From: Methanomicrobium sp. W14
GTDB taxonomy: Archaea; Halobacteriota; Methanomicrobia; Methanomicrobiales; Methanomicrobiaceae
Length of the DNA stretch: 64,000 nucleotides
Assembly (NCBI RefSeq): GCF_017875315.1
Contig: NZ_JAGGMM010000003.1
Span: 310,001-374,000, forward strand
Direction of reading: 5' to 3'
Part shown: in pieces, positions 1 through 64,000 of the stretch
Position numbering within the stretch: the first letter of the stretch is position 1
Layout of the letters: each line of letters starts with the position of its first letter
Notes under the pieces: model-generated
Told to the model about the DNA's origin: nothing
What the model saw: the letters and a program-made list of their open reading frames with translations, nothing else
Database searches by the model: none
Translations under genes and position numbers: made by a program

Positions 1-417
1 GTCATACTCGTCAAGCTTCATAATCTCTGACCCGATGAACTGCGGGTGTGCATCATCCTCAAGTTCGATGCCCGGCCATTTGGTAAAGACATCACCAAGT
101 ATCTGGTGGTAATTTCCAAGCATGAACTTCGCAGGCGGGACAAGTTCAGGTGAACTTTTAAGGAGGCTTAAACCCATGAATGTCGCATCAAGGCCACCTA
201 TGGCAGAGATACTGTCCATGTCAAAGTCTTTTGCAACTTTCAGAATGGCCTTTTTGTTTTTTTCCGGATTAAAAAATATCTCCTTTGCAGTATATCCGGA
301 ATAGTGCGCCTGAAACAGCGTCATAAGGCCCAGTACAGGTGTCCGGTCAGGAGTTTTTCCTTTGATGACGTTGTCAAGCCTTGTAATCTTCTCTTTATAT
401 ACTTCTTTTGCGTCCAT
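1..417 (-). CDS. UroD/MtaA-family methyltransferase, copy 1 (partial, N-terminal part)
   Basis: Only the first ~139 codons lie in the window; the gene runs off the left edge. It begins MDAKEVYKEK and keeps the same landmarks as the complete paralogue at 1705-2964: GKTPDRTP near residue 20, AHYSGY near 37, FTKWPG, and a shared stretch ending GSEIMKLDEYD. By hand alignment roughly 57 % of the ~138 comparable residues match. The family is the uroporphyrinogen decarboxylase fold used by Co-methyltransferases (MtaA, MtbA, CmuA, MtoB types), which move methyl groups to or from a corrinoid protein. The ATG lies one base past the stop of the corrinoid gene, so the two are surely cotranscribed. The substrate cannot be told from sequence. 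Confidence 0.88.
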   Translation of the reverse strand, partial: MDAKEVYKEKITRLDNVIKGKTPDRTPVLGLMTLFQAHYSGYTAKEIFFNPEKNKKAILKVAKDFDMDSISAIGGLDATFMGLSLLKSSPELVPPAKFMLGNYHQILGDVFTKWPGIELEDDAHPQFIGSEIMKLDEYD

Positions 418-418
418 T

Positions 419-1057
419 TTAGTCCGCCTCCACAAGCTTTCTGAACTTCTTTACACCTGACGTTGCGTCGTCCGACCATTCGTCGGCACCGGTGTACTTC
501 ATGGTTTCTTCGTCTGTCCTTCCGCCGCCCACTACAATCTTTACCTTGTCGCGGAGACCTGCCTTTTTGATCTCTTCAATGATATTCTTCATGGACTCGG
601 TAGCCTCGGTCAGAAGTCCACTTAACGCGACGATATCAGGTTTGTTCTCCTTAATGGCCTTAATGAACGCGTCTGCCGGCTGGTCCACACCAAGGTCTAT
701 GACTTTGAAGCCTTCAGCCTCGAGAAGAGCTATGATAATGTTCTTTCCGATATCGTGGACATCTCCCTCGACTGTTCCGATGACAACTATCCCAATGTTT
801 TCCATCTGGCTGTCGCCGAATACTGGCTTTAAAACCTCCATAATCTGCGACAGTATCTCTCCGGTCATCATGAGATCGGAGACAAAGAACCTTCCTTCCT
901 CAAATCTCTGGCCTACAATATCTGTAGCCTTTCTTACGTCTTCGATTATCAGTTTAGGGTCCTCTTTGTCTGCAATTCTTTTATTTAAAATATCCATGCA
1001 CTTCGACTCGTCAAAGTCGATGAGTGCATCTACAAATTCCTTTCTTATATCTGTCAT
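419..1057 (-). CDS. Methyltransferase cognate corrinoid protein, copy 1
   Basis: 212 residues, usual for MtaC/MtbC/MtoC-type proteins. An N-terminal helical cap (about residues 1-85) precedes a Rossmann-like B12 domain with the lower-axial-ligand motif DVHDIGK, then SGLLT and VGGGRTDEE, the standard cobalamin-binding signature. It should carry a methyl group as methyl-Co(III) between the adjacent UroD-fold methyltransferase and an acceptor enzyme, probably the MtrH homologue at 5653-6531. It differs from copy 2 (2971-3606) at only about 17 of 211 positions by hand count. A palindrome lies 16 nt before its ATG, with a G-rich ribosome site (GGGGTTAT) between. It is the first gene of its transcript. 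Confidence 0.93.
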   Translation of the reverse strand: MTDIRKEFVDALIDFDESKCMDILNKRIADKEDPKLIIEDVRKATDIVGQRFEEGRFFVSDLMMTGEILSQIMEVLKPVFGDSQMENIGIVVIGTVEGDVHDIGKNIIIALLEAEGFKVIDLGVDQPADAFIKAIKENKPDIVALSGLLTEATESMKNIIEEIKKAGLRDKVKIVVGGGRTDEETMKYTGADEWSDDATSGVKKFRKLVEAD

Positions 1058-1072
1058 TAGTATAACCCCGGT

Positions 1073-1090
1073 CTCACAGTTAACTGTGAG
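1073..1090. promoter_or_regulatory. Perfect 18-bp palindrome, putative operator of the copy-1 pair
   Basis: CTCACAGTTAACTGTGAG is a perfect palindrome 16 nt upstream of the corrinoid ATG. A minus-strand TATA-like element TTATAGA (1102-1108) ends 12 nt further out. Archaeal transcription usually starts about 25 nt after the TATA box, which falls inside the palindrome, so a repressor operator fits best; a 5'-leader hairpin is the alternative. The copy-2 promoter has the same spacings. Confidence 0.6.
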
Positions 1091-1670
1091 GTAATTTGCT
1101 CTCTATAAATGGTGATATTAATAGTTTTCCCGGAAAAACGCCTTAAAAAAAGAGAAAAACAAAAAAAATGTATATATTAAAACATTACTTAATCTAATTC
1201 CGGCAATCAGAGTCTTTTTCTTCAGTATACTATGCCTTGATACATATAATTATATATGATATCCTATATGCGCTTTTTTCCTGAAAAGATACATAATAGA
1301 TGGTTTTAACCCGTATCAGGACGCCTGAGAATATGTTTCAACAGATAAAATTAGAATCAGTCTTTAAACCAGGATATAACTGTATTTGACCTTACAAGAG
1401 TAAAAGGAGACAAAAAATCCGAAAAAAATAAAAAAACAAAACCAGAAAATGTAAAATAACTAAGAAACCGGAACGCTGCATTCAGGTGAACCTGGAATAA
1501 CTGACAAAAAAATACAGAAACAGATTATTTTAATTACATTTTTGAATATTTAAAAGAGGAACAAAAGCCTGCGGCTGTAAACATCACCAGAGCCGCATCA
1601 AAGCCAAACCCCTGCGAGACATGCCTAAATATCAAAATTGAAGGATTTAAACAAAGGAAAATATTATTTT
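1091..1670. other. 580-base AT-rich intergenic stretch inside the methyltransfer locus
   Basis: No convincing ORF. The right-hand end of the copy-1 promoter (TTATAGA at 1102-1108) is here. Around 1240-1270 lies a run of TA-rich, TATA-like sequence. A weak hairpin (GCGGCT 1571-1576 with AGCCGC 1591-1596, 14-nt loop) sits near the copy-2 terminator. I see no repeats, tRNA or recognisable small RNA. Confidence 0.4.
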
Positions 1671-1690
1671 AAAGGGATTTTCGTCCCTTT
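1671..1690 (-). terminator. Stem-loop terminator after UroD-family copy 2
   Basis: AAAGGGA (1671-1677) and TCCCTTT (1684-1690) form a perfect 7-bp stem with a 6-nt loop, 14 nt past the stop codon of the 1705-2964 gene. On the minus strand it is followed by a T/A-rich run, so it would end the corrinoid/methyltransferase copy-2 transcript before the copy-1 pair, which has its own promoter. Confidence 0.55.
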
Positions 1691-1704
1691 TGATATCAGT
1701 GTCT

Positions 1705-2964
1705 TTAGTATGTACCGTATTTCTTGACTGCATCAATTGCAGCACGGACGTTCTCAGGTTTTGCGTCTCCGGAGATTCCTCCGTCAACACCAAGGTAAAC
1801 AAGCATACCACCGTCCTTGCAGTCATCAAGCATGCTCTTCATGTAACTGTCGACCTTCTCAGGGGTTCCACCTATAAGCAGCGAGTTCGGAGCTCCGTAT
1901 GAAAGTATTACATGGTCGTCAATGACTTCCCTGACCTTTCTCGGGTCGGTCTTGTCGAACACACCGATAACCTTTCCTTTCGGGAGTTCAAGGAGTGACT
2001 CAAGGTGTGCATCGTGTCTTCCTTCAAAGAGGATGAACGGTGTCTGTCCCATCTTGATTACTTCTTCAAGGACTTCCCTGAGTGCAGGCCAGTAGTACTC
2101 GTCGTAGAGCTTCGGGTTTAAGTATTCGTTTAAGTGAAGCGGGAAGAAGCACTGGACAACATCCGTGCCGAGAGCTTTCTGCATCTCCGGCGGAACCTGA
2201 CCAGTTACTTTTGCAGACTCGATAAGGTAAGGTGTGATAGCTTTAGTTGCCTCTTTGACCTTGTCACCGTGCCTGTAGAAGTCAAGAACAATGTGCTTTA
2301 TATCACGCATGAAGTCCCCGAGGAAATCAAGAGGAGCATAGCTCCATGCTGTCGGGAATGTAGGCACACCGCATTCGGTTGCCATAGCCTGAATAAGCTC
2401 GCCCTGCGCAGCGCCGAATCTCTGAAGTTCCGCCCCGTATTTTGCCATAGCTCCGATTGCCTGGGCAGAGCCGGGGTTTGAAAGGTTCTTGCAGATTCTC
2501 GGAAGTGCTACAGTGTTCAGGAAATCAGTCGGATTTGCTATGAACTGGTCATACTCATCCAGCTTCATGATTTCGCTTCCGATAAACTGGGGAGCTGTGT
2601 CGTCTCCAAGTTCCATGCCCGGCCATTTTGTGAAAATGTCCCCGAGAGCATCGTGGAAGTACGGCTGCATGAACCTTGCCGAAGGAATGACCCCTGGTGC
2701 GTTTTTCATGAGGCTGATGCTCATGAATGTCGCTTCAAGACCCGTAAGAACAGTCAGTGAGTCAAGGTCGAAGTCTTTCAGGAAATTAATAACACATTCC
2801 TTGTTCTTGTTGTAGTCGTATATGACATCGTTTGATTTATACCCGGAATAATGAGCATGAAATGTGCTCACCATTGAAGTCATCGGAGTCCTGTCAGGGG
2901 TCTTTCCCTTGATGACAGCCTCAAGCCTTGCCAGCTTTTCCTTGTATATTTCAGTTGGCTCCAT
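1705..2964 (-). CDS. UroD/MtaA-family methyltransferase, copy 2
   Basis: 419 residues, complete. It belongs to the uroporphyrinogen-decarboxylase superfamily of corrinoid methyltransferases. Visible landmarks are KGKTPDRTP (near 20), HAHYSGY, FTKWPG, GSEIMKLDEYD, a His/Cys-bearing ECGVPTFP segment and a C-terminal YLGVDGGISGDAKPENV glycine-rich end. It is longer than MtaA/MtbA (about 340) and closer in length to the aryl-O-demethylase or unknown-substrate branches. It starts six bases after the corrinoid copy-2 stop and ends in a stem-loop terminator. The pairing implies methyl transfer from an unidentified methylated substrate to the corrinoid protein. Methyl transfer to CoM, as in MtaA, is less likely because an MtrH-like acceptor enzyme is encoded nearby. 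Confidence 0.9.
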   Translation of the reverse strand: MEPTEIYKEKLARLEAVIKGKTPDRTPMTSMVSTFHAHYSGYKSNDVIYDYNKNKECVINFLKDFDLDSLTVLTGLEATFMSISLMKNAPGVIPSARFMQPYFHDALGDIFTKWPGMELGDDTAPQFIGSEIMKLDEYDQFIANPTDFLNTVALPRICKNLSNPGSAQAIGAMAKYGAELQRFGAAQGELIQAMATECGVPTFPTAWSYAPLDFLGDFMRDIKHIVLDFYRHGDKVKEATKAITPYLIESAKVTGQVPPEMQKALGTDVVQCFFPLHLNEYLNPKLYDEYYWPALREVLEEVIKMGQTPFILFEGRHDAHLESLLELPKGKVIGVFDKTDPRKVREVIDDHVILSYGAPNSLLIGGTPEKVDSYMKSMLDDCKDGGMLVYLGVDGGISGDAKPENVRAAIDAVKKYGTY

Positions 2965-2970
2965 TTAAGC

Positions 2971-3606
2971 TCAAGCCTCCACAAGCTGTCTGAACTTCTT
3001 AACTCCTGAGGTTGCATCATCAGACCATTCGTCAGCACCTGTATACTTCATGGTCTCCTCGTCTGTCCTTCCGCCACCTACGACAATCTTTACCTTCTCG
3101 CGAAGACCTGCTTCAGTTATCTTCTCGACAATGTTTTTCATCGACTCAGTGGCTTCTGTCAGAAGTCCGCTTAATGCAACGATGTCAGGGTTGCTCTCCC
3201 TGATTGCGTTAATATATGAATCAGCAGGCTGGTCCACACCAAGGTCTATAACCTTAAAGCCTTCCGCTTCAAGCAGAGCTATGATGATGTTCTTTCCGAT
3301 GTCGTGGACATCTCCCTCAACTGTGCCGATAACAACTGTACCGATGTTCTCCATCTGGCTGTCGCCGAACACAGGCTTTAAGACTTCCATAATCTGTGAA
3401 AGGATTTCACCTGTCATCATAAGGTCTGAAACAAAGAATCTTCCTTCCTCAAATCTCTTGCCTACGATATCCGTGGCTTTCCTTACATCCTCAATTATGA
3501 GTTTCGGGTCTTCCTTGTCCGCAATTCTCTTGTTTAAAATATCCATGCACTTAGACTCGTCAAAGTCGATAAGTGCGTTTACAAATTCTTCTCTTACGTC
3601 TGTCAT
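2971..3606 (-). CDS. Methyltransferase cognate corrinoid protein, copy 2
   Basis: 211 residues from MTDVREEF. An earlier in-frame ATG at 3630 was rejected because it would read through the palindrome and because the near-identical copy 1 starts at this same codon after the same GGGGTTAT leader. It has the helical cap, DVHDIGK cobalt-ligand His motif, SGLLT and VGGGRTDEE. Differences from copy 1 cluster in one surface stretch (about residues 130-160), which may be the face that meets the partner methyltransferase. It is first in its transcript, followed after six bases by the UroD-fold gene. Confidence 0.93.
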   Translation of the reverse strand: MTDVREEFVNALIDFDESKCMDILNKRIADKEDPKLIIEDVRKATDIVGKRFEEGRFFVSDLMMTGEILSQIMEVLKPVFGDSQMENIGTVVIGTVEGDVHDIGKNIIIALLEAEGFKVIDLGVDQPADSYINAIRESNPDIVALSGLLTEATESMKNIVEKITEAGLREKVKIVVGGGRTDEETMKYTGADEWSDDATSGVKKFRQLVEA

Positions 3607-3621
3607 TAATATAACCCCGCT

Positions 3622-3637
3622 CTCACGCAAAGGTGAG
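3622..3637. promoter_or_regulatory. CTCAC-N6-GTGAG inverted repeat, putative operator of the copy-2 pair
   Basis: CTCAC (3622-3626) and GTGAG (3633-3637) flank GCAAAG; an extra outer T-A pair makes 6-bp arms. It begins 16 nt before the ATG at 3606. A TTATAGA element (3649-3655) ends 12 nt further upstream, exactly as at the copy-1 promoter. The predicted start of transcription falls within the repeat. Confidence 0.55.
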
Positions 3638-3732
3638 ATAGTTTCGTATCTATAACGGGAGATAGATAATACTTTTCAATGAGGCATATATATGGAAAAT
3701 ATCTAATCAAGATTCATGGATTTAAGTAAAAA

Positions 3733-3776
3733 ATATTGAATAAACTTGCCCGAATCTAAGCTTAATCCTTCAATAT
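3733..3776 (-). terminator. Possible terminator after the corrinoid activator gene
   Basis: On the minus strand ATATTGAA (3776-3769) pairs with TTCAATAT (3740-3733) around a 28-nt loop, and the second arm runs straight into a T-run. It lies about 36 nt past the stop of the activator gene. The loop is long, so support is moderate. Confidence 0.4.
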
Positions 3777-3812
3777 CACTTGCCCCTATAATTAAAAATA
3801 AATATTGCGGGC

Positions 3813-5653
3813 CTATGCGCCCGTTATTGGGATAGACTTTAAATACTGGGAGCTGAACGAAGACTCTACCGAGAGTTCTATATACTCAACTTCCTTGAGG
3901 ATTTTTTCGAGCTTATCACGCTCAAAAAGAGATTTCAGAGCTATTTTTGCTCCTCCCACTGCAGTCTCTCCGGCGAAGACGATGTTCTTTCTGTCTATAC
4001 CGGGAATTATACCAAGTGTAATCGCATTCTCAATATTGACATGTGTCCCGAAGGAGCCCGCAAGGTATACCTTGTCAACATTCATGGGGTCAATTCCATA
4101 CTTTTCATGAAGGATTTTCCAGCCCGACCGGATGGAGCCCTTTGCAAGAAGGAATTCATTGATGTCCTTTTCCGTGATTGTGATGTCCTTGCCGTTTTCG
4201 GTGTATTTGCCTTCGGCGATTATGTACTCGGGAGATTTTTCACCCTCTTTAATTCTGGGGTTACTCTTGTCTTTGAACTTGCCCGTTCTCGTTATAATTC
4301 CCGCATTGTACATACAGGCGACAAGGTCGATAATGCCGCTACCGCAGATGCCTTTGGGCTTTGCATTGTCTATTGTCGTAAAGGTGACGTCATTTTCTTC
4401 AATCTTCACGCTCTCGATTGCACCGCTTACGGCCTTCATCCCCGAGCTTATATGTGCTCCTTCAAAAGAGGGCCCCGAAGGCGTTGAACAGGCCATAATG
4501 CCCTTTGAATTTCCAAGTAGGATCTCAGTATTGGTCCCTATATCGATTACAAGACTTACCTCGTCCGTTTCGTAAATCTTTGTGATAAGAAGGTTTGCAA
4601 CAGCATCAGAGCCGATAAACCCGCCTATAAGGGGAACAGCGGTGATAAACCCTTCTTCGTTGATATTTACACCGAGCTCCTTAGCCTGGAAGCTGATAAG
4701 GTTTCCTACAGCCGGAATGAAAGGTGCGACACCTATGTATTTCGGTGTAATCCCAAGAAAAAGATGATGCATAACTGAATTTCCAACGAAAACAAGCTCG
4801 TAAATGTTTTCATGCAGGACACCGCCGTTCTTACATACAGTGTCAATCAGCGAGTTTATCGTATCGATGACAAGCCTCTGGAGTTTTTTCAGGTTTTCAG
4901 GCTCCTTTGAGGCATAAGTTATCCTTGAAACGATATCCTCTCCAAACATAACCTGGGGGTTTTCGGAATTCGCACGTTCAACGGTCTCGCCTGTAATGAG
5001 GTTTACAAGATGGCATATGACCTTGGATGAGCCGATATCAACGGCTATCCCGAAAATTTTATCGCAAGTGTCCCCTTTTTCAAGAGATATTATCCTGTTT
5101 TTACATATTGCCGCGGTTACGTTCCAGTCGGACTTTCTTAAAAGCTCAGGAAGTTTTTCAAGAATTTTCAGTGAAACTTCAGTCTTCGACGAACATGAGA
5201 GTTTGCCGCAAAGCCTGTCGTAATCTGTCCTTATATCTTCAAAAGTGGTTTTTTTAAGGACTGAATTAATTTTTTTTACTGACGAGTCGGGCTCTATATA
5301 TTCGTCAAGCCCGGCTGATGAGATTTCCCTCTTACCCGTACGGCTTTCGGGCGGAATATATACAGTAGCTTTGCCTTCATCAATTTTTGCCTGGCATGCA
5401 AGCCTGTACCCTTCTTCAATCTCTTTTTCTGAAAGGTGTTTTTTCTCCTTTTCAGTTGGCCCGTTTATAGTGCCGTATAACTTTACTATCTGTACCTTGC
5501 ACTTCCCGCAGATACCGACTCCCCCACACTCTCCTCGCAGAGCGACATTTCCCAAAAGCGCAAAGTCAAGCAGAGTCCGGGGGGACCCGGATACTGTTTT
5601 CCCGTCAGGTTCGAATGTTATTGTGACACTTTTTTTTTAGCAGTCATTTTCAT
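3813..5653 (-). CDS. RACo-like corrinoid reductive activator ([2Fe-2S] ferredoxin plus ASKHA ATPase), frame broken near its start
   Basis: About 613 residues if the frame is restored. A [2Fe-2S] domain carries Cys near 43, 49, 52 and 87 (CGGVGICGKC, then RLAC). After a linker comes the RACo-type ATPase with FGIAVDIGSSK, SLVIDIGTNTE, STPSGPSFEG and LAGSFGTH. Such proteins use ATP to reduce Co(II) corrinoid back to Co(I). The ATG at 5653 overlaps the MtrH-like stop (TGATG), so coupling is expected, but a run of nine A (minus strand, 5638-5630) throws that frame into a stop after ten codons. Ten A would join MKMTAKKK to SVTITFEPDGKTV, a normal ferredoxin start. As written, the frame is open only from just after a TAA, with TTG at 5555 as the first usual start, which would lose the first beta strands. 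Confidence 0.85.
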
Positions 5654-6531
5654 CAGATATCTAATGATAATGATTCTTTCATTCTATAAGCATATTTATA
5701 TGACGAATCGATTGTGAAGACCGCAGGGAACACGTTGCCGCAGTTCTCGATAGGTCCGTAAAGGACGTAGTCGGCTCCGGCTGTGACAGGCAGGAGGTTT
5801 GCGGTGAGATCGGCTGCTTTAACTCCCTCTTTTCCGAGCATTCCCTTAAGACCTTTCCACGTCGAGACTGCATTGTGTGCAGCAGTTCCGCACGGAAGAC
5901 CTTTGTGGTTCTTTATTTCGATTGTCGCCTTTGATGAAGGTGTCAGGCACGGGACGTCCATAACAAAAGTATCGACAAGTATCTTGTCCACTCCTGCATC
6001 AAGCATCTTCGGCATAAGCTCTTCAACCTTCTTTTCACGGGCACTGCTCCTCATGAGATCTTTCGTGTATGTCAGAAGAATTCCGGCATCGATGTCGCAC
6101 TCCTTTAAAGCAGTAAGCTCGTTTTCCTTTGTTTCTATAGAAACGGAATTGTAGATGACACGCTTTTCAAGGCCTACTTCCTTTGCATGCTTTATTGCAG
6201 CAATCTTTACGTCGGCACTTGCCGAGTCGACAAAGAACGGCTTGTCGTTAAGATCAGCGATAAAGTCCACGTACTTGATGATTGCATTCGGGTTCGAGCC
6301 GATGATATCTACGACAGGAGCGTTTTTAGTGATATCTCCAAGCTCTTCCTGCTTTTTGACGAGGCCTTCGGCGGCATCCTTGTCAAATATTCCCGCCTTC
6401 TCGTCTGAAACTATCTTATGCCTCTGGTAGAACATACTTCCCACAAGCATTGTAGGAACTTCACCGGGCTGTCCTCCGACTTTAACGCCGGCGATCTCGT
6501 ATATCTTTTGATCTGCTTTGAATCGGAACAT
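5653..6531 (-). CDS. MtrH-family methyltransferase (corrinoid to tetrahydromethanopterin type)
   Basis: 292 residues, a TIM-barrel pterin-dependent methyltransferase like MtrH and MtoA. Visible signatures are VGGQPGEVPTMLVGSMFY near the N-terminus, DIIGSNPNA, FFVDSASADVK, a GLPCGTAAHNAVSTW segment and a C-terminal VLYGPIENCG. No other Mtr subunit is nearby, so it is a stand-alone homologue, as found next to methylotrophic corrinoid systems. Its likely job is to move methyl groups from the corrinoid proteins to tetrahydromethanopterin. GAGGTG lies nine bases before the ATG and TTATTTATCG (about 6625-6634) is a possible TATA box. It overlaps the activator gene. Confidence 0.9.
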   Translation of the reverse strand: MFRFKADQKIYEIAGVKVGGQPGEVPTMLVGSMFYQRHKIVSDEKAGIFDKDAAEGLVKKQEELGDITKNAPVVDIIGSNPNAIIKYVDFIADLNDKPFFVDSASADVKIAAIKHAKEVGLEKRVIYNSVSIETKENELTALKECDIDAGILLTYTKDLMRSSAREKKVEELMPKMLDAGVDKILVDTFVMDVPCLTPSSKATIEIKNHKGLPCGTAAHNAVSTWKGLKGMLGKEGVKAADLTANLLPVTAGADYVLYGPIENCGNVFPAVFTIDSSYKYAYRMKESLSLDI

Positions 6532-6679
6532 TATCTATGCACCTCATTGATAAAGAACAATGCCTTCCAGGTCTGATTTCAAAGGGGATCTGGGGCATGT
6601 ACAATTGATAACATAACCTGCCATACGATAAATAACTTAGCAAAACGGCAGATTTTGCCTTTTGATGATTTTAAAAAGA

Positions 6680-9187
6680 TTAGCTGAATAAAGAAGAATC
6701 TTTCTTTCCGGGCAGGTTTCTCCCTTTAAAATTATTATACAGGGATAATGCTCCCAGTTTGACACCGTCCTGGAGGACAAACATTACAAGCACATAAACC
6801 CACACGAATGCCGCCCAGAACCACCCTACAGGTGTCATGAAGACACCGTAGACTGCAATAAGTGTTGCCAGAAACTGCGTGCCAAAAACTGCTGCGAAAA
6901 GAATGGACGAAGGTCTGATGGACCAGAACGGACCACGTGTCCTTGCGGCGAAAACCGTCAGGTGACCGCCTGCCGAGAGGTTGAGGTACACAATCGTCCT
7001 TATAAAGTCCTGGTCAAGTCCGAAGACGCTTTCCCCTATAAAAAATATCCCAAGCGATCTTATTACTGCGAAGAATCCGATTGCTGTCGCAATTCCTATT
7101 ACAAACCGCATATTCCACGATTCCGGTGTATCAGACATCTTTACATTGTCGTATGCGATCGAGAGTATGGCTCCGTCATTGAGGATTGCAAGAAGGACTA
7201 TCATGATGGCGGTTACGGGATAAAAGTTGAACAGGAGAATTACCGCGGTCAGAAAGATTAAAAGAGCAAAAGTCTCGGCAATCCTGTAAATTGTATAATT
7301 CAGCATCCGCTGGAATATTTTTCTGCTCTCCTTTACGGCGTCAATTATAACTGAAAGGCCGGTTGTCATCAGGACGATATCGGCAGCAGCCCTTGCCGCA
7401 TCAGTTGCGCCTGCAACAGCTATTCCCGCATCGGCCTTTTTCAGGGCAGGAGCGTCGTTTACGCCGTCTCCGGTCATCCCGACGATATGCCCGCGTTTTT
7501 GAAGGACGTCTACGATGTGGTATTTGTGCTCGGGAAATACCTGGGCGAAGCAGTTCGTATTTTCTATCAGAGAGTCCATCTGTGCAGCTTCGTGGTATTT
7601 TGTCGTCTCAAAGACAGATGCATCCACAACCCCTGTGCCAAGACCCAGGAGCTGCCCGGTCTGCCTTGCAATAGCAGCCTGGTCGCCTGTGACCATCTTT
7701 ACGTTTATGCCCATCTCCTTTGCGGACTTTACAGTCTCTGCGGAGTCCTCCCTTAAAGGATCAAAGAGGGGGATTATTCCAAGGTATTTCCATGTCTCCA
7801 CATCACCTTCTCTTCTTGCAACGCCAAGAGACCTGTAGCCTTTTTTGGCAAAATCTTCAATGGCAGGGCTGATTACAGCGTTTAAATATTCTCCGCCACC
7901 GCACAGGGATAGAATGACCTGCGGCGCCCCCTTCGAAACCCTGAAGACCTCACCGGAAGGGGATTTGACGACAGCTTCGGAACGCTTTTTTACAGGATCA
8001 AAAGGCACGTAGTCCAGTATTTCATATGAAGAAAGAGCGAAATCTCCTCCCCCTTTGAGACTTTCAAAGACAGCAATGTCAATGGAATCATTGTCTTCAG
8101 CCCTTGAGGCAAGAGCTGCACAGAGAATTACGTCACCGGGATTTGTTTTGTCCAGGGTGAAAGGACTTCCTGCGGAAAGTTTGTTCTGCGTAAGCGTCCC
8201 GGTTTTATCGGAACATAGAACATCTATTCCTGCAAGTTCCTCTATTGCAGAAAGCCTTGTTACTATGGCCTTCTTCTTTGCAAGGGCAAAGGCTCCGATG
8301 GCCATTGTAACCGAAAGGACCGCAGGCATTGCAACGGGGACTGCTGCGACAGTCAGGACAAGGGCGAACTGGATTACCTCAAGGAAAGGGTCTCCACGGA
8401 ATACAGCTGTTACAAGAATCAGCGCTGCCAGGACAAAGGCGACGACTATCAGGAAGTTTGCAATTTTGATGACCGCCGCCTTCAGGTGGCTTTTCGCCCC
8501 GGCTCCCTCCACAAGTTCGGCTGTTTTTCCATAGTATGTGGCTGCTCCTGTTTTGAATACAACTGCGTCGGTTTCACCGCTTTTTATTACTGATCCCGAG
8601 TATACAAGGTCACCTTTTTTCTTTTCAACAGGAAGGGACTCACCCGTGAGGGATGACTGGTCAACTTCAACCGGACTGTCGCCGAGAAGATAGGAGTCGG
8701 CAGGGACAATGTCTCCGATTCTGATTCGTATCATATCACCGGGGACTATTTCACGCGAAAAAACGACAGTCCATTTTCCGTCCCTTTTGACCTTCGCCTT
8801 TACCGAAAGCCTGCTTTTAAGAGCTTCGATGACATTTCCCGCCTGGTACTCCTCACGGAAGCCTACAAAGGCGTTCATCAGAAGAAGAGCAATTATCACA
8901 AAAAAATCTTCCCAGTGGCTGAGAATCGCCGACAATATTGCGGCAATTTCAATCATATAGGGTATAGGGCCCCTGAAATAGGATACGAACTTCAAAAATG
9001 CACTCTCTTTTTTTTCGGCTATTTCATTATACCCGTATTTTGAAATTCTCTCTTTTGCTTCGTCTGAATCAAGACCCCCGGGTCCGAATCCCAGATCTTT
9101 TTTAAGTGCCTCAAAGTCAGTTTTGCCGGCATCAGTCACAGGACTGCCCTTCATTTTTTCTGTATCCGATTTCACAAAGACCACCAC
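6680..9187 (-). CDS. Plasma-membrane-type proton-translocating P-type ATPase (P3A)
   Basis: 835 residues from a GTG; an ATG at 9154 is an alternative start and neither has a clear ribosome site. The order is N-terminal cytoplasmic segment, TM pair, A-domain with SSLTGESLPV, TM pair with VPVAMPAVLSV (the PVAMP motif of H+-ATPases), P-domain DKTGTLTQNKL near residue 330, KGAPQVIL nucleotide-binding segment, VTGDQAAIARQ, MTGDGVNDAPALKKADAGIAV, then about six C-terminal TM helices. The family pumps H+ outward using ATP. It lacks the long C-terminal regulatory tail of fungal enzymes. It is encoded alone, downstream of no visible operon partner. Confidence 0.92.
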   Translation of the reverse strand: MVVFVKSDTEKMKGSPVTDAGKTDFEALKKDLGFGPGGLDSDEAKERISKYGYNEIAEKKESAFLKFVSYFRGPIPYMIEIAAILSAILSHWEDFFVIIALLLMNAFVGFREEYQAGNVIEALKSRLSVKAKVKRDGKWTVVFSREIVPGDMIRIRIGDIVPADSYLLGDSPVEVDQSSLTGESLPVEKKKGDLVYSGSVIKSGETDAVVFKTGAATYYGKTAELVEGAGAKSHLKAAVIKIANFLIVVAFVLAALILVTAVFRGDPFLEVIQFALVLTVAAVPVAMPAVLSVTMAIGAFALAKKKAIVTRLSAIEELAGIDVLCSDKTGTLTQNKLSAGSPFTLDKTNPGDVILCAALASRAEDNDSIDIAVFESLKGGGDFALSSYEILDYVPFDPVKKRSEAVVKSPSGEVFRVSKGAPQVILSLCGGGEYLNAVISPAIEDFAKKGYRSLGVARREGDVETWKYLGIIPLFDPLREDSAETVKSAKEMGINVKMVTGDQAAIARQTGQLLGLGTGVVDASVFETTKYHEAAQMDSLIENTNCFAQVFPEHKYHIVDVLQKRGHIVGMTGDGVNDAPALKKADAGIAVAGATDAARAAADIVLMTTGLSVIIDAVKESRKIFQRMLNYTIYRIAETFALLIFLTAVILLFNFYPVTAIMIVLLAILNDGAILSIAYDNVKMSDTPESWNMRFVIGIATAIGFFAVIRSLGIFFIGESVFGLDQDFIRTIVYLNLSAGGHLTVFAARTRGPFWSIRPSSILFAAVFGTQFLATLIAVYGVFMTPVGWFWAAFVWVYVLVMFVLQDGVKLGALSLYNNFKGRNLPGKKDSSLFS

Positions 9188-9450
9188 GGGTTTAAGCCTG
9201 ACTCAGTATGCCCGATTTATTGTGATACAGGTTTACATTGGGAAACTGTAGAATATATCTTTTATCCGCATATAAGCCCTCCAAAAAAAATATCCTAAAC
9301 CATATTATAATTTTTTTACAGACAAAAAATACATGAATACTCTCATTAAAATAACATCATGAATAATATTTGTTATTAACTTTTTTGATAAATATAATAT
9401 GATATGCAGCGATATGTTTATGATTGATATGCGGTTATGATAACTATGTT

Positions 9451-10002
9451 ATGTCACCGTCTTCAGTAAAAACGGTACGTGACCTAATATTCTGGCAGTA
9501 TGCAAAAGTATTGGCTAAATCTGCGGGATTGGAGGGGCAACGTGGATTTGAGATGAGCAGATTTTTTATGCTTCGCAGCGGAAAAATAATCTGGTCTTCC
9601 AACATTGATGAATGGCTGCATGAGCATGAAAAACCCGATGAATGCATATTATGCGGGGCAAAAATTGCGCTTAAGTCTGACTACATTTTTAACTTCAGTT
9701 CCCATGATTTATGTTGCGATGAAAACAGGGTCTGCATATGCGAAAGATGCAGCGGAAAAATGGCTCATAAAAAACTTTATGAGTGGAACTACAATGAACA
9801 CGGCAACGGGATTCCACAGAGAGCCGAGGGCAGATACTTAAAGCTTTTATACGGTCTCCATGAACATGCCGGAACACTTGACGCAACTGAAAATGATCTT
9901 GGAAATATCCTGTGCCCGGAGTGTTCGCTTAAACGTCTCTGCGGCAATACCGGTAATACAGGAAAAATGACCGTCTTTTGCCTTGAAGGAATATTCAGCT
10001 GA
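9451..10002 (+). CDS. HNH-like zinc protein with a degenerate nuclease centre
   Basis: 183 residues from MSPSSVKTVRDLIFWQYAK; a TTG at 9424 is an alternative start. The protein has a conserved N-terminal helix pair, then CILCGAK ... CICERCSGKMAHKKLYEW, then CPECSLKRLC and a C-terminal VFCLEGIF. From memory, archaeal relatives of this layout have an HNH core between the two CxxC pairs, with His-Ile-x-Pro and an Asn after the second pair. Here that part reads DYIFNFSSHD and CERCSGK, so the metal/catalytic His and Asn appear lost. It may be a zinc-structured DNA-binding relic. The ORF stands alone in AT-rich flanks. Confidence 0.6.
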   Translation: MSPSSVKTVRDLIFWQYAKVLAKSAGLEGQRGFEMSRFFMLRSGKIIWSSNIDEWLHEHEKPDECILCGAKIALKSDYIFNFSSHDLCCDENRVCICERCSGKMAHKKLYEWNYNEHGNGIPQRAEGRYLKLLYGLHEHAGTLDATENDLGNILCPECSLKRLCGNTGNTGKMTVFCLEGIFS

Positions 10003-10157
10003 AAAATTCCTGAGAATTTCAAGAATATCCTTTTTATCCTTAAGATATTTCATAAAGGCATTTTACAATTCATTGAAAGTTTCCCGGCAAAAAAGAGATA
10101 GTACTGAAAATTTCTCATTCACCTGACGGCTGTAACACCGGGAAATGCCAATTCACT

Positions 10158-10643
10158 TCACTCGCTTTCTCCTGCATGAACGACAGACTCTGAAATCCTT
10201 TCGATGTTTTCATCCTTTAGAACGTCGTTTTTGTCAAGAACAAATTCAGCAAAGACAGTTACGTGCTTTTCCGAGAGGGCGTCGGTAAGATATTTTGTCG
10301 TATCCTTTGCACTTCCCCCGCATGTAGCAAATATAACGGCCCTTTTTCCAGCGCAACCGGTTAAACCCTTTACCGCCGCGTTTATAGCAGGTGTGGGGCG
10401 GAATGCCCATACAGGCGTCCCTATAACGATGATGTCATAACCGGAAACTTCAATCGTTTCAGGCGTTATTTTATCAGCTTCACCTTTTCTTGCCCGGTAT
10501 GTCCCGACAGTGTACGCGGTCAGCTTTGAATACGAATCAACGGGTTTTACTTCAATTAAATCCCCTTCCAAAGCCTTATTCACTTTTTCCGCAACACCCC
10601 TGGTAACTCCTGAAAAGGAGTGATATATTACTGCTGCTTTCAT
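10158..10643 (-). CDS. Flavodoxin-domain protein
   Basis: 161 residues from MKAAVIYHSFSGVTRGVAEK, whose YHSFSGVT segment is the FMN phosphate-binding loop of flavodoxins. GYDIIVIGTPVWAFRPTP and FATCGGS are the other two FMN-contact loops. No Fe-S cysteines are present. An upstream in-frame start at 10661 was rejected because it adds residues before the first beta strand. The role is probably electron transfer or FMN-dependent reduction; the partner is unknown. It stands alone, divergent from the unknown gene at 10773. Confidence 0.85.
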   Translation of the reverse strand: MKAAVIYHSFSGVTRGVAEKVNKALEGDLIEVKPVDSYSKLTAYTVGTYRARKGEADKITPETIEVSGYDIIVIGTPVWAFRPTPAINAAVKGLTGCAGKRAVIFATCGGSAKDTTKYLTDALSEKHVTVFAEFVLDKNDVLKDENIERISESVVHAGESE

Positions 10644-10772
10644 AATCTCTGATCTGTTCAACAGGTTAAAATATTATGCATCAAAGCGGAAAGCAAAAGA
10701 AAATTTTCCGGCAAAGATTATTATTCTGACAGATGAAGTAAACTGTTTAATCCTGAAAAGGGGGGGAACAAA

Positions 10773-12032
10773 ATTACAGAAAATTCCGGTGAAAAAAAAG
10801 AAAATGATTCCGGGGCGAATAACCAGGAAGAACTGGTAGAAAAAATAAAAACTCTCAGTGAAACACTTGCAGAGGTCTCGAAAAATTCACAGACAAAACC
10901 TCTGGAAGGAAAAACAGATACGGACGATACTTCAGGCTACATTTCAGCGATTGTAGCATACCGTGCCCTGGACAAAATATCATCCGAAATTGCGAAAAAA
11001 ATACACGAATCAGACGGTCTTCCCAAAGATTCAAAGATTCTCATAGTGGACGGCCTAAACTATGCCTCCGGCGACGCTTCCTTAATCGAAGTCACAGAAA
11101 AATTAGGGTTTCTGAAAGACCTGGTTGAGAAACAGGCAGAAATCAACGAAAAACTGCTTAATAGTCTAAAAAAACCAAAAAAAGAGGGTGTATTCACCGG
11201 TTTTGAAAAGGCCAGAATATCTGAAACAAAATTCATGACAGCAGGAATTGCGGGATTAGGGGCTGTAATGGGCATCATTCCCGCAATACCCGGACTCCTC
11301 GCAACGGCTTCCGACATCGCGGGGTATTTCAGGACCGACTACACAATCAAAGGCAAAGAAATTTCACTGGACAAAGAGGCGCTCATGTCATCGGTCGCAG
11401 GACACCTGGGGTCTTACGGCATGACTTCCTATATACAAAACTTCTATTCACTTTATGACTCCGTTAAAGGTTCACAGGTCCTGAAAAACTACACTGAAAT
11501 CCAGAAGATGCTTATGGATTTGTCCGAAAAAAAGACAAAACTCGAGTATTACTCAGGGTCGGACGCGGAAAAAGAAAACTCCAAAACCAAAGGCAAAAAG
11601 GGGACCGAAGAGGATACGGGCAAAGACTCAGGCGAAGACCCGGCTCAGAAGACAATAAGGACTGCAATCAAAAATTCGGATACGATTATAAACGAGAGTA
11701 AAACAATAATTCAGGAAATTTCAGCCGCAGCAGATGCGGATAAAACTTCAAAGCTTATGAAAGCCCTTTTGAGGGAGAAGGAAGAGCTTTTTGGAATAAC
11801 GCATATACTCTGCGTGAACGTCGCCCAAAGCGGCGGGGAAATCATCACAAAAAAGAAGCTTCTCGGGAGAACCGACAATATGGGCTGCACCGGCGGAGCT
11901 GCGGTCTCATACATTCTTGCAGAAAAGACAGGGAAGATAGTATCATCCGGTATCGTTTCCGCCATGTTCACCCTTGACTTCAGCCTTTCCGGAAGACCGG
12001 AGACAAAACTGCGGGAGATAAATCTCTGCTGA
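10773..12032 (+). CDS. Unrecognised 419-residue protein, probably starting at a non-canonical codon
   Basis: I do not recognise this family. The frame is open from 10737, and translation looks protein-like (charged, Lys/Glu/Ser-rich) from about 10773, yet the first ATG/GTG/TTG is GTG at 11046, which has no ribosome site. Seven G (10760-10766) sit at ribosome-site distance before ATT (10773), the start suggested here. Regions: charged N-terminus (1-60), a possible folded part with YISAIVAYRALDKI, a hydrophobic pair around TAGIAGLGAVMGIIPAIPG (a membrane hairpin), a charged linker rich in Lys and Glu, and a C-terminal domain with ITHILCVNVAQ and GGAAVSYILAE. It converges on the XRE gene at 12044. 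Confidence 0.6.
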   Translation: MTENSGEKKENDSGANNQEELVEKIKTLSETLAEVSKNSQTKPLEGKTDTDDTSGYISAIVAYRALDKISSEIAKKIHESDGLPKDSKILIVDGLNYASGDASLIEVTEKLGFLKDLVEKQAEINEKLLNSLKKPKKEGVFTGFEKARISETKFMTAGIAGLGAVMGIIPAIPGLLATASDIAGYFRTDYTIKGKEISLDKEALMSSVAGHLGSYGMTSYIQNFYSLYDSVKGSQVLKNYTEIQKMLMDLSEKKTKLEYYSGSDAEKENSKTKGKKGTEEDTGKDSGEDPAQKTIRTAIKNSDTIINESKTIIQEISAAADADKTSKLMKALLREKEELFGITHILCVNVAQSGGEIITKKKLLGRTDNMGCTGGAAVSYILAEKTGKIVSSGIVSAMFTLDFSLSGRPETKLREINLC

Positions 12033-12043
12033 AAAAAAAGAGT

Positions 12044-12250
12044 TTACAGGAGGTCTTCTTCACTGAAGATAAAGACCTCCTCTATCGGGCAGTGAAATAT
12101 CACCGCCAGTTTATGTGCCAGGAGAACGGAAGGGTTGTACTGCCCCTTTTCAAGCGAGATTATGGTCCTTGAGGAGACATCCGCCATCTCCGCGAGCTGT
12201 AGCTGTGTCATTGACCTCTCCGTCCGAAGCTCTCTGATGCGGTTGTCCAT
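12044..12250 (-). CDS. Small XRE-family HTH regulator
   Basis: 68 residues consisting almost entirely of one helix-turn-helix: IRELRTERSMTQLQLAEMADVSSRTIISLEKGQYNPSVLLAHKLA split over the usual five helices, ending in PIEEVFIF. Such mini-XRE proteins typically sit beside a small membrane protein in archaea and bacteria, and here the ATG follows the stop of the 12251-12817 gene directly. The natural target is the 32-bp palindrome at 12825-12856 in front of the operon, making autoregulation likely. Confidence 0.87.
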   Translation of the reverse strand: MDNRIRELRTERSMTQLQLAEMADVSSRTIISLEKGQYNPSVLLAHKLAVIFHCPIEEVFIFSEEDLL

Positions 12251-12817
12251 TCACATCCTCTTTTCGTAGTAGACTATTGAGCCGACGATAAGCAAAAAAT
12301 CCATTAAAATAAGGAGTGCAAGTGAAATCGTGATATAAAGGTCAAGGTCCATCAGTGCCGAGGCGACTGCGAGAAAACTCAGGACATAAAGTGTAATATG
12401 AGACGCATTCCACCCGGCCTTCTCTCTTATGCGGACGTTTCTTTCATCGTTCTCCTCCCGCTGCGAAACTTTTATTGTTTCCGGTGTCTCTACCGCCTTA
12501 GTGACATATTTTCCAACGAGGTTTCCGATACCAAGAACCGCAAGAGCCGCACCGACACCGATTAGGACACCACCCGACTGGCTGCTTTCCGCAATCCCGG
12601 CTTTTGACAGAACCATAAGGGCGACACCGGTAACTGTTGCCGCAGTCCATGCCAAAATGGCATATCCAAATTTTTTGGAGTTCCTGGTATTTTTGAAGTT
12701 CCCGGAGTTTTCGGATTTTTTATTGTTATTGGTCACTTCAGCCTTTTCAGTGCTTTCAGCTTTTTCATTGCCGCTGCCACTGTCTTTGCCGTTTTCATTG
12801 CCAGTGTTCATCATCAT
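12251..12817 (-). CDS. Four-helix membrane protein, DUF2178-like, partner of the XRE regulator
   Basis: 188 residues. The first ~55 are hydrophilic and low complexity (Lys, Asn, Glu and Ser repeats). Two TM helices follow (YAILAWTAATVTGVALMVL and GGVLIGVGAALAVLGIGNLV), then a conserved cytoplasmic segment REENDERNVRIREKAGWN, then two more helices ending in VYYEKRM. The NDERNxxIxxKA motif is what I associate with DUF2178-type proteins that travel with mini-XRE regulators. Function is unknown; a membrane sensor or anti-regulator is a guess from context. It is the first gene of the two-gene operon. Confidence 0.75.
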   Translation of the reverse strand: MMMNTGNENGKDSGSGNEKAESTEKAEVTNNNKKSENSGNFKNTRNSKKFGYAILAWTAATVTGVALMVLSKAGIAESSQSGGVLIGVGAALAVLGIGNLVGKYVTKAVETPETIKVSQREENDERNVRIREKAGWNASHITLYVLSFLAVASALMDLDLYITISLALLILMDFLLIVGSIVYYEKRM

Positions 12818-12824
12818 AATTAAT

Positions 12825-12856
12825 GTGAAGTTTATTTCATATGAAGTTTACTTCAC
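12825..12856. promoter_or_regulatory. 32-bp nested palindrome, putative autoregulatory operator
   Basis: Outer arms GTGAAGT (12825-12831) and ACTTCAC (12850-12856) and the inner palindrome TTCATATGAA (12836-12845) share one centre at 12840.5. It lies eight bases upstream of the membrane-protein ATG, with AT-rich TATA-like sequence on the far side (12862-12890). This is what a dimeric XRE repressor site would look like. Confidence 0.6.
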
Positions 12857-12925
12857 ATACTATTTTACCATTTATTTAATTATATCATTAATCTCAAAAA
12901 TTACAAAATCATACAAATAAAAAAA

Positions 12926-13318
12926 TCAAAAAGATAAGCATAAACTATCTTTTAGATATTGAAATGATTGCGGAGGATTGAAACTGGAATCCATTTCCCA
13001 TGGATCAATAGGGGTGTCAAAAGTAACCATGTCATCAATACTTATTGCAAATCCATTATTTTTACCCTTGAAATAGGAAAAAAATTCATCCTCATTAATT
13101 CCTGAAAACTCCTGTAACTGACTCCAGAGATTTTTAGGATGATCCTCAATAATTTGCCCTACATGGAATTTTCCAACAATTTTTTTTACGGGAAAAGAAG
13201 AGTAGGTATACACTTCTCCAACAGTTTCTTTAAACCCTACTTTTCTAAACTCATATCTTTTTTTTCCAGAGATTATTTTTTCAACATACCTCGGTTTAAT
13301 GGATAATAAAACGTTCAT
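12926..13318 (-). CDS. ASCH/PUA-like domain protein
   Basis: 130 residues from MNVLLSIKPRYVEKIISGKK (GTG at 13327 is an alternative start). The opening LLSIKPRYVEKIISGKKRYEFRK is the signature of ASCH-type PUA-like domains: a beta strand, the KP..V..I..G.K loop and the E-R pair. ASCH folds bind RNA or modified nucleotides. It overlaps the end of the preceding gene by 23 bases and shares its AT-rich composition, so the two are one unit. Related EVE and ASCH proteins often sit near toxin or restriction genes, which fits the PIN partner. Confidence 0.75.
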   Translation of the reverse strand: MNVLLSIKPRYVEKIISGKKRYEFRKVGFKETVGEVYTYSSFPVKKIVGKFHVGQIIEDHPKNLWSQLQEFSGINEDEFFSYFKGKNNGFAISIDDMVTFDTPIDPWEMDSSFNPPQSFQYLKDSLCLSF

Positions 13319-14805
13319 TGATTTCACCCAACTTGATTAACTTTTCATATTTTTGATGGGATATTTGAATAATTGACTGCGGGCATCCTGAAAGTATACC
13401 AGAATCCATTAAGCTATCAAATTTTATTTCCTTTATATAAAAATGATGTCTAAATATTATTATAGCCAATGGCTTTTTCATTTTTTGTATTTCTTCGGAT
13501 GTATATACGCTTCTTTTTCCTATTTTTTTAGAAATTTCACCTATATCTGAAATATCATGATAAAAAAATTCCACGACACCCAACGATGTAATAGATTTTT
13601 TATCATGAGAACGGTAAAAGAAGATAATATCTCCAGAACTTATTTTTTTTATTTTACTACGAGTCAGATAAACTTTTTTTATAGTATTTCCCTCAATCGC
13701 AAATTCTCCAAAATGTTCATTTAAACTGGTCTGTCGACATTTATATCCACTAAACAACCTATCATGATAGATTGGGATAATTGGAATAATATATTTATTA
13801 AATTTCTTTTTATCACAAAAACTTGGAAAAAACATGGCAGATAATTTCTGAGGGTCTAATCCTGAAATATCACAATTCTCAGAAGTCAGATGTTTTAAGA
13901 AAACATCCTCTTTTTTCCCATTTTTCTCAATAATTCCTGCAGAATAAAAACCGTAATCATGAATCAAATCCACAAGTCGATCATTTTCTTCGGTAAAATG
14001 GGTTAGGTACATTTCAAAAATATCGTTTTTTAGTGCTTCATCTATTGCTACTCTAAGTAGCAGTTCCCCAATTTTATAACCAACGTGATCAACGATCAAC
14101 GTTGAAATTTTTAGCCTTTTCTTTTTTGGAAGGGGTTTCAATGTTGGAATGAATTCATCTTCAATTTTACAGATTAGAAATAGCACCAAGACTTCCATCA
14201 GACCTTTCATGATAGTAGCATTTTCTGTTTTCTCTGGATTTTGCCTTAAACCATTCATCAAATCCCTGATATGATTTTCTAAGAGAATCAAAAATATGGT
14301 CCTGGATATTTATATTATACAGATAATCAGTTTTTAAAGCAGGTGGAGTATGTATCTTTAGTTTAGACGGGAGATAATTTTTAAAATAATCCAAAGCTTC
14401 AGAAATTAAAAATACTCTGTCTGAAATTCCGACTTTTTCTGCCTGTTTAAGCATTCCTTTATCTTCGGTAATTAAAAAATTCGCCGCATCTCTATAAATC
14501 GAATATAAAATTTCACGATCAATACGATCATGTGAATTTTTTGGACTACCAAACAATTTATTAAATTCTAAATCTACAGAGGAATCAGGAAAATTTTGAA
14601 GAAGGGAATAACTACGAATCTTTGAAATATTTACTTTTTTCCGAGTTAAATTAGCATCATTATTCAATTCAGATATAGAAAGCGGATGAACAATTAATTC
14701 TGATTTCAATTCATTCAGTAGTTGAAACAATTCCTGAAGATCTTTCTCAACAATACGATATTCTTCCCGATAAATGAAAATATTTGTATCCAATAAAATT
14801 CTCAT
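13296..14805 (-). pseudogene. PIN - GNAT acetyltransferase - EVE-like fusion, broken by a frameshift near 14170
   Basis: Two overlapping frames make one protein. The first (from MRILLDTNIFIYREE) is a PIN ribonuclease domain with acidic residues in LLDTNIF, LSISELN, HDRIDREIL and ITEDKG; it ends ...GSLGAISNL-stop. The second frame resumes with KIEDEFIPTLKPLPKKKRLKISTLIVDHVGYKIGELLL, a GNAT acetyltransferase core, followed by YLTHF and a C-terminal EVE/PUA-like part (about residues 180-330 of that frame). One extra base within TGTAAAATTG (about 14166-14176) would join them. The start at 14805 replaces an upstream ATG that would add a non-PIN leader. Composition is visibly more AT-rich than the flanks, suggesting transfer. 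It may be a sequence error, recent decay or a split gene. Confidence 0.75.
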
Positions 14806-14917
14806 GAAACAATCCCATGTGAATCTTATTAGAAATATAAAAGATATATTTTTCGAGATGTCTTTATTTGAAAGATCAATCAATATCTAAAATCCCAATT
14901 TTAAAATCAGGCAAAAC

Positions 14918-15583
14918 TCACCGGTAAAGTTCTCTCTCTCCGACAACCCTCAGAACCTCTCTGGCGTCCTCCTCCTTCTGGGAGAAAGGGTGCTCTCTTA
15001 GAAATCCCGTAAGTTTTTCGAAAGACTCTCCTGAAATTGCCTCAGAAAGTCTTGCATCCTTCAAAACCCGCCTGTAAGTCCTGTTCGGGTAGTATATTTC
15101 AGATGCGGCATCAATGAGGACGTCACGCTCAAAACCCGTGATAATGCCAAAACGGACCGCCCTTTCAAAGTTAATCCTCATATCGACAAGTGCATCCGAA
15201 ACGGCCTCGTTTGTAAACGGGTCGCATGAAAGTGCGACCTCGTCGTCGGACTCTATGACCCCGTCACGGTACATCTCAAAAATCCTTCCTACACCCACCA
15301 TCCCGAAAGCCTCAAGCTCGCAGGCACGGAGTGCACCCATCGAAGATGCACCGTACACGGAAATCTTTGACTTTAAGACCGCCATAATCTCCCGGTGACC
15401 GACAGAACAGTCCTGGAAGAAAAGACCGTCGATAATACAGACGGCCCTCGGTCTTTTTTCTATAGCCTCCGCCAGGTCTCCCCTTCTTACCGGCGGACGG
15501 TATTCCGCGACTGAAGGCGGAAGAATCCTCTCAGCCTTGTCTTTTGGAAGACTTGGCCCCAGATAAACGATTACGTCTCGCAT
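14918..15583 (-). CDS. tfuA: TfuA, partner of the YcaO thioamidation enzyme
   Basis: 221 residues from MRDVIVYLGPSLPKDKAERI; the longer ORF to 15649 only reads YcaO coding sequence in another frame. Conserved TfuA landmarks are YLGPSL, IIDGLFFQ, VYGASSMGALRACEL and a GRIFEMYRDGVIESDDEVAL segment. In methanogens TfuA acts with YcaO to convert the McrA glycine to thioglycine, apparently by providing or handling sulfide. It overlaps the YcaO gene by 53 bases, so the two are translationally linked at the end of the moeB-moaD-moaE-ycaO-tfuA transcript. Confidence 0.9.
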   Translation of the reverse strand: MRDVIVYLGPSLPKDKAERILPPSVAEYRPPVRRGDLAEAIEKRPRAVCIIDGLFFQDCSVGHREIMAVLKSKISVYGASSMGALRACELEAFGMVGVGRIFEMYRDGVIESDDEVALSCDPFTNEAVSDALVDMRINFERAVRFGIITGFERDVLIDAASEIYYPNRTYRRVLKDARLSEAISGESFEKLTGFLREHPFSQKEEDAREVLRVVGERELYR

Positions 15584-16763
15584 TTCTGCACCTCTCTCCT
15601 GCACGCTCGTTGTCGATGGCAAACGTCTCAAGCCCCGGTACGACCACACGCACTACCTTAATGTCGGCATCGACAATACTCAAATCACTGACAATAATCC
15701 TTTGTGTCCCGCATTCCTGAAGTCTCTCTGATATATAGCTGATGTCGTCCAGGAAATCGCCGGAGACAAAACCTTTCATCTCCGAAAAGTCCTTTGATTC
15801 GGACTTCTCAAACCACTTTCTGTTCAGCCGCTTCGTCCTGTCATAACCTATTTTTTTCCTGAAGTCAGCTTCTGTAGTATCCTCCCTTGCACCATGGATC
15901 TGCGTTGCACGGGACTGTGCGACCTCGGTTATGGCCCTGACTGCGGCTATTTCAGGAGACAGATGCGTCCCCATCCCTATGCACAGGAGGGAGGGGTCCT
16001 TTAGCCTGACATCGTCTGCAACCGCCGCAACCGTAGGAATACCGTTGTCAGAAGTAATGTCCCTGAGGATTAAGCCGACGCCGTTGTCCTCAAATAAACT
16101 TACAATCCTACTTAACTCCGGGCTTTTTATGTCTTCAAGAACCGGACCTGCAAAACCCGAGGCCTCGACAAGAGACCATGCGTCCCTTTCGACCACCTCG
16201 CAGAGACCGTGAAGACAGGCCTCCTCAAAAGTGTTCCCCGAAGCAATCCCGTTCGTGCTCGTCCTGAAAAAACGTATGTTCCCGTGCGGAACAGGGTGAA
16301 AAACGGCATGGGCCGGGACAAGGACGTCCTCATCGTTTATTATGTCGTACCCCGGATACCACGGAATTTTCGAATCGGGGTCAACTCCTTTCGGAAGAAT
16401 AAGGTCTTTTGGGTTCACGGCATCTTTTTCTCCGAGTGAGCTGAACCTTTCGCAGACAAGCTTTCGCCCGTTTATCTCCGCCGAGTACCTTTCTATTCCC
16501 TCCATGACCGCCGAAACACGTGCGGCGGCTTCGGTCATGCCCTTGCCGTTGTAGACCGATATAGCACCGTCGGCAGCACCAGGCCTGATGCATGAAAAAA
16601 CAGGGATATTGAGCCTGTCGAGACCGGTTATATCGGCTATCCTTGTAATACCGCACTTTTTCGCGACCGGAAGGACAACTTCGAGGGTCTCTTCAGGGCT
16701 CCTTGACCTCTGGCTTTCGCCGGTATAGCTTTTTTTGCAGCCCGAAAGCCTTATGCATGCCAG
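15531..16763 (-). CDS. ycaO: YcaO (methanogenesis marker 1), McrA thioglycine-forming enzyme; no canonical start codon visible
   Basis: Roughly 410 residues. It contains SRSPEETL, ITRIADITGLDRLNIPVFSCIRP, GAADGAISVYNGKG, ARVSAVMEGIERYSAE and EEACLHGLCEVVERDAWSL, the ATP-binding YcaO core of the methanogen type. The enzyme phosphorylates the McrA backbone amide to install thioglycine. The conserved N-terminus (IRLSGCKKSYTGESQRSRSP) is in frame but no ATG, GTG or TTG precedes it before the TAA at 16817-16815. The first ATG is at 16538, about 50 residues too late. GGGAGG lies nine bases before CTG (16763), used here as the likeliest start; ATA at 16754 or a small frame error are alternatives. 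It overlaps the end of moaE and the start of tfuA. Confidence 0.85.
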   Translation of the reverse strand: MACIRLSGCKKSYTGESQRSRSPEETLEVVLPVAKKCGITRIADITGLDRLNIPVFSCIRPGAADGAISVYNGKGMTEAAARVSAVMEGIERYSAEINGRKLVCERFSSLGEKDAVNPKDLILPKGVDPDSKIPWYPGYDIINDEDVLVPAHAVFHPVPHGNIRFFRTSTNGIASGNTFEEACLHGLCEVVERDAWSLVEASGFAGPVLEDIKSPELSRIVSLFEDNGVGLILRDITSDNGIPTVAAVADDVRLKDPSLLCIGMGTHLSPEIAAVRAITEVAQSRATQIHGAREDTTEADFRKKIGYDRTKRLNRKWFEKSESKDFSEMKGFVSGDFLDDISYISERLQECGTQRIIVSDLSIVDADIKVVRVVVPGLETFAIDNERAGERCRNARRNRLSGAKSSKRQG

Positions 16764-17149
16764 TGCTCTTTCCCTCCCTTCGAGATGTCCTTCTTCCAGA
16801 TAGGGACGTAGCGCTTAATCTCGTCTATAATATAGCGGCACCCGTCAAAGGCCTCCTCCCTGTGTGCAGCACCTGCAACAATCACAAGAATATTCTCCCC
16901 TATCTTTAGGAGACCGTTTCTGTGGACAATATCAACCGAAGTCAGGGAATACTTTTCTTCCGCTTCCCCCGCGATGTTTTTAAGGTCCTCAAGTGCGACC
17001 TCGTCGAAAGACTCAAAGTCAATAGCTTCAATCCCGTCGTCCCTTACTGTCCCGACGAATACCACAAATCCGCCGGTTTCCGGCTTTTTTGCATCGCCGA
17101 TTAGTCTGCCTATATCAATATCATCCTTTGTTATCGCAATAATACCCAT
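16751..17149 (-). CDS. moaE: MoaE, molybdopterin synthase large subunit
   Basis: 132 residues. GGFVVFVGTVRD near residue 27, VHRNGLLKIGENILVIVAGAAHREEAF and the C-terminal RYVPIWKKDISKGGKEHW are the MoaE signature, including the catalytic lysine in PIWKK. With MoaD it inserts two sulfurs into cyclic pyranopterin monophosphate to make the dithiolene of molybdopterin or tungstopterin, needed for formylmethanofuran dehydrogenase and similar enzymes. It follows moaD after one base and overlaps the 5' end of ycaO. Confidence 0.92.
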   Translation of the reverse strand: MGIIAITKDDIDIGRLIGDAKKPETGGFVVFVGTVRDDGIEAIDFESFDEVALEDLKNIAGEAEEKYSLTSVDIVHRNGLLKIGENILVIVAGAAHREEAFDGCRYIIDEIKRYVPIWKKDISKGGKEHWHA

Positions 17150-17150
17150 T

Positions 17151-17432
17151 TTATCCTCCTGAAACCGGCGGGTAAAGTATTATTTCATCGCCGTCCTTCA
17201 GTAAAGTCTCTCCCGCCTTATCACCAGACACCCTTTTTTTGTTGTACATAAGAAGGACTGTATCCAGAAGTTCTCCGTCATCACCGAACAGGACCGTATA
17301 CCCGCCTTCTGTTTCTGCACAAAGTTTTGACACCGCGTCCTTTATACTGGGTTCACCCTCAAGGAAGACCTTCCTTTCCGCCCCAAAAGTCTCCTTAAAC
17401 CTTGCAAAAATCCTGAATGTTACATTGATCAT
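17151..17432 (-). CDS. moaD: MoaD-like sulfur carrier protein
   Basis: 93 residues from MINVTFRIFARFKE, a ubiquitin-like beta-grasp protein ending PPVSGG. The C-terminal Gly-Gly is adenylated by MoeB and then thiocarboxylated, and donates sulfur to MoaE. The upstream ATG at 17465 was rejected as an overlap into moeB. The start overlaps the moeB stop as ATGA. Its place in an operon that ends with ycaO-tfuA raises the possibility that it also feeds sulfur to McrA thioamidation; this is inference. Confidence 0.9.
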   Translation of the reverse strand: MINVTFRIFARFKETFGAERKVFLEGEPSIKDAVSKLCAETEGGYTVLFGDDGELLDTVLLMYNKKRVSGDKAGETLLKDGDEIILYPPVSGG

Positions 17433-18172
17433 ATATGCCTTCTCCCAAAAGTCATTCCCGAGCACACAGGGCAGTTTTCGTCTCTTTCAAAAGGGATAAT
17501 ATCGGCAGACGAGCATCTCCCGTCCCATACAAAAAGCTTTCCGGCAAGTCCGGCTTCAAGTCCCGCAAGAACCCTTATCGCCTCGTTGGCCTGCACGGAA
17601 CCGATGACTCCTGCCGTCGGGCCCGCTATTGGAAACTTCTCCTTTGGAGGACTGTCCGGAAACATGCACTCAAAGCACGGCGTCTCTCCGGGGATTATCG
17701 TTGTTGCCTGACCGTCCCAGCCGTTTACCGCCCCGTGAACCATAGGTATTTCAAGATTTAAAGCCGCCCTGTTCAGGGCCCGCCTCGCATCAAAATTATC
17801 CAGGCAGTCCGCAATGAGACTGCAGCCCTCTTCTCTGCAGATATCCGTTATATTATCATCAGACAGGGGCTTATCAACTGTTACTACCTCAACCGAGCCG
17901 TTTATCCTCTCAATAGCCTTCCTGGCGGATTCAGTCTTCATCTCTCCTATAGCCGACTCGTCATGAATGAACTGGCGGTTCAAGTTTGAAAGCGAAACAA
18001 AATCATAGTCTGCGATTACTATTTTTTTTATTCCAGCAGCCGAAAGATAGACACAGACAGGACTTCCAAGCCCGCCGGCACCTGCAACGAGGACAGACGA
18101 CTTAAAAAGTTTCTTTTGTGCCTCCTCTCCGAAGAGCATCACCTGCCTCTCGTATCTCTCGCTTATATCCAT
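17429..18172 (-). CDS. moeB: MoeB/ThiF-family adenylyltransferase (E1-like)
   Basis: 247 residues. RYERQVMLFGEEAQ opens the protein, followed by VLVAGAGGLGSPV (nucleotide loop), DYDFVSLSNLNRQF (Asn, Arg and Gln of the active site), ADCLDNFDAR, and paired Cys motifs CFEC and CPVC for structural zinc. It adenylates the C-terminal glycine of MoaD. It is the first gene of the moeB-moaD-moaE-ycaO-tfuA run; moaD starts inside its stop codon. There is no rhodanese domain, so the sulfur donor must be another protein. Confidence 0.93.
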   Translation of the reverse strand: MDISERYERQVMLFGEEAQKKLFKSSVLVAGAGGLGSPVCVYLSAAGIKKIVIADYDFVSLSNLNRQFIHDESAIGEMKTESARKAIERINGSVEVVTVDKPLSDDNITDICREEGCSLIADCLDNFDARRALNRAALNLEIPMVHGAVNGWDGQATTIIPGETPCFECMFPDSPPKEKFPIAGPTAGVIGSVQANEAIRVLAGLEAGLAGKLFVWDGRCSSADIIPFERDENCPVCSGMTFGRRHI

Positions 18173-18311
18173 AAAAAGACCCTTCTTATTCTTCTCTGCA
18201 GATTAATATTTATATCCTGTTTTTACAGGACAGCAGAAATTTCCCGACTGACAGCATACTTATAAGACTATTTGTCAGGGAAAAACTGGTATATCAGTTA
18301 TGCATATATAT

Positions 18312-18323
18312 TCACAATTGTGA
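18312..18323. promoter_or_regulatory. Perfect 12-bp palindrome in the promoter of the 18343 regulator
   Basis: TCACAATTGTGA lies 19 nt before the regulator ATG and just after CATATATA (18303-18310), the likely TATA box. A repressor bound here would block initiation; the downstream XRE-type protein is the obvious candidate. Confidence 0.5.
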
Positions 18324-18342
18324 TTAGATATAGGTTTTTAAT

Positions 18343-18672
18343 ATGAACACTCCCTGCCAGCAGGTAGTCTGGGAACTTCTTCCCGCTATCCGTGCATCAA
18401 TAGTAACTGAACTTGTAAAAAGAGGCATCTCCCAGAAAAAAGCTGCCGAAATGCTTGACATCGCACCGTCGGCAGTCTCACAGTACGTTTCAGGGAAAAG
18501 GGGGTACAGGGTCGAATTCACCGGAGACGCCAAAAAGCTTATTATGAATCTTGCAGATGACATCATAGAAGAAAAGAACTGTAACCTCTCAAAAAGAATC
18601 TGCGAAATATGCACAGCTTCAAGGGGAGAGGAAAACGGATGCGCTGAAAACACTTGTACAAAGTCAGAATAA
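18343..18672 (+). CDS. COG2522-type HTH regulator with a cysteine-rich tail
   Basis: 109 residues. The XRE-like helix-turn-helix is ITELVKRGISQKKAAEMLDIAPSAVSQYVSGKRG in segments around residues 20-55. The tail carries five Cys (KNCNLSKRICEICTASRG, then NGCAENTC), a pattern that could bind zinc or an Fe-S cluster and so sense metal or redox state. A 12-bp palindrome sits in its promoter. No operon partner: the next gene starts 160 bases on with its own leader. It could regulate itself, the histidine kinase gene, or the divergent moeB operon. Confidence 0.8.
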   Translation: MNTPCQQVVWELLPAIRASIVTELVKRGISQKKAAEMLDIAPSAVSQYVSGKRGYRVEFTGDAKKLIMNLADDIIEEKNCNLSKRICEICTASRGEENGCAENTCTKSE

Positions 18673-18832
18673 ATCCCGGGAAATGTGCACAGGACAAATA
18701 AATTACATATAGGCGTCAAAGATAATTTTTTTAAAAAGTCACTTTGGCAGGTAATCCGCTTCCGGCAAAATAAAGCATAAAGCCTGAAAAAACATCTCAC
18801 CCAGGTGCAGCTGTAAAAAAATAAAAACGACT

Positions 18833-20932
18833 ATGAATGATATCTCCATCATATACCTGCTCTCAGGCGTAATAGGAACAGTTCTTATATTCTTAATACT
18901 GACAAGAGCCTCATCAAAAACATCAACACCCTTCGTGCTGCTCCTCTTTGCCGCTTCATACTATTCGATAACATACGGCATCGAGCTCTCGCTCACGTCT
19001 CCGGAACTCATACTGGCAATGATAAGGCTCGAGTATATAGGAATATCACTAGTCCCGCCCCTGTGGCTGTTATTCGTAATAAACTATACACGCAATGACA
19101 GAATTCTGACAGCTCCTCTCTATGCAGCGCTTTTCATTATTCCTGCAATAGTGATAGGTGTCACCCAGTCAAATCTTATAATTCCGCTCCTATATGAAAA
19201 TGTCAGATTTTACGTTGCAGACACTGCACTACTTCTCTCATTTACACCCGGGCCTATATATCTTCTCAGCGTATCCTACCTGATTATAGCACTCATTTCG
19301 GGACTTGCAATGCTGTCCGGCTTTCTGGGCCGCACGCACGGAGTGATTAAAGAACAGGCTGAAATTCTGATATTAGCCGGATTAATACTGATTCTTTTCT
19401 TACTGCTCTATCTGTTCTGGATAAGACCTCTCTTCCACATAGATATAACCCCGCTTTCATACCTTTTCACTCTTCTTATAGTATTTATCGGCATGTACCA
19501 TTACAGACTGTTCTCGCTTGTCCCGGTCGGATATGACATGGTGTTCCAGACTCTCCCGTCAGGACTTATAATATTCGACAACTCAGGCTACGTCATCGAA
19601 GCAAACGATATGGCAGGAAAAGCTCTTCATAACTGCGATATCAGGGAAAACCCCGGAAAAATTATTACTGAATACAGTCATGAATGGCCGCAGTTCAGTG
19701 AATTCATGCAGGAAATGCTTGACAAAAAGATCAAAGAGACTGAAAATGACATCCCGTTTGTAAACGGCGAAACCCGAACGATATATCACGTACAGACAAC
19801 CTTTTTAAAAGACAGGCACGGGAATACCGAAGGGACAATCGTTACCATCCGCGACGTGACATTCCAGAAAAAAGCCGAAGAAGAGATTAGAAAGAGTGAA
19901 GAGACCTTCAGGGAGTTTTTTGAAAAATCCCCGGTCTCATACGTTTCCCTTGATGAAGAAGGCAGAATTACCGGGGTAAATCCCGAATACATGGTTATGA
20001 CCGGATACACCGAAGAGGAACTGCTAAACAAAAAATTTACGGAATTTCTTCCTGAAGACAAAAGCGGAAAAGCCCGGCAGACTTATTCCGGACTTTTAAA
20101 ATCAGGTAAAATATCAATTGAATCTGAATTGACTACAAAAAACGGAACAAAAATCACCGTATATGTCACCGGAAGAGTTCAGAATGACATAAAAGGCGGC
20201 TACCTGAGAACTGACGCAGTAATCTTTGATATAACCGAGAGAAAAAAAATAGAAAAATCGCTTTATCAGGCAAACAAAAAGCTGAACCTTCTTTCAAGTA
20301 TAACAAGGCATGATATCCTCAACCAGATAACTGTTCTCATGGGATACCTGGAAATCTCAAAAGAACATCTCGAAAGCCTTCCCCGGGCAGACGAAAAATC
20401 TGTCGATTATATCAGAAGAGAGACAGAAGCCACCCGAAATATATACGAGCACATAAAATTCACCGAAGACTACCAGGACATAGGAATAAAATCACCGGTA
20501 TGGCAGAATGTAGGTGAATCGTTCAAAAATGCTCTCAAGAACGTTAATACCGGGACAATAAAGACAGAGGATAACACAGACAGCATATTTATATACGCTG
20601 ATCCTCTTCTTGAGAAGGTGTTTTACAACCTTGCTGAAAATTCGGTAAAGTACGGTGAAAAAATAACAAAGATATCTCTGGATTACGAATTAAGAGACAA
20701 AGACCTCATCCTTAAGTACTCGGACGACGGGAAGGGCATCCCGGATGAAGAGAAGGAAAACGCATTCAACAGAAAGTTCTACAAAAACTCAGGTCTCGGG
20801 ATGTTTCTGTCGCGTGAGATACTTGCGATAACCGATATTTCAATAAAAGAAACCGGAGTCTTCGGTGAAGGTGTCATATTTGAGATAACGGTTCCTTACA
20901 GCAGCTACAGGTTCGAAAAAGAGCAGTCATAA
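18833..20932 (+). CDS. Membrane sensor histidine kinase: 7TM sensor, two PAS domains, kinase
   Basis: 699 residues. The first ~215 form about seven TM helices of the histidine-kinase N-terminal 7TM type. A short PAS (about 235-345, FQTLPSGLIIFDNSGYVIEAN in part) and a second PAS (about 355-465, EETFREFFEKSPVSYVSLD) follow. The phospho-acceptor box is ITRHDILNQ near residue 493, a form common in methanogen kinases. The ATPase domain has NLAENSVKYG, DDGKGIP and SGLGMFLS. No response regulator is adjacent, so the output is unknown. LarE follows after 21 bases, but functional linkage is doubtful. Confidence 0.9.
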   Translation: MNDISIIYLLSGVIGTVLIFLILTRASSKTSTPFVLLLFAASYYSITYGIELSLTSPELILAMIRLEYIGISLVPPLWLLFVINYTRNDRILTAPLYAALFIIPAIVIGVTQSNLIIPLLYENVRFYVADTALLLSFTPGPIYLLSVSYLIIALISGLAMLSGFLGRTHGVIKEQAEILILAGLILILFLLLYLFWIRPLFHIDITPLSYLFTLLIVFIGMYHYRLFSLVPVGYDMVFQTLPSGLIIFDNSGYVIEANDMAGKALHNCDIRENPGKIITEYSHEWPQFSEFMQEMLDKKIKETENDIPFVNGETRTIYHVQTTFLKDRHGNTEGTIVTIRDVTFQKKAEEEIRKSEETFREFFEKSPVSYVSLDEEGRITGVNPEYMVMTGYTEEELLNKKFTEFLPEDKSGKARQTYSGLLKSGKISIESELTTKNGTKITVYVTGRVQNDIKGGYLRTDAVIFDITERKKIEKSLYQANKKLNLLSSITRHDILNQITVLMGYLEISKEHLESLPRADEKSVDYIRRETEATRNIYEHIKFTEDYQDIGIKSPVWQNVGESFKNALKNVNTGTIKTEDNTDSIFIYADPLLEKVFYNLAENSVKYGEKITKISLDYELRDKDLILKYSDDGKGIPDEEKENAFNRKFYKNSGLGMFLSREILAITDISIKETGVFGEGVIFEITVPYSSYRFEKEQS

Positions 20933-20953
20933 ATCTAATTCACGGTGCATTTT

Positions 20954-21772
20954 ATGGACGACAGTCTTCAAAAAAAGCTTGAAAACCTGAAAAATATTCT
21001 TAGTGAAATAAACTCGGTCCTTATATCCTACTCGGGAGGCGTTGACAGTACCCTTCTTGCAGTCATGGCAAAAGAGGTTCTCGACGACTCAATGGGATGT
21101 GCAATAATCAAAAGTCCCCTTATGCCTGAAGACGAATACAAAAGCGCTTTTTTACTTGCAGAAGATCTGGGCCTTCCGGTATCTGTCATTGAATCGGATA
21201 TAATAAAAGACCCAAAATTTTCACAGAACAATAATAACCGCTGCTATATATGCAAAAAAAATGCCGTAAAACTGTTGAAAGCCGAAGCAGAAAGACTTGG
21301 ATTATTATCTGTTGCCGACGGGACGAATTTTTCCGACACAAAAGTCTACAGGCCGGGATACATTGCAGGCTGCGAGGAGAACATAAAACACCCTCTTGCA
21401 GATGCAAAAATGACAAAAGACGACATAAGAAAGGCTGCCACCATATACGGACTTCCAAACAGCGGCAGGCCTTCGGCATCATGCCTTGCAACGAGAATAC
21501 CCTACGGAAAAAAAATCTCTGAAAATAACCTTGAAAGAATAGAAAAGGCTGAAGATATCATCAAAAATTACGGTGTATCGGTCCTTAGGGTCAGGGAGTA
21601 CTTCGAGTGCGCAAGAATTGAGACTGACCCTTCCGACTTCGGAACAGTCCTCAAAAACAGGGAAGAAATATCAGAAAAACTAAAACAGCTTGGATTCTTG
21701 TATGTAACGCTCGACATCGACGGGTTCGTCAGCGGAAGTATGGACAGGAAAAGCAACAGGGACCAAAAATAA
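20954..21772 (+). CDS. larE: LarE-type ATP-dependent sulfur transferase
   Basis: 272 residues from MDDSLQKKLENL; GTG at 20945 is an alternative. The N-type ATP pyrophosphatase loop SYSGGVDST is near residue 30. RCYICKKN and SASCLATRIPYG follow; the Cys in the CLATR motif corresponds to the sulfur-donating Cys of lactobacillar LarE. LarE sulfurates nicotinic-acid-derived precursors in nickel-pincer cofactor synthesis. No larB or larC is in this window, so its real substrate here is open; a general sulfur-insertion role is possible. It is preceded by the kinase gene and followed by an exported protein with its own ribosome site. Confidence 0.88.
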   Translation: MDDSLQKKLENLKNILSEINSVLISYSGGVDSTLLAVMAKEVLDDSMGCAIIKSPLMPEDEYKSAFLLAEDLGLPVSVIESDIIKDPKFSQNNNNRCYICKKNAVKLLKAEAERLGLLSVADGTNFSDTKVYRPGYIAGCEENIKHPLADAKMTKDDIRKAATIYGLPNSGRPSASCLATRIPYGKKISENNLERIEKAEDIIKNYGVSVLRVREYFECARIETDPSDFGTVLKNREEISEKLKQLGFLYVTLDIDGFVSGSMDRKSNRDQK

Positions 21773-21851
21773 GACAATAACAGAAAGCCCCCGCAGATAT
21801 TTATATCTGTCCTGTAAACAATAACAAAAAGGTTACACAGAGGTGCTCATA

Positions 21852-22904
21852 ATGAAAAGAAAGCTATTCATCGTTTTTTTTGCTTTAATCTGCACAGCAT
21901 TTATATTATATCCTGCAAGTGCGGCATTAAACCAGATAAACAAAGGGGATACGGTTTTCCTCGGAGAACAGGGTCTGGTCCTTAACAGCGACGTATTTTA
22001 CACTTCAGGAAACGAAACCGACACGCAGCTTGCGTATTATTCCTCAGGAAACCCTGCAACCGATTCACCGTCGTACACCATAACTCCTGACAAAAACAGC
22101 TTCATAGTATCACAGGCCGACTTCAGCGGAAGGGAAGGAATATGGTATTCATACCCTGACGGCGCAAAGAACGGGTATTCAGCTATTAACGTCGTATACC
22201 CCAACATTGCAATGAAAATTTATTCTTACCGCCCCGGAGGCGAAAGCTTTGACATCACAGGAGGAAAAATTGTTTCAGGCGAAATGCTTGATTTCAGGCT
22301 CGATTCAAACCTCTACCCGATATTTTCAAGGGACGGTGCCACCTCGTCTGACGGCGGAATAGACATAATAGTAGAGGACAAAGACGGTGCAACCTTTTCA
22401 TCGCTTTACAACTGCCAGGGGACACCTGTATCCATAAAAGGTGTTCAGCCTGAAAACTCGGCATACTTCCTGCCTTCAGGGACTCTTACCTGCCTGTGGG
22501 ACACCGGAAATTCACTTTATTCATCAGGCGAATATACAATCTGGGCTGAATGCGACGTAAACGGTATTCTGGACAACCTGGGAAGAATCACAGGAGCAAC
22601 AGTTTCGTCTCCCGTCGGGACTGTGCAGGAAAGCGAGACCTTAGACACAGGAATTACACAGACACAAACGCCGACACCTACGCCAGTCGTAACGCCGGTG
22701 TCACAGATAACGCAGACACCAAAAAGAACACTAACAGCCACAAAAACTCCGACTACACAGGTGACAGAGACAACGCAGGCAAAAACACAGAGTCCTGCAG
22801 AGACGTCTGCGTCTCCGGAAACGACACAGTCACCTGCCGGAATAATTTCAGTTCTCTTTGCACTCGGACTGGCAGGAGTCTATTTATCATACAGAAAAGA
22901 GTAA
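21852..22904 (+). CDS. Exported DUF3821-like surface protein with C-terminal anchor
   Basis: 350 residues from MKRKLFIVFFALICTAFILYP, with GAGGTG eight bases before the ATG. The signal peptide ends near ALN. The beginning of the mature part, INKGDTVFLGEQGL, is the hallmark of DUF3821 proteins in Methanomicrobiales. A Thr/Pro/Gln-rich, probably glycosylated spacer (about residues 265-325) leads to SPAGIISVLFALGLAGVYLSYRKE in segments, a TM plus basic tail resembling PGF-CTERM sorting signals, though PGF itself is replaced by PAG. It is an S-layer-associated protein of unknown function. Confidence 0.85.
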   Translation: MKRKLFIVFFALICTAFILYPASAALNQINKGDTVFLGEQGLVLNSDVFYTSGNETDTQLAYYSSGNPATDSPSYTITPDKNSFIVSQADFSGREGIWYSYPDGAKNGYSAINVVYPNIAMKIYSYRPGGESFDITGGKIVSGEMLDFRLDSNLYPIFSRDGATSSDGGIDIIVEDKDGATFSSLYNCQGTPVSIKGVQPENSAYFLPSGTLTCLWDTGNSLYSSGEYTIWAECDVNGILDNLGRITGATVSSPVGTVQESETLDTGITQTQTPTPTPVVTPVSQITQTPKRTLTATKTPTTQVTETTQAKTQSPAETSASPETTQSPAGIISVLFALGLAGVYLSYRKE

Positions 22905-23137
22905 TTTCTCCTTTCATCCATACCTTTTTTTTCGTATGTTAAGTTCCAAAACCACCCCAGGACTATTAAGACAATCAGAACAAAATAGCGATAATAAAAG
23001 TATTGTCAGCCCTGAAAGCAAGATTAACTAAGAATAAATATTCAGAATATAATTCATGCAGAAAAAATGACTGAAATACCTGAAAAATTTCAGGAGCCGG
23101 ATTATTGCCCCCCAAAATTTTCTCAGGGATATTGGAA

Positions 23138-23839
23138 TTAGTCCTTTCTAATGTATCTAAAAGCTGCAACGGCTGAGATACCCGCAATTGCGGCAAATAC
23201 AGAAACAGGCGAACTCTGGCTTCCGGTAGCCTCTGCCCCTGTTTCACTCTCTGTACCTGTCTGCGAAGTCTGGTTTGAAATCATGCTCTCTGCATAATTT
23301 TTGTTTGAAAGTGCACGTTCATCCTGCGGGCTTATCTCAAGAGCCTTTTCTGCGGCTTTGAGCTCCTCATCGTAACGTCCGAGACCGCCAAGAGCCGTTC
23401 CCTTATTCAGCCAGGCGCTGAGAAGCACCCCTGTGTCCGAAGGATTAAGGGATATCGCTTTTTCCGAGGCTTCAAGACCTTCTTCGTATCTTCCGAGCGC
23501 AATAAGAGCAGTAGCCTTGTTCACCCAGGCATATGCCTGGTCAGGACTCATTTCAATTGATTTGTCCGCTGCCTCCAGGGCCTCCTCGTAATCCCCGAGG
23601 GATATCAGGACTCCGGCCTTTGCGACATACGCCGCCGAGAAGTTTTTATAAAGGTCGGTCGCCTTATTGAGTTTTTCAAGCGAAGCCTGGTAGTCACCTT
23701 TGTCCGCAAGGTCCAGCCCCTCATTGTATGCCGTAACTGCCTCCTTAAGAGGTCCTGAAAGCGTTATGTTATCAGCCGATGCAAAAGCCGGTACTGCCAT
23801 AAGGAGAATAACAAGAACTGCAAATAATATTTTTTTCAT
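23138..23839 (-). CDS. Exported TPR-repeat protein with C-terminal anchor
   Basis: 233 residues: signal peptide (MKKILFAVLVILLMAVPAFASA), then about four TPR units of 34 residues with the pattern LDLADKGDYQASLEKLNKA, ISLGDYEEALEAADKS, IALGRYEEGLEASEKA and GGLGRYDEELKAAEKA. A Ser/Thr/Gly-rich spacer and SPVSVFAAIAGISAVAAF plus RYIRKD form a membrane anchor of PGF-CTERM-like layout. TPRs imply protein contacts at the outer cell surface. The ligand is unknown. It stands alone between convergent neighbours. Confidence 0.87.
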   Translation of the reverse strand: MKKILFAVLVILLMAVPAFASADNITLSGPLKEAVTAYNEGLDLADKGDYQASLEKLNKATDLYKNFSAAYVAKAGVLISLGDYEEALEAADKSIEMSPDQAYAWVNKATALIALGRYEEGLEASEKAISLNPSDTGVLLSAWLNKGTALGGLGRYDEELKAAEKALEISPQDERALSNKNYAESMISNQTSQTGTESETGAEATGSQSSPVSVFAAIAGISAVAAFRYIRKD

Positions 23840-23955
23840 ATAAATCCTTCCTGTTCTGGAATATACTCCAATAGATTTAGAGTTTTTGCCATTTCTTTTT
23901 TAGGGTCGGTTAAAAAAAGGATATAATAGAGTAAGGGGATTTTCCGGCCGGGATA

Positions 23956-24849
23956 TCAGTGGAAGGGCTTTATATCTATGCCATATTTTTCTGCGTTTCT
24001 GTTTGCAATTTCCTGAATCTTTCCAATTTCCTCTGTCTTTGGGGAAGGTCTGAATAGGTGGCGGAACCTTTTCTGGCTTTTCAGGTAATCGTCTACAGGG
24101 ACACGGCTGACTTTCTTTGCCTTTACTATCTCACCGTCGACCATCTCAAAATTCACCCACAGGCCGGAGTTTATAGCCATCCTCCCTATCTCGATGGTCT
24201 TGCAGCCGTCAAATCCCCAGCCTGTGCAGCACGGCGTGTGGACCTGCACATAGCACGGCCCAGGTGTGTTCAACGCACGCTGGACCTTGTCCATAAGGTC
24301 TTTGGGGGTTGAGACCGAGGTCGTCGCAACATACGGGCTTCCGTGAGCCGCAAGAATTGCAGGAAGGTCCTTTTTTGGCCTCTTGTTTCCGTTTGAAAGT
24401 TTTCCCGCAGGGCTTGTCGTTGTGCTTGCGTCATACGGCGTTGCACCTGACCTCTGGATTCCGGTATTCATGTAGGCCTCGTTATCGTAGCAGATGTACG
24501 TCACGTCATGACCGCGTTCAAACATTCCGCTGATGCAAAGCATCCCGATATCGAATGTGGCACCGTCACCTGCAATTACAACTACCTTTTCTTCACGGCC
24601 CTGCCGTTTCAGTGAAGCCTCGATTCCGGACGCAACGGCGGCGGAGTTCTGGAACAGGGAGTGTATCCACGGCGTCTTCCAGACAGTCTCGGGATAAGGT
24701 GTAGAAAACACCTCCATACAACCCGTAGATGCCACGACAATCGTATTTTCACCTGCAGCCTTTGTGATAAGCCTTCCTGCAAGTGCCGGCCCGCAACCTC
24801 CGCAGGCACGGTGACCGGACTCAAAATATTCACATGTATTTTCCGTCAT
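23956..24849 (-). CDS. porB: Pyruvate:ferredoxin oxidoreductase beta subunit (TPP-binding)
   Basis: 297 residues. GHRACGGCGPALAGR near residue 12 and further Cys positions ligate a [4Fe-4S] cluster; VVIAGDGATFDIGM and YDNEAYMNTGIQRSGATP give the thiamine-pyrophosphate and Mg2+ site (GDG ... N). It oxidises pyruvate with ferredoxin or, in autotrophic growth, makes pyruvate from acetyl-CoA and CO2. It is last in porGDAB order, its ATG directly following the porA stop. Confidence 0.95.
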   Translation of the reverse strand: MTENTCEYFESGHRACGGCGPALAGRLITKAAGENTIVVASTGCMEVFSTPYPETVWKTPWIHSLFQNSAAVASGIEASLKRQGREEKVVVIAGDGATFDIGMLCISGMFERGHDVTYICYDNEAYMNTGIQRSGATPYDASTTTSPAGKLSNGNKRPKKDLPAILAAHGSPYVATTSVSTPKDLMDKVQRALNTPGPCYVQVHTPCCTGWGFDGCKTIEIGRMAINSGLWVNFEMVDGEIVKAKKVSRVPVDDYLKSQKRFRHLFRPSPKTEEIGKIQEIANRNAEKYGIDIKPFH

Positions 24850-26010
24850 TTACAGCAACTCCTCGCGAAGACCGAAGAAGCAGTCGTCTTTACCCTGGCG
24901 TGCCCATTCTGCAAGAGTCTTTACAACCTTCTTTCTTATGTCACGGCCCCCGAGACCTCCGACATAGGAGTGAACCGATGAACCCGAGCCGTAAACCGCG
25001 TCCTTTACCTCAAGTCCTACCGCACCGAGCATTCCTGAACCAAGGCTTATGTTCTTTTCGAGGACTGCAACATTTGAAACGCCTTTGAGCGCTTCTCTTA
25101 CGTCCTCCTTGGGGAAGGGGCGGAATGCACGTATCTTTAAGAGACCGACCCTTTCGCCTGCATCCCTCATCTCGTCTACTGCATCCTTTACCGTACCGCA
25201 CACAGAACCCATGGCAACTATTGCGGTATCCGCGTCATCAAGCCTGTAGCCTTCGACAAGACCGGAATAATCACGGCCGAACTTCTCAGAAAATTCTGCG
25301 CCGGCCTTTCTTATCACATCCTTTGCACGCTGCATCGCAGCGTTTATCTCGTACCTGAACTCCTCGTAGTATTCCGGAGTTGCATACATCCCGAAGGACA
25401 TCGGTTTTTTTGCGTCAAGCCTCTGGTAGGGATTGAACGCCGGGAGGTATGCGTCAATCTCCTCCTGCGACGGAATGTCGACAGGCTCATATGTGTGCGA
25501 GAGTATAAACCCGTCAAAGCACACGAACGCCGGGAGAAGGATATTATGGTCTTCTGCGACCTTGTAGGCTATGAAATGAAGGTCGGTCGCCTCCTGTGCG
25601 TCCTCGGCGTAGAACTGCATCCAGCCCGAGTCGCGCAAAAATATCGAGTCCTGCTGGTCGTTCCAGATGTTGAGGGGCGCTCCGAGTGCACGGTTTGCGA
25701 TTGTCATGATGACAGGCTGGCGCATTCCGGCGACGTTGAAAACAACTTCCGCCATAAATGCAAGGCCCTGCGAGGTTGTTGCCGAGTATACCCTCGAGCC
25801 TGCGGCAGACGCACCGAGACATGACGAAAGGGCTGAAAACTCACTTTCAACGCAGATATATTCACCGTCAAGGTCGCCGTCTGCCACCATCTCGGCCAGT
25901 CGTTCGACTATGTGCGTCTGCGGAGTTATAGGATAGGCTGACACCACCTGCGGCCTGCAGAGCCTTACAGCCTCTGCAACAGCGTGTGATCCTTCCATTA
26001 TCTGAAGCAT
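24850..26010 (-). CDS. porA: Pyruvate:ferredoxin oxidoreductase alpha subunit
   Basis: 386 residues. MEGSHAVAEAVRLCRPQVVSAYPITPQTHIVE in parts is the conserved opening, with YPITPQT the alpha-subunit signature. SSCLGASAAGSRVYSATTSQGLAFM and a C-terminal domain with VLEKNISLGSGMLG follow. The alpha subunit shapes the substrate pocket and binds CoA regions together with porB. It overlaps porD's stop by one base and abuts porB. Confidence 0.95.
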   Translation of the reverse strand: MLQIMEGSHAVAEAVRLCRPQVVSAYPITPQTHIVERLAEMVADGDLDGEYICVESEFSALSSCLGASAAGSRVYSATTSQGLAFMAEVVFNVAGMRQPVIMTIANRALGAPLNIWNDQQDSIFLRDSGWMQFYAEDAQEATDLHFIAYKVAEDHNILLPAFVCFDGFILSHTYEPVDIPSQEEIDAYLPAFNPYQRLDAKKPMSFGMYATPEYYEEFRYEINAAMQRAKDVIRKAGAEFSEKFGRDYSGLVEGYRLDDADTAIVAMGSVCGTVKDAVDEMRDAGERVGLLKIRAFRPFPKEDVREALKGVSNVAVLEKNISLGSGMLGAVGLEVKDAVYGSGSSVHSYVGGLGGRDIRKKVVKTLAEWARQGKDDCFFGLREELL

Positions 26011-26279
26011 TATTTCTCCTCCTTAACCATTTTTATTGCATCCTTCGGGCATTCCTCCGCACACAGGCCGCAGCCCTTGCAGTAGTCGTAGTCGACCACC
26101 GGGTAGCCGTCTCTGTCCTCGTGTATACTCACTTCAGGACATACGAGCATGCAGTTGCCGCACTTTATGCAGCTTTCATTTTCGACAACAGGCTTGAAGA
26201 CACGCCACGAGCCGGTCTTGTTCTCACGTGCCCTCCCGGGGGGTGCCGCACATCCGACGTTTAAAGACATCTTAAGCAC
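26010..26279 (-). CDS. porD: Pyruvate:ferredoxin oxidoreductase delta subunit (2x[4Fe-4S] ferredoxin)
   Basis: 89 residues (or 86 from the second Met). After GSWRVFKPVVENESC come two CxxCxxCxxxCP motifs: CIKCGNCMLVCP and CKGCGLCAEECP, each ligating a [4Fe-4S] cluster. It passes electrons from the TPP site to external ferredoxin. It overlaps porG by eight bases and porA by one. Confidence 0.95.
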   Translation of the reverse strand: MLKMSLNVGCAAPPGRARENKTGSWRVFKPVVENESCIKCGNCMLVCPEVSIHEDRDGYPVVDYDYCKGCGLCAEECPKDAIKMVKEEK

Positions 26280-26814
26280 TGCCTCCCTTCACACTGTTGT
26301 AAGCGGTTTCTGCCGCAAGAATGTTCTTTTCGGCAAGAGCCCCGGAAAACCTCTTTTTCAGTGCCTTCTTTATCGCTTCCATGCTTATCTCGCCGGTTGC
26401 CGCTGCAAACGCACCCATCAGGGTAGTGTTCTCGATTGGAAGACCAAGCACTTCAAGAGCTATTTTCGTCGCGTCTATTTTTACAAGTCTGACGCCGTCA
26501 GGGATATTTTTTATATCCTTTTCCGTATTTACAATGGCGATTCCGCCCGTCTTTAAGCCGCCGAACACGTCAACGTCCTTGACAAGGGTGCTGTCCTGGA
26601 CGATTATATAATCCGGTTCGTATATCTGGCTTCGAAGCCTGATTTTCTTGTCGTCAAAACGGACGAAGGCCTGGACAGGAGCTCCTCTTCTTTCGACACC
26701 AAATGCCGGAAAAGCCTGGGAATAGACATTACCCAGGAATGCAGCCGTTGCTATTAGTTCAGCTGCAGTCACCGAGCCCTGACCGCCTCTTCCATGTATT
26801 CTTAGTTCTCTCAA
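26272..26814 (-). CDS. porG: Pyruvate:ferredoxin oxidoreductase gamma subunit
   Basis: 180 residues. LRELRIHGRGGQGSVTAAELIA is the conserved opening (GRGGQG), followed by VERRGAPVQAFVR and LPIENTTLMGAFAAATG. I take TTG at 26814 as the start: GGGGAT lies six bases upstream, and the homologous Met-Arg-Glu position is here Leu-Arg-Glu. The ATG at 26838 would add eight residues lying across that ribosome site. It is first in the operon; the promoter lies in the gap shared with the divergent 26995 gene. Confidence 0.93.
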   Translation of the reverse strand: MRELRIHGRGGQGSVTAAELIATAAFLGNVYSQAFPAFGVERRGAPVQAFVRFDDKKIRLRSQIYEPDYIIVQDSTLVKDVDVFGGLKTGGIAIVNTEKDIKNIPDGVRLVKIDATKIALEVLGLPIENTTLMGAFAAATGEISMEAIKKALKKRFSGALAEKNILAAETAYNSVKGGSA

Positions 26815-26994
26815 AAAAATCCCCAATAAATTTAACATGATTATTTATTAAGAATTTTCGTTCCTGCAAAAAAAGGAATTTGTTATTGTAGTAAAAATCT
26901 GCTTTTTTCCCGGGTTAAACCTGAAAAAAAGACGATTTCACGTTTTTTAATACAGGATAAAAAGTTTTTTTAATATGACCGCGATGATTAAACA

Positions 26995-27330
26995 ATGGAT
27001 CTCAGTACAGAAAGATGCAATCCGGAGATTGACAGGGTTCCGCCGCTTACGAGAAAAGATATTCTGGAGTATCTCAAAAAAGTCCCGGGATGGTCAATAG
27101 GCGAAAACAAACTCAGGCGCACATATAATCTGGGAAATTTTGGTGAATGTGTCGTCTTTATCAAAGAGCTTGATGACCTGTGCAAGCGCGAGGGGCATTA
27201 CCCTGACCTTTGTATAGAAAAAGGAAATTTTCTTGAGATTATATGGTATACCTACAAGTGCGGAGGAATAACAAGAAATGACTTCATTATGGCGTCAAAA
27301 ATGAACCACAGCGACAGGTTCAGGGAATAG
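26995..27330 (+). CDS. Pterin-4a-carbinolamine dehydratase-like protein
   Basis: 111 residues. The domain has the order LTRKDILEYLKKVPGWSI, KLRRTYNLGNF, FIKELDDLCKREGHYPDL and a C-terminal beta strand. The active-site motif, usually EHHPD, reads EGHYPDL, keeping one His. In a methanogen a role in tetrahydromethanopterin or another pterin pathway is possible, but no phenylalanine hydroxylase is in sight, so the substrate is inferred from fold only. It is monocistronic and divergent from porG. Confidence 0.85.
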   Translation: MDLSTERCNPEIDRVPPLTRKDILEYLKKVPGWSIGENKLRRTYNLGNFGECVVFIKELDDLCKREGHYPDLCIEKGNFLEIIWYTYKCGGITRNDFIMASKMNHSDRFRE

Positions 27331-27507
27331 CCGAAATTTTAAAAAAAAGCTTTTACCCACAACTGAACCCTGACCGGACTGATCTTTTTTAGTTTGATAT
27401 AGAATACCCTTTAACCGCCTCAAAAAGGAAAAACATGGCAAAAATAAAATAAACACCTATCTTCAGAATAGAAGATATCTAAAAAATATTCAATGGATTT
27501 CAGGTTT

Positions 27508-27951
27508 TCAAATCTGAAAGGCCAGGAGAATTCTGTTTCTTACTGTCTCAACCGGGTATGCCCCGGTAATCCTTTCACATAGTCTGCCGCCGGAAAAAAA
27601 CAGAAGAGTGGGGATGGAACTTATCATAAAATGACTTGCAATACGCTGGTTTTCATCAGTGTTGCACTTTGCAAAAGCCACTTTCCCGCAGAATTCCCCC
27701 GAAAGTGCTTCAATAACCGGTTCCATCATCCTGCAGGGCCCGCACCACTCAGCCCACATGTCAACGACAGCATAAGTATTGTCTGATACAAAATCACCGA
27801 ACGAAAAATCGTTCACCTCAAAAACACTCTGCCCTCCCGCCGAATCCTTTGAGAACAGTTCGTTTTTAATCTCCGGAATTCTTCTTTTTCTCAGCTCCGG
27901 TATTTCGTCGTCAAAATGGGATTCATCACCAGTTTTCCTGTTGTCTGCCAT
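27508..27951 (-). CDS. Thioredoxin with N-terminal extension
   Basis: 147 residues. The thioredoxin domain starts near residue 45 (FEVNDFSFGDFV) and has VDMWAEWCGPCRMMEPVIEAL, FAKCNTDENQ and the cis-Pro segment ISSIPTLLFF. The first ~40 residues are charged and basic, lacking a signal peptide, and unusual for a plain thioredoxin. It may be reduced by the glutaredoxin-TrxR fusion at 52932-54089 or by a ferredoxin-dependent reductase. It stands alone. Confidence 0.93.
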   Translation of the reverse strand: MADNRKTGDESHFDDEIPELRKRRIPEIKNELFSKDSAGGQSVFEVNDFSFGDFVSDNTYAVVDMWAEWCGPCRMMEPVIEALSGEFCGKVAFAKCNTDENQRIASHFMISSIPTLLFFSGGRLCERITGAYPVETVRNRILLAFQI

Positions 27952-28146
27952 AAATATCAGTTGTAAATGTCATTTCTTAAAAATATGTGCAGAAAAACAG
28001 GCCTGAAGAAAAACGGCAAATCACATCACATTCTGACAAAAAGAAGACATTAAATGACGTAAATATCAAATGGAGTAAATTAAAGGACTAAAAGATGAAA
28101 CAGGAGTATTAAAACGGCACATGTGACACTTAATTCAATATCACAA

Positions 28147-28155
28147 GTTATATAC
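28147..28155 (+). promoter_or_regulatory. TATA box of the initiator tRNA gene
   Basis: AGTTATATA lies about 35-43 nt before the first tRNA base. It is a standard archaeal TATA element, and no other gene is close enough downstream to use it. Confidence 0.6.
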
Positions 28156-28189
28156 GGCAGAGGCTACAACCTAATATAGCACACCAAAA

Positions 28190-28264
28190 AGCGAGGTGGG
28201 GTAGTCAGGAAATCCCGACGGGCTCATAACCCGTAGACCGATGGTTCAAATCCATTCCTCGCTA
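28190..28264 (+). tRNA. Initiator tRNA-Met (anticodon CAT)
   Basis: 75 bases. The acceptor stem AGCGAGG pairs with CCTCGCT. The D arm holds GGGTAGTCAGGAAATCCC, and the anticodon stem-loop GGGCTCATAACCC has the three G-C pairs typical of initiators. The T loop TTCAAATC closes with ATGG/CCAT. The A1-U72 terminal pair also fits archaeal initiators. CCA is not encoded and there is no intron. Confidence 0.93.
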
Positions 28265-28345
28265 TGTTAGAAAAAGCTTTTTTTGCGTTTTTACATTAAA
28301 CCAGTAGTTTTTAAGCCTTAAATAGTCTTACGCATAAAAAAAGGA

Positions 28346-28368
28346 TATAAACCGCATGCGGGTTTATA
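28346..28368. other. 8-bp-arm stem-loop between tRNA-iMet and the PKD gene terminator
   Basis: TATAAACC (28346-28353) and GGTTTATA (28361-28368) flank GCATGCG. It is about 80 bases past the tRNA. It could help end the tRNA transcript, but the T-run GCTTTTTTTGCGTTTTT right after the tRNA (about 28274-28290) is the likelier terminator. Confidence 0.35.
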
Positions 28369-28410
28369 TAACAGATGCTTTTCAGGAAAAGTCTAAAAAA
28401 TCAAAAAATA

Positions 28411-28434
28411 TTATCCCGCTCTTTGCGGGAATAA
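28411..28434 (-). terminator. Stem-loop terminator after the PKD surface-protein gene
   Basis: TCCCGC (28414-28419) and GCGGGA (28425-28430) pair around TCTTT, extended by A-T pairs on both sides. On the minus strand it is followed by T-rich sequence (complement of 28391-28410). It lies about 60 bases past the stop at 28495. Confidence 0.6.
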
Positions 28435-28494
28435 AACCTTTAGTCCCGGGATATTATTTTTGAACTGAAGCCCCGCACAAGTGAGATATCCGTA

Positions 28495-30612
28495 TTATTT
28501 TTTCTCCGAACTCCGGTAAAATATTGCGACAAGCTTCTTTAAATCATCAGACAACTCTTCCGGCATATCCGATATTACAAGTGCCGGGAGGCAGCGGCTG
28601 CGCGCATATGTTTCCTCTCCCACGACAACAGACGCGTTACCGGTGACACCCTGGTATTCACACAAAATGTCTGTTTCACCGGGTGATTTTGCTGTAAGAA
28701 CACCCAGTCTGTCTACCGATGCAACAGACGGGTCCGAAACGCTCCAGACCGGGTTTATGATACTGCTTCTCCCGGCTGTATCTTTACCGGCCGCGACAAA
28801 CTGCATACTCTCCCCCGGCAAAAGGCCTGCCTCCTGCGGGACGACTATTACCTCCTTTAAGGGGTATGACGAGAGGCTTACCTGAACAACTCCTTTTTGT
28901 GCATATGTATCCTCTGCGTAGCGGTTCGAAACCGTAAGGCTTACATCGTAAATCCCCGGCGTTTCGTAGACATGTACCGGGTTTTTCTCATCTGAAGTCT
29001 TCCCGTCGCCGAAACTCCACATCCAGGAGCCGGGGTTTCCCGACGAAACATCGGTGAAGATGATAACAGGCCGCTTTTCAGTGCTGTTTTTGGCATACCC
29101 GTATACAAAGGCTGCACGGGGTGCACCTCCGACATCAACAAGGTCCTCCTTTGTCACGGTATCACCTCCGTATTCGTTTCTTACGGTAAGTGTCACGGTG
29201 TAGGTCCCGGCATTATTATACTTGTGATAAGGATTTTTAAGGGAAGACCAGACGCCGTCACCGAAATCCCATGTGCGGTTGTCAATTTCTCCTGCTGATA
29301 TGTCATGGAACCTTGTGATATACGGAGCCACACCTACAGTACCTTCGTCTGTAAAGGCTGCAACAGGAAGTTCCCCGACTTTTATGTAGTTATCCTTCTC
29401 TACCGTTTTGTTTCCGTTGTTGTTTTTTACTGTAAGCGAGACGTTGTATATCCCGGGTTTTTCATATATATGAACAGGAGAGCCTTCTGATGAGGTTTCC
29501 CCGTCTCCAAAGTCCCAGTGGCATTCGGAAGACGAACCAAGTGCCATCGTAGACTGACCTATAAAATGAACTTCAAGCGGAGGGAGGCCGTTTTTCGCGG
29601 AAGTTCCCGTAACTGAAAAATCCACGTCCGGCTTTGCCTCTTCGTCCGCCGTAAAGCCTGCAATGATGCTTTTTCCACCACTTTTGTCAGTCCAGATAAT
29701 TCTGTCACCAAAGATGTCCGGGTTCACCTGGTCTCCACTGCCCTTATACACGGATGCAGGGGTTTCGGTGTACAAATCGTACATGTAAACATCTGAATCA
29801 CCGTTTTTGTAGTCTTCGTAAACGACAGAATCGTTGTATACGCGGGGGTGGCGGAGGTCATAACCCTTACCTGAAAGAACTGTAATTTTGTTGTCGGCAG
29901 AGTCATAGACATAAACCGAATAATAAACGTCTGACTTTCCCTCCCACGCTACATTTCCGTCTGAAACCGAGATATCCCCTGAAACGTTGCATGTGATTTC
30001 CACAGGACTGCCCCCAAATACAGACTGCCTGTACAAAACACCTTTTTCGACCCAGTAAAAGTCATTTCCGTCAATTTTAGGGGATTTTTTGTCGCCGGTC
30101 AGAGACTGCCTGATAAGACCCGACTCACCCGTAGCAAGGTCTTTGAGGAATATATTCGTAAACCCGGAATAGCGGCCGTCAAGCCAGACGACATAATCCC
30201 CGGAAATATCCGCTTCTCCCTGGTTGGAAGGGCAATAAGAGACATAGCTTTTATTTCCGCCTGAAATGTTGTATAATACAAGCAGGTAAGGTGAATCAAA
30301 ATCCTTTCTTTCACTCCAGACGACGTATTTACCCGACAGCGCCAGTGAATAGTCGGAGCACACCGACTCTGACAGCGAAGTCTCCGTTTCGTTCAGGTAA
30401 TCGAACAGGACAATTTTCTGGCCTGATCCGACATTTTCCGTCCACGCAGCATAACCGTCTGAAATCTCTGCATTCCATCTCCCGGACGATTCGTCTGTTA
30501 CCGGATAAATGTCACCGGAAAGCGAATATTCCAGTGCAGATACGCTGAAAACCATAAAATGCAAAAGTATAACAGCCGCCAGAATACTTTTGACAAATCT
30601 TATTACAGGCAT
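28495..30612 (-). CDS. Exported beta-propeller/PKD/Ig-like surface protein
   Basis: 705 residues. A signal peptide (to about residue 26, VSALEY) is followed by repeats of about 45 residues with GNYVVW-, DGNVAWEG- and GDRIIWTD-like cores, which should form a beta propeller (about 35-325). Three PKD domains follow (about 330-415, 415-500, 500-585), each with a CHWDFGDGETS-, RTWDFGDGVWS- or WMWSFGDGKTS-type motif. A bacterial-Ig-like group-2 domain ends with VSDPSVASVDRLGVLTA. The last ~35 residues lack a clear anchor. Such proteins are common on Methanomicrobiales cells and probably serve adhesion or S-layer contact. Confidence 0.9.
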   Translation of the reverse strand: MPVIRFVKSILAAVILLHFMVFSVSALEYSLSGDIYPVTDESSGRWNAEISDGYAAWTENVGSGQKIVLFDYLNETETSLSESVCSDYSLALSGKYVVWSERKDFDSPYLLVLYNISGGNKSYVSYCPSNQGEADISGDYVVWLDGRYSGFTNIFLKDLATGESGLIRQSLTGDKKSPKIDGNDFYWVEKGVLYRQSVFGGSPVEITCNVSGDISVSDGNVAWEGKSDVYYSVYVYDSADNKITVLSGKGYDLRHPRVYNDSVVYEDYKNGDSDVYMYDLYTETPASVYKGSGDQVNPDIFGDRIIWTDKSGGKSIIAGFTADEEAKPDVDFSVTGTSAKNGLPPLEVHFIGQSTMALGSSSECHWDFGDGETSSEGSPVHIYEKPGIYNVSLTVKNNNGNKTVEKDNYIKVGELPVAAFTDEGTVGVAPYITRFHDISAGEIDNRTWDFGDGVWSSLKNPYHKYNNAGTYTVTLTVRNEYGGDTVTKEDLVDVGGAPRAAFVYGYAKNSTEKRPVIIFTDVSSGNPGSWMWSFGDGKTSDEKNPVHVYETPGIYDVSLTVSNRYAEDTYAQKGVVQVSLSSYPLKEVIVVPQEAGLLPGESMQFVAAGKDTAGRSSIINPVWSVSDPSVASVDRLGVLTAKSPGETDILCEYQGVTGNASVVVGEETYARSRCLPALVISDMPEELSDDLKKLVAIFYRSSEKK

Positions 30613-30945
30613 CTTACAGGATATCTCCGGTTATATTATAAACTGAGGATTTATTGCGTGACTGCTCTTAAGAGCGGACAAACCCGTCCCACAGGGATTT
30701 TCAACAGTAATATATAATTAAGTGGCTTTTTCTATAAAACATTCATGAAATAAATCTCACTGACCGGGGACAGTGCAGAAACATTTCAAAAAAAATCCAA
30801 ACATTTCATATTCAGGAATTTCTGACAAATTAAAAGTCTTTTCAGAAAAAAAGATATTGGCGGATTATTTTTCAGGAAATATGATATGTTCTTTTTATTT
30901 CAATTTCCCGGATTTTTAGAGAGCAGCTTTGGAGGCCCGTCTCAT
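30613..30945. other. 333-base leader region of the PKD gene
   Basis: No gene seen. A minus-strand TATA-like element (TTATATATTA, about 30709-30718) lies ~95 nt before the ATG at 30612. Between them are a perfect 12-bp palindrome GCTCTTAAGAGC (30664-30675) and a small hairpin TCCCACAGGGA (about 30687-30697), so the leader could be folded or carry an operator. The rest, toward the purF stop, is AT-rich and featureless. Confidence 0.4.
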
Positions 30946-32382
30946 TCACTTTATTATCTCGTCCTTTTTGAAGGTCTCAAGGTCTGACTGGTAAGTTCCG
31001 GAGACATAATCTATATGCCGGGGACAGGCTTTCTCGGACTTTATGGAAAGAGGATAAATCCCCGTGAGACACCCCGTGCAGAGGTCTTCGGCGTTGTGTC
31101 CTGTCGCCTTTATCAGGGACTCTATAGACACATGGTGCAGGGACGTTGCGCCTATTTTCCTGCAGACCTCGCAGCATGTCCTCTTGCTCGCTATAAGCTC
31201 TTCTCTTGTCGACATATCAACACCGAGGTAGCACGGGGCCTTTATGGGTGGCGAGCCTATCCTCATGTGAACCTCCCTTGCTCCGGCATCCTTCACAAGG
31301 TCGATTATCCTTCTTGAAGTAGTCCCGCGGACGATTGAATCGTCTACAAGAACAACGGATTTCCCGTTGAGATGTTTTTTAACAGGGTTCAGTTTTATTC
31401 TGACGGCGTTTTCCCTTGCCTTCTGGGTAGGCATAATAAAAGTCCTGCCCATGTAGCGGTTCTTGATAAGGCCCTCACGGAAAGGAATGCCTGAACTTTC
31501 GGAATATCCTGTCGCATGCGCAGTACCCGAATCCGGGACAGGAGATATAATGTCGGCCTTCACAGGGGCTTCAAGATGAAGTGCCTGGCCAATTCTTCTT
31601 CTTACGTCGTATACAAGCTGACCGTCTATAACAGAATCGGCACGTGCAAAATATATGTATTCGAATATGCAGAAGGCAAACGACGACGCCTCCGCTATCT
31701 GTGAGCATTTTATGCCGTCAGCTGACAGTGTGACAAGTTCTCCGGGCTTAACATCACGGATAAACTCACCGTTGAGTGCATCGACTGCAACCGATTCCGA
31801 GCAGACGATATAGCCGTCGGGTGTTCTTCCAAGACACAAAGGACGTATTCCGAGGGGGTCGCGGAAAGCGTATACCTTGTCATCGACAAGGACCACTACC
31901 GAATACGAACCCTCAAGCTTCTTCATGCAGGCAAGAACGGCATCATGCATGCTACCGGAATGCCTCAGTTCGTCCACCAGAATGTTACCTATAATTTCGG
32001 TGTCGGTTGAAGTGCAGAATATCTGGCCCCTTTCTTCAAATTCCTTTCTCAGTTCAAGTGTATTGGTAAGGTTTCCGTTGTGGGCGACGGCTATCTTTCT
32101 GTGCTGAAAAGTGAAGTTGAAAGGCTGAATATTTTCCGGAATTTTCGCCCCGGTCGTAGGGTATCTTACATGGCCTATACCGGTGTTTCCCGCCAGACCT
32201 GACAGGATGTCCATATCAAAAACTTCGGCAACAAGTCCCTGATCTTTATGTTTATGCAGGTCTTTACCGTCAAAAGTGGTGATTCCCGCACTCTCCTGCC
32301 CCCTGTGCTGAAGAGCGTAGAGGGCATAATAGAGCGGGAATGAAACGCCGCCAGCATCGACGATGCCAACGATTCCGCACAT
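30946..32382 (-). CDS. purF: Amidophosphoribosyltransferase
   Basis: 478 residues. MCGIVGIVD presents the N-terminal nucleophile Cys2; VGHVRYPTTG and AHNGNLTN are glutaminase motifs. The PRTase domain has VVLVDDSIVRGTTSRRI for PRPP binding. C-terminal CCEVCRK and CTGCLTGIYPL correspond to the Fe-S cysteine positions of Bacillus-type PurF, so an oxygen-sensitive [4Fe-4S] is likely. It catalyses the first committed step of purine synthesis. It lies in the lsm-rpl37e-purF operon, four bases after rpl37e, a gene order I know from other archaea. Confidence 0.95.
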   Translation of the reverse strand: MCGIVGIVDAGGVSFPLYYALYALQHRGQESAGITTFDGKDLHKHKDQGLVAEVFDMDILSGLAGNTGIGHVRYPTTGAKIPENIQPFNFTFQHRKIAVAHNGNLTNTLELRKEFEERGQIFCTSTDTEIIGNILVDELRHSGSMHDAVLACMKKLEGSYSVVVLVDDKVYAFRDPLGIRPLCLGRTPDGYIVCSESVAVDALNGEFIRDVKPGELVTLSADGIKCSQIAEASSFAFCIFEYIYFARADSVIDGQLVYDVRRRIGQALHLEAPVKADIISPVPDSGTAHATGYSESSGIPFREGLIKNRYMGRTFIMPTQKARENAVRIKLNPVKKHLNGKSVVLVDDSIVRGTTSRRIIDLVKDAGAREVHMRIGSPPIKAPCYLGVDMSTREELIASKRTCCEVCRKIGATSLHHVSIESLIKATGHNAEDLCTGCLTGIYPLSIKSEKACPRHIDYVSGTYQSDLETFKKDEIIK

Positions 32383-32386
32383 GATA

Positions 32387-32569
32387 TTAGTGGGTTGGAT
32401 TTACTGATTTCTTGGTTTCCCAGTTGTACTTACGCATTTTGCTTGACCTGCCGAAACCACAGGCTGAGCATACTTTGTGGCGCTTGTGGAATGATACTTT
32501 CCCGCACCTTCTGCAGACTATATGTGTCTGTGTCTGTCTTTTTCCTCTGCATGGCGTACCTTTACTCAT
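32387..32569 (-). CDS. rpl37e: Ribosomal protein eL37
   Basis: 60 residues: [24 protein letters not shown] opening and a CxxC...CxxC zinc ribbon ([22 protein letters not shown]). A 50S subunit protein found in archaea and eukaryotes. It lies between lsm and purF in one operon. Confidence 0.97.
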
Positions 32570-32613
32570 TAAAAATCACCTTTTTCTAAAAAATATCAGT
32601 TTTAAATTTGTTA

Positions 32614-32868
<255 letters not shown>

Positions 32869-32979
32869 TTAGTATAATTGAGAGTGTAACATAGATAAAT
32901 ATAGCGCAACCAGAACAGAGTCACTCTGCAGAACAGGGTGTAATTATATCTTATACACGACATACAATGGAAGAGATCT

Positions 32980-33477
32980 ATGGTCAGAATTGAGATCAAA
33001 AAAAGATACACAGTCAGAAAATCAAAGCTTTCGGAGATTTACAGGGATTTAAAGGAAAATATAGGACAATCTTCTGAACTGTTCAAATCGGACAGGGTCG
33101 AGATAGTTGAGACTACAGCAGACCTTGCAATATACCTCGTAGACAGAAAACCGTATTTAATGGAGATCGGGGGGTCGGTATTCCCTACCCTCCATGGAGC
33201 GGTTGACAGGCCTTTTCCGGAGAAAAGGATCACAGTTGACCCGGGAGCAATACCCTTCATGGCTAAGGGTGCTGATCTTATGCGCCCGGGGATAGTCTCC
33301 GCCTCAGACGACATAAAAAAAGGAAAACCGGTTATCATCGCTGAAGAGAAACACAATAAGCCGCTTGCAATAGGAATCGCCCTGATGGACACGGAAGAGA
33401 TGATGGCGGCGGAAACAGGAAAGACCGCAAAAAACGTGCACCACGTCGGCGACGAGATCTGGAGCCTTGAGATCTGA
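32980..33477 (+). CDS. PUA-domain RNA-binding protein (MCT-1/DUF1947 type)
   Basis: 165 residues. The N-terminal part (RYTVRKSKLSEIYRDLKENIG) matches the DUF1947 pre-PUA domain. The C-terminal PUA domain has RITVDPGAIPFMAKGADLMRPGIVSASDDIKKGKPVII, a strong signature. Eukaryotic relatives (MCT-1, DENR partner) act in translation re-initiation and recycling, so a ribosome-associated role is likely. Start ATG at 32980. It is divergent from lsm with its own promoter region. Confidence 0.9.
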   Translation: MVRIEIKKRYTVRKSKLSEIYRDLKENIGQSSELFKSDRVEIVETTADLAIYLVDRKPYLMEIGGSVFPTLHGAVDRPFPEKRITVDPGAIPFMAKGADLMRPGIVSASDDIKKGKPVIIAEEKHNKPLAIGIALMDTEEMMAAETGKTAKNVHHVGDEIWSLEI

Positions 33478-33650
33478 AAGGAGGGTTACTATACCCTTTT
33501 ATCAAATATTAAACTTCCACGTTTTTGCAGTGATATGCTGTCATGCCAAGAGGTAAAGAAGAAATTTTACCCTTTTGTATGCTCCGGAATAAATAATCCT
33601 CTTCCGGCAATGGATACAGTTAAATAAAATTCACTCCACAAATTTTTCAT

Positions 33651-34019
33651 ATGGTAAAGATCTCATCTCTTTTCAGGAAGAGCAACCAGCCTGACGAATC
33701 AGACTATATGGAACTTGATCTGGCTTCCATCGAGACCTCCAATACTTCCGGTCCGGCGTCTATGTATGTTAAAATTGCGACAATCAATGAGATTCGTGAT
33801 ACACCACGGATTAAAGACGAAGTTTACAACGGAAACATAGTGATTGTCGACATAGGACGCCTTAAAATGGACAAGATAACCTATGAACGTGTCATAAAAG
33901 ACTTAAGGGACGTTGCAGCAGACGTGAACGGTGACATTGTCGGCCTTGGTGACCAGAAATATGTCATCATAACACCCATGTCAGTAAAGGTTTCACGTGA
34001 GAAAATCGGAGGAGCCTGA
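33651..34019 (+). CDS. sepF: Archaeal SepF, FtsZ membrane anchor
   Basis: 122 residues. An N-terminal amphipathic segment (MVKISSLFRKS) for membrane attachment and a short linker precede a SepF core with SMYVKIATINEIRDTPRIKDEVYNGNIVIVDIGRLK in parts and GDIVGLGDQKYVIITP. In archaea SepF tethers FtsZ to the membrane and is essential for division in the methanogens and haloarchaea studied. It is the first gene of a three-gene run; the ZPR1 gene starts two bases after its stop. Confidence 0.92.
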   Translation: MVKISSLFRKSNQPDESDYMELDLASIETSNTSGPASMYVKIATINEIRDTPRIKDEVYNGNIVIVDIGRLKMDKITYERVIKDLRDVAADVNGDIVGLGDQKYVIITPMSVKVSREKIGGA

Positions 34020-34021
34020 AG

Positions 34022-34555
34022 TTGCGGCGTGTTTTGGTCGCACCATGCCCTGTTTGCAAAAAGGATATACAGTATATATACGAGACTGAAAGAATCCCGT
34101 ATTTTCAGGAGGTCATGATAGCAAATGCAACCTGCGACTGCGGATTTTGCTCAGTCGAGACGTTTGTCCTCGGAGACGGAGCACCAGTCAGGTATACCCT
34201 GAAAGTGGAAAAAACGGATGACCTCTCGGCCCGCGTTATAAGAAGCAGTGAGGGTACAATGGAGATCCCTGAACTGGGTATTTCGGTGACACCCGGCCCT
34301 GCGTGCGAAGCTTTCATATCAAACGTCGAGGGCGTTCTGGTGCGCTTTGACAGTGCACTTGACACCCTTCTTTTAAACGCGGACGAAGAGAACAAGAAAA
34401 AGATAGATGCTCTGAAGAAGAGAATCGCAGATGCACGCGAAGTAAAAGAGCCCTTTACCCTTATAATTCAGGACCTGGGGGGAAACAGCGGCATAGTAAG
34501 CAAAAAAACCGTAAAATCCATACCCATTGTCCCGGAGGATAAAAAAGAGGAGTGA
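34022..34555 (+). CDS. ZPR1-type zinc finger protein
   Basis: 177 residues starting at TTG, with GGAGG of the sepF 3' end ten bases upstream. CPVCKKD and CDCGFC make the ZPR1 zinc finger; the rest (RYTLKVEKTDDLSARVIRSSEGTMEIPELGI in parts, GPACEAFISNVEGVL) is the ZPR1 A/B domain. Eukaryotic Zpr1 binds and assists folding of the translation factor eEF1A, so a related chaperone role for archaeal EF1A is possible. It lies between sepF and the VLRF1-like gene. Confidence 0.9.
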   Translation: MRRVLVAPCPVCKKDIQYIYETERIPYFQEVMIANATCDCGFCSVETFVLGDGAPVRYTLKVEKTDDLSARVIRSSEGTMEIPELGISVTPGPACEAFISNVEGVLVRFDSALDTLLLNADEENKKKIDALKKRIADAREVKEPFTLIIQDLGGNSGIVSKKTVKSIPIVPEDKKEE

Positions 34556-34615
34556 TTTTTCCGGGCGGCCTGATTTCCCGGAAATTTGCGTTTTTTTAAA
34601 GGTGCTGTAAGTTAT

Positions 34616-35590
34616 ATGATAACCGGATTTTTCAAAAAAGACCTTCTCGAACAGATTGAAAATCTCAAAAAAACAGTTTCTGAACTTGAAAAGGACAACG
34701 AAAAATTAAGAAAAAGACTTGCAAAAAGAGAGGAGAAAAAAACATCCGACCCGGCAAAACTTCAGGAGACCGCAGAGGAGCTTAAGCGTGCAAAGGCCGC
34801 TATAAAATCACTTGAAGAAAAAATATCAGATACCATGGACAAAGACGGCTGTGAACAGAGCCGTCCTTGCGTTAAAAACTGGTTTCTGGACAAAAAAAAA
34901 TCAGGGGACTTAATTGACAGGATATCGTCTGTAAAATCCGGGAAAAAGAGTCTTCTTTCTGTTTATCTCCCACCGAAAGAGACGGACTTTACTGAAGACC
35001 TGCCGGATGACGAAATTCAAAGTCTTGTCAGCGGGGCAGACAAGGATACCGGTGTAATAGGATTTTTTGACACTGAATGCCCCTCAGTGTGCTCTTTTTT
35101 TGTCCTGCCACCGTTTCCCCCGGAAAAAAAGGAGACTTTAAAGGACGAAAAATTTCTGACAGAACCTTTAAGTGACATTTTTCTGAAGAGCAGGCACTGT
35201 GTCTTCGTTCTTGCCCATGCAGGGGAGTCCTGCATAGGGCTTGCAACAGAGTCAGGCCTTATAAAAAGCAGCCTTGTCAGGAGCAGCGTCAAGGAGAAAC
35301 ACTCCAAAGGCGGCTGGTCTCAGAAGAGGTTTGAACGCTTAAGAGAGGAAGACATCAGGCACCACGTCGAAAAAGCCGCAGAAAACCTTTCAGACCTCCT
35401 TGCAGAGTACAGGGATATTGCCGACGTCATAGTCGTTTCAGGAGACAAAAAGACCGGATTTGACATCCTGAAAGAAGCAGGTGTTTCTGATTTGCCGGTT
35501 ATATACAGGCAGTTTGATACAAAACCCGACAGGTATGCGGGAGAGAAACTTGCAAAAGACCTGTGGTCCGCCCGGTGGTACAGGGTCTGA
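34616..35590 (+). CDS. Vms1-like release factor (VLRF1) family protein
   Basis: 324 residues from MITGFFKKDLLEQIENLKK; AAAGGTG lies before this ATG, so the TTG at 34586 was rejected. An N-terminal coiled coil (about 5-75, Lys/Glu heptads) is followed by an eRF1-domain-2-like fold with KEKHSKGGWSQKRFERLREED: the GGxSQ loop carries the Gln proposed to hydrolyse peptidyl-tRNA in Vms1/ANKZF1. The family rescues stalled ribosomes in eukaryotic quality control. There is no ankyrin or VIM region. The coiled coil may mediate ribosome binding. Confidence 0.82.
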   Translation: MITGFFKKDLLEQIENLKKTVSELEKDNEKLRKRLAKREEKKTSDPAKLQETAEELKRAKAAIKSLEEKISDTMDKDGCEQSRPCVKNWFLDKKKSGDLIDRISSVKSGKKSLLSVYLPPKETDFTEDLPDDEIQSLVSGADKDTGVIGFFDTECPSVCSFFVLPPFPPEKKETLKDEKFLTEPLSDIFLKSRHCVFVLAHAGESCIGLATESGLIKSSLVRSSVKEKHSKGGWSQKRFERLREEDIRHHVEKAAENLSDLLAEYRDIADVIVVSGDKKTGFDILKEAGVSDLPVIYRQFDTKPDRYAGEKLAKDLWSARWYRV

Positions 35591-35688
35591 AAAGAAAACT
35601 TACAGCCCGATAGCTGAATAAAAAAGACAAAACCAAAGAATTCTGATAAAAAAATTGAAAAAAACGTTTAAAAATCAGATAATATTTT

Positions 35689-36693
35689 TCAGAAGAAAGG
35701 CTCTCCCTTAAGCCAGATACCTTCTTCTTCCCTTATTTTCCCGACAACTTTTGCGCCTGAGACCATTTTTACGACTTTTTCCGCTTCAGACTGCGGGACT
35801 ACGAAAACATATCCCATTCCCATATTGAAAGTACGGTACATCTCCTGCTCTTCAACGCACCCCTTCTCCTGCATCCACTTGAAGACAGGCTGCGGGTCAA
35901 CCGGGTGGTCTATGTCAAAACCGAACTTTCCGAGGCGCTTCAGGTTTCTCAAGCCGCTGCCTGTTATATGGCACATGCCGTGGACGCTGACCTCTGATGC
36001 AACCTTAAGGACTTCGCTGTATATCCTTGTAGGGGTCAAAAGCTCCTCACCGAGTGTCTTTCCCCACGGCATCATCATGTCATACGACCCGCAGTCCTCG
36101 ACTATCTTTCTTGCAAGGGTAAGCCCGTTTGAATGTATTCCGCTCGAAGAAACCCCGATTATGGCGTCTCCGGGTCTTATGGCGGCTCCCGTTATTATTT
36201 TGTCCTTCTTCTGAACACCAAGACATGTCCCTGCAAGGTCAAGGCCTTTAACTATGCCCTTAAGGGTCGCGGTCTCTCCACCGACAAGGTTCATGTTCGA
36301 AAGCCTTGCACCCTCGTTGAGGCCGATGCCTATCTGGCGCATCTTGTCGACCTCGACGCCTTCTGTGGCGATGTAGTCAACAAATGCAACCGGCTCTATG
36401 TTCATAACGTAAAGGTCATTTACGTTCATCGCTATGCAGTCTATACCGAGAGTAGACCAGTCATTCATTATGTCAGCGACAAGCATCTTGGTCCCGACAC
36501 CGTCAACTGCAAGAGCAAGTGCATAGTCGCCGAACTCTATCAGGCCGGCAAAATGACCGACGTCGCTGCACATCTCAAAACTCCCCCTGCGCCTGTATGA
36601 AAGCATTTTGACAAGAGCCTTTACGCCGTCAGCCTCAAGGTCTATATCGACGCCTGCACCGCGGTATGTGTGACCGTCCGCAAAACCGCTCAT
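35689..36693 (-). CDS. purM: Phosphoribosylformylglycinamidine cyclo-ligase
   Basis: 334 residues, the usual length. TYRGAGVDIDLEADGVKAL, ALAVDGVGTKMLVAD, IDCIAMNVNDLYVMN, LVGGETATLKG and GVSSSGIHSNGLTLAR are the AIR synthetase/PurM-fold ATP- and substrate-binding segments. It performs the fifth step of purine synthesis. Its ATG overlaps the stop of the aspartate kinase gene (ATGA), an unusual pairing of purine and aspartate-family synthesis. Confidence 0.95.
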   Translation of the reverse strand: MSGFADGHTYRGAGVDIDLEADGVKALVKMLSYRRRGSFEMCSDVGHFAGLIEFGDYALALAVDGVGTKMLVADIMNDWSTLGIDCIAMNVNDLYVMNIEPVAFVDYIATEGVEVDKMRQIGIGLNEGARLSNMNLVGGETATLKGIVKGLDLAGTCLGVQKKDKIITGAAIRPGDAIIGVSSSGIHSNGLTLARKIVEDCGSYDMMMPWGKTLGEELLTPTRIYSEVLKVASEVSVHGMCHITGSGLRNLKRLGKFGFDIDHPVDPQPVFKWMQEKGCVEEQEMYRTFNMGMGYVFVVPQSEAEKVVKMVSGAKVVGKIREEEGIWLKGEPFF

Positions 36694-38075
36694 TGCGAGT
36701 CCTCCGAGAGCCTGAACTCATCATGCAAAACCCTAAGAGCCTTTTTCCCGTCCTCGTGTTTCACGACGAAGGATATATTCACTTCAGACGAGCCCTGCGA
36801 GATCATCATAAGGTTCACGTTAGCTCTCCCCAGGGCCGTGAATACCCGCCCTGCAATTCCCGGTGCTCCTGCCATTCCGACACCTACCACAGCTACGGCG
36901 CTCACGTCGCGGTCAAAAGTGACCTCTCTTATATATCCGCTCTGCTGGACATGGTTCAGTGCCTTAAGAGCGCTGTTCAGGTGTTCATCGTCCACGATAA
37001 GGGAGATGTTTGACTCTGAAGAGCCCTGCGAGATCATCATTACGTTCACCTGGCTCTCCGCAAGTGCCGTAAATATGGAGCGTGCGACACCGGGTCTTCC
37101 GAACATCTGGGCGCCTGCAAGATTTATGAGAGAAACCTTGTCTATGAAGGTGATTGCCTTCACGACCCTTTCGTCGCGGTGCTCATCTGCAAGGACACAG
37201 CTCCCTTCAGCGGACGGGTTGAAAGTGTTTTTAACCCTTACAGGGATTCCCTTCTGCATCGCAGGCTCTATTGTCCGCGGGTGGAGGACTTCAGCACCAA
37301 AGTAGGAAAGCTCCATCGCTTCAAGGTATGATATTGCAGGAATAACCCTCGCGTCGTCTATGATACGCGGGTCTGAAGTCATTATGCCGTCGACGTCAGT
37401 CCATATCCACACCTCGTCCGCATCTATGGCGGCGCCGACTACGGCAGCGGAATAATCAGAGCCCGAACGCCCGAGAGTCGTGACTATCCCCTGTTCGGTG
37501 CACCCCATATATCCCATGATGACAGGGACCCCGTCCTGCATGAGGGGGACTACTCTTGACTTTATCCTGGGCTCGCTTTCGGGAAGCACATGGGCGCAGC
37601 CGTGGTTTGAATTGGTAATAATACCCGCCTCACAGCCGTTCAGTGGAACCGAGGATATACCGGCCTGCCTGAGTGCGGCACTCACAATCTGGGCTGAAAG
37701 CCTCTCCCCGAAAGAAATTATGTAGTCTTTTGAACGCGGAGTGAGCTCGCGCAGGTTGTGGACCGCAGTCAGGATATTCTTGAGATTTTCAAGCCTGATA
37801 TCAATCTCATTCATAACCGCTTCGGATTCGTCCTTTGCAACAAGATCAAGAATTTTTTTATGCTTGGTCCTTAAAGACGCTATAAAAGACTCTATCGGAG
37901 GATTATCCGGGGATTTCTCCACTTCTTCGGCGATAGCATGGAGCTGGTCTGTCACGCCTGACATTGCCGATACTACAACGGCTATTTCACTGCCTGTTTT
38001 ATAGTAGTGATCAATTATTGATACGACACGCCCTATGCACTTGTCGTCTCCGACCGACGTGCCGCCGAATTTCAT
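36690..38075 (-). CDS. lysC: Aspartate kinase
   Basis: 461 residues from MKFGGTSVGDDKCIGR, with TGAGG seven bases upstream; the TTG at 38087 was rejected. The amino-acid kinase domain has KFGGTSVG, FGERLSAQIVS, GRSGSDYSAAVVGAAIDADEVWIWTDVDGI in parts. Two ACT domains at the C-terminus each contain a motif of the form VMMISQGSSE, the allosteric effector site. It phosphorylates L-aspartate toward Lys, Thr and Met. The two ACT domains suggest feedback by Lys or Thr. Operon with purM. Confidence 0.94.
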   Translation of the reverse strand: MKFGGTSVGDDKCIGRVVSIIDHYYKTGSEIAVVVSAMSGVTDQLHAIAEEVEKSPDNPPIESFIASLRTKHKKILDLVAKDESEAVMNEIDIRLENLKNILTAVHNLRELTPRSKDYIISFGERLSAQIVSAALRQAGISSVPLNGCEAGIITNSNHGCAHVLPESEPRIKSRVVPLMQDGVPVIMGYMGCTEQGIVTTLGRSGSDYSAAVVGAAIDADEVWIWTDVDGIMTSDPRIIDDARVIPAISYLEAMELSYFGAEVLHPRTIEPAMQKGIPVRVKNTFNPSAEGSCVLADEHRDERVVKAITFIDKVSLINLAGAQMFGRPGVARSIFTALAESQVNVMMISQGSSESNISLIVDDEHLNSALKALNHVQQSGYIREVTFDRDVSAVAVVGVGMAGAPGIAGRVFTALGRANVNLMMISQGSSEVNISFVVKHEDGKKALRVLHDEFRLSEDSQ

Positions 38076-38326
38076 CAAAAACCTCAATTAAACTCACTCT
38101 GCCGGAATTTTGTATTCCTGTATTATTTTCCTATATTAATGTACCTTTTTTGGTATTAATGTAAGGCTCTGAAAAGAAAAAGAGATTTCAGCAAAATCGC
38201 CGGGACACCATCTGATTTAAGCCTGAAAATAAAAGAAGACAGTATGCCGGAATGCTTTTTGGCAAGGGTATTTTATGCTTTCAGCCATTTATTTATCTTA
38301 TTCAAAGTCCAAAACAGTTGATAACT

Positions 38327-39952
38327 ATGCTTGCGGATAACGTGAAAGAATGCCATGTACTGGTTATAGGAAGCGGAGGTGCAGGCGCACGGGCTGCAAT
38401 CGAGGCTTCAAAGTACGGGGACACCATACTTCTTTCAAGATCAATTGCAGGAAAGGGGGGATGCACCACTATGGCCGAGGGAGGATACAATGCCGTAATA
38501 AACAGTGCGGACTCCTGTTCGGTTCATAAAGAGGACACGATAAAAGGCGGAGCATACCTCAACGACCCAAAACTTGTCGACATACTTGTAAGAGAGGCGC
38601 CTGAAAGGATGGAGGACCTTGTCAGGTGGGGCGCAGTTTTTGACGTAACAGACAGCGAAATGCTTTCCCAGCGCTCGTTCGGGGGGCAGAGATTCCCACG
38701 CACATGCTTTGCGGGCGACAGGACAGGCCATGAAATAATAATGACCCTGCTTGAAAAGATTCGCTCCGGGAATATCAGGGTCATGCAGGAGATAACAGTA
38801 ACGGAGCTTTTAAAGGATGGATTAAGGGTCTGCGGCGCAACCGGGCTTAACAGGCGGGGTGAAATCGTAGTCATATGCGCAGACTCGGTTGTCCTTGCAA
38901 CAGGCGGCCTCGGCCAGATCTATGACGTCTGCACAAACTGCGCGATGGGAAACGGGCAGGGTTATGCATTCTCATACCGTGCGGGAGCGGAACTTATCGA
39001 CATGGAGATGGTACAGTTTCACCCGACGGGAGCCGTCTACCCTTACGACGCGAGAGGGAGACTTATTACCGAGGCTGTCCGCGGGGAGGGCGGAATTCTC
39101 AGGAATGCCAGAGGTGAACGCTTTATGGAGAAGTACGACCCCGAAAGGATGGAGCTTTCAACAAGAGACGTTGTCGCAAGGGCTATTGCAACCGAAATCC
39201 TTGAAGGACGCGGTACAGAAAAAGGCGGTGTCTACCTGGACGTATCGCACCTTCCCCCGGAAGTTATAGAAGAGCGTCTCCCCGTGATGCTTGAGCAGTT
39301 TTTAAACAACGGAGTCGACATCAGAAAAGAGCCCATGGAGGTCGCACCTACAGCTCACCATATGATGGGGGGACTCAGGATAACTCCTGAATGCGAAACG
39401 ACGCTGAGAGGTCTTTTCGCATGTGGGGAAGTCACAGGTGGTGTCCACGGGGCCAACCGCCTCGGCGGAAACTCACTTGCGGATACGCAGGTCTTCGGCA
39501 AGCGTGCAGGGGAATCTGCCGGAAAGACCGAAAAATTCGATATAACAATAGACAGTGAACAGGTAAAAGCCCAGAAGGAAAGAATATCCAGGTTTACAAA
39601 AGGCACTGACAGCGTATCAGAGATAAAATCCGCCCTCAGAAAGACCATGTGGGAGAATGCAGGGATATTCAGGACGAAGGAAGGGCTATTAAAAGCGCTT
39701 TCAGATATCGAACGCCTTAAGGGGATGAATCCAAAAGCCGTTTCAAAGCAGAACCTTATCGACTGCTGTATTTTAGAGGACATGCTGACAACGGCAACTC
39801 TTGTCGTTAAGGGAGCCCTCCTGCGTGAGGAATCAAGGGGCGCCCATGTAAGAAATGACATAGAGACAAAATGGACACCTGACAAATCCCCGTACGGGCA
39901 CACCTATCAGTCTCTTGAAAAGGCAGGAATCGAAAAGAAGGGAGAAAACTGA
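38327..39952 (+). CDS. tfrA: Thiol:fumarate reductase subunit A (flavoprotein)
   Basis: 541 residues from MLADNVKECHVLVIGSGGAGAR; the ORF's earlier start is upstream of the FAD fold. VLVIGSGGAGARAAIEAS binds FAD; GKGGCTTMAEGGYNA, QRSFGGQRFPRTCFAGDRTGHE and HGANRLGGNSLADTQVFGKRAG are fumarate reductase/succinate dehydrogenase signatures, with catalytic Arg and His in HMMGG. In methanogens without a membrane anchor, TfrAB reduces fumarate with CoM-SH and CoB-SH to succinate and heterodisulfide. The tfrB start is three bases past the stop. Confidence 0.92.
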   Translation: MLADNVKECHVLVIGSGGAGARAAIEASKYGDTILLSRSIAGKGGCTTMAEGGYNAVINSADSCSVHKEDTIKGGAYLNDPKLVDILVREAPERMEDLVRWGAVFDVTDSEMLSQRSFGGQRFPRTCFAGDRTGHEIIMTLLEKIRSGNIRVMQEITVTELLKDGLRVCGATGLNRRGEIVVICADSVVLATGGLGQIYDVCTNCAMGNGQGYAFSYRAGAELIDMEMVQFHPTGAVYPYDARGRLITEAVRGEGGILRNARGERFMEKYDPERMELSTRDVVARAIATEILEGRGTEKGGVYLDVSHLPPEVIEERLPVMLEQFLNNGVDIRKEPMEVAPTAHHMMGGLRITPECETTLRGLFACGEVTGGVHGANRLGGNSLADTQVFGKRAGESAGKTEKFDITIDSEQVKAQKERISRFTKGTDSVSEIKSALRKTMWENAGIFRTKEGLLKALSDIERLKGMNPKAVSKQNLIDCCILEDMLTTATLVVKGALLREESRGAHVRNDIETKWTPDKSPYGHTYQSLEKAGIEKKGEN

Positions 39953-39955
39953 ACT

Positions 39956-41449
39956 ATGGAAGACAAAAAAAAGATAACTTTTCACATATCCCGTTTTGAC
40001 ACCTGCAGGGACGAAGAGACCGGACCCAGGCTTAAGGACTACACGGTATATGTCCACGACGGCGCAAGGGTCCTTGACGTACTGATTGCTGTACGCGACG
40101 AGCTTGACCCGACTCTTTCATTCAGGTACTGCTGCGGTGCAGGCCAGTGCGGAAGCTGCGCCGTTCTCATCAACAAAAAACCGGGCCTTGCATGCATGAC
40201 CGAGGCAAAGGACGGCATGACAATCGAGCCCCTTGACCTACCGGTAATAAAGGACCTCGTCGTAGACCTCGGTGCATTTCTTAAGAATATGCCGGGCCTG
40301 GTGTCGTCCGAAAATGCGGAACTCCCCTCAAAGGAGAATATAGACAAAATAAAGCCAATCAGGGACTGCATAGAGTGCCTGTGCTGCGTATCGGTCTGCC
40401 CTGCCATGGACGTCGCGGACTTCGAAGGACCTGCCCTTATGAGACAGGAGATGAGGCTTGCCCTTGACCCGAGGGACAAAAGGGACAGAATACCCTTATG
40501 CGTCGAAGAGGAAGGCCTTTTTACCTGCACAAGCTGCCAGGCGTGCTGGAAAGCCTGCCCCAAGCACATTGAAATCCCCGGAAAGGCCATAGAGAAACTC
40601 CGTGAGCTTGCAAACAAGGAAGGCCTCACCCTGCCACGACACAAAGAAGTGGCAGAGCTTGTAAAAACTACAGGAAGAAGCGTGGAAAGGCATGAAGAGG
40701 CTCTTATGGAGATGATTCCGGAAGTTATAGAGCCTTACGGCGAGGTAAAAAAGGAGGTGGGGTTCTTCGTCGGCTGTCTCTACAACCTTAGACTTCCCAA
40801 GACAGCCCTTGACGCGATAGAAGTCCTGAAAAGAAACGGGATAAGGATAATTGTCCCGAAGGAGCAGGTCTGCTGCGGTTCTCCTCTTCTAAGGACAGGA
40901 CAGGCTTCATATGTCCCCGAACTCATGAAGAAAAACATAGAGTGCTTTGAAAAAAGGGGAATCAAAACCGTCATGACGATGTGCGCAGGGTGCGGGTCGA
41001 CACTCAAAAACAACTACGGAGGAAAACCGTTCAGGGTCGTTGACATAAACGAGCTCCTGACAGAAACCGGAATTGAAGTCCCGGAAAAACTGGATGTCAG
41101 GGTCACTTACCACGACCCGTGCCACCTTATGAGAGGACAGGACATAACTTCCCAGCCAAGGGAACTTTTGAAGATGGTTGCAGGTGAGTTCATTGAGATG
41201 CCCGCAAAGTGCTGCGGCTCAGGTGGAGGCGTAAAATCAGGACTTCCGGACGAGGCAAAAGCTCTTGGTGAGGAGCGTTCAAAAGAGATCGACAAAACCG
41301 GCTGCGACGTCGTCATAACCTCATGCCCGTTCTGCGAGACTCATATCCAGTCATGCACCGAAAAGCCGGTTAAAAACATAAATTCGCTTCTCCTTGAAGG
41401 GTACAAAAAGAAGGACGAAATGATGAATAAAAGCCTGAATAAAAAGTAA
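39956..41449 (+). CDS. tfrB: Thiol:fumarate reductase subunit B (Fe-S and CCG-domain)
   Basis: 497 residues: an N-terminal [2Fe-2S] domain (CCGAGQCGSCAV), two [4Fe-4S] motifs (CIECLCCVSVCP and CTSCQACWKACP), then two CCG repeats as in heterodisulfide reductase HdrB (VCCGSPL near 305 and KCCGSGGGVKSG near 425, with preceding single Cys positions). The fusion of an SdhB-like and an HdrB-like half is the TfrB layout: the HdrB half oxidises CoM-SH and CoB-SH, the rest passes electrons to TfrA. It is cytoplasmic. Length and order match the known family. Confidence 0.93.
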   Translation: MEDKKKITFHISRFDTCRDEETGPRLKDYTVYVHDGARVLDVLIAVRDELDPTLSFRYCCGAGQCGSCAVLINKKPGLACMTEAKDGMTIEPLDLPVIKDLVVDLGAFLKNMPGLVSSENAELPSKENIDKIKPIRDCIECLCCVSVCPAMDVADFEGPALMRQEMRLALDPRDKRDRIPLCVEEEGLFTCTSCQACWKACPKHIEIPGKAIEKLRELANKEGLTLPRHKEVAELVKTTGRSVERHEEALMEMIPEVIEPYGEVKKEVGFFVGCLYNLRLPKTALDAIEVLKRNGIRIIVPKEQVCCGSPLLRTGQASYVPELMKKNIECFEKRGIKTVMTMCAGCGSTLKNNYGGKPFRVVDINELLTETGIEVPEKLDVRVTYHDPCHLMRGQDITSQPRELLKMVAGEFIEMPAKCCGSGGGVKSGLPDEAKALGEERSKEIDKTGCDVVITSCPFCETHIQSCTEKPVKNINSLLLEGYKKKDEMMNKSLNKK

Positions 41450-41465
41450 AAATAACTATTTTTGT

Positions 41466-41957
41466 ATGAAGAAAAGATCTGTATCCCTGGTTTTTGCGGT
41501 CTTCTTTGTCCTTGCAACAGTTTTTCTTCTGGCGGGCTGCACAGAGACAGGAGACAAACATTCAGGAAACGCTCAGGCGCAAAACTTTACAGTCGCATCA
41601 GGGCATACGTGCTGGTCTCCTGAAATGTCATCCCGAATCGGAATAGACTTCACTCCGGAATTAACGGGAAATACAGAAACCATATACCACTGGACCATTA
41701 AAGATACGGAACAGAAAAATATGACCGGGTTTTTCCTTTGGGACAACTCAACAGGCTACAAAGTAACGTACCTGGGGGATGATGCATGGACCTGCGGCGA
41801 CAGGACGGTCTGGTGGTCATGCAGAAACCTTAATTCAGATACTCTCCCAGATAAGTTTACCCTGAAAGTTTGTGCCATAGATAAAATCAGAAATGAAACT
41901 GTGGCTGAAACCAGAATAAACATTACAAGAAATAACATGACTTTCTGCCTGGAATAA
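41466..41957 (+). CDS. Small predicted lipoprotein
   Basis: 163 residues. A signal peptide ends in a lipobox LLAGC (Cys25). The mature part has a SGHTCWSPEMSS segment, two Trp-rich strands (YHWTIKDTEQKN, TVWWSCRN) and ends in NITRNNMTFCLE, suggesting a compact beta fold with paired cysteines. I do not recognise the family. It starts 16 bases after tfrB but on its own ribosome-site context; a shared transcript is possible, a shared function unlikely. Confidence 0.75.
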   Translation: MKKRSVSLVFAVFFVLATVFLLAGCTETGDKHSGNAQAQNFTVASGHTCWSPEMSSRIGIDFTPELTGNTETIYHWTIKDTEQKNMTGFFLWDNSTGYKVTYLGDDAWTCGDRTVWWSCRNLNSDTLPDKFTLKVCAIDKIRNETVAETRINITRNNMTFCLE

Positions 41958-42150
41958 CGGTTTTAAAACTAAAAACAAAAGATCAGAACTCTAAACTTTT
42001 TTGTATTTTAAACATCAAATACCCAAAATTCATTCCAAAATTATATAGACCCACTTATCCAAAGCAAAAAAAGGATTATGATTTTCAGGCACGCCTTATG
42101 TGCACACGTGTTTAAAATGACTAAACAAAAAAGGCGGGGGTTTGATTTTT

Positions 42151-43350
42151 ATGCAGTACAGGAAAGTTTTAAAAAACGGGGATGAGCTGTCAGCACTGGG
42201 ATTCGGTGCGATGAGACTTCCGGTGACAAAAGGAGGACAGATAGATGAAAAAAAGGCGACCGCACTTGTAAGATACGCAATAGACAACGGCATTAACTAT
42301 ATAGATACGGCTTATCCCTATCACGGAGGCGAAAGCGAAAGTTTTCTCGGGCGTGCACTAAAGGAAGGCTACAGGGAGAAAATAAAGCTTGCAACAAAGC
42401 TTCCGGCATGGGAGGTAAGAACTTACGAAGACTTCGACAAATACCTCAACAGACAGCTTGAAAAGCTTCAGACCGACCATATAGACTACTATCTGCTGCA
42501 CTCCCTCAACGAAAACACCTGGAAAAACGTGAAAAATCTTGGTGTTCTCGATTTTCTTAACAAGGCTAAAAATGACGGAAGAATCGTAAACGCAGGGTTT
42601 TCATTTCATTCCGACAGGAAGACCTTCAAAGAGATTGTCGATTCTTACGGCTGGGAGTTCTGCCTTATCCAGTACAATTTCATAGACGAAGAAAACCAGG
42701 CCGGAACAGAAGGCCTCAGGTACGCTACATCCAAGGGTCTTGCCGTCATGGTTATGGAGCCTTTAAGGGGCGGAACTCTTGCGGAAAAGCTTCCCCGCGA
42801 AATAGAAAAAATATATTCAGAGTCAGGTGACGTTAAAACACCTGCCCAACGGGCGCTCAGGTGGATATGGAACCACCCGGAAGTTACTGTCGTCCTTTCG
42901 GGAATGAACACGCAAATCCAGGTCGAAGAAAACATAAAAACCGCCGAACAGGCGACTCCGGGCTCAATGACGGGTGCTGAACTTAAGACAATGGAAAAGG
43001 CAGCGGAAGTATACAGAAAACTCCTTAAAGTCCCCTGTACAGGGTGCAGCTACTGTATGCCCTGTCCTTTCGGTGTAAATATCCCCATGTGCTTCTACTT
43101 TTACAACCAGTATTACATGTCAGGAAAAAAACTGATTACAAGAGGGACCTACATTGGACAGATGATGGGTATTATGGGAGAGCCTTCAAACGCATCACTT
43201 TGCAGGAACTGCGGGAAGTGCCTGAAATCATGCCCGCAGCACATAAAAATCCCTGAAGAGCTCAAAAAAACATCGAAGACACTTGAAGGACTCAGGACAA
43301 AGCTTATGAAACCTCTTGTAAAAAGGTTTCTGAAAGCGAAAGATGACTGA
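42151..43350 (+). CDS. Aldo/keto reductase with C-terminal [4Fe-4S] domain
   Basis: 399 residues from MQYRKVLKNGDELSALGFGAMRLP. The TIM barrel carries INYIDTAYPYHGGESE (catalytic Asp/Tyr), a Lys in LATKLP and DYYLLHSLNE (catalytic His). The tail adds CTGCSYCMPCPFGVNIP and CRNCGKCLKSCPQHIKIP, two Cys sets for [4Fe-4S] clusters. This form is widespread in anaerobes; the substrate is unknown, and electrons are probably exchanged with ferredoxin or NADPH. It is encoded alone. Confidence 0.92.
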   Translation: MQYRKVLKNGDELSALGFGAMRLPVTKGGQIDEKKATALVRYAIDNGINYIDTAYPYHGGESESFLGRALKEGYREKIKLATKLPAWEVRTYEDFDKYLNRQLEKLQTDHIDYYLLHSLNENTWKNVKNLGVLDFLNKAKNDGRIVNAGFSFHSDRKTFKEIVDSYGWEFCLIQYNFIDEENQAGTEGLRYATSKGLAVMVMEPLRGGTLAEKLPREIEKIYSESGDVKTPAQRALRWIWNHPEVTVVLSGMNTQIQVEENIKTAEQATPGSMTGAELKTMEKAAEVYRKLLKVPCTGCSYCMPCPFGVNIPMCFYFYNQYYMSGKKLITRGTYIGQMMGIMGEPSNASLCRNCGKCLKSCPQHIKIPEELKKTSKTLEGLRTKLMKPLVKRFLKAKDD

Positions 43351-43464
43351 AGACAAAAAGATAATACTTTGAATATATAACATGATGAACATTGTAGATA
43401 TATAAAATAAAAAATATTATCCTAACTGTACCGAGGTATATTTTTTCCTAAAGAAAACAAAAAA

Positions 43465-44214
43465 ATGACCTTATCTAAAAATTTACACCTGATGACAGCT
43501 TTTCTCCTTGCAATCATACTCACAGGTTTAATCTCGTTAGTCCTGGGGATTATCTGCGATAACATCCCAATGCACTACCTGTCTTTCGAAGAGAAAAACG
43601 GATTATATATTACGGGAGAGGGGCACGACCTTGAAAATGTCTGGCACGATATAGAAATCAGGTCGAAATTATCATGAGATACGCAATATTTTTCCCGGTT
43701 TTCAATGGAAATGCCGTAAAACTATCAGATCAGCTCGTCTTATCTCTCCTTTTACTCCAAAAAAGACTACGGCCCTTACGAATACAAAGTATCATGCCAT
43801 AAAAACTCAGAATCAGAAAAAGGGATTGTCAACGTAGATTTTCAAAAACTTAACAGTCATGATTATATGACAATCAGGAAATCTTATACAATGCCTGAAA
43901 AATACCTTGAAAACATTGACGACTTAAATTTCACCGGAACACATTTTGAAAACCAGACAATAAAAATTGAATCGGACAGCGTCACATGAGAAACGACATT
44001 GTCTGACGAAAGCGACAGGATCTTCGTCCTTGACAACAAGGGCCTGAAAAGTGTGGAAAATGTTACTTTCAGCGGCTCTGAGAACACCGTTTATTACGCT
44101 GAATCTTTCATAATGAACTGCTTTGACGAGGGCAGTAATTCAGTGTGCTCTTCTTCAGAATGTATACGGATTTTTTTCCCTGACAACAATACAAAGAAGT
44201 ACTCCTCAAATTGA
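43465..44214 (+). pseudogene. Decayed membrane-anchored protein with three in-frame stop codons
   Basis: One frame runs from MTLSKNLHLMTAFLLAIILT (a signal anchor) to KKYSSN at 44214 (about 250 codons), interrupted by TGA at 43675-43677, TAA at 43717-43719 and TGA at 43987-43989. Between the stops the translation stays protein-like (SSSYLSFYSKKDYGPYEYK, then MTIRKSYTMPEKYLENID, then FVLDNKGLKSVENVTFSG). No frameshift is needed, so this is decay by point mutation. Mixed TGA and TAA argue against selenocysteine or pyrrolysine recoding. Family unknown; probably a one-TM extracellular protein. Confidence 0.72.
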
Positions 44215-44300
44215 AACTTCCCTGATTTCCGGCATTAAAGGGGCACCGGTTAAGTCAGGCCACCTGAACATTTTTTAGATCTGCACCGGAATTAGAGGTT

Positions 44301-44615
44301 ATGAGACGGGGGATAATAAGTATACTTTCGGGTTGCTTCATCGCCCTCAGTGATCAAAGCCAGATTTTAAACCCTGAACAGAAAGAAGAAGTCAGGTCAG
44401 TCGTACTTGATGGTATTCAGGTCGTATCAGATGAAGAGGCAGGGGCCCTGGCAGGTCTCCCGGCATCTGCCACGGCGAAATTACCGGTATCAATGCAAAA
44501 GTCAAGAATCCGGGGGATAAATACGGCACTATGGGTTGTAACTGCTCTCATCGGGGCAGGTCTTTTGTTCACGCTCTTTCTTCCCGGCGGAAGGATGAAA
44601 AAAGCAGGCTCTTAA
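44301..44615 (+). pseudogene. Remnant of a transporter C-terminus (MFS DHA2-like)
   Basis: 104 codons. The second half, from EEVRSVVLDGIQVVSDEEAG through RIRGINTALWVVTALIGAGLLFTLFLP and a basic tail, looks like the end of a 14-TM drug:H+ antiporter: a loop, then the last TM helix. Only one TM helix remains and no start of a transporter is present upstream, so most of the gene is gone. It follows another decayed gene, marking 43465-44615 as a degrading stretch. An independent small membrane protein is the alternative. Confidence 0.45.
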
Positions 44616-44664
44616 GAACTGCATTGCAGAATGGAACTGTAAATATACCTGAAACAGTCAGGTT

Positions 44665-45519
44665 TCATATTTTTCCTGCCATAGTTGACAGGACAAGCCC
44701 GCAACCGGCCTCTTTTACTTCAACAAACTTTGAAAGGGCGGCCTTTGCTTTAAAATCAGTGCAGTGGCAGGGATAAATAAAACTTATACCTGCATTTCCA
44801 AGGAATTTTCCTGTTTCATAAAGCCTTTCCTTTTCAGCTTCAAGGAGGTGAAATCCGCCTATAACACAGAAGTAGTCGTCCCTCCCGGAGACTTTTCCTG
44901 CCTGCTTTAATATTGAGCAGATTCCCTTATGCGAACAGCCTGTTATGACGCAAAGACCATTCTTTCCCGAAAAAACAAGAGCGGAATCATCAGGCTGAAA
45001 ATCTGGCAGAACTTCACCCGAATCTGCCACGGATACACCAGCTGAATGCGGCTCTTCGAATTCGCAGCTTTCACGAATCTCACCGAGAAAGACCAGGTTT
45101 TCAGTTATCCTGACCGGATTTCGCGAAAGTTTTAATTCACAAAAAGCTTTGGCGTCCTCTTTTTTCAGGGGGGAACCTATTTCTCCGAAACCTTCCTCGT
45201 ATATACTCCTGAAAACAAGCGGGTGCGCAACAAGGACAGGTCTCTTATGAGAAAAACCGTTTATTTCAGCCTCTTCAAACATTTTTTTCAGGAATTCAAG
45301 GCCTCCGGTATGGTCGCAGTGACCGTGCGACAGGACGATGAAATCAAGTGAGAGAAGGTCAATACCAAGTTTTTCAGCATTTTTTATGAAAACATCCGAA
45401 TAACCGGCGTCAAAAAGTATCTTCTTCCCGCAGTCCTCAATATAAAAAGAAAGTGCAGGCTCACCTGTCAGGTAAACATCAGTCAGGGTGCTGTTGTCAC
45501 ATAAAAAAGTAAGTTTCAT
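44665..45519 (-). CDS. Metallo-beta-lactamase-fold hydrolase (COG1237 type)
   Basis: 284 residues. DFIVLSHGHCDHTGGLEFL is the zinc-binding HxHxDH motif near residue 65; GKNGLCVITGCSHKGICSIL gives the next His and GGFHLL the last. This branch is annotated as dihydropterin-modifying phosphate synthase-like, with a member proposed in methanopterin synthesis. Substrate assignment for this copy is not possible from sequence. It converges on the decayed region and is followed on the same strand by no close gene. Confidence 0.87.
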   Translation of the reverse strand: MKLTFLCDNSTLTDVYLTGEPALSFYIEDCGKKILFDAGYSDVFIKNAEKLGIDLLSLDFIVLSHGHCDHTGGLEFLKKMFEEAEINGFSHKRPVLVAHPLVFRSIYEEGFGEIGSPLKKEDAKAFCELKLSRNPVRITENLVFLGEIRESCEFEEPHSAGVSVADSGEVLPDFQPDDSALVFSGKNGLCVITGCSHKGICSILKQAGKVSGRDDYFCVIGGFHLLEAEKERLYETGKFLGNAGISFIYPCHCTDFKAKAALSKFVEVKEAGCGLVLSTMAGKI

Positions 45520-45554
45520 TGCTGAAAATCTAAACTAAAAAAAAATTGAAATTT

Positions 45555-46172
45555 TCAGTTTGACAGAACGCCGGCTCCTGTTGTGTTTGACCGGGTTTCG
45601 TTTGAAAGCCTCTCACGAAGCGCTCCTGTAGCATAAATAGACTGAATTATAGCCTTCATATCCCGGGAATATTTTCTGTCCCCGGTATTCAGCTCAAGAT
45701 TGAGAAGAGGAAGGGCAGGTTCCCCGATTTTTATGAGCGCTATTGACGAAATTTCTTTTGATTCATTGTTTCCTGTTTTCGCCTCTTCAATCAGTGCAGG
45801 AACTGCAGTCGTCCCAAGGCCTGCAAGTGTGTTTCCGGCCCAGTCACGCACAGTCTCATTATCTGATGAAAGAAGGTCAATCAGGGGATCAACAGAAGGC
45901 TCGCCTATGTTGATAAGGGCAACCGCCGCCCAGGCGGAAGCCACCGGATCGCCTTCTGAAAATACTTTTGTAAGCGGTATTACAGCAGGTTCACCTAATT
46001 TTGTCAGGTTTTCGGATGCAGTCTTCTTTGTCAGATTGTCTGAAGAGAACAGTGCACTTATATTTTCGGAAACAGCCTTGTTTCCTCCTGTATTTACATT
46101 CATACAGCCGCTGAGACAGGCAAAAAGGGCCAGCATGACTATACAGGCCGCCGGAAATAACCTGAAATTCAT
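45555..46172 (-). CDS. HEAT-repeat lipoprotein
   Basis: 205 residues from MNFRLFPAACIVMLALFACLSGC; the earlier in-frame ATG at 46268 was rejected because it lies outside the signal peptide. Lipobox LSGC (Cys23). The body is HEAT/armadillo-like with about four units: EPAVIPLTKVFSEG, ASAWAAVALINIGEPSVDPL, RDWAGNTLAGLGTTAVPALIEE and EISSIALIKIGEPALPLL. Such scaffolds bind proteins, here at the outer membrane face. The partner is unknown. Confidence 0.85.
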   Translation of the reverse strand: MNFRLFPAACIVMLALFACLSGCMNVNTGGNKAVSENISALFSSDNLTKKTASENLTKLGEPAVIPLTKVFSEGDPVASAWAAVALINIGEPSVDPLIDLLSSDNETVRDWAGNTLAGLGTTAVPALIEEAKTGNNESKEISSIALIKIGEPALPLLNLELNTGDRKYSRDMKAIIQSIYATGALRERLSNETRSNTTGAGVLSN

Positions 46173-46416
46173 AACTATTTCTATTGATTTTTTTGAACTA
46201 AATAACCAGTGGTCACACAAAAAGCCTGCAAATATGACTGTAAAAAAGCAGAATTTTGGAATTCGCATCTTTCCGAAGGACAGAACGGAAAACTGCCAAA
46301 TGCACCCTTACAACTTACCCGGGCAAACCTGACAGCAGACACTTGATTTTGAAATTCAATTCCTCCCTGTTTATATGCAATGACTGCGGAAATAAAAATC
46401 AGGAGATTCCTGACAA

Positions 46417-46794
46417 ATGAATGAAGAACTTTATGAATGCCCTAAATGCGGCAAAAAAGCACTTTACGCTGAATACCCTGATGAATATGAGGTCTGGCTT
46501 AAATGCAGGGAATGCGACTATTTCAGGGGTATGAGCAAAGCCGAATGGCACAAGCTTAAAAACAGCCCAAATCTTGAAAAAAAGCTGCTTAAAAATTACC
46601 TTGAGGAAACCAAAGAGGAGAAGTCCGGGGAAAAAGAAACAGGACATGTCTGCAGGGGCTGCAAAAAATCGTTTGAACGAAAAGACATGGGACCATTCGG
46701 TTTTTTTTGTAAAAAATGCTGGTACAAGTTCCTCATCGTGGTTTTCGTGATAATGGTTGTAATATCATACATGGTCTGGATGATGTTTATATAA
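46417..46794 (+). CDS. Zinc-ribbon protein with one C-terminal membrane helix
   Basis: 125 residues. CPKCGKKALY with CRECDYFRG makes the first zinc ribbon, and CRGCKKSFERKDMGPFGFFCKKCW the second. A final TM helix (FLIVVFVIMVVISYMVWMMFI in parts) ends the protein. Tail-anchored with the ribbons in the cytoplasm is the natural topology. No family recognised. Next to the signalling cluster at 47071 but with a 276-base gap between. Confidence 0.78.
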   Translation: MNEELYECPKCGKKALYAEYPDEYEVWLKCRECDYFRGMSKAEWHKLKNSPNLEKKLLKNYLEETKEEKSGEKETGHVCRGCKKSFERKDMGPFGFFCKKCWYKFLIVVFVIMVVISYMVWMMFI

Positions 46795-46886
46795 ATAGGC
46801 AAAAGAAAACGAAATAAAATAATTTAGAAAATTTTTTTAAAAAAAAGTCTCTGGATTACAGGTATCAACGCTACCTTAATCTTTTA

Positions 46887-46919
46887 TTTATATACAACCG
46901 TATAACCACAGGGTTGTAT
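46887..46919 (+). promoter_or_regulatory. Promoter with AACC-N4-GGTT palindrome before the PP2C gene
   Basis: TTTATATA (46887-46894) is an ideal archaeal TATA box. GTATAACC (46900-46907), ACAG and GGTTGTAT (46912-46919) follow, centred about 19 nt downstream; ATACAACC (46892-46899) forms a second, perfect 8-bp match to GGTTGTAT. The palindrome overlaps the expected transcription start, so it looks like an operator. A leader of about 150 nt would remain before the ATG at 47071. Confidence 0.5.
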
Positions 46920-47070
46920 GAAAAAACCGTTGTAATAGTGAATATTAATATAAATACAGGATAAATGTGAACAGAAAGAACACCTGAAATTTGCAGCATG
47001 TGTTCATACCCCTGCAGACTCAGGGACTTTTAAATTAAGTATTGAATATTTCAGAACGGAATAGTTGGTT

Positions 47071-47775
47071 ATGGATTACAGTGCTGTATCAGTTGCCGGA
47101 AAAAGAGTTTACAACGAGGACTCGTATTTAACAGCATGTGTCGGCAGAGGTCTTTTTCTGGCGGTCGCAGACGGTCTGGGAGGGCATGCTGCCGGCGAAG
47201 TAGCCTCGGGTATAGCCGTTTCAACTATAAAAAAAGTCTTTTCCGAAGGGTACTTTAAAGGAATGGACGTCGGCGAAAAGAAAGAGCTTTTAATTTTTGC
47301 GTTTAAAGAAGCTAATTCAGAGATAATTAAAAACGCAAAAGGCCCCAGACTTGGTATGGGAACGACTCTTGTTGCAGCCTTCGTGGAAAACGGGTGCGTG
47401 GTTGCCGCAAATACAGGCGATTCAAGATTATACCACTATGACGGAAGCCTCAGGCAGGTCTCGGTCGATCACTCGCTTGTCCAGGATCTTGTCAAAAAAG
47501 GGCTTATTGACCCGAAATATGCAAGATTTCACCCAATGAAGCATATCATAAACCATTCCCTCGGAGGCGATTTTACAGTTGATACTTATACCTTCAGCAC
47601 AAAACCCGGAGAGGTTATACTCCTTTCAAGCGACGGCCTGCATGATTATATAGAAACCGAAAACATTGAAGATATAATGCATGAAAAAAACGCCAACAGC
47701 ATTGCCAAAGGCCTCGTAAAAACTTCGCTGGAAACTTCAGAGGACAATATAACGGCCGTTGTAATGATCGTCTGA
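47071..47775 (+). CDS. PP2C-type Ser/Thr protein phosphatase
   Basis: 234 residues from MDYSAVSVAGKRVYNEDSYL (TTG at 47065 is an alternative). The metal-binding PP2C motifs are all present: NEDSY, VADGLGGHAAGEVAS, GMGTTLVAAF, AANTGDSRLYHY, DHSLVQDL, LLSSDGLHDYIE and EDNITAVV. It resembles the bacterial PppA/Stp class that reverses Hanks-type kinase phosphorylation. It is the first of three genes with the FHA regulator (75 bases on) and the membrane kinase, so its targets are probably those two. Confidence 0.93.
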   Translation: MDYSAVSVAGKRVYNEDSYLTACVGRGLFLAVADGLGGHAAGEVASGIAVSTIKKVFSEGYFKGMDVGEKKELLIFAFKEANSEIIKNAKGPRLGMGTTLVAAFVENGCVVAANTGDSRLYHYDGSLRQVSVDHSLVQDLVKKGLIDPKYARFHPMKHIINHSLGGDFTVDTYTFSTKPGEVILLSSDGLHDYIETENIEDIMHEKNANSIAKGLVKTSLETSEDNITAVVMIV

Positions 47776-47850
47776 AAATCCAAAATCCATAAACGGCATA
47801 ATATATACAATTAATAGTTTACCCGGCCTGAAAAGAGGGAGGCAGATGAA

Positions 47851-48624
47851 ATGAGTGATGAATTAAACGAAAATACAATTGCAATCTCAAACGATCCCGA
47901 TTTCTACAAAGATCTTTCGGAATACCTAAACGTACTCTCAAATCCTACAAGACTTAAAATTCTCAAACTGATTGAGCACCAGCCTAAAGAAGTCAGGGAA
48001 ATTGCAAAAGAAATAGACACAAGCTATGAAAACACGAAAAAACACCTGGACAAGCTTCTTAACACCGGTGTCATAAAAAAAGAGGCCGGCATGGGAAGGC
48101 AGACATCCAAGGGATCTCTTCCGGTATGGAAATACTCCCTTATACCCGGAGGTATGGAGGGCATAATCAGAAACTTAAGCATATTCAGCAACATCGACAT
48201 CAGGATAGGCGAAGAGGAACTGAACTCGAAACTGAAGTCCGTAAGAAGCATGCTTGAAAACGAGAACAAAACCAGAACACCTGTCCTTATAATCCTCGGC
48301 GGAGACGACGACGGCAAAGCATGGCCGCTTGAGGAGAGTGAAGTAAAAATAGGCCGTGAAGACCAGTCTGCATCAGACATAGAAAAAGACGGATCTGTTG
48401 TTCTTTCACCTTCATATGAGGCCGTAACAAGGGTTACGAAACCGCACGGCAGGTTTATAAAAAGAGGCGACGACTGGTACTTCGAGGACTGCAGAAGCAC
48501 AGGCGGAAGTTACATCAACAACAAAAAAATACAGGCAAACAGGCAGACACCTATAAAAGACGGAGATATGCTTGATCTTGCAAGGGGCGCAAAGGGTGCA
48601 AGGCTGATATTCAATCTGGGCTGA
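47851..48624 (+). CDS. Winged-helix DNA-binding protein fused to an FHA phosphothreonine-binding domain
   Basis: 257 residues; GGGAGG precedes the ATG. The N-terminal ArsR-like winged helix (about 25-95) reads LSNPTRLKILKLIEHQPKEVREIAKEIDTSYENTKKHLDKL in segments, with the recognition helix around SYENTKKHL. A linker leads to a C-terminal FHA domain (about 165-255): VKIGRE, then VTRVTKPHGRF, then FEDCRSTGGSYINNKKI and DGDMLDLA. The Gly-Arg, His and Asn of the family are present, the Ser of SxxH is Thr. It should bind DNA under control of a phosphothreonine, most simply on the kinase encoded next. Confidence 0.85.
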   Translation: MSDELNENTIAISNDPDFYKDLSEYLNVLSNPTRLKILKLIEHQPKEVREIAKEIDTSYENTKKHLDKLLNTGVIKKEAGMGRQTSKGSLPVWKYSLIPGGMEGIIRNLSIFSNIDIRIGEEELNSKLKSVRSMLENENKTRTPVLIILGGDDDGKAWPLEESEVKIGREDQSASDIEKDGSVVLSPSYEAVTRVTKPHGRFIKRGDDWYFEDCRSTGGSYINNKKIQANRQTPIKDGDMLDLARGAKGARLIFNLG

Positions 48625-48779
48625 AAAATATTCATACAATAGTTTCATAAACATTTTCTGCATTCGCGATAAACAGATATCTGATCAGACCTTAAAATAC
48701 AGCAACAGACCGGTAGGGCAAAATAATACGGTCATGCGGTGCGGAACAACAAAAAAAGCTTTTAAAACGGAAATTTTGT

Positions 48780-51269
48780 ATGAACGGAAGAAGAATACCG
48801 GCTGGAACCTGCAGTTTTAAAGGTTCACAAGCACGCAAAACCCTGTTTATTCTTCTTGCGCTGTTTATGCTTTTTATTCTTTTCACACCAGCCTCATCAG
48901 GCGAGATACGAATAGGTCAGACAGTCTATCCGTCAATTTCTGATGCCATTTCATCAGCTGAATCTGGTTCCACTATAATCGTCAGCAGCGGCGAATATAC
49001 CGGGAATTTCGTCATCGACAAGCCCGTCCAGCTTATAGGCGTCGATTCTGGTGACGGAAAACCGCAGATAATAACCGTGGACGGCGAAACAGGGATTACA
49101 ATAAACGCAGACAATGTCGTAATTGAAGGTTTCACCATAACAGGCGACTCGGAATGCGCAGTCCTGATAAATTCCGACAATAATATAATTGCCGACAACG
49201 AGATACTCAAAACGCCCGTAGGAATTACACTTTTCTCCTCTGCCGGGACATCAATATCTGGGAACACAATTAAAAACCATAGGATAGGGCTTTTTATTGA
49301 CGATTCGGCAGAATGCGACGTTTATCTCAACAACTTTGAGAATACAATAAACGCAAAGTCACTGTCACGCTCAATAATGTGGTCTACCGCAAGTATGCAG
49401 TACATATTTGGGGGACAGAATTTCACCTCTTCTCTCGGCAATTACTGGAACGACTACTATGGCAGCGATAACGACAATAACGGTATAGGTGATACTTCTT
49501 ACAGCCTTTACAATACCTTGGAATCCGGAATATTCAGCACGCAGAACCAGCTTTTCATGAACAACCTCAACCTCCAGAATCTTGCTACCGGAGGGAGCGG
49601 ATACTGGCAGAACCTCTTTTACACATCAAACTATGTCTCAGACGACTATCCCCTTATAGATCATACCGACATGTATACTCTTGTTGCCCCGGCAGGAACA
49701 GAATCAGGAGATAATACAGGTACTGCCGAACAAAGCCCGCAACCCGGCCAGCCCACAGAGGGTTCTCCGGCATACCAGCATCCACAGGGTTCCCAGCCCC
49801 CTGAAAACAACGAATGGTGGCATCAGCAGTCTCCTTTTGGAATTGTTATACTGATGCTCCTGATAGCAGGAGTCGCGGCAGGTCTTATAGCTCTTTCAGG
49901 AGGTGCCGGGTCGCTTACGACAGTAAAAAACAAAAGGATATCTGAAATTTTATTCTTTGAAGCAGGATATTTTGCCCTATCAGCTGCGCTATTATACACG
50001 ATAATATCCTACACTTCAAGGATTGTATACGGACTAATCGATTTCGGATATGTCCAGATTATATTCATTCTCATGACAGCATATATCATAGCGGCCTCGG
50101 GCATTATCGGAGCCGGGCTTATAAGATCAAAGCTGCCCTTACTTTTATGCAGGATACAACCTGTTTTTGCAGGCCTTACAACCGTAATGTTCTTTGTTTC
50201 TGTATACACATCGCCTGTTGACCTCGGTCCAATCTCTTCGGTCGCCTACCCTGCCGCCCTGCTTCTATCGGCGCTTTTACCCGCCGTATTCACCCGTCTT
50301 TTCAGGAATAACAGGAAGATCTGGATTAAGGAGGAGGAAGACAACAATTCAAGAACGATGGTTATGCCATATGACCAGGATTCAACCGTCGTCTTCCCTG
50401 ACGAGGAGTCCATTATGAAGACCGGGCTTGGCAGCTCATATTTCCCGGACACCCTGAACGAAAAATACAAGGACGTGAAGTTTATAGGCAAGGGGGGAAT
50501 TGCAAGGGTTTTCAGGGCTAAAAGAAGGTCTGATGACAGCGTAGTTGCGGTAAAAGTGCCGATAAACTTTGATGAGACAACAGGCAGACTCTTCATGAAG
50601 GAAATGAGAATCTGGGAAGGACTCAACCACCCGAATATCGTGAGGCTCTACTCGGTAAATATACTTCCCGTTCCTTTTGTAGAAATGGAGTATGTCCCAA
50701 GGGCAATAGCAGACCTTGATATGCCGCTTTCGCAGAAGGAGGCTTTTGATATCATATACGGCGTTGCACAGGGCCTATCATATGCCCACAAAAGACATAT
50801 CATCCACCGGGACATAAAGCCCCAGAATATACTCATTTCAGATGATGACACCCCAAAAATTACAGACTGGGGTCTCGGAAAAATTATGGGGGACGGTAAC
50901 GAGACCACAACAATAGGTTTCTCTTTAAACTATGCCGCGCCTGAACAGATAGCGCCAAAAAAATTTGGCAGGCCGGATGAAAGAACGGACATATACCAGA
51001 TGGGAATTCTCTTCTACGAAATGCTTGTCGGGATGAGACCTTTCTTTGGAATTGGCGTTGCCGACATGAGCGACGAGATACTCCACAGGACACCCCTGAA
51101 GCCCTCGGAAAACAGGCCTGAAGACATCATATTTGATAAAATTATAATGAAGATGATATCCAAAAAACCTGATGACCGCTACAATACGGTCGACGAGATA
51201 ATAGGCGAATTTGACAAAATTAAAAGTCATAACCGCGGCTTTGATATCGAATCTGACAGTGACTCATAA
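48780..51269 (+). CDS. Membrane Ser/Thr protein kinase with extracellular NosD-like beta-helix sensor
   Basis: 829 residues. A signal/anchor (about 20-40) precedes an extracellular parallel beta-helix of NosD/CASH type (about 50-290; NADNVVIEGFTITGDS, ENTINAKSLSRSIMW in parts) and a Pro/Gln/Ser linker. About five TM helices follow (355-520). The kinase domain (about 560-820) has GKGGIARVF, VAVKV, HRDIKPQNILI, TDWGLGK (DFG replaced by DWG), APEQ and RTDIYQMGILFYEML. It may sense a surface carbohydrate and phosphorylate the FHA regulator or itself. The short gap (155 bases) after the FHA gene lacks an obvious promoter. Confidence 0.92.
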   Translation: MNGRRIPAGTCSFKGSQARKTLFILLALFMLFILFTPASSGEIRIGQTVYPSISDAISSAESGSTIIVSSGEYTGNFVIDKPVQLIGVDSGDGKPQIITVDGETGITINADNVVIEGFTITGDSECAVLINSDNNIIADNEILKTPVGITLFSSAGTSISGNTIKNHRIGLFIDDSAECDVYLNNFENTINAKSLSRSIMWSTASMQYIFGGQNFTSSLGNYWNDYYGSDNDNNGIGDTSYSLYNTLESGIFSTQNQLFMNNLNLQNLATGGSGYWQNLFYTSNYVSDDYPLIDHTDMYTLVAPAGTESGDNTGTAEQSPQPGQPTEGSPAYQHPQGSQPPENNEWWHQQSPFGIVILMLLIAGVAAGLIALSGGAGSLTTVKNKRISEILFFEAGYFALSAALLYTIISYTSRIVYGLIDFGYVQIIFILMTAYIIAASGIIGAGLIRSKLPLLLCRIQPVFAGLTTVMFFVSVYTSPVDLGPISSVAYPAALLLSALLPAVFTRLFRNNRKIWIKEEEDNNSRTMVMPYDQDSTVVFPDEESIMKTGLGSSYFPDTLNEKYKDVKFIGKGGIARVFRAKRRSDDSVVAVKVPINFDETTGRLFMKEMRIWEGLNHPNIVRLYSVNILPVPFVEMEYVPRAIADLDMPLSQKEAFDIIYGVAQGLSYAHKRHIIHRDIKPQNILISDDDTPKITDWGLGKIMGDGNETTTIGFSLNYAAPEQIAPKKFGRPDERTDIYQMGILFYEMLVGMRPFFGIGVADMSDEILHRTPLKPSENRPEDIIFDKIIMKMISKKPDDRYNTVDEIIGEFDKIKSHNRGFDIESDSDS

Positions 51270-51343
51270 AAATAATGACATACGGGTGGCATTTATTGTG
51301 TTATTAAATATTGCAGAATATACTATTGTTAACCACAATGCAT

Positions 51344-51363
51344 GTATAACCTTCTGGTTATAC
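51344..51363. repeat. Perfect palindrome GTATAACC-N4-GGTTATAC
   Basis: GTATAACCTTCTGGTTATAC has 8-bp arms and a 4-nt spacer. It is the best copy of the AACC-N4-GGTT element also present at 46900-46919 and 52326-52343. It lies 75 bases past the kinase stop and has no obvious gene to control; AATATACT (about 51318) could be a TATA box for an unseen RNA. Confidence 0.55.
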
Positions 51364-51719
51364 GACTGAATGACTTCTATTTTATCCATTTATATCAGGC
51401 AAGAATAACCTATTACCAAGGATGGTAAGAAGGCACAATACCCCTTCAATGCTCCATCTGAAAAAGGGCAATATGCCGGCAGACTTCTGCCGTATATCCC
51501 CCTCTGAGGGCATGTCTAAAAAAAACTATTCATGTCCCCGTTCAAGTTTAGTGAAAACCGGAGGTGATGCACAGGCATTGATTCCAGAAACATCATTAAA
51601 CAGAAGTATTGCAATTGATTCGACAGACCAAATCAGGTAGGATCACAATCCAAAATCACCAGATAAATAAGAAAACCAAATTAGCCAGAAACATAACAAC
51701 CGCCCCATAAGCGGGATAA

Positions 51720-51808
51720 TCTCTGCAAAAAACCCATATAATCACTCGACTCCAGACCTAAATAATCCTGATAATAATTCAGGGAATATCCTTGGTTTTT
51801 TGCAGAGA
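51720..51808. repeat. 89-base element with perfect 15-bp terminal inverted repeats
   Basis: TCTCTGCAAAAAACC (51720-51734) is repeated in inverse at 51794-51808. The 59-base interior contains CCTGA (51767-51771) and TCAGG (51779-51783) as an inner hairpin. No target-site duplication is evident. It could be a MITE-like element, or the double strand of a structured RNA. Copy number elsewhere in the genome would decide. Confidence 0.5.
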
Positions 51809-52159
51809 CTAAATATTTGTCCATCAATCTTAACATTAAAAATTAACTTTTTTTTGTTTTCACATCATCAAAGTTTTATTTCCGCATTTTTCCAAAAACA
51901 GGATTCACATGAAAATATTTACCAAAAATACGGCCTAAAGGGCAGCTTTTTTTTGAAAATGAATCTTTTTTGAAGGTAAATACATATAACTTTCGGATTA
52001 AACGTGATAATCCAATGCATTTAAACCATTTATATCTGCCCTGTACCAACTTATGATATAACAGGCAGAATACCATACAAAAAAAAGAATCAAAAACAGT
52101 CCTTGGAAAAAAAGGTTTTAATTTTAATGATTCTTACGGCCTGAAAGGGAGAGATATGA

Positions 52160-52246
52160 ATGATGCAAAAAGAAGCAAAAATAGCACTGGGAATTCATTT
52201 GACACTCATTGTGATATTCGGTGTCCTTATTTCGGCACTGGCATAA
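52160..52246 (+). CDS. Possible 28-residue single-TM protein
   Basis: Two adjacent ATGs (52160, 52163) follow AGGGAGAG by 6-7 bases. The product is MMQKEAKIALGIHLTLIVIF and eight more residues ending GVLISALA in part: a short basic start and one hydrophobic helix. An overlapping frame from 52156 gives 72 residues without domain features and was set aside. The good ribosome site and membrane-helix composition are the only support. No family known. Confidence 0.4.
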   Translation: MMQKEAKIALGIHLTLIVIFGVLISALA

Positions 52247-52325
52247 CCAAAAGATATTTTTCAGCCCTTTTTCTACGGGCAACAAATCCTCAGCATTTTT
52301 TGGGAAAAGGTATAATTTCCTTGGA

Positions 52326-52343
52326 TTTAACCTTCCGGTTAAA
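52326..52343 (+). promoter_or_regulatory. TTTAACC-N4-GGTTAAA palindrome in the promoter of the 52451 lipoprotein
   Basis: TTTAACC (52326-52332), TTCC, GGTTAAA (52337-52343). GGTATAAT (52309-52316) is a likely TATA box with its centre about 21 nt upstream of the palindrome centre, the same layout as at 46887-46919. The palindrome would cover the transcription start. Confidence 0.5.
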
Positions 52344-52450
52344 TGGACTAATCAGGTACATTAAAACCATTTAAGTTGTTCACTGAAAAAAAGTACCGGT
52401 TAAACAGTAAAACAATATCATCAAAAACCAAAAGCCGGCGTGAAAAAACA

Positions 52451-52837
52451 ATGTGCATTATAAATATTATAAAAACAGGGCTTCTGCTGCTTTTAATATC
52501 AGAAACAGCATTTATTTCAGGATGTACTGACAATGCACAGAACTCTGCGGCAGACAAACAGGTGACAACTTTGACTTCTGCCACTCCTGCAGAAACTTCC
52601 CTGAATACGGAATATGAACTGAATTTTATGAAGGATATATTAAGAGAGATGGAAAATCAGGGCAAAAATGTCTCCGCACCTCTTGAGACATACAGGACTG
52701 CAAGGGACCAGGCAAGGACAAACGATGACGAAGGATTTGAACAGTCTCTTACTCTCTTCTACAGGCAGTGCAACATGATAATGGTGGAAGTTTATAGTTC
52801 GAATAAAACAGAGACAAAAGTCAGCTTCTACTCTTAA
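52451..52837 (+). CDS. Small predicted lipoprotein
   Basis: 128 residues from MCIINIIKTGLLLLLISETA with lipobox ISGC (Cys25). The TTG at 52376 would add a basic leader and was set aside. A Thr/Ser/Ala-rich spacer is followed by a helical part (LNTEYELNFMKDILREMENQ in parts, FEQSLTLFYRQCNMIM). No family recognised. Its promoter carries the AACC-N4-GGTT palindrome, which may place it under the control of the signalling cluster at 47071-51269. Confidence 0.7.
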   Translation: MCIINIIKTGLLLLLISETAFISGCTDNAQNSAADKQVTTLTSATPAETSLNTEYELNFMKDILREMENQGKNVSAPLETYRTARDQARTNDDEGFEQSLTLFYRQCNMIMVEVYSSNKTETKVSFYS

Positions 52838-52931
52838 GCGAAAATAGTATTGAAAATAACTAGGAATAGACGGGTATTAATTTTAAATCAGCCGTTTTTT
52901 ATTTATTGAAAGAAAAAACGTTCTGAAAAAA

Positions 52932-54089
52932 TTATTTTTTCTTTTCAGTCAGGTAAGAATAAGCCGAAAGAGCAGCCTTTGCACCTTCTCCAGAGGCAAT
53001 TATGACCTGCTTTCCTTCGACATCGGTTACATCCCCTGCAGCAAATACCCCCGGTTTACCGGTTCTGCCGTTTTTATCGGTAATTATTTCTCCTTTCTCG
53101 TTTAAGTCCACAAAACCGTCCAAAAAGGACGTGTTCGGGTCGTGCCCTATTGCGAGAAATATTCCCGAGACATCAATTTTTTTCTCATTTCCTGTATCTT
53201 TTTCGCGTATTTTTATTGAGTCAAGCCTTTTGTCTCCCAAAAGAGCAGAGATTTCATAGTTTGTAAAAGTCTCGATGTTCTCTTTGGCTTTAAACTGCTT
53301 CATGTAGGCCTCATCGGCCTTTATCCTGCTTCTCACGATAAGATATACCTTTTTTGCAACACTGCTCATCTCAATTGCTGTCGTCACCGCATAGTTTCCG
53401 CCACCTACTATCGCGATATCCTTTCCCTTAAACAAAGGCCCGTCGCATGTCGAACAGACGCTTATACCGCGGCCTATAAATTTGTCCTCGTTTTCAACTC
53501 CAAGCCACCTTGGTTTGACGCCTGTTGTTATAATCAGGCTTTTACCCTTAAACACCTGCCCCGAGACGGTCTTTATTTCAAAGAGAGAATTTTTTTCGGA
53601 AACTTCAGATACACTGTCAGGCTCAACACGGATATTTTCCGATTTTATCTGGTTCTCAAACTTCTGCATCAGCTCTCCTCCGGTTATTATGCGAAACCCC
53701 ATGTAATTCTCAATTGACCATGATTCAAGGGCCTGACCTCCGATATTTTCCGTTATAATCATGCAGGAAAGCATTTTTCTTGAAGAGTACATTGCCGCGG
53801 TAAGCCCGGCAGGGCCTCCACCGAGAACCAGCACGTCATATATTTCAGGCGCCTCCTCTTCTCCGAAAAGCTCGTTGAGGCGCTTCGTATCGAATCCTAT
53901 AATAACCTCATCGCCGACCACAGTTACAGGGACTGCATACTGGCCTGTCAGGTCAACCATCTCTTTTGCGGCGTTTACGTCTTCACCGACGTCTATATTT
54001 GTATATGAAACATGGTGCCTGTCAAGATATGCCTTCAAAAGACGGCAATACTGGCACATTTTTGTGGAATACACTTTCACTTCAGCCAT
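52932..54089 (-). CDS. Glutaredoxin-thioredoxin reductase fusion (flavoprotein)
   Basis: 385 residues from MAEVKVYSTKMCQYCRLLKAYL. The first ~78 residues are a glutaredoxin-like domain with CQYC and a cis-Pro segment YAVPVTVVGDEVIIGFD. The rest is a low-molecular-weight thioredoxin reductase: VLVLGGGPAGLTAAMYSSRK (FAD), SVCSTCDGPLFKGKDIAIVGGGNYAVTTAIE (redox CxxC and the nucleotide loop GGGNYA), and GVFAAGDVTDVEGKQVIIASGEG. The pyridine-nucleotide loop lacks the classic GGGxSA, hinting at F420H2 or another donor. The attached glutaredoxin is probably its own first acceptor. Confidence 0.92.
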   Translation of the reverse strand: MAEVKVYSTKMCQYCRLLKAYLDRHHVSYTNIDVGEDVNAAKEMVDLTGQYAVPVTVVGDEVIIGFDTKRLNELFGEEEAPEIYDVLVLGGGPAGLTAAMYSSRKMLSCMIITENIGGQALESWSIENYMGFRIITGGELMQKFENQIKSENIRVEPDSVSEVSEKNSLFEIKTVSGQVFKGKSLIITTGVKPRWLGVENEDKFIGRGISVCSTCDGPLFKGKDIAIVGGGNYAVTTAIEMSSVAKKVYLIVRSRIKADEAYMKQFKAKENIETFTNYEISALLGDKRLDSIKIREKDTGNEKKIDVSGIFLAIGHDPNTSFLDGFVDLNEKGEIITDKNGRTGKPGVFAAGDVTDVEGKQVIIASGEGAKAALSAYSYLTEKKK

Positions 54090-54153
54090 AACCGGAGATA
54101 TAAAGTTCAATAATATTTAAATGTCGCTCAATGGGCGAAAAAAATGATTTTAA

Positions 54154-54657
54154 TTATATAATTTCCTTAAACATCCTCTTGGGCACACCGCATATCGGGC
54201 ACTTCTCAGGAGCACTGTCAAACTCGATGTTGCCGCATACAGGACACAGGAATATCACTTTTATAGAGAGGTCTTTGCCTTTTGAGACTGCTTCAAGAGC
54301 CTGGCTGTACTTTTTGGCATGAACCTCCTCAGCCTTCATCGCGTGTGTGAACACTGCTTTTGCATCAGATTTGTCCTTTTCTTCCTCTGCCATTTTAATA
54401 AATGACGGGTACATACTTTCGTATTCCTCGGTCTCGCCTGAGACAGCACCCTTAAGGTTCTCCTCTGTAGTTCCGACCATATTCATGGCAAACAAAAGTC
54501 TCTTTGCATGTATCGCCTCTGCTTCTGAAGCCGCCTTGAATAGTTTTGCAACATTCGGGAAACCGTCTGCCGCAGCTTTATCCGAAAAATTGCTGTACTT
54601 GCGGTTAGCCTGTGATTCGCCTGCAAAGGCTGCTTTTGCATTATCCATCGTAGACAT
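54154..54657 (-). CDS. Rubrerythrin
   Basis: 167 residues. The four-helix diiron part has Glu-rich motifs (AFAGESQANRKY, KAASEAEAIHAKR, MAEEEKDKSDAK, HAMKAEEVHAKKY); the C-terminal rubredoxin part has CPVCGNIEF and CPICGVPK. It reduces hydrogen peroxide in strict anaerobes, with electrons via rubredoxin-like centres. It lies 65 bases upstream (minus strand) of the Grx-TrxR gene, so the two are neighbours on one strand and may be co-expressed. Confidence 0.95.
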   Translation of the reverse strand: MSTMDNAKAAFAGESQANRKYSNFSDKAAADGFPNVAKLFKAASEAEAIHAKRLLFAMNMVGTTEENLKGAVSGETEEYESMYPSFIKMAEEEKDKSDAKAVFTHAMKAEEVHAKKYSQALEAVSKGKDLSIKVIFLCPVCGNIEFDSAPEKCPICGVPKRMFKEII

Positions 54658-54868
54658 ATTTAACTCACCTTTTTTGTATCACTGAAAAGTAATGCCCTTA
54701 TGGTATAAATGATTTCTCAAGGTTTAAGGCAAAAAAAGGCAGCATTATAAACTTCAGCGCTTCCAGCACTGAAATTTATTAACCTGAGCTTTTAACTTTT
54801 TTATTATGCAGTCAGCCCTCAGGCCTTTTTTTCAGGACATAATTTATTGCTACAGTTTTCCGGGTGTA

Positions 54869-56755
54869 TCAGTCCTCAATGGTTGAAAGGTCCCCCGGGT
54901 CAGCACCCGTCTCGACCGCCCTTAAAACACGCCTCATTATTTTGCCGCTTCTGGTCTTTGGAAGCGACTGCACGAACTTTATCTCGGAAGGCATGGAAAT
55001 AGGCCCCAGAGTCATCCTTACATGATACTTAAGTTCGTTTTCAAGCTTTTCGGAAGCCTCAAAACCCTCCTTCAGTATCACGTAGGCTTTTATGACATTG
55101 CCTTTCAGGGAGTCAGGGACTCCTATTACAGCCGCCTCTGCGACAGCCTCATTCTCCACGAGTGCGGACTCAACCTCGGCAGAGCCTATATTGTGCCCTG
55201 ACATGATGATGATGTCATCCGACCGCCCTGTTATCATTATATACCCGTCCTTGTCCTTTACCGCCATATCTCCTGTCGTATAGCACCCGGGAACATCGTT
55301 CCAGTATTTTTCATACCTTGACCTGTCGTTCCACACACCTCTCATCATTGACGGCCACGGACTTCTTATAACAAGCTTTCCGCTTATCCCCGGCTCAAGG
55401 GATTTCCCGTCTTTGTCGACGACGTCCGCAATAATCCCGGGAACGGGTCTTCCTGCAAATCCGGGCTTCATAGGGTCTCCGGGTATAGTCGTTATCATGT
55501 GCATTCCGGTCTCGGTCTGCCACCATGTATCGACTATGGGAAGTTTTCCCTTCCCGATTACCCTATAGAACCATTCGAAGGCTTCCGGGTTTAAAGGCTC
55601 CCCTACCGACCCGAGAATTCTCAGACTTTCAAGATTATACCTGTTAGGCCATTCCTCACCGTATTTCATAAACATCCTGATAGCCGTGGGTGCAGTGTAC
55701 ATTATGGTGACACCGAAATCCTCGACAATTTCCCACCATACGCCGAGGTCAGGATAATCTGGGGTGGTTTCAGAGAACATAACAGTCGCACCGGCGGCAA
55801 GCGGCCCGTAAACGACATAACTGTGACCTGTGATCCACCCCGGGTCTGCCGTGCACCAGTACACATCGGAATCTTTTATGTCGAATATGTACCTGCAGGT
55901 ATAGTACGTGCCGACCATATATCCTCCGCAGGTGTGCAGGATACCTTTAGGTTTTCCTGTAGTTCCGCTTGTATAGAGGATAAACAGCGGGTCTTCCGCA
56001 TCCATCTCCTCGGGTTCACAGATATTGCTCTCGTCTTTTATGAGGTCGTAGTAGTCAATTTCCATCTCTGCATAAAGCTCGATTTCAGGCTGTGTCCTTC
56101 GAAATACAACTACCCGCTCAACTGAAGGTGCATTAACTATCGCATCGTCTACCAGTGACTTCAGGTCTATTCTCTTTCCGCGTCTTATGCTGACGTCAGC
56201 TGTTATAACAATTTTTGCCTGGGAGTCCAGAATTCTCTGGTGCAAAGACTCGGACCCGAAACCTGCGTAGACTATCGTATGAACTGCACCGATTCTTGCA
56301 CATGCAAGAATCGCTACTATGTGCTCCGGGACAAACGGCATATAAAAGCAGACCCGGTCTCCCTTCCTGACACCAAGATTTTTCAGCCCGTTCGCAAACC
56401 TCATGACTTCACGGTGCAGCTGGCGGTAGGTGTAAAGTCTTTCGCAGCCGTCATCGCCTTTCCAGATCAAAGCGACTTTGTTTTTTTTGCTGCTGTTGAC
56501 ATGCCTGTCCAGGCAGTTTTTCGTGATGTTTAATTTTGCGCCCGAAAACCACCTGGAATCAGGATAGTCCCATTCAAGGACTTTGTCCCATTTTTTGTCC
56601 CATTCAAGTTCAGAAGCTATATTCTCCCAAAATTTTTCCGGATCTTTTACGGACTCACGGTAAACTGCCTCGTAGTCTCCCATCCACCTGAAATCACGGC
56701 AGGAGGAGTGCGGGACATAAACTGTAGTCCCCATTTTTACTTCATCTTCTGTCAT
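54869..56755 (-). CDS. acs: AMP-forming acetyl-CoA synthetase
   Basis: 628 residues. The ANL-superfamily motifs are present: YTSGTTGKPKGILHT (ATP loop), DTWWQTETGMHM, YTTGDMAVKDKDGYIMITGRSDDIIIMSGHNIG in parts, and LPKTRSGKIMRR with the catalytic (acetylatable) Lys near the C-terminus. It activates acetate to acetyl-CoA; many Methanomicrobiales need acetate as carbon source, and porGDAB could then make pyruvate from it. It is monocistronic, divergent from radC. Confidence 0.95.
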   Translation of the reverse strand: MTEDEVKMGTTVYVPHSSCRDFRWMGDYEAVYRESVKDPEKFWENIASELEWDKKWDKVLEWDYPDSRWFSGAKLNITKNCLDRHVNSSKKNKVALIWKGDDGCERLYTYRQLHREVMRFANGLKNLGVRKGDRVCFYMPFVPEHIVAILACARIGAVHTIVYAGFGSESLHQRILDSQAKIVITADVSIRRGKRIDLKSLVDDAIVNAPSVERVVVFRRTQPEIELYAEMEIDYYDLIKDESNICEPEEMDAEDPLFILYTSGTTGKPKGILHTCGGYMVGTYYTCRYIFDIKDSDVYWCTADPGWITGHSYVVYGPLAAGATVMFSETTPDYPDLGVWWEIVEDFGVTIMYTAPTAIRMFMKYGEEWPNRYNLESLRILGSVGEPLNPEAFEWFYRVIGKGKLPIVDTWWQTETGMHMITTIPGDPMKPGFAGRPVPGIIADVVDKDGKSLEPGISGKLVIRSPWPSMMRGVWNDRSRYEKYWNDVPGCYTTGDMAVKDKDGYIMITGRSDDIIIMSGHNIGSAEVESALVENEAVAEAAVIGVPDSLKGNVIKAYVILKEGFEASEKLENELKYHVRMTLGPISMPSEIKFVQSLPKTRSGKIMRRVLRAVETGADPGDLSTIED

Positions 56756-56958
56756 ATATTTTCCACAACCTCAGGGGTATTTTACATTATTAATCATTAT
56801 TAATTATATATCTTACGGTCGAATGTACGATCGTCAATAAACGAAAGATACTCTAATCCGATTTGTTGAAACAATTACCGGACTTAAATCGCCATTCCTA
56901 TAAATTATCAGGAATATAACTGGATTTATTCAACTGCTAAAGGAACAAGAAAATTTTT

Positions 56959-57618
56959 ATGAAGAGAATAAGGGATACCAGAACAGAGGACAGGCCGCGT
57001 GAGAAAATATCAAGGCTTGGTGCAGAAAATCTTAAAAACCGTGAACTCATCGCCGCTATAATAGGCAGGGGAATACGGGGAAGGGATGTCGGCACAATAT
57101 CATCAGACATCGAAAAAATTCTTGATAAAAACGAGGGACACCCGGAAATGTCCGATCTGATGAGTATAGACGGAATAGGACTCTGCGGGGCGTCTCAGAT
57201 AATCGCTGCATTCGAACTTTCCAGAAGATACCGTGAAGACGAAACTAAAAAGGTCACCTGCCCTGAAGATGTGCTGCCTCTCGTCGATTACATAAGAAAC
57301 AAGACTCAGGAATATTTCATATGCATAACCCTGAACGGCGCAGGGGAGGTGATAAAAAGCAGGGTTGTAACGATTGGTCTTTTGAACCAGAGCCCGGTGC
57401 ACCCGAGGGAAGTTTTCTCAGATGCGATAACCGACAGGTGTGCGTCCGTAATATTTGTGCATAACCACCCTTCCGGCAACCCTGAGCCTTCAGTCCAGGA
57501 CAAAGACATCACAGACAGGCTGTGCACTGCCGGAGAGATTCTTGGAATAGAAGTCCTTGACCACCTGATTGTATCAAAAAAAGATTATACCAGTTTTAAA
57601 CAGAGGGGCCTTCTCTAA
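56959..57618 (+). CDS. radC: RadC-family JAB/MPN-domain protein
   Basis: 219 residues. The N-terminal helix-hairpin-helix part (RPREKISRLGAENLKNRELIAAIIGRG in parts) leads to the JAB metalloprotease-like domain with ENx absent but HNHPSGNPEPSVQDKDITDRL, the HxHx..SxxD zinc motif, and GIEVLDHLIVSKKDYTSFKQRGLL. RadC is named for DNA repair but its activity is unproven; domains of this kind also occur near mobile elements. It is alone and divergent from acs. Confidence 0.93.
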   Translation: MKRIRDTRTEDRPREKISRLGAENLKNRELIAAIIGRGIRGRDVGTISSDIEKILDKNEGHPEMSDLMSIDGIGLCGASQIIAAFELSRRYREDETKKVTCPEDVLPLVDYIRNKTQEYFICITLNGAGEVIKSRVVTIGLLNQSPVHPREVFSDAITDRCASVIFVHNHPSGNPEPSVQDKDITDRLCTAGEILGIEVLDHLIVSKKDYTSFKQRGLL

Positions 57619-57698
57619 AAACTTCTCATAAAAAACAGAGAATAACAAAAGAAGGCCATTCAGTGTTTTTTCAGGCGGCTTATAAATTCATATCCAAT

Positions 57699-58316
57699 TT
57701 ACTCTTTTGAGAACCTTTTTTTGCCGGAGATTATCCCACTGCACATCTCAAAAGACTTTTTGTATGCAGTTTCAAGGATTTCAGGTCTGTTTTCAATGTC
57801 TTTTATATTGTCCATATCGTTCTGCAAAACTTCCCCGTAAAGGGGGGCATCTATGATATCGCAGAAGGAATTCATGGAAAGTTTTACCCCGTCAAAATCA
57901 TTGGGGATTTTCATGCCTCCTATTGAGATAAGAAGGGTTTTCCTCCATGTTTTCTGCTCTTTTGTAATCAAAGGTTTGTGGCGCATATATTTCGCCGCAA
58001 AAAAAACCTGAAATCTGTCCATAAATGACTTAAGGGCCCCGGGAATACCCATTGTCATCACGGGAGTTGCGACAATAAAACCGTCTGCCATCCTAAATCT
58101 CTGTATAAAGGGTGTAAAATCATCGTTTATCATGCACCCTTCATTCTGATCGCAGTAGAAATACTCCATGCACGGCGAAAACTTAAGAGATGTAACATCA
58201 ACCTTCGAAACGTTACAGCCGGCGTCCTCTGCACCTTTCACGGCCCTTTCAAGAATCTTAGAGGTGTTACCGTCAGGAACAGGGCTTCCCATGAGTGCTA
58301 TTATCTGGTACGACAT
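57699..58316 (-). CDS. NADPH-dependent FMN reductase/flavodoxin-like protein
   Basis: 205 residues from MSYQIIALMGSPVPDGNTSKI; the start at 58373 was rejected because it adds residues before the first strand. GSPVPDGNTSKILERAV binds the FMN phosphate. Cysteines in SPCMEYFYCDQNEGCMINDD partly match the compact Cys motif of iron-sulfur flavoproteins, but with Tyr where the second/third Cys pattern is tight, so a cluster is uncertain. FIVATPVMTMGIPGALKSFMDR is the FMN-isoalloxazine loop. It is related to the 60224 and 60838 genes but more distant. Confidence 0.85.
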   Translation of the reverse strand: MSYQIIALMGSPVPDGNTSKILERAVKGAEDAGCNVSKVDVTSLKFSPCMEYFYCDQNEGCMINDDFTPFIQRFRMADGFIVATPVMTMGIPGALKSFMDRFQVFFAAKYMRHKPLITKEQKTWRKTLLISIGGMKIPNDFDGVKLSMNSFCDIIDAPLYGEVLQNDMDNIKDIENRPEILETAYKKSFEMCSGIISGKKRFSKE

Positions 58317-58478
58317 AACTGAAAATGAATTAACGACCTCAACAAACTTAAAATTTACCGGGAGATTCTTCATGCACCGTCACACATAAATCAGCATTAA
58401 AGGCTTAAAAGTTTAAAAAAGGCAGTAATCAAAAGAAATATATAGATTCAGCCATAATGAAGGGTTAAGGTGAAATCA

Positions 58479-58700
58479 ATGAGTGAAGCACCAAAGAGAG
58501 TGAAAGCCGGCGATAAAGTCGGCAAAGGCAGGTACGTGTGCGTAGACTGTGGACTTGAGTTTGAAATAAACGATTCCCAGCAGGATTTGAGGAAATGTCC
58601 TGCCTGCGCATGCGAAATGTACGACTGTTTCCCCGTCACTCATATCAGAGACGACATAAAAACACCTGATGATGTAAAAAATCCTCCAAAAAGAAAATAA
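58479..58700 (+). CDS. Zinc-ribbon protein
   Basis: 73 residues from MSEAPKRVKAGDKVGKGRYV; AAGGTG lies six bases before the ATG. CVDCGLEFEI and CPACACEMYDC form a zinc ribbon or rubredoxin-like site. I associate small ribbons of this type with oxidative-stress gene groups in methanogens. It is first in a run of redox genes and ends at a stem-loop terminator. Confidence 0.78.
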   Translation: MSEAPKRVKAGDKVGKGRYVCVDCGLEFEINDSQQDLRKCPACACEMYDCFPVTHIRDDIKTPDDVKNPPKRK

Positions 58701-58706
58701 AAAAAT

Positions 58707-58724
58707 CCGGTTTAACCGGTTTTT
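58707..58724 (+). terminator. Stem-loop terminator after the zinc-ribbon gene
   Basis: CCGGTTTAACCGG (58707-58719) forms a 4-6-bp stem and is followed directly by TTTTT. It separates the zinc-ribbon gene from the desulforedoxin gene. Confidence 0.5.
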
Positions 58725-58851
58725 AAAGCATTATATTAATCCGGATTCTACAGATAAAACCTTCTGGTGAAGATTTTGCGCAACATTCCCGGAATGTTTG
58801 AAATGATTCTGATGATAAAGGCTTTATCAGGCAGAGTAGGTGTTAAAAGAA

Positions 58852-58980
58852 ATGGTTAACGTAAAAGAAGAAGGCGAAATCTACGTATGCGAGATTTGCG
58901 GAAACGTTGTTGAAGTAAAAGAGGCCGGCGGCGGCGAACTTGTCTGCTGCGGGGAGCCTATGAAGCTTCAGAAGAAGTGA
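58852..58980 (+). CDS. Desulforedoxin-like protein
   Basis: 42 residues: [20 protein letters not shown] and onward, with Cys13-x2-Cys16 and Cys32-Cys33 (CxxC-N15-CC), the exact spacing of desulforedoxin and of the N-terminal domain of desulfoferrodoxin. It should bind one rubredoxin-type Fe(Cys)4. AGGTG is about ten bases upstream. Its stop overlaps a GTG start of the next gene, so it is coupled to the CMD-like protein. The catalytic superoxide reductase domain is absent, so it probably acts as an electron carrier for neighbouring oxygen-defence enzymes. Confidence 0.85.
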
Positions 58981-58985
58981 TTATT

Positions 58986-59327
58986 ATGTGTGGCGAAATG
59001 GACAAACTTGGAAAAAACATAGGAAAAGTGCCTGAAATATTCAAGGATCTTGAGAAAACTGATCCGGCACTGCATGAAAAGATTCTTGCTTTTGACAACC
59101 TTGTCTGGAGTGACGGTGCACTGTCACGCCAGCAGAAAAAGATTATAGCAATTGCAATCGCGGCATCACTGCGTGACGAACACGCCGTCCATGCACAGAT
59201 AGCAGGAGCAAAAAATCTCGGGATAAAAAAGGAAGAGATAGAAGAAGGCCTGAGGGTGGCGTTTCTCCTTGCGGGAATGCCGGCTTACGTCTACGGAAAA
59301 ACACAACTTGAAGAAGCGTACAGATAA
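58986..59327 (+). CDS. Carboxymuconolactone decarboxylase-like (CMD/AhpD-fold) protein
   Basis: 113 residues from MCGEMDKLGKNIGKV (GTG at 58977, inside the previous stop, is an alternative). The all-helical CMD fold has ALHEKILAFDNLVWSDGALS and LSRQQKKIIAIAIAASLRDE in parts. The usual CxxC of AhpD-like peroxidases is not present: the position reads DEHAVHAQIAGA. So it is not an AhpD-type reductase but may keep a His-based active site. It lies between desulforedoxin and peroxiredoxin genes and is likely part of the same response. Confidence 0.85.
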   Translation: MCGEMDKLGKNIGKVPEIFKDLEKTDPALHEKILAFDNLVWSDGALSRQQKKIIAIAIAASLRDEHAVHAQIAGAKNLGIKKEEIEEGLRVAFLLAGMPAYVYGKTQLEEAYR

Positions 59328-59353
59328 AAACCAAACAAGGGGGTAATAAAAAA

Positions 59354-60019
59354 ATGAGCACAGAAAATGACAACTGCGAATGCGAGGAATGTATTTCAAT
59401 GCCTGTACTGGGTGAGCCTGCACCTGATTTTGAGGCAGTAACAACCCAGGGGCCGATAAAGCTTTCAGACTTCAAAGGAAAATGGGTCGTTCTGTTCTCG
59501 CATCCTGCCGATTTCACTCCGGTATGCACAACAGAGTTTATGGCATTCGCAAAAATATACGACGAACTCCAGAAAATGAACACCCAGCTCATAGGGCTTT
59601 CCATAGACAGTGTTCATTCCCACCTTGCATGGATCAAAAACATAAAGGAGAAAATGGGTGTAGAAATTCCGTTCCCGGTAATTGCCGACCTCAACATGAA
59701 TGTCGCAAAACTCTATGGAATGATACAGAAGGGCATGGGAACAACCTCTGCCGTGCGTGCCGTTTTCTTTATCGATCCTGAAGGTAAAATGAGGGCGATG
59801 ATATACTACCCGCAGTCAAACGGCAGGTATATTCCTGAGGTCATAAGAATTATCAAAGCCTTCCAGACAAGCGATGAATATGGTGTTGCAACGCCTGCAA
59901 ACTGGCAGCCGGGCGACAAGGTTATCGTCCCGCCGCCTGCGACGCAGAAAGAAGTAGAGAAGAGGCCTACCGAAGGCTACGAATGTAAAGAGTGGTACCT
60001 CTGCTTTAAAGGCGTCTGA
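59354..60019 (+). CDS. Peroxiredoxin (Prx6/archaeal type)
   Basis: 221 residues. HPADFTPVCTTEF places the peroxidatic Cys at residue 58, with the Thr and Arg neighbours (later TSAVRAVFFID) of the active site. The C-terminal YECKEWYLCFK gives CxxxxxC as in Aeropyrum-type enzymes, where these two cysteines take part in resolution. An unusual N-terminal NDNCECEECIS adds three more Cys that might bind metal. It reduces H2O2 or alkyl peroxides; reductant may be the thioredoxin at 27508 or the 52932 fusion. It follows the CMD gene by 26 bases. Confidence 0.93.
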   Translation: MSTENDNCECEECISMPVLGEPAPDFEAVTTQGPIKLSDFKGKWVVLFSHPADFTPVCTTEFMAFAKIYDELQKMNTQLIGLSIDSVHSHLAWIKNIKEKMGVEIPFPVIADLNMNVAKLYGMIQKGMGTTSAVRAVFFIDPEGKMRAMIYYPQSNGRYIPEVIRIIKAFQTSDEYGVATPANWQPGDKVIVPPPATQKEVEKRPTEGYECKEWYLCFKGV

Positions 60020-60223
60020 ACCGGATAAAAACCAAATTTTACCTTTTTTGCCTGCATTGCCGGTTTTCTGCTGCTTATACATAGCGTAAAACCGGTCCGG
60101 GTCGTTATTGCCCTGTATTTTACCGGGATTAATCAGATCCAAGGGTGCATTTTTCGATAAAGGGCAAATCAGGGCTTTTTAATGGAATTATTTATATCGG
60201 TGCTCCACAAATAGCAATAAGTA

Positions 60224-60841
60224 ATGTCAATCTCCGTAATTGGTTTTGCAACAGGACCGAGAAGGCACGGCAATTCCGAAGACCTTCTGGATATACTGTT
60301 TAACTGTCTTAAAAGAGAAAAAGACGTAAACGCAGAGAAAATTGTGCTCTCCGACTACGACTTAAACCCGTGCAGAGGCTGCAATGCATGCGAAAAAAAG
60401 GGTGTCTGCGTAATAAATGATGATATGGCAGGTCTTCTTGAAAAGATTAAGGAAGCGGACATCATTGTGTTCTCCTCGCCGATATTCTGCATGAGCATAT
60501 GTTCCCAGGCAAAAGCATTCGTCGACAGGACGCAGGTTTTCAGATCAATAAAATATGTCCTGAAACAGGAGGTCGTCCCGAAAGAGAGAAAAGACAAAAG
60601 AATCGGCGTATTTCTTTCTGTCGCCGGGCAGAACTGGGGCTATGTCTTTGACTCCGCAATACCTGTAATGAAATGCTTTTTCCATGTATGCGATGTGAAG
60701 GACAGCAATATAGAATACCTCATGATCAACGGCGTTGACAAAAAAGGCGAGCTGAAAAAGAAGGATAACGTCGAAAGCCTTGCTGAAGAGCTTTCCTTAA
60801 GGATTACTAAGAAAATGAGAGTAATGAAGGGTGAAGAGTGA
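60224..60841 (+). CDS. Iron-sulfur flavoprotein, copy 1
   Basis: 205 residues. ISVIGFATGPRRHGNSEDLLDIL gives the FMN phosphate loop, and NPCRGCNACEKKGVCVIND carries the compact Cys motif (C-x2-C-x2-C-x5-C) that holds a [4Fe-4S] cluster. FSSPIFCMSICSQAKAFVDR is the FMN ring loop. Methanosarcina Isf proteins of this family reduce O2 and H2O2 with ferredoxin electrons. The next gene overlaps its stop by four bases (ATGA). Confidence 0.93.
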   Translation: MSISVIGFATGPRRHGNSEDLLDILFNCLKREKDVNAEKIVLSDYDLNPCRGCNACEKKGVCVINDDMAGLLEKIKEADIIVFSSPIFCMSICSQAKAFVDRTQVFRSIKYVLKQEVVPKERKDKRIGVFLSVAGQNWGYVFDSAIPVMKCFFHVCDVKDSNIEYLMINGVDKKGELKKKDNVESLAEELSLRITKKMRVMKGEE

Positions 60842-61455
60842 TGGTAAAGGTAACTGCAATTGCGGGAAGCCCCAAAAGATACGGAAATACCGAAAAACTC
60901 CTGGACAGTTTTCTAAAGGGAGCGGAAAATGCCGGGGGCGAGGTCGAGAAAATCAAGCTCAAGGAGATAAAATACGACAGCTGCCAGGGTTGCAACGCCT
61001 GCCATAATACCGGAGTATGTATAATCAAAGACGACCTCACCGACGTCTTTAAAAAAATAATGGATGATACCGATATACTCGTTCTGGCATCACCGATATA
61101 CTCCATGTCGATAACGGCCGAAATGAAGGGCTTAATTGACAGGGGCCAGTTTTTATGGGCGCAGAGATTTGTAAAGAAAAACCTTCATTTTGACAGCGCC
61201 CACCTCGACACGCACCCAGGAGTATTTGTTTCAACCGCAGGCCAGGACATAAAAAACGTCTTTGATGCGGCTTATCCTGTTATTACAGCATTTTTCAACG
61301 ACTCGGGCTTCAAGTACTCAAAGAATATAACAATAAGCGGAATGGACAAGTCGGGAGGTATCGGTGGAAGACCAGATGCCCTTGAAGAGGCAGAAAAGGA
61401 AGGAGAAAGAATAGTCTTACAGCTTTCAAAAATCCTGGAAGATAAAGCAGATTAA
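60838..61455 (+). CDS. Iron-sulfur flavoprotein, copy 2
   Basis: 205 residues, same length as copy 1 but only moderately similar. VTAIAGSPKRYGNTEKLLDSFL is the FMN loop, SCQGCNACHNTGVCIIKDD the cluster motif, LASPIYSMSITAEMKGLIDRGQF the flavin-contact loop. The tandem pair looks like an old duplication; a heteromeric Isf is possible. It closes the redox run that began at 58479. Confidence 0.93.
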   Translation: MMVKVTAIAGSPKRYGNTEKLLDSFLKGAENAGGEVEKIKLKEIKYDSCQGCNACHNTGVCIIKDDLTDVFKKIMDDTDILVLASPIYSMSITAEMKGLIDRGQFLWAQRFVKKNLHFDSAHLDTHPGVFVSTAGQDIKNVFDAAYPVITAFFNDSGFKYSKNITISGMDKSGGIGGRPDALEEAEKEGERIVLQLSKILEDKAD

Positions 61456-61706
61456 ACTAAAAAATAAAAAACAGGTAATATTACATATAATCTGTTCTAT
61501 TTTTCAAATGCCTGCAAATCCCGAAAGCTATGTATCCGCTATAAAAGATTTGACTAAATCACATTTTTAAGAGATCCATACCCCCTATTTTCTAAACCAT
61601 GAAGAAAATCCTGTACATCCTGCCGGGGAATATTATCTAAAACCGGCTGTTTCCGAAAAGACTTCCGACAGAAAACAAAATAATCACAAAAGTAGAAAGA
61701 AGGACT

Positions 61707-62576
61707 ATGAAAATAAAAAACGGAGTGGTGCCGGTTGTCTTTGTAGTCATACTGATATCCCTGGGCATGGCTGCACCTGTACTTGCATCTGACGAAACGG
61801 TTACTGTTGCCGGTGTTATATCCAAAATCACGCCTTCTGACAACACAATCGTTATTCAGGCCAAAAAGGCCTGGAACGGCGAATCATGGACAGGAGCATC
61901 CGTAACAATTAAGGAAGAGTCCCTAAAAGGGACTTTTAACGACAGTGCTGCGTTTTCAGAGCTTTCGGTTTCAGACCCTGTTCAGGCTACTTACATAAAG
62001 ACTTCAGACCCCAATACGGTTAACTGGCTCTGCATAGGAAAAACACAGACCAGTTACCCTACAGGGAAATACCTTTCAGATGCATTCGGTGACCCGAAGT
62101 ACATAATATCCCCGTTCTTCAACAACTTCAAACTTACATACGCGACATACCCAAACTGCAGTGACTGCTCAGGGTCAGTATGCAGCGCCAGTTACGCCAA
62201 CCTGAGAGTATCGCAGGGGTGGGAAAGCAAAAACTACGCATACGAGTATACCATAAAAAAAGGTGAAAGACACGTATTTACAAGTCCTGAAGGGTGCGAA
62301 TCCGAACTTTCTGTAACTTTTGCAGGCGGAGAGGCAACATCGGATAAGTGTTACATCACATCTGAAGAGGGCAAACCGGTATCCGACTTCAAAATAAGCG
62401 TTGTACAAAAGGGAACTGTTTCTGACATGACCCCCGCACCTGTTGTAACCATGACACAAACCGAAACGCAGACGGCTACGCCCGAAGAAACGCAGTCCCC
62501 CGGATTTTTTGCACTGACTGCGCTTTTTGGAATTGCCATTGTAGCCGCATGCATACTATCGGGTAAAAAAGACTGA
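61707..62576 (+). CDS. Exported PGF-CTERM-type surface protein
   Basis: 289 residues; GAAGGA lies before the ATG. A signal peptide (MKIKNGVVPVVFVVILISLG to about residue 27) leads to an extracellular beta-rich domain: an OB-like segment VTVAGVISKITPSDNTIVIQ, a Cys pair motif PNCSDCSGSVC, a second part with ITSEEGKPVSDFKI. The Thr/Glu-rich linker ends in SPGFFALTALFGIAIVAACI and basic SGKKD, a clear PGF-CTERM sorting signal for archaeosortase processing. Function unknown. It converges on the MFS gene. Confidence 0.85.
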   Translation: MKIKNGVVPVVFVVILISLGMAAPVLASDETVTVAGVISKITPSDNTIVIQAKKAWNGESWTGASVTIKEESLKGTFNDSAAFSELSVSDPVQATYIKTSDPNTVNWLCIGKTQTSYPTGKYLSDAFGDPKYIISPFFNNFKLTYATYPNCSDCSGSVCSASYANLRVSQGWESKNYAYEYTIKKGERHVFTSPEGCESELSVTFAGGEATSDKCYITSEEGKPVSDFKISVVQKGTVSDMTPAPVVTMTQTETQTATPEETQSPGFFALTALFGIAIVAACILSGKKD

Positions 62577-62640
62577 AAAACAAAATATCCGCAAAAAAAT
62601 ATTTTTTTATTTCAACCAACAATCATTGCTTTTTCTTATT

Positions 62641-64000
62641 TCATTCCCCGTAAATGCTTTCTTTTGGCTTTAAATTTTTTGGAAGTTCATGCAACCCGCT
62701 CTCCTCAAGTGATCTCCCTTTTGTTTCAATCCCCAGGACCGAAGTCACCGCAAGGCCCACAAAACACCCGCCCGCAATAAACATTAGTGTAACCGGTGTT
62801 CCAAGGATGCCCTGAAAAACAGGAAGCAGAAATATCCCGAAAGCCGCACCGGCCTTTCCCATAGCAGCCGCAAACCCGTGTGCAGTTGCCCTGACCGAGG
62901 TCGGAAAAATTTCTGCAGGTACAATGAAAGTCGTCGCATTCGGACCCATATTCATGAACACATTGAATATGATAAACCCCGCAAAAGCAAGAGACAGATA
63001 AGAATTCTCCAGGGCAACGAAAGAGAGCACTAAAAGACCTGCTATCATCCCGGCAAAACCTAAAGTCTGAAGTTTCATCCTCCCAAGCCTTTCCACAAGG
63101 AGGATATTGAGAACAAACCCTATCACAAGGAAGATGTCAAGAAACGCGGTGTACTTCGTTTCATAGAAGTCCGATGCTATCGTGCCGAGACCTGAAATCC
63201 CGGTCCCTGCCATTACACCAATTAAAATAGGAGTGAATATCCCGACGCCGTATGTCGCAATGTCCATGCCAAACCACGGCACTGAAGCAAGAACAGTCTT
63301 TTTCAGGTACCCGGGCCTGAAAAGAATACCAAAACCGGGACTTTTCTTTTTCTTTCTCTCATTAATGCATTCCTCTTCACACTCTGCAAAGAACTCAGCC
63401 TTTTCTTCATCAATATGAGTCAGGCTTCCGACTACAGCCGCAGCATCCTTTGGTCTTCCGTGTTCAATGTACCAGCGCGGGCTTTCCGGAACTTTCATAC
63501 GGAATATAAGTTATAAGGACGGCCGGAATACACCCTGCTATGAGCATAAGGCGCCAGGACACCGGTTCCGGGTACGCCCACAATATAAGAAGACCGCATC
63601 CTGCGGCTGCAAACATTCCAACGGCCTGAAAGGAGAAAGCACCTATAAGCATTCTTCCTCTGTTCCCGGCAGGCATAAACTCCGAGACATAACTTGCGCA
63701 TATGGGATAGTCCGCACCGATTCCTATGCCTAAGAGAAAACGAAAGAGAATAAGCGAATATATATCCCATGCAAAGGTGGTCATCAGGGAAAAAACAAGG
63801 AATAATATCAGATCAACTATGTATATCGCTTTTCTGCCAAGTTTATCGGAAATCTTGCCGCCGGCGGCGGCACCTATTATGGAGCCGATTACAGCCGCAG
63901 AACCGATGAGACCTGTCATCACAGAACCAGGCTCAAACTGCGCAATTATAAGAGGAAGGGCTATCGATATGATAAATAGATCAAAACCGTCAAGAAAAAT
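62641..64000 (-). pseudogene. MFS (sugar-porter type) transporter, frame broken near 63510 and cut by the window edge
   Basis: The upstream part reads (from the window edge) LDGFDLFIISIALPLIIAQF, GGKISDKLGRKAIYIVDL (the loop 2-3 GRR/K motif), GIGIGADYPICASYVSEF and ends ...SWRLMLIAGCIPAVLITYIP, then a wrong tail and stop at 63464. The downstream frame (from 63498) opens FRMKVPESPRWYIEHGRPKDAA, the PESPR motif of sugar-porter MFS proteins, and carries the last six helices and LGRMKLQTLGF. Removing one base around 63507-63516 joins them. It belongs to the MHS/sugar-porter branch; substrate unknown. The break may be a sequence error; otherwise a recent pseudogene. Confidence 0.75.

Follow-up and report, generated by a model that had tools for sequence, protein, structure and literature searches.

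The window analysed here, a 64,000-nucleotide stretch of the genome of Methanomicrobium sp. W14, contains three intact plus-strand genes, identified from its open reading frames and a domain search. They encode a PP2C-type Ser/Thr phosphatase (47071..47775; domain matches and motifs), a transcription factor that joins an ArsR-type winged helix to an FHA domain (wHTH-FHA; 47851..48624; domains and structure model) and a membrane Ser/Thr kinase (48780..51269; domains and structure model). An earlier note on this DNA had described such a three-gene run in one direction, and the genes are present and intact as it had placed them. The phosphatase matches Pfam PP2C_2 (E = 1.1e-12) and the NCBIfam Stp1/IreP-type model (3.6e-56, yet under that model's cut-off), and it retains the PP2C metal-binding motifs DGLGGH, GTT, GDSR, SSDG and EDN. 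Assignment of the locus to a defence system was rejected, as the PADLOC matches fall in kinase domains of a general type (PD-T4-6, Mad6) and in HTH parts (Csa3), and none of the loci examined showed a defence neighbour.

Paired genes across the Methanomicrobiales

The four FHA matches of the W14 genome and its four strong canonical kinases form four adjacent pairs, with the wHTH-FHA gene standing first in each; no FHA protein was found in this genome outside the four pairs, and a fifth, weaker kinase match over the cut-off falls in an atypical kinase (L018). The other three FHA proteins are just 45–48% identical to the copy in the window, so the pairs are old. The core unit is the pair of FHA regulator and kinase, with PP2C linked to one of the four pairs in W14. 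Across the order, 98 of the 150 genomes sampled and 29 of the 35 genera of Methanomicrobiales carry the regulator, while a 393-genome phylum sample gave none outside the order among the matches listed (E ≤ 1e-12). The named regulator loci are from Methanomicrobiales, bar one record under the label Thermoplasmata and several given simply as Euryarchaeota.

The earlier note had made linkage in relatives a touchstone of its proposal, and on this point it stands. In the synteny survey, 60 of the 64 loci with sufficient room have the kinase gene next, on the same strand and within 300 bp of the FHA gene, an adjacency too regularly kept for the linkage to be due to chance. In at least 19 Methanomicrobiaceae genomes, one FHA gene has PP2C immediately before it; PP2C is directly downstream in one genome and 1.5–6 kb away in 6 further genomes, on the same strand in every linked case. 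The gene order is FHA-kinase-PP2C in G045, G053 and G101, and in G047 an FHA-PP2C arrangement is followed by a second FHA-kinase pair; a shared function is thus supported, since the PP2C linkage survives gene rearrangement. Sixteen FHA-bearing genomes have no PP2C among the matches listed, and the phosphatase may be dispensable or its role filled elsewhere. The similarity matrices of FHA proteins and kinases are correlated (Mantel r 0.89; 0.73 for pairs with <70% FHA identity), as is largely expected from common species history. MacB-type exporters with CARDB proteins stand beside FHA-kinase pairs in several genomes.

Regulator and kinase domains

Pfam matches to HTH_5/ArsR (1.8e-8) and FHA (1.3e-8) define the regulator, whose FHA domain (residues 144–257; 48280..48624, plus strand) is delimited by Pfam, AlphaFold and structure matches. 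The fold is confirmed by matches to FHA structures, with Z values reaching 16.5 (rmsd 1.4 across 99 residues); the structural neighbours include DgcB, also in its complexes with the tail and with a phosphopeptide, GarA, EmbR, OdhI and ArnA. Phosphate-contact residues are retained, with Arg169 in 81 of 81 sequences and Ser/Thr196 in 79 of 81; together with Thr217 and His199, their conservation is about 91–100%. In the S-T-N-G motif, the Asn that touches the peptide beside the phosphothreonine (pThr) is replaced by Gly in 78 of the 81 sequences, and in an alignment with Rad53 an N stands opposite the regulator's G. Ligand binding may therefore be weak or different, and because the phosphate contacts are kept but the Asn is Gly, we consider that the FHA domain probably, rather than certainly, binds a phosphopeptide.

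The N-terminal tail of the regulator (residues 1–16) is freely variable with the exception of Thr9 (codon 47875..47877, plus strand), which is a Thr in 80 of 81 aligned sequences and is followed by hydrophobic and then by mainly acidic residues. AlphaFold predicts the tail to be disordered (pLDDT <50 for residues 1–13) and does not place it in the FHA cleft in a model of the unphosphorylated monomer. A single conserved Thr within a disordered N-terminal tail is the arrangement of GarA/OdhI-type proteins. The near-invariance of Thr9, which the earlier note had missed, points to a self-binding switch like that of GarA and DgcB, in which Thr9 would probably be the residue that switches.

The kinase has Pfam matches to Pkinase (3.7e-43) and NosD (4.3e-17), and its AlphaFold model consists of an N-terminal hydrophobic helix, a confident beta-helix, membrane helices and the kinase domain. 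On the plus strand, these correspond to a NosD-like right-handed beta-helix, assigned as extracellular (residues 43–217; 48906..49430; Pfam, AlphaFold), five predicted membrane helices (residues 352–507; 49833..50300; AlphaFold) and a catalytic domain with HRD and DWG motifs (residues 557–817; 50448..51230; alignment, AlphaFold). If the N-terminal helix is taken to be a signal peptide, the uneven count of membrane helices beyond the extracellular domain is consistent with a kinase domain in the cytoplasm. Residues K592, E608, D678, N683 and D696 are invariant in 69 kinases, as expected of Hanks-type Ser/Thr kinases, the DFG motif reads DWG with its D invariant in the same 69, and the closest solved structure to the kinase domain is PknB (28% identity). 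Between membrane and catalytic domain, Thr536 (50385..50387, plus strand) heads a Thr-hydrophobic-hydrophobic motif and is a candidate autophosphorylation or docking site from motif counts. Such a juxtamembrane motif, which resembles the Thr9 stretch of the regulator, is present in 36 of 62 kinases, against 8.1 ± 2.7 in shuffles (the sequences being related, the significance is overstated by some amount), and absent in 26; it is possibly the site on which the FHA domain docks.

The kinases share a catalytic domain, not a sensor, the sensor part being exchangeable. Among 53 kinases of the order, NosD is found in 24 and a beta-helix match in 17 (overlapping sets, together about half), PEGA in 13 (a quarter) and neither in the remainder, while none of the 53 has PASTA repeats, NosD/beta-helix or PEGA being there instead. 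The suggestion that the NosD-like domain reads the signal thus fits this copy but is not general.

Operators, promoter geometry and putative targets

Upstream of the operon lies a palindrome, GTATAACC-ACAG-GGTTGTAT (46900..46919; AACC-N4-GGTT at 46904), which is followed by a TATA-like box, TTAATA (46945..46950, plus strand), at an offset of 41 from AACC. The same spacing analysis links a perfect palindrome, GTATAACC-TTCT-GGTTATAC (51344..51363; AACC-N4-GGTT at 51348), to the TATA box TTTATA (51389..51394, plus strand; offset 41), and a variant operator, TATAACTTTCGGATTA (51985..52000), to a TATA-like box at 52029 (offset 41). A further palindrome, ATTTAACC-TTCC-GGTTAAAT, is found at 52325..52344 (AACC-N4-GGTT at 52329). 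Palindromes in the same place precede PP2C at six loci (L021–L024, L107 and L120). The W14 genome has three perfect copies of GTATAACC-N4-GGTTATAC and one with two mismatches; two of these four sites flank the cassette in the window, and another precedes, by about 207 bp, an ABC exporter operon next to the fourth paralogous pair.

The AACC-N4-GGTT sites pointed out in the earlier note can thus be regarded as real cis elements, enriched at cassette heads and fixed in their spacing to the TATA box. The palindrome core with ≤1 mismatch occurs at 26 of 80 cassette heads (27 of 77 with corrected gene starts), compared with about 0.3% of random segments. Of the 32 distinct exact sites in Methanomicrobiaceae, 21 have a TATA-like hexamer that begins precisely 41 bases past the AACC start (29 bp behind GGTT), every other offset being seen ≤4 times. 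Across the 150 genomes, exact TAACC-N4-GGTTA outnumbers its reversed control 124:61 in FHA-bearing genomes, compared with 30:48 in those lacking FHA (Fisher p 3e-5, indicative given the non-independence of sites in related genomes). This distribution associates AACC-N4-GGTT with the wHTH-FHA protein, which would bind it directly. The fixed place of the site 29 bp upstream of the TATA box suggests, from archaeal promoter architecture, activation over repression, and the regulator would be an activator rather than the repressor previously proposed.

Two other readings of the palindromes were weighed. The promoter could answer to another regulator, the cassette being a mere member of its regulon: the operator evidence is one of association, and no good palindrome was found upstream of two of the four W14 pairs (L015, L016) or at several Methanoculleus and Methanolinea heads. 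This is rather unlikely, however, given that the best whole-genome palindrome matches cluster at FHA-kinase cassettes, that the excess over the control is seen only in genomes carrying a wHTH-FHA gene and that sites flank cassettes in several genera. Still less probable, to the point that we ruled it out, is that the palindromes are stem-loop terminators; some do follow the stop codon of the kinase closely or fall between converging genes, but many head sites stand between divergent genes (19 of 42 have a minus-strand upstream ORF) and the 29-bp spacing to the TATA box is exact.

The operator promoter in the window precedes, in addition to its own operon, three short plus-strand features: a conserved, transcribed-looking but apparently untranslated block, probably a small RNA (51415..51760; conservation), an ORF for a small membrane peptide downstream of the variant operator (MMQKEAKIALGIHLTLIVIFGVLISALA; 52160..52246) and, downstream of the third operator, the ORF of a small lipoprotein without a Pfam match (52451..52837). 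In several genera, the promoter stands before an operon of two genes that includes one for a Cro/C1-type HTH protein (W14 C2:307757, L192, L196, L199). In other genomes it precedes short conserved stretches that look like small RNAs, which in G037 and G083 occur in tandem. Rfam searches returned nothing significant for the 51415–51760 block or for the small-RNA-like loci, save SRP RNA in L194, and covariation in the conserved blocks was weak or none. As the promoters repeatedly precede short, sometimes tandem, conserved transcript-like blocks without a conserved reading frame, we tentatively raise the possibility, at somewhat less than even odds, that the main output of an order-wide pathway is a small RNA family, an external signal leading through phosphorylation to small-RNA-based control.

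A proposed signalling pair and its relatives

The best explanation of the whole, to which we assign a probability of roughly 0.6, is that the kinase and the FHA-winged-helix factor form a dedicated signalling pair, with a Thr9 switch and reset by PP2C. It builds on what can be read from sequence, namely the genes, their domains and catalytic residues, the order-wide linkage, Thr9, the juxtamembrane motif and the operator with its spacing. A stimulus from outside, picked up by the exchangeable extracellular or membrane part, would activate the kinase, which would autophosphorylate, likely on the juxtamembrane Thr-hydrophobic-hydrophobic motif. The FHA domain would dock on the phosphorylated motif and the kinase would then phosphorylate Thr9 in the disordered tail of the docked regulator. 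The phosphorylated tail would bind an FHA domain, its own or that of a dimer partner, and the winged helix would thereby change its state at the AACC-N4-GGTT operators, which stand 29 bp in front of TATA boxes; the regulator would most likely activate its own operon and a small regulon until the pair was reset by PP2C.

The route could instead resemble that of EmbR, with no tail switch, the FHA domain docking the regulator on the autophosphorylated kinase and phosphorylation elsewhere altering DNA binding. The gene order is that of the embR-pknH operon, in which FHA is required for EmbR phosphorylation (PMC9239209), the juxtamembrane motif is enriched and EmbR is among the top structural matches of the FHA domain; this route nevertheless leaves the near-invariance of one Thr in a variable tail unexplained, and we consider it unlikely. 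A loss of pThr reading, in which the FHA domain would serve for structure or dimerisation and the kinase would have other substrates, is more doubtful again. The fixation of Gly for the peptide-contact Asn would be consistent with it, but the high conservation of Arg169, Ser/Thr196, Thr217 and His199 and the near-constant linkage to a kinase argue against it. With the dedicated pair and its Thr9 switch as the preferred reading, the conserved residues and the strikingly rigid shared promoter point to a full route from signal to gene, which resembles a two-component system made up of eukaryote-like components.

What is known of Ser/Thr signalling to transcription in archaea comes mainly from the archaellum network of Sulfolobus. 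The present data offer a separate, order-wide methanogen system with candidates for the sensor kinase, the phosphatase, the phospho-reading DNA-binding protein, the operator and the targets, and make the question of how euryarchaeal Hanks kinases reach genes testable through T9, R169, T536 and one DNA site. No description of an archaeal wHTH-FHA and kinase pair was found in the open-licence literature, and the layout, the family, the promoter grammar and the possible small-RNA output appear undescribed in the part of it that was searched. The claim that such a route is little described in archaea holds only in part, given the precedents of EmbR-PknH in Mycobacterium and ST0829/ST1565 in Sulfolobus.

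The disordered tail with one conserved Thr and the FHA fold are shared with GarA, OdhI and DgcB, the closest structural matches, which have been described as binding their own tails (PMC6733907); tail binding is theirs, and the likeness here is predicted from sequence and model. Those proteins control enzymes, whereas the FHA domain here is fused to a winged helix, and DgcB uses an Asn (N97) in its tail contacts where the S-T-N-G Asn is Gly in the present family. The enzymes recall PknB/Stk1-type kinases with Stp1-type phosphatases, given that the kinase domain is nearest PknB, the PP2C nearest Stp1/IreP and the genes linked, but they differ in the lack of PASTA, the beta-helix or PEGA sensor, DWG for DFG and scores under equivalog cut-offs. 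Among archaea, Sulfolobus ST0829 (kinase ST1565) and ArnA/ArnB are likewise FHA proteins tied to kinases and gene regulation, so that FHA-kinase gene control was already known in this domain (PMC7226565, PMC6509490, PMC10470591). Promoter binding by ST0829 is reportedly inhibited by phosphorylation (PMC7226565), and no binding to DNA could be detected for the ArnA homologue of S. islandicus (PMC10470591); ArnA differs from the present regulator in having a Zn-ribbon, no wHTH and a vWA protein as partner.

The closest parallel in layout is mycobacterial EmbR-PknH, in which the gene of an FHA-bearing transcription factor is also upstream of that of a membrane Ser/Thr kinase and the factor likewise has an N-terminal DNA-binding winged domain and a C-terminal FHA domain (fold match Z ~15). 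EmbR combines an OmpR-type domain with BTAD, in contrast to the ArsR-type wHTH found here; the wHTH-FHA protein matched HTH_5 and FHA only, with no match to BTAD, and lies outside the SARP/FHA family of EmbR. The archaeal system is further distinguished by its TATA promoters, near-invariant tail Thr, linked PP2C and paralogous pairs. The archaeal pair works like EmbR-PknH and is not a member of the EmbR family, and this parallel between systems with different DNA-binding parts suggests that this arrangement of genes may have multiple origins.

A conserved block downstream of the kinase gene

Sequence conservation is very high 3' of the kinase gene in all six genomes of the genus (6/6), in a block at 51415-51760 of the window with the conserved segments TTGATTCGACAGACC..AATCAGGTAGGATCA, AAAATCACCAGA and ACTCGACTCCAGA. 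Covariation within the block is weak, and an Rfam search with it returned no significant match. The block looks like a small RNA, despite the 72-aa ORF that overlaps it in the window copy. Further downstream, a tiny membrane peptide ORF (52160-52246), with relatives at loci L024 and L107, has its own operator and TATA box.

Sequences and operons behind operator promoters

In relatives, the same operator-type promoter precedes a conserved, small-RNA-like family of ~200 nt at loci L195 (2439-2769, two copies in tandem), L197 (3019), L198 (2978) and L200 (3103, minus strand), whose members start with CAATCTATTGATCAGAGTGTT and finish in a GGCAGACCC..GGGTAA hairpin. At L194 (2846-3372), two tandem promoters spaced 514 bp apart are each followed by a 146-nt sequence; the two sequences are 97% identical and contain no evident gene. 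A conserved two-gene operon encoding a Cro/C1-type HTH protein also lies behind the operator promoter (L137 5617-6636; also L192, L196 and L199), with a divergent ABC-type ATPase gene at L137 and L192. Genes for a MacB-type ABC exporter and a CARDB protein adjoin FHA-kinase pairs in many genomes (L110 2231-5393; L108, L112, L121, L113, L115, L122 and L125), and in W14 the operator is carried by an ABC exporter operon adjoining pair 4, one of its four paralogous pairs.

Other kinase, PP2C and FHA arrangements

Two paralogue kinases (L016 7062-8225; L017 8377-10215) carry HCD and HHD where HRD would be expected and are therefore probably activated in a different way. A split arrangement at L116 (5116-11600, the L032 region) places an FHA gene and a PP2C gene before a diverged second FHA gene, whose product lacks the tail threonine Thr9 and which adjoins the kinase gene. 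The only other PP2C of W14 lies apart from the cassette, in a vWA / PP2C / atypical kinase-like triad (L018 4017-7341) that resembles TerY-type triads.
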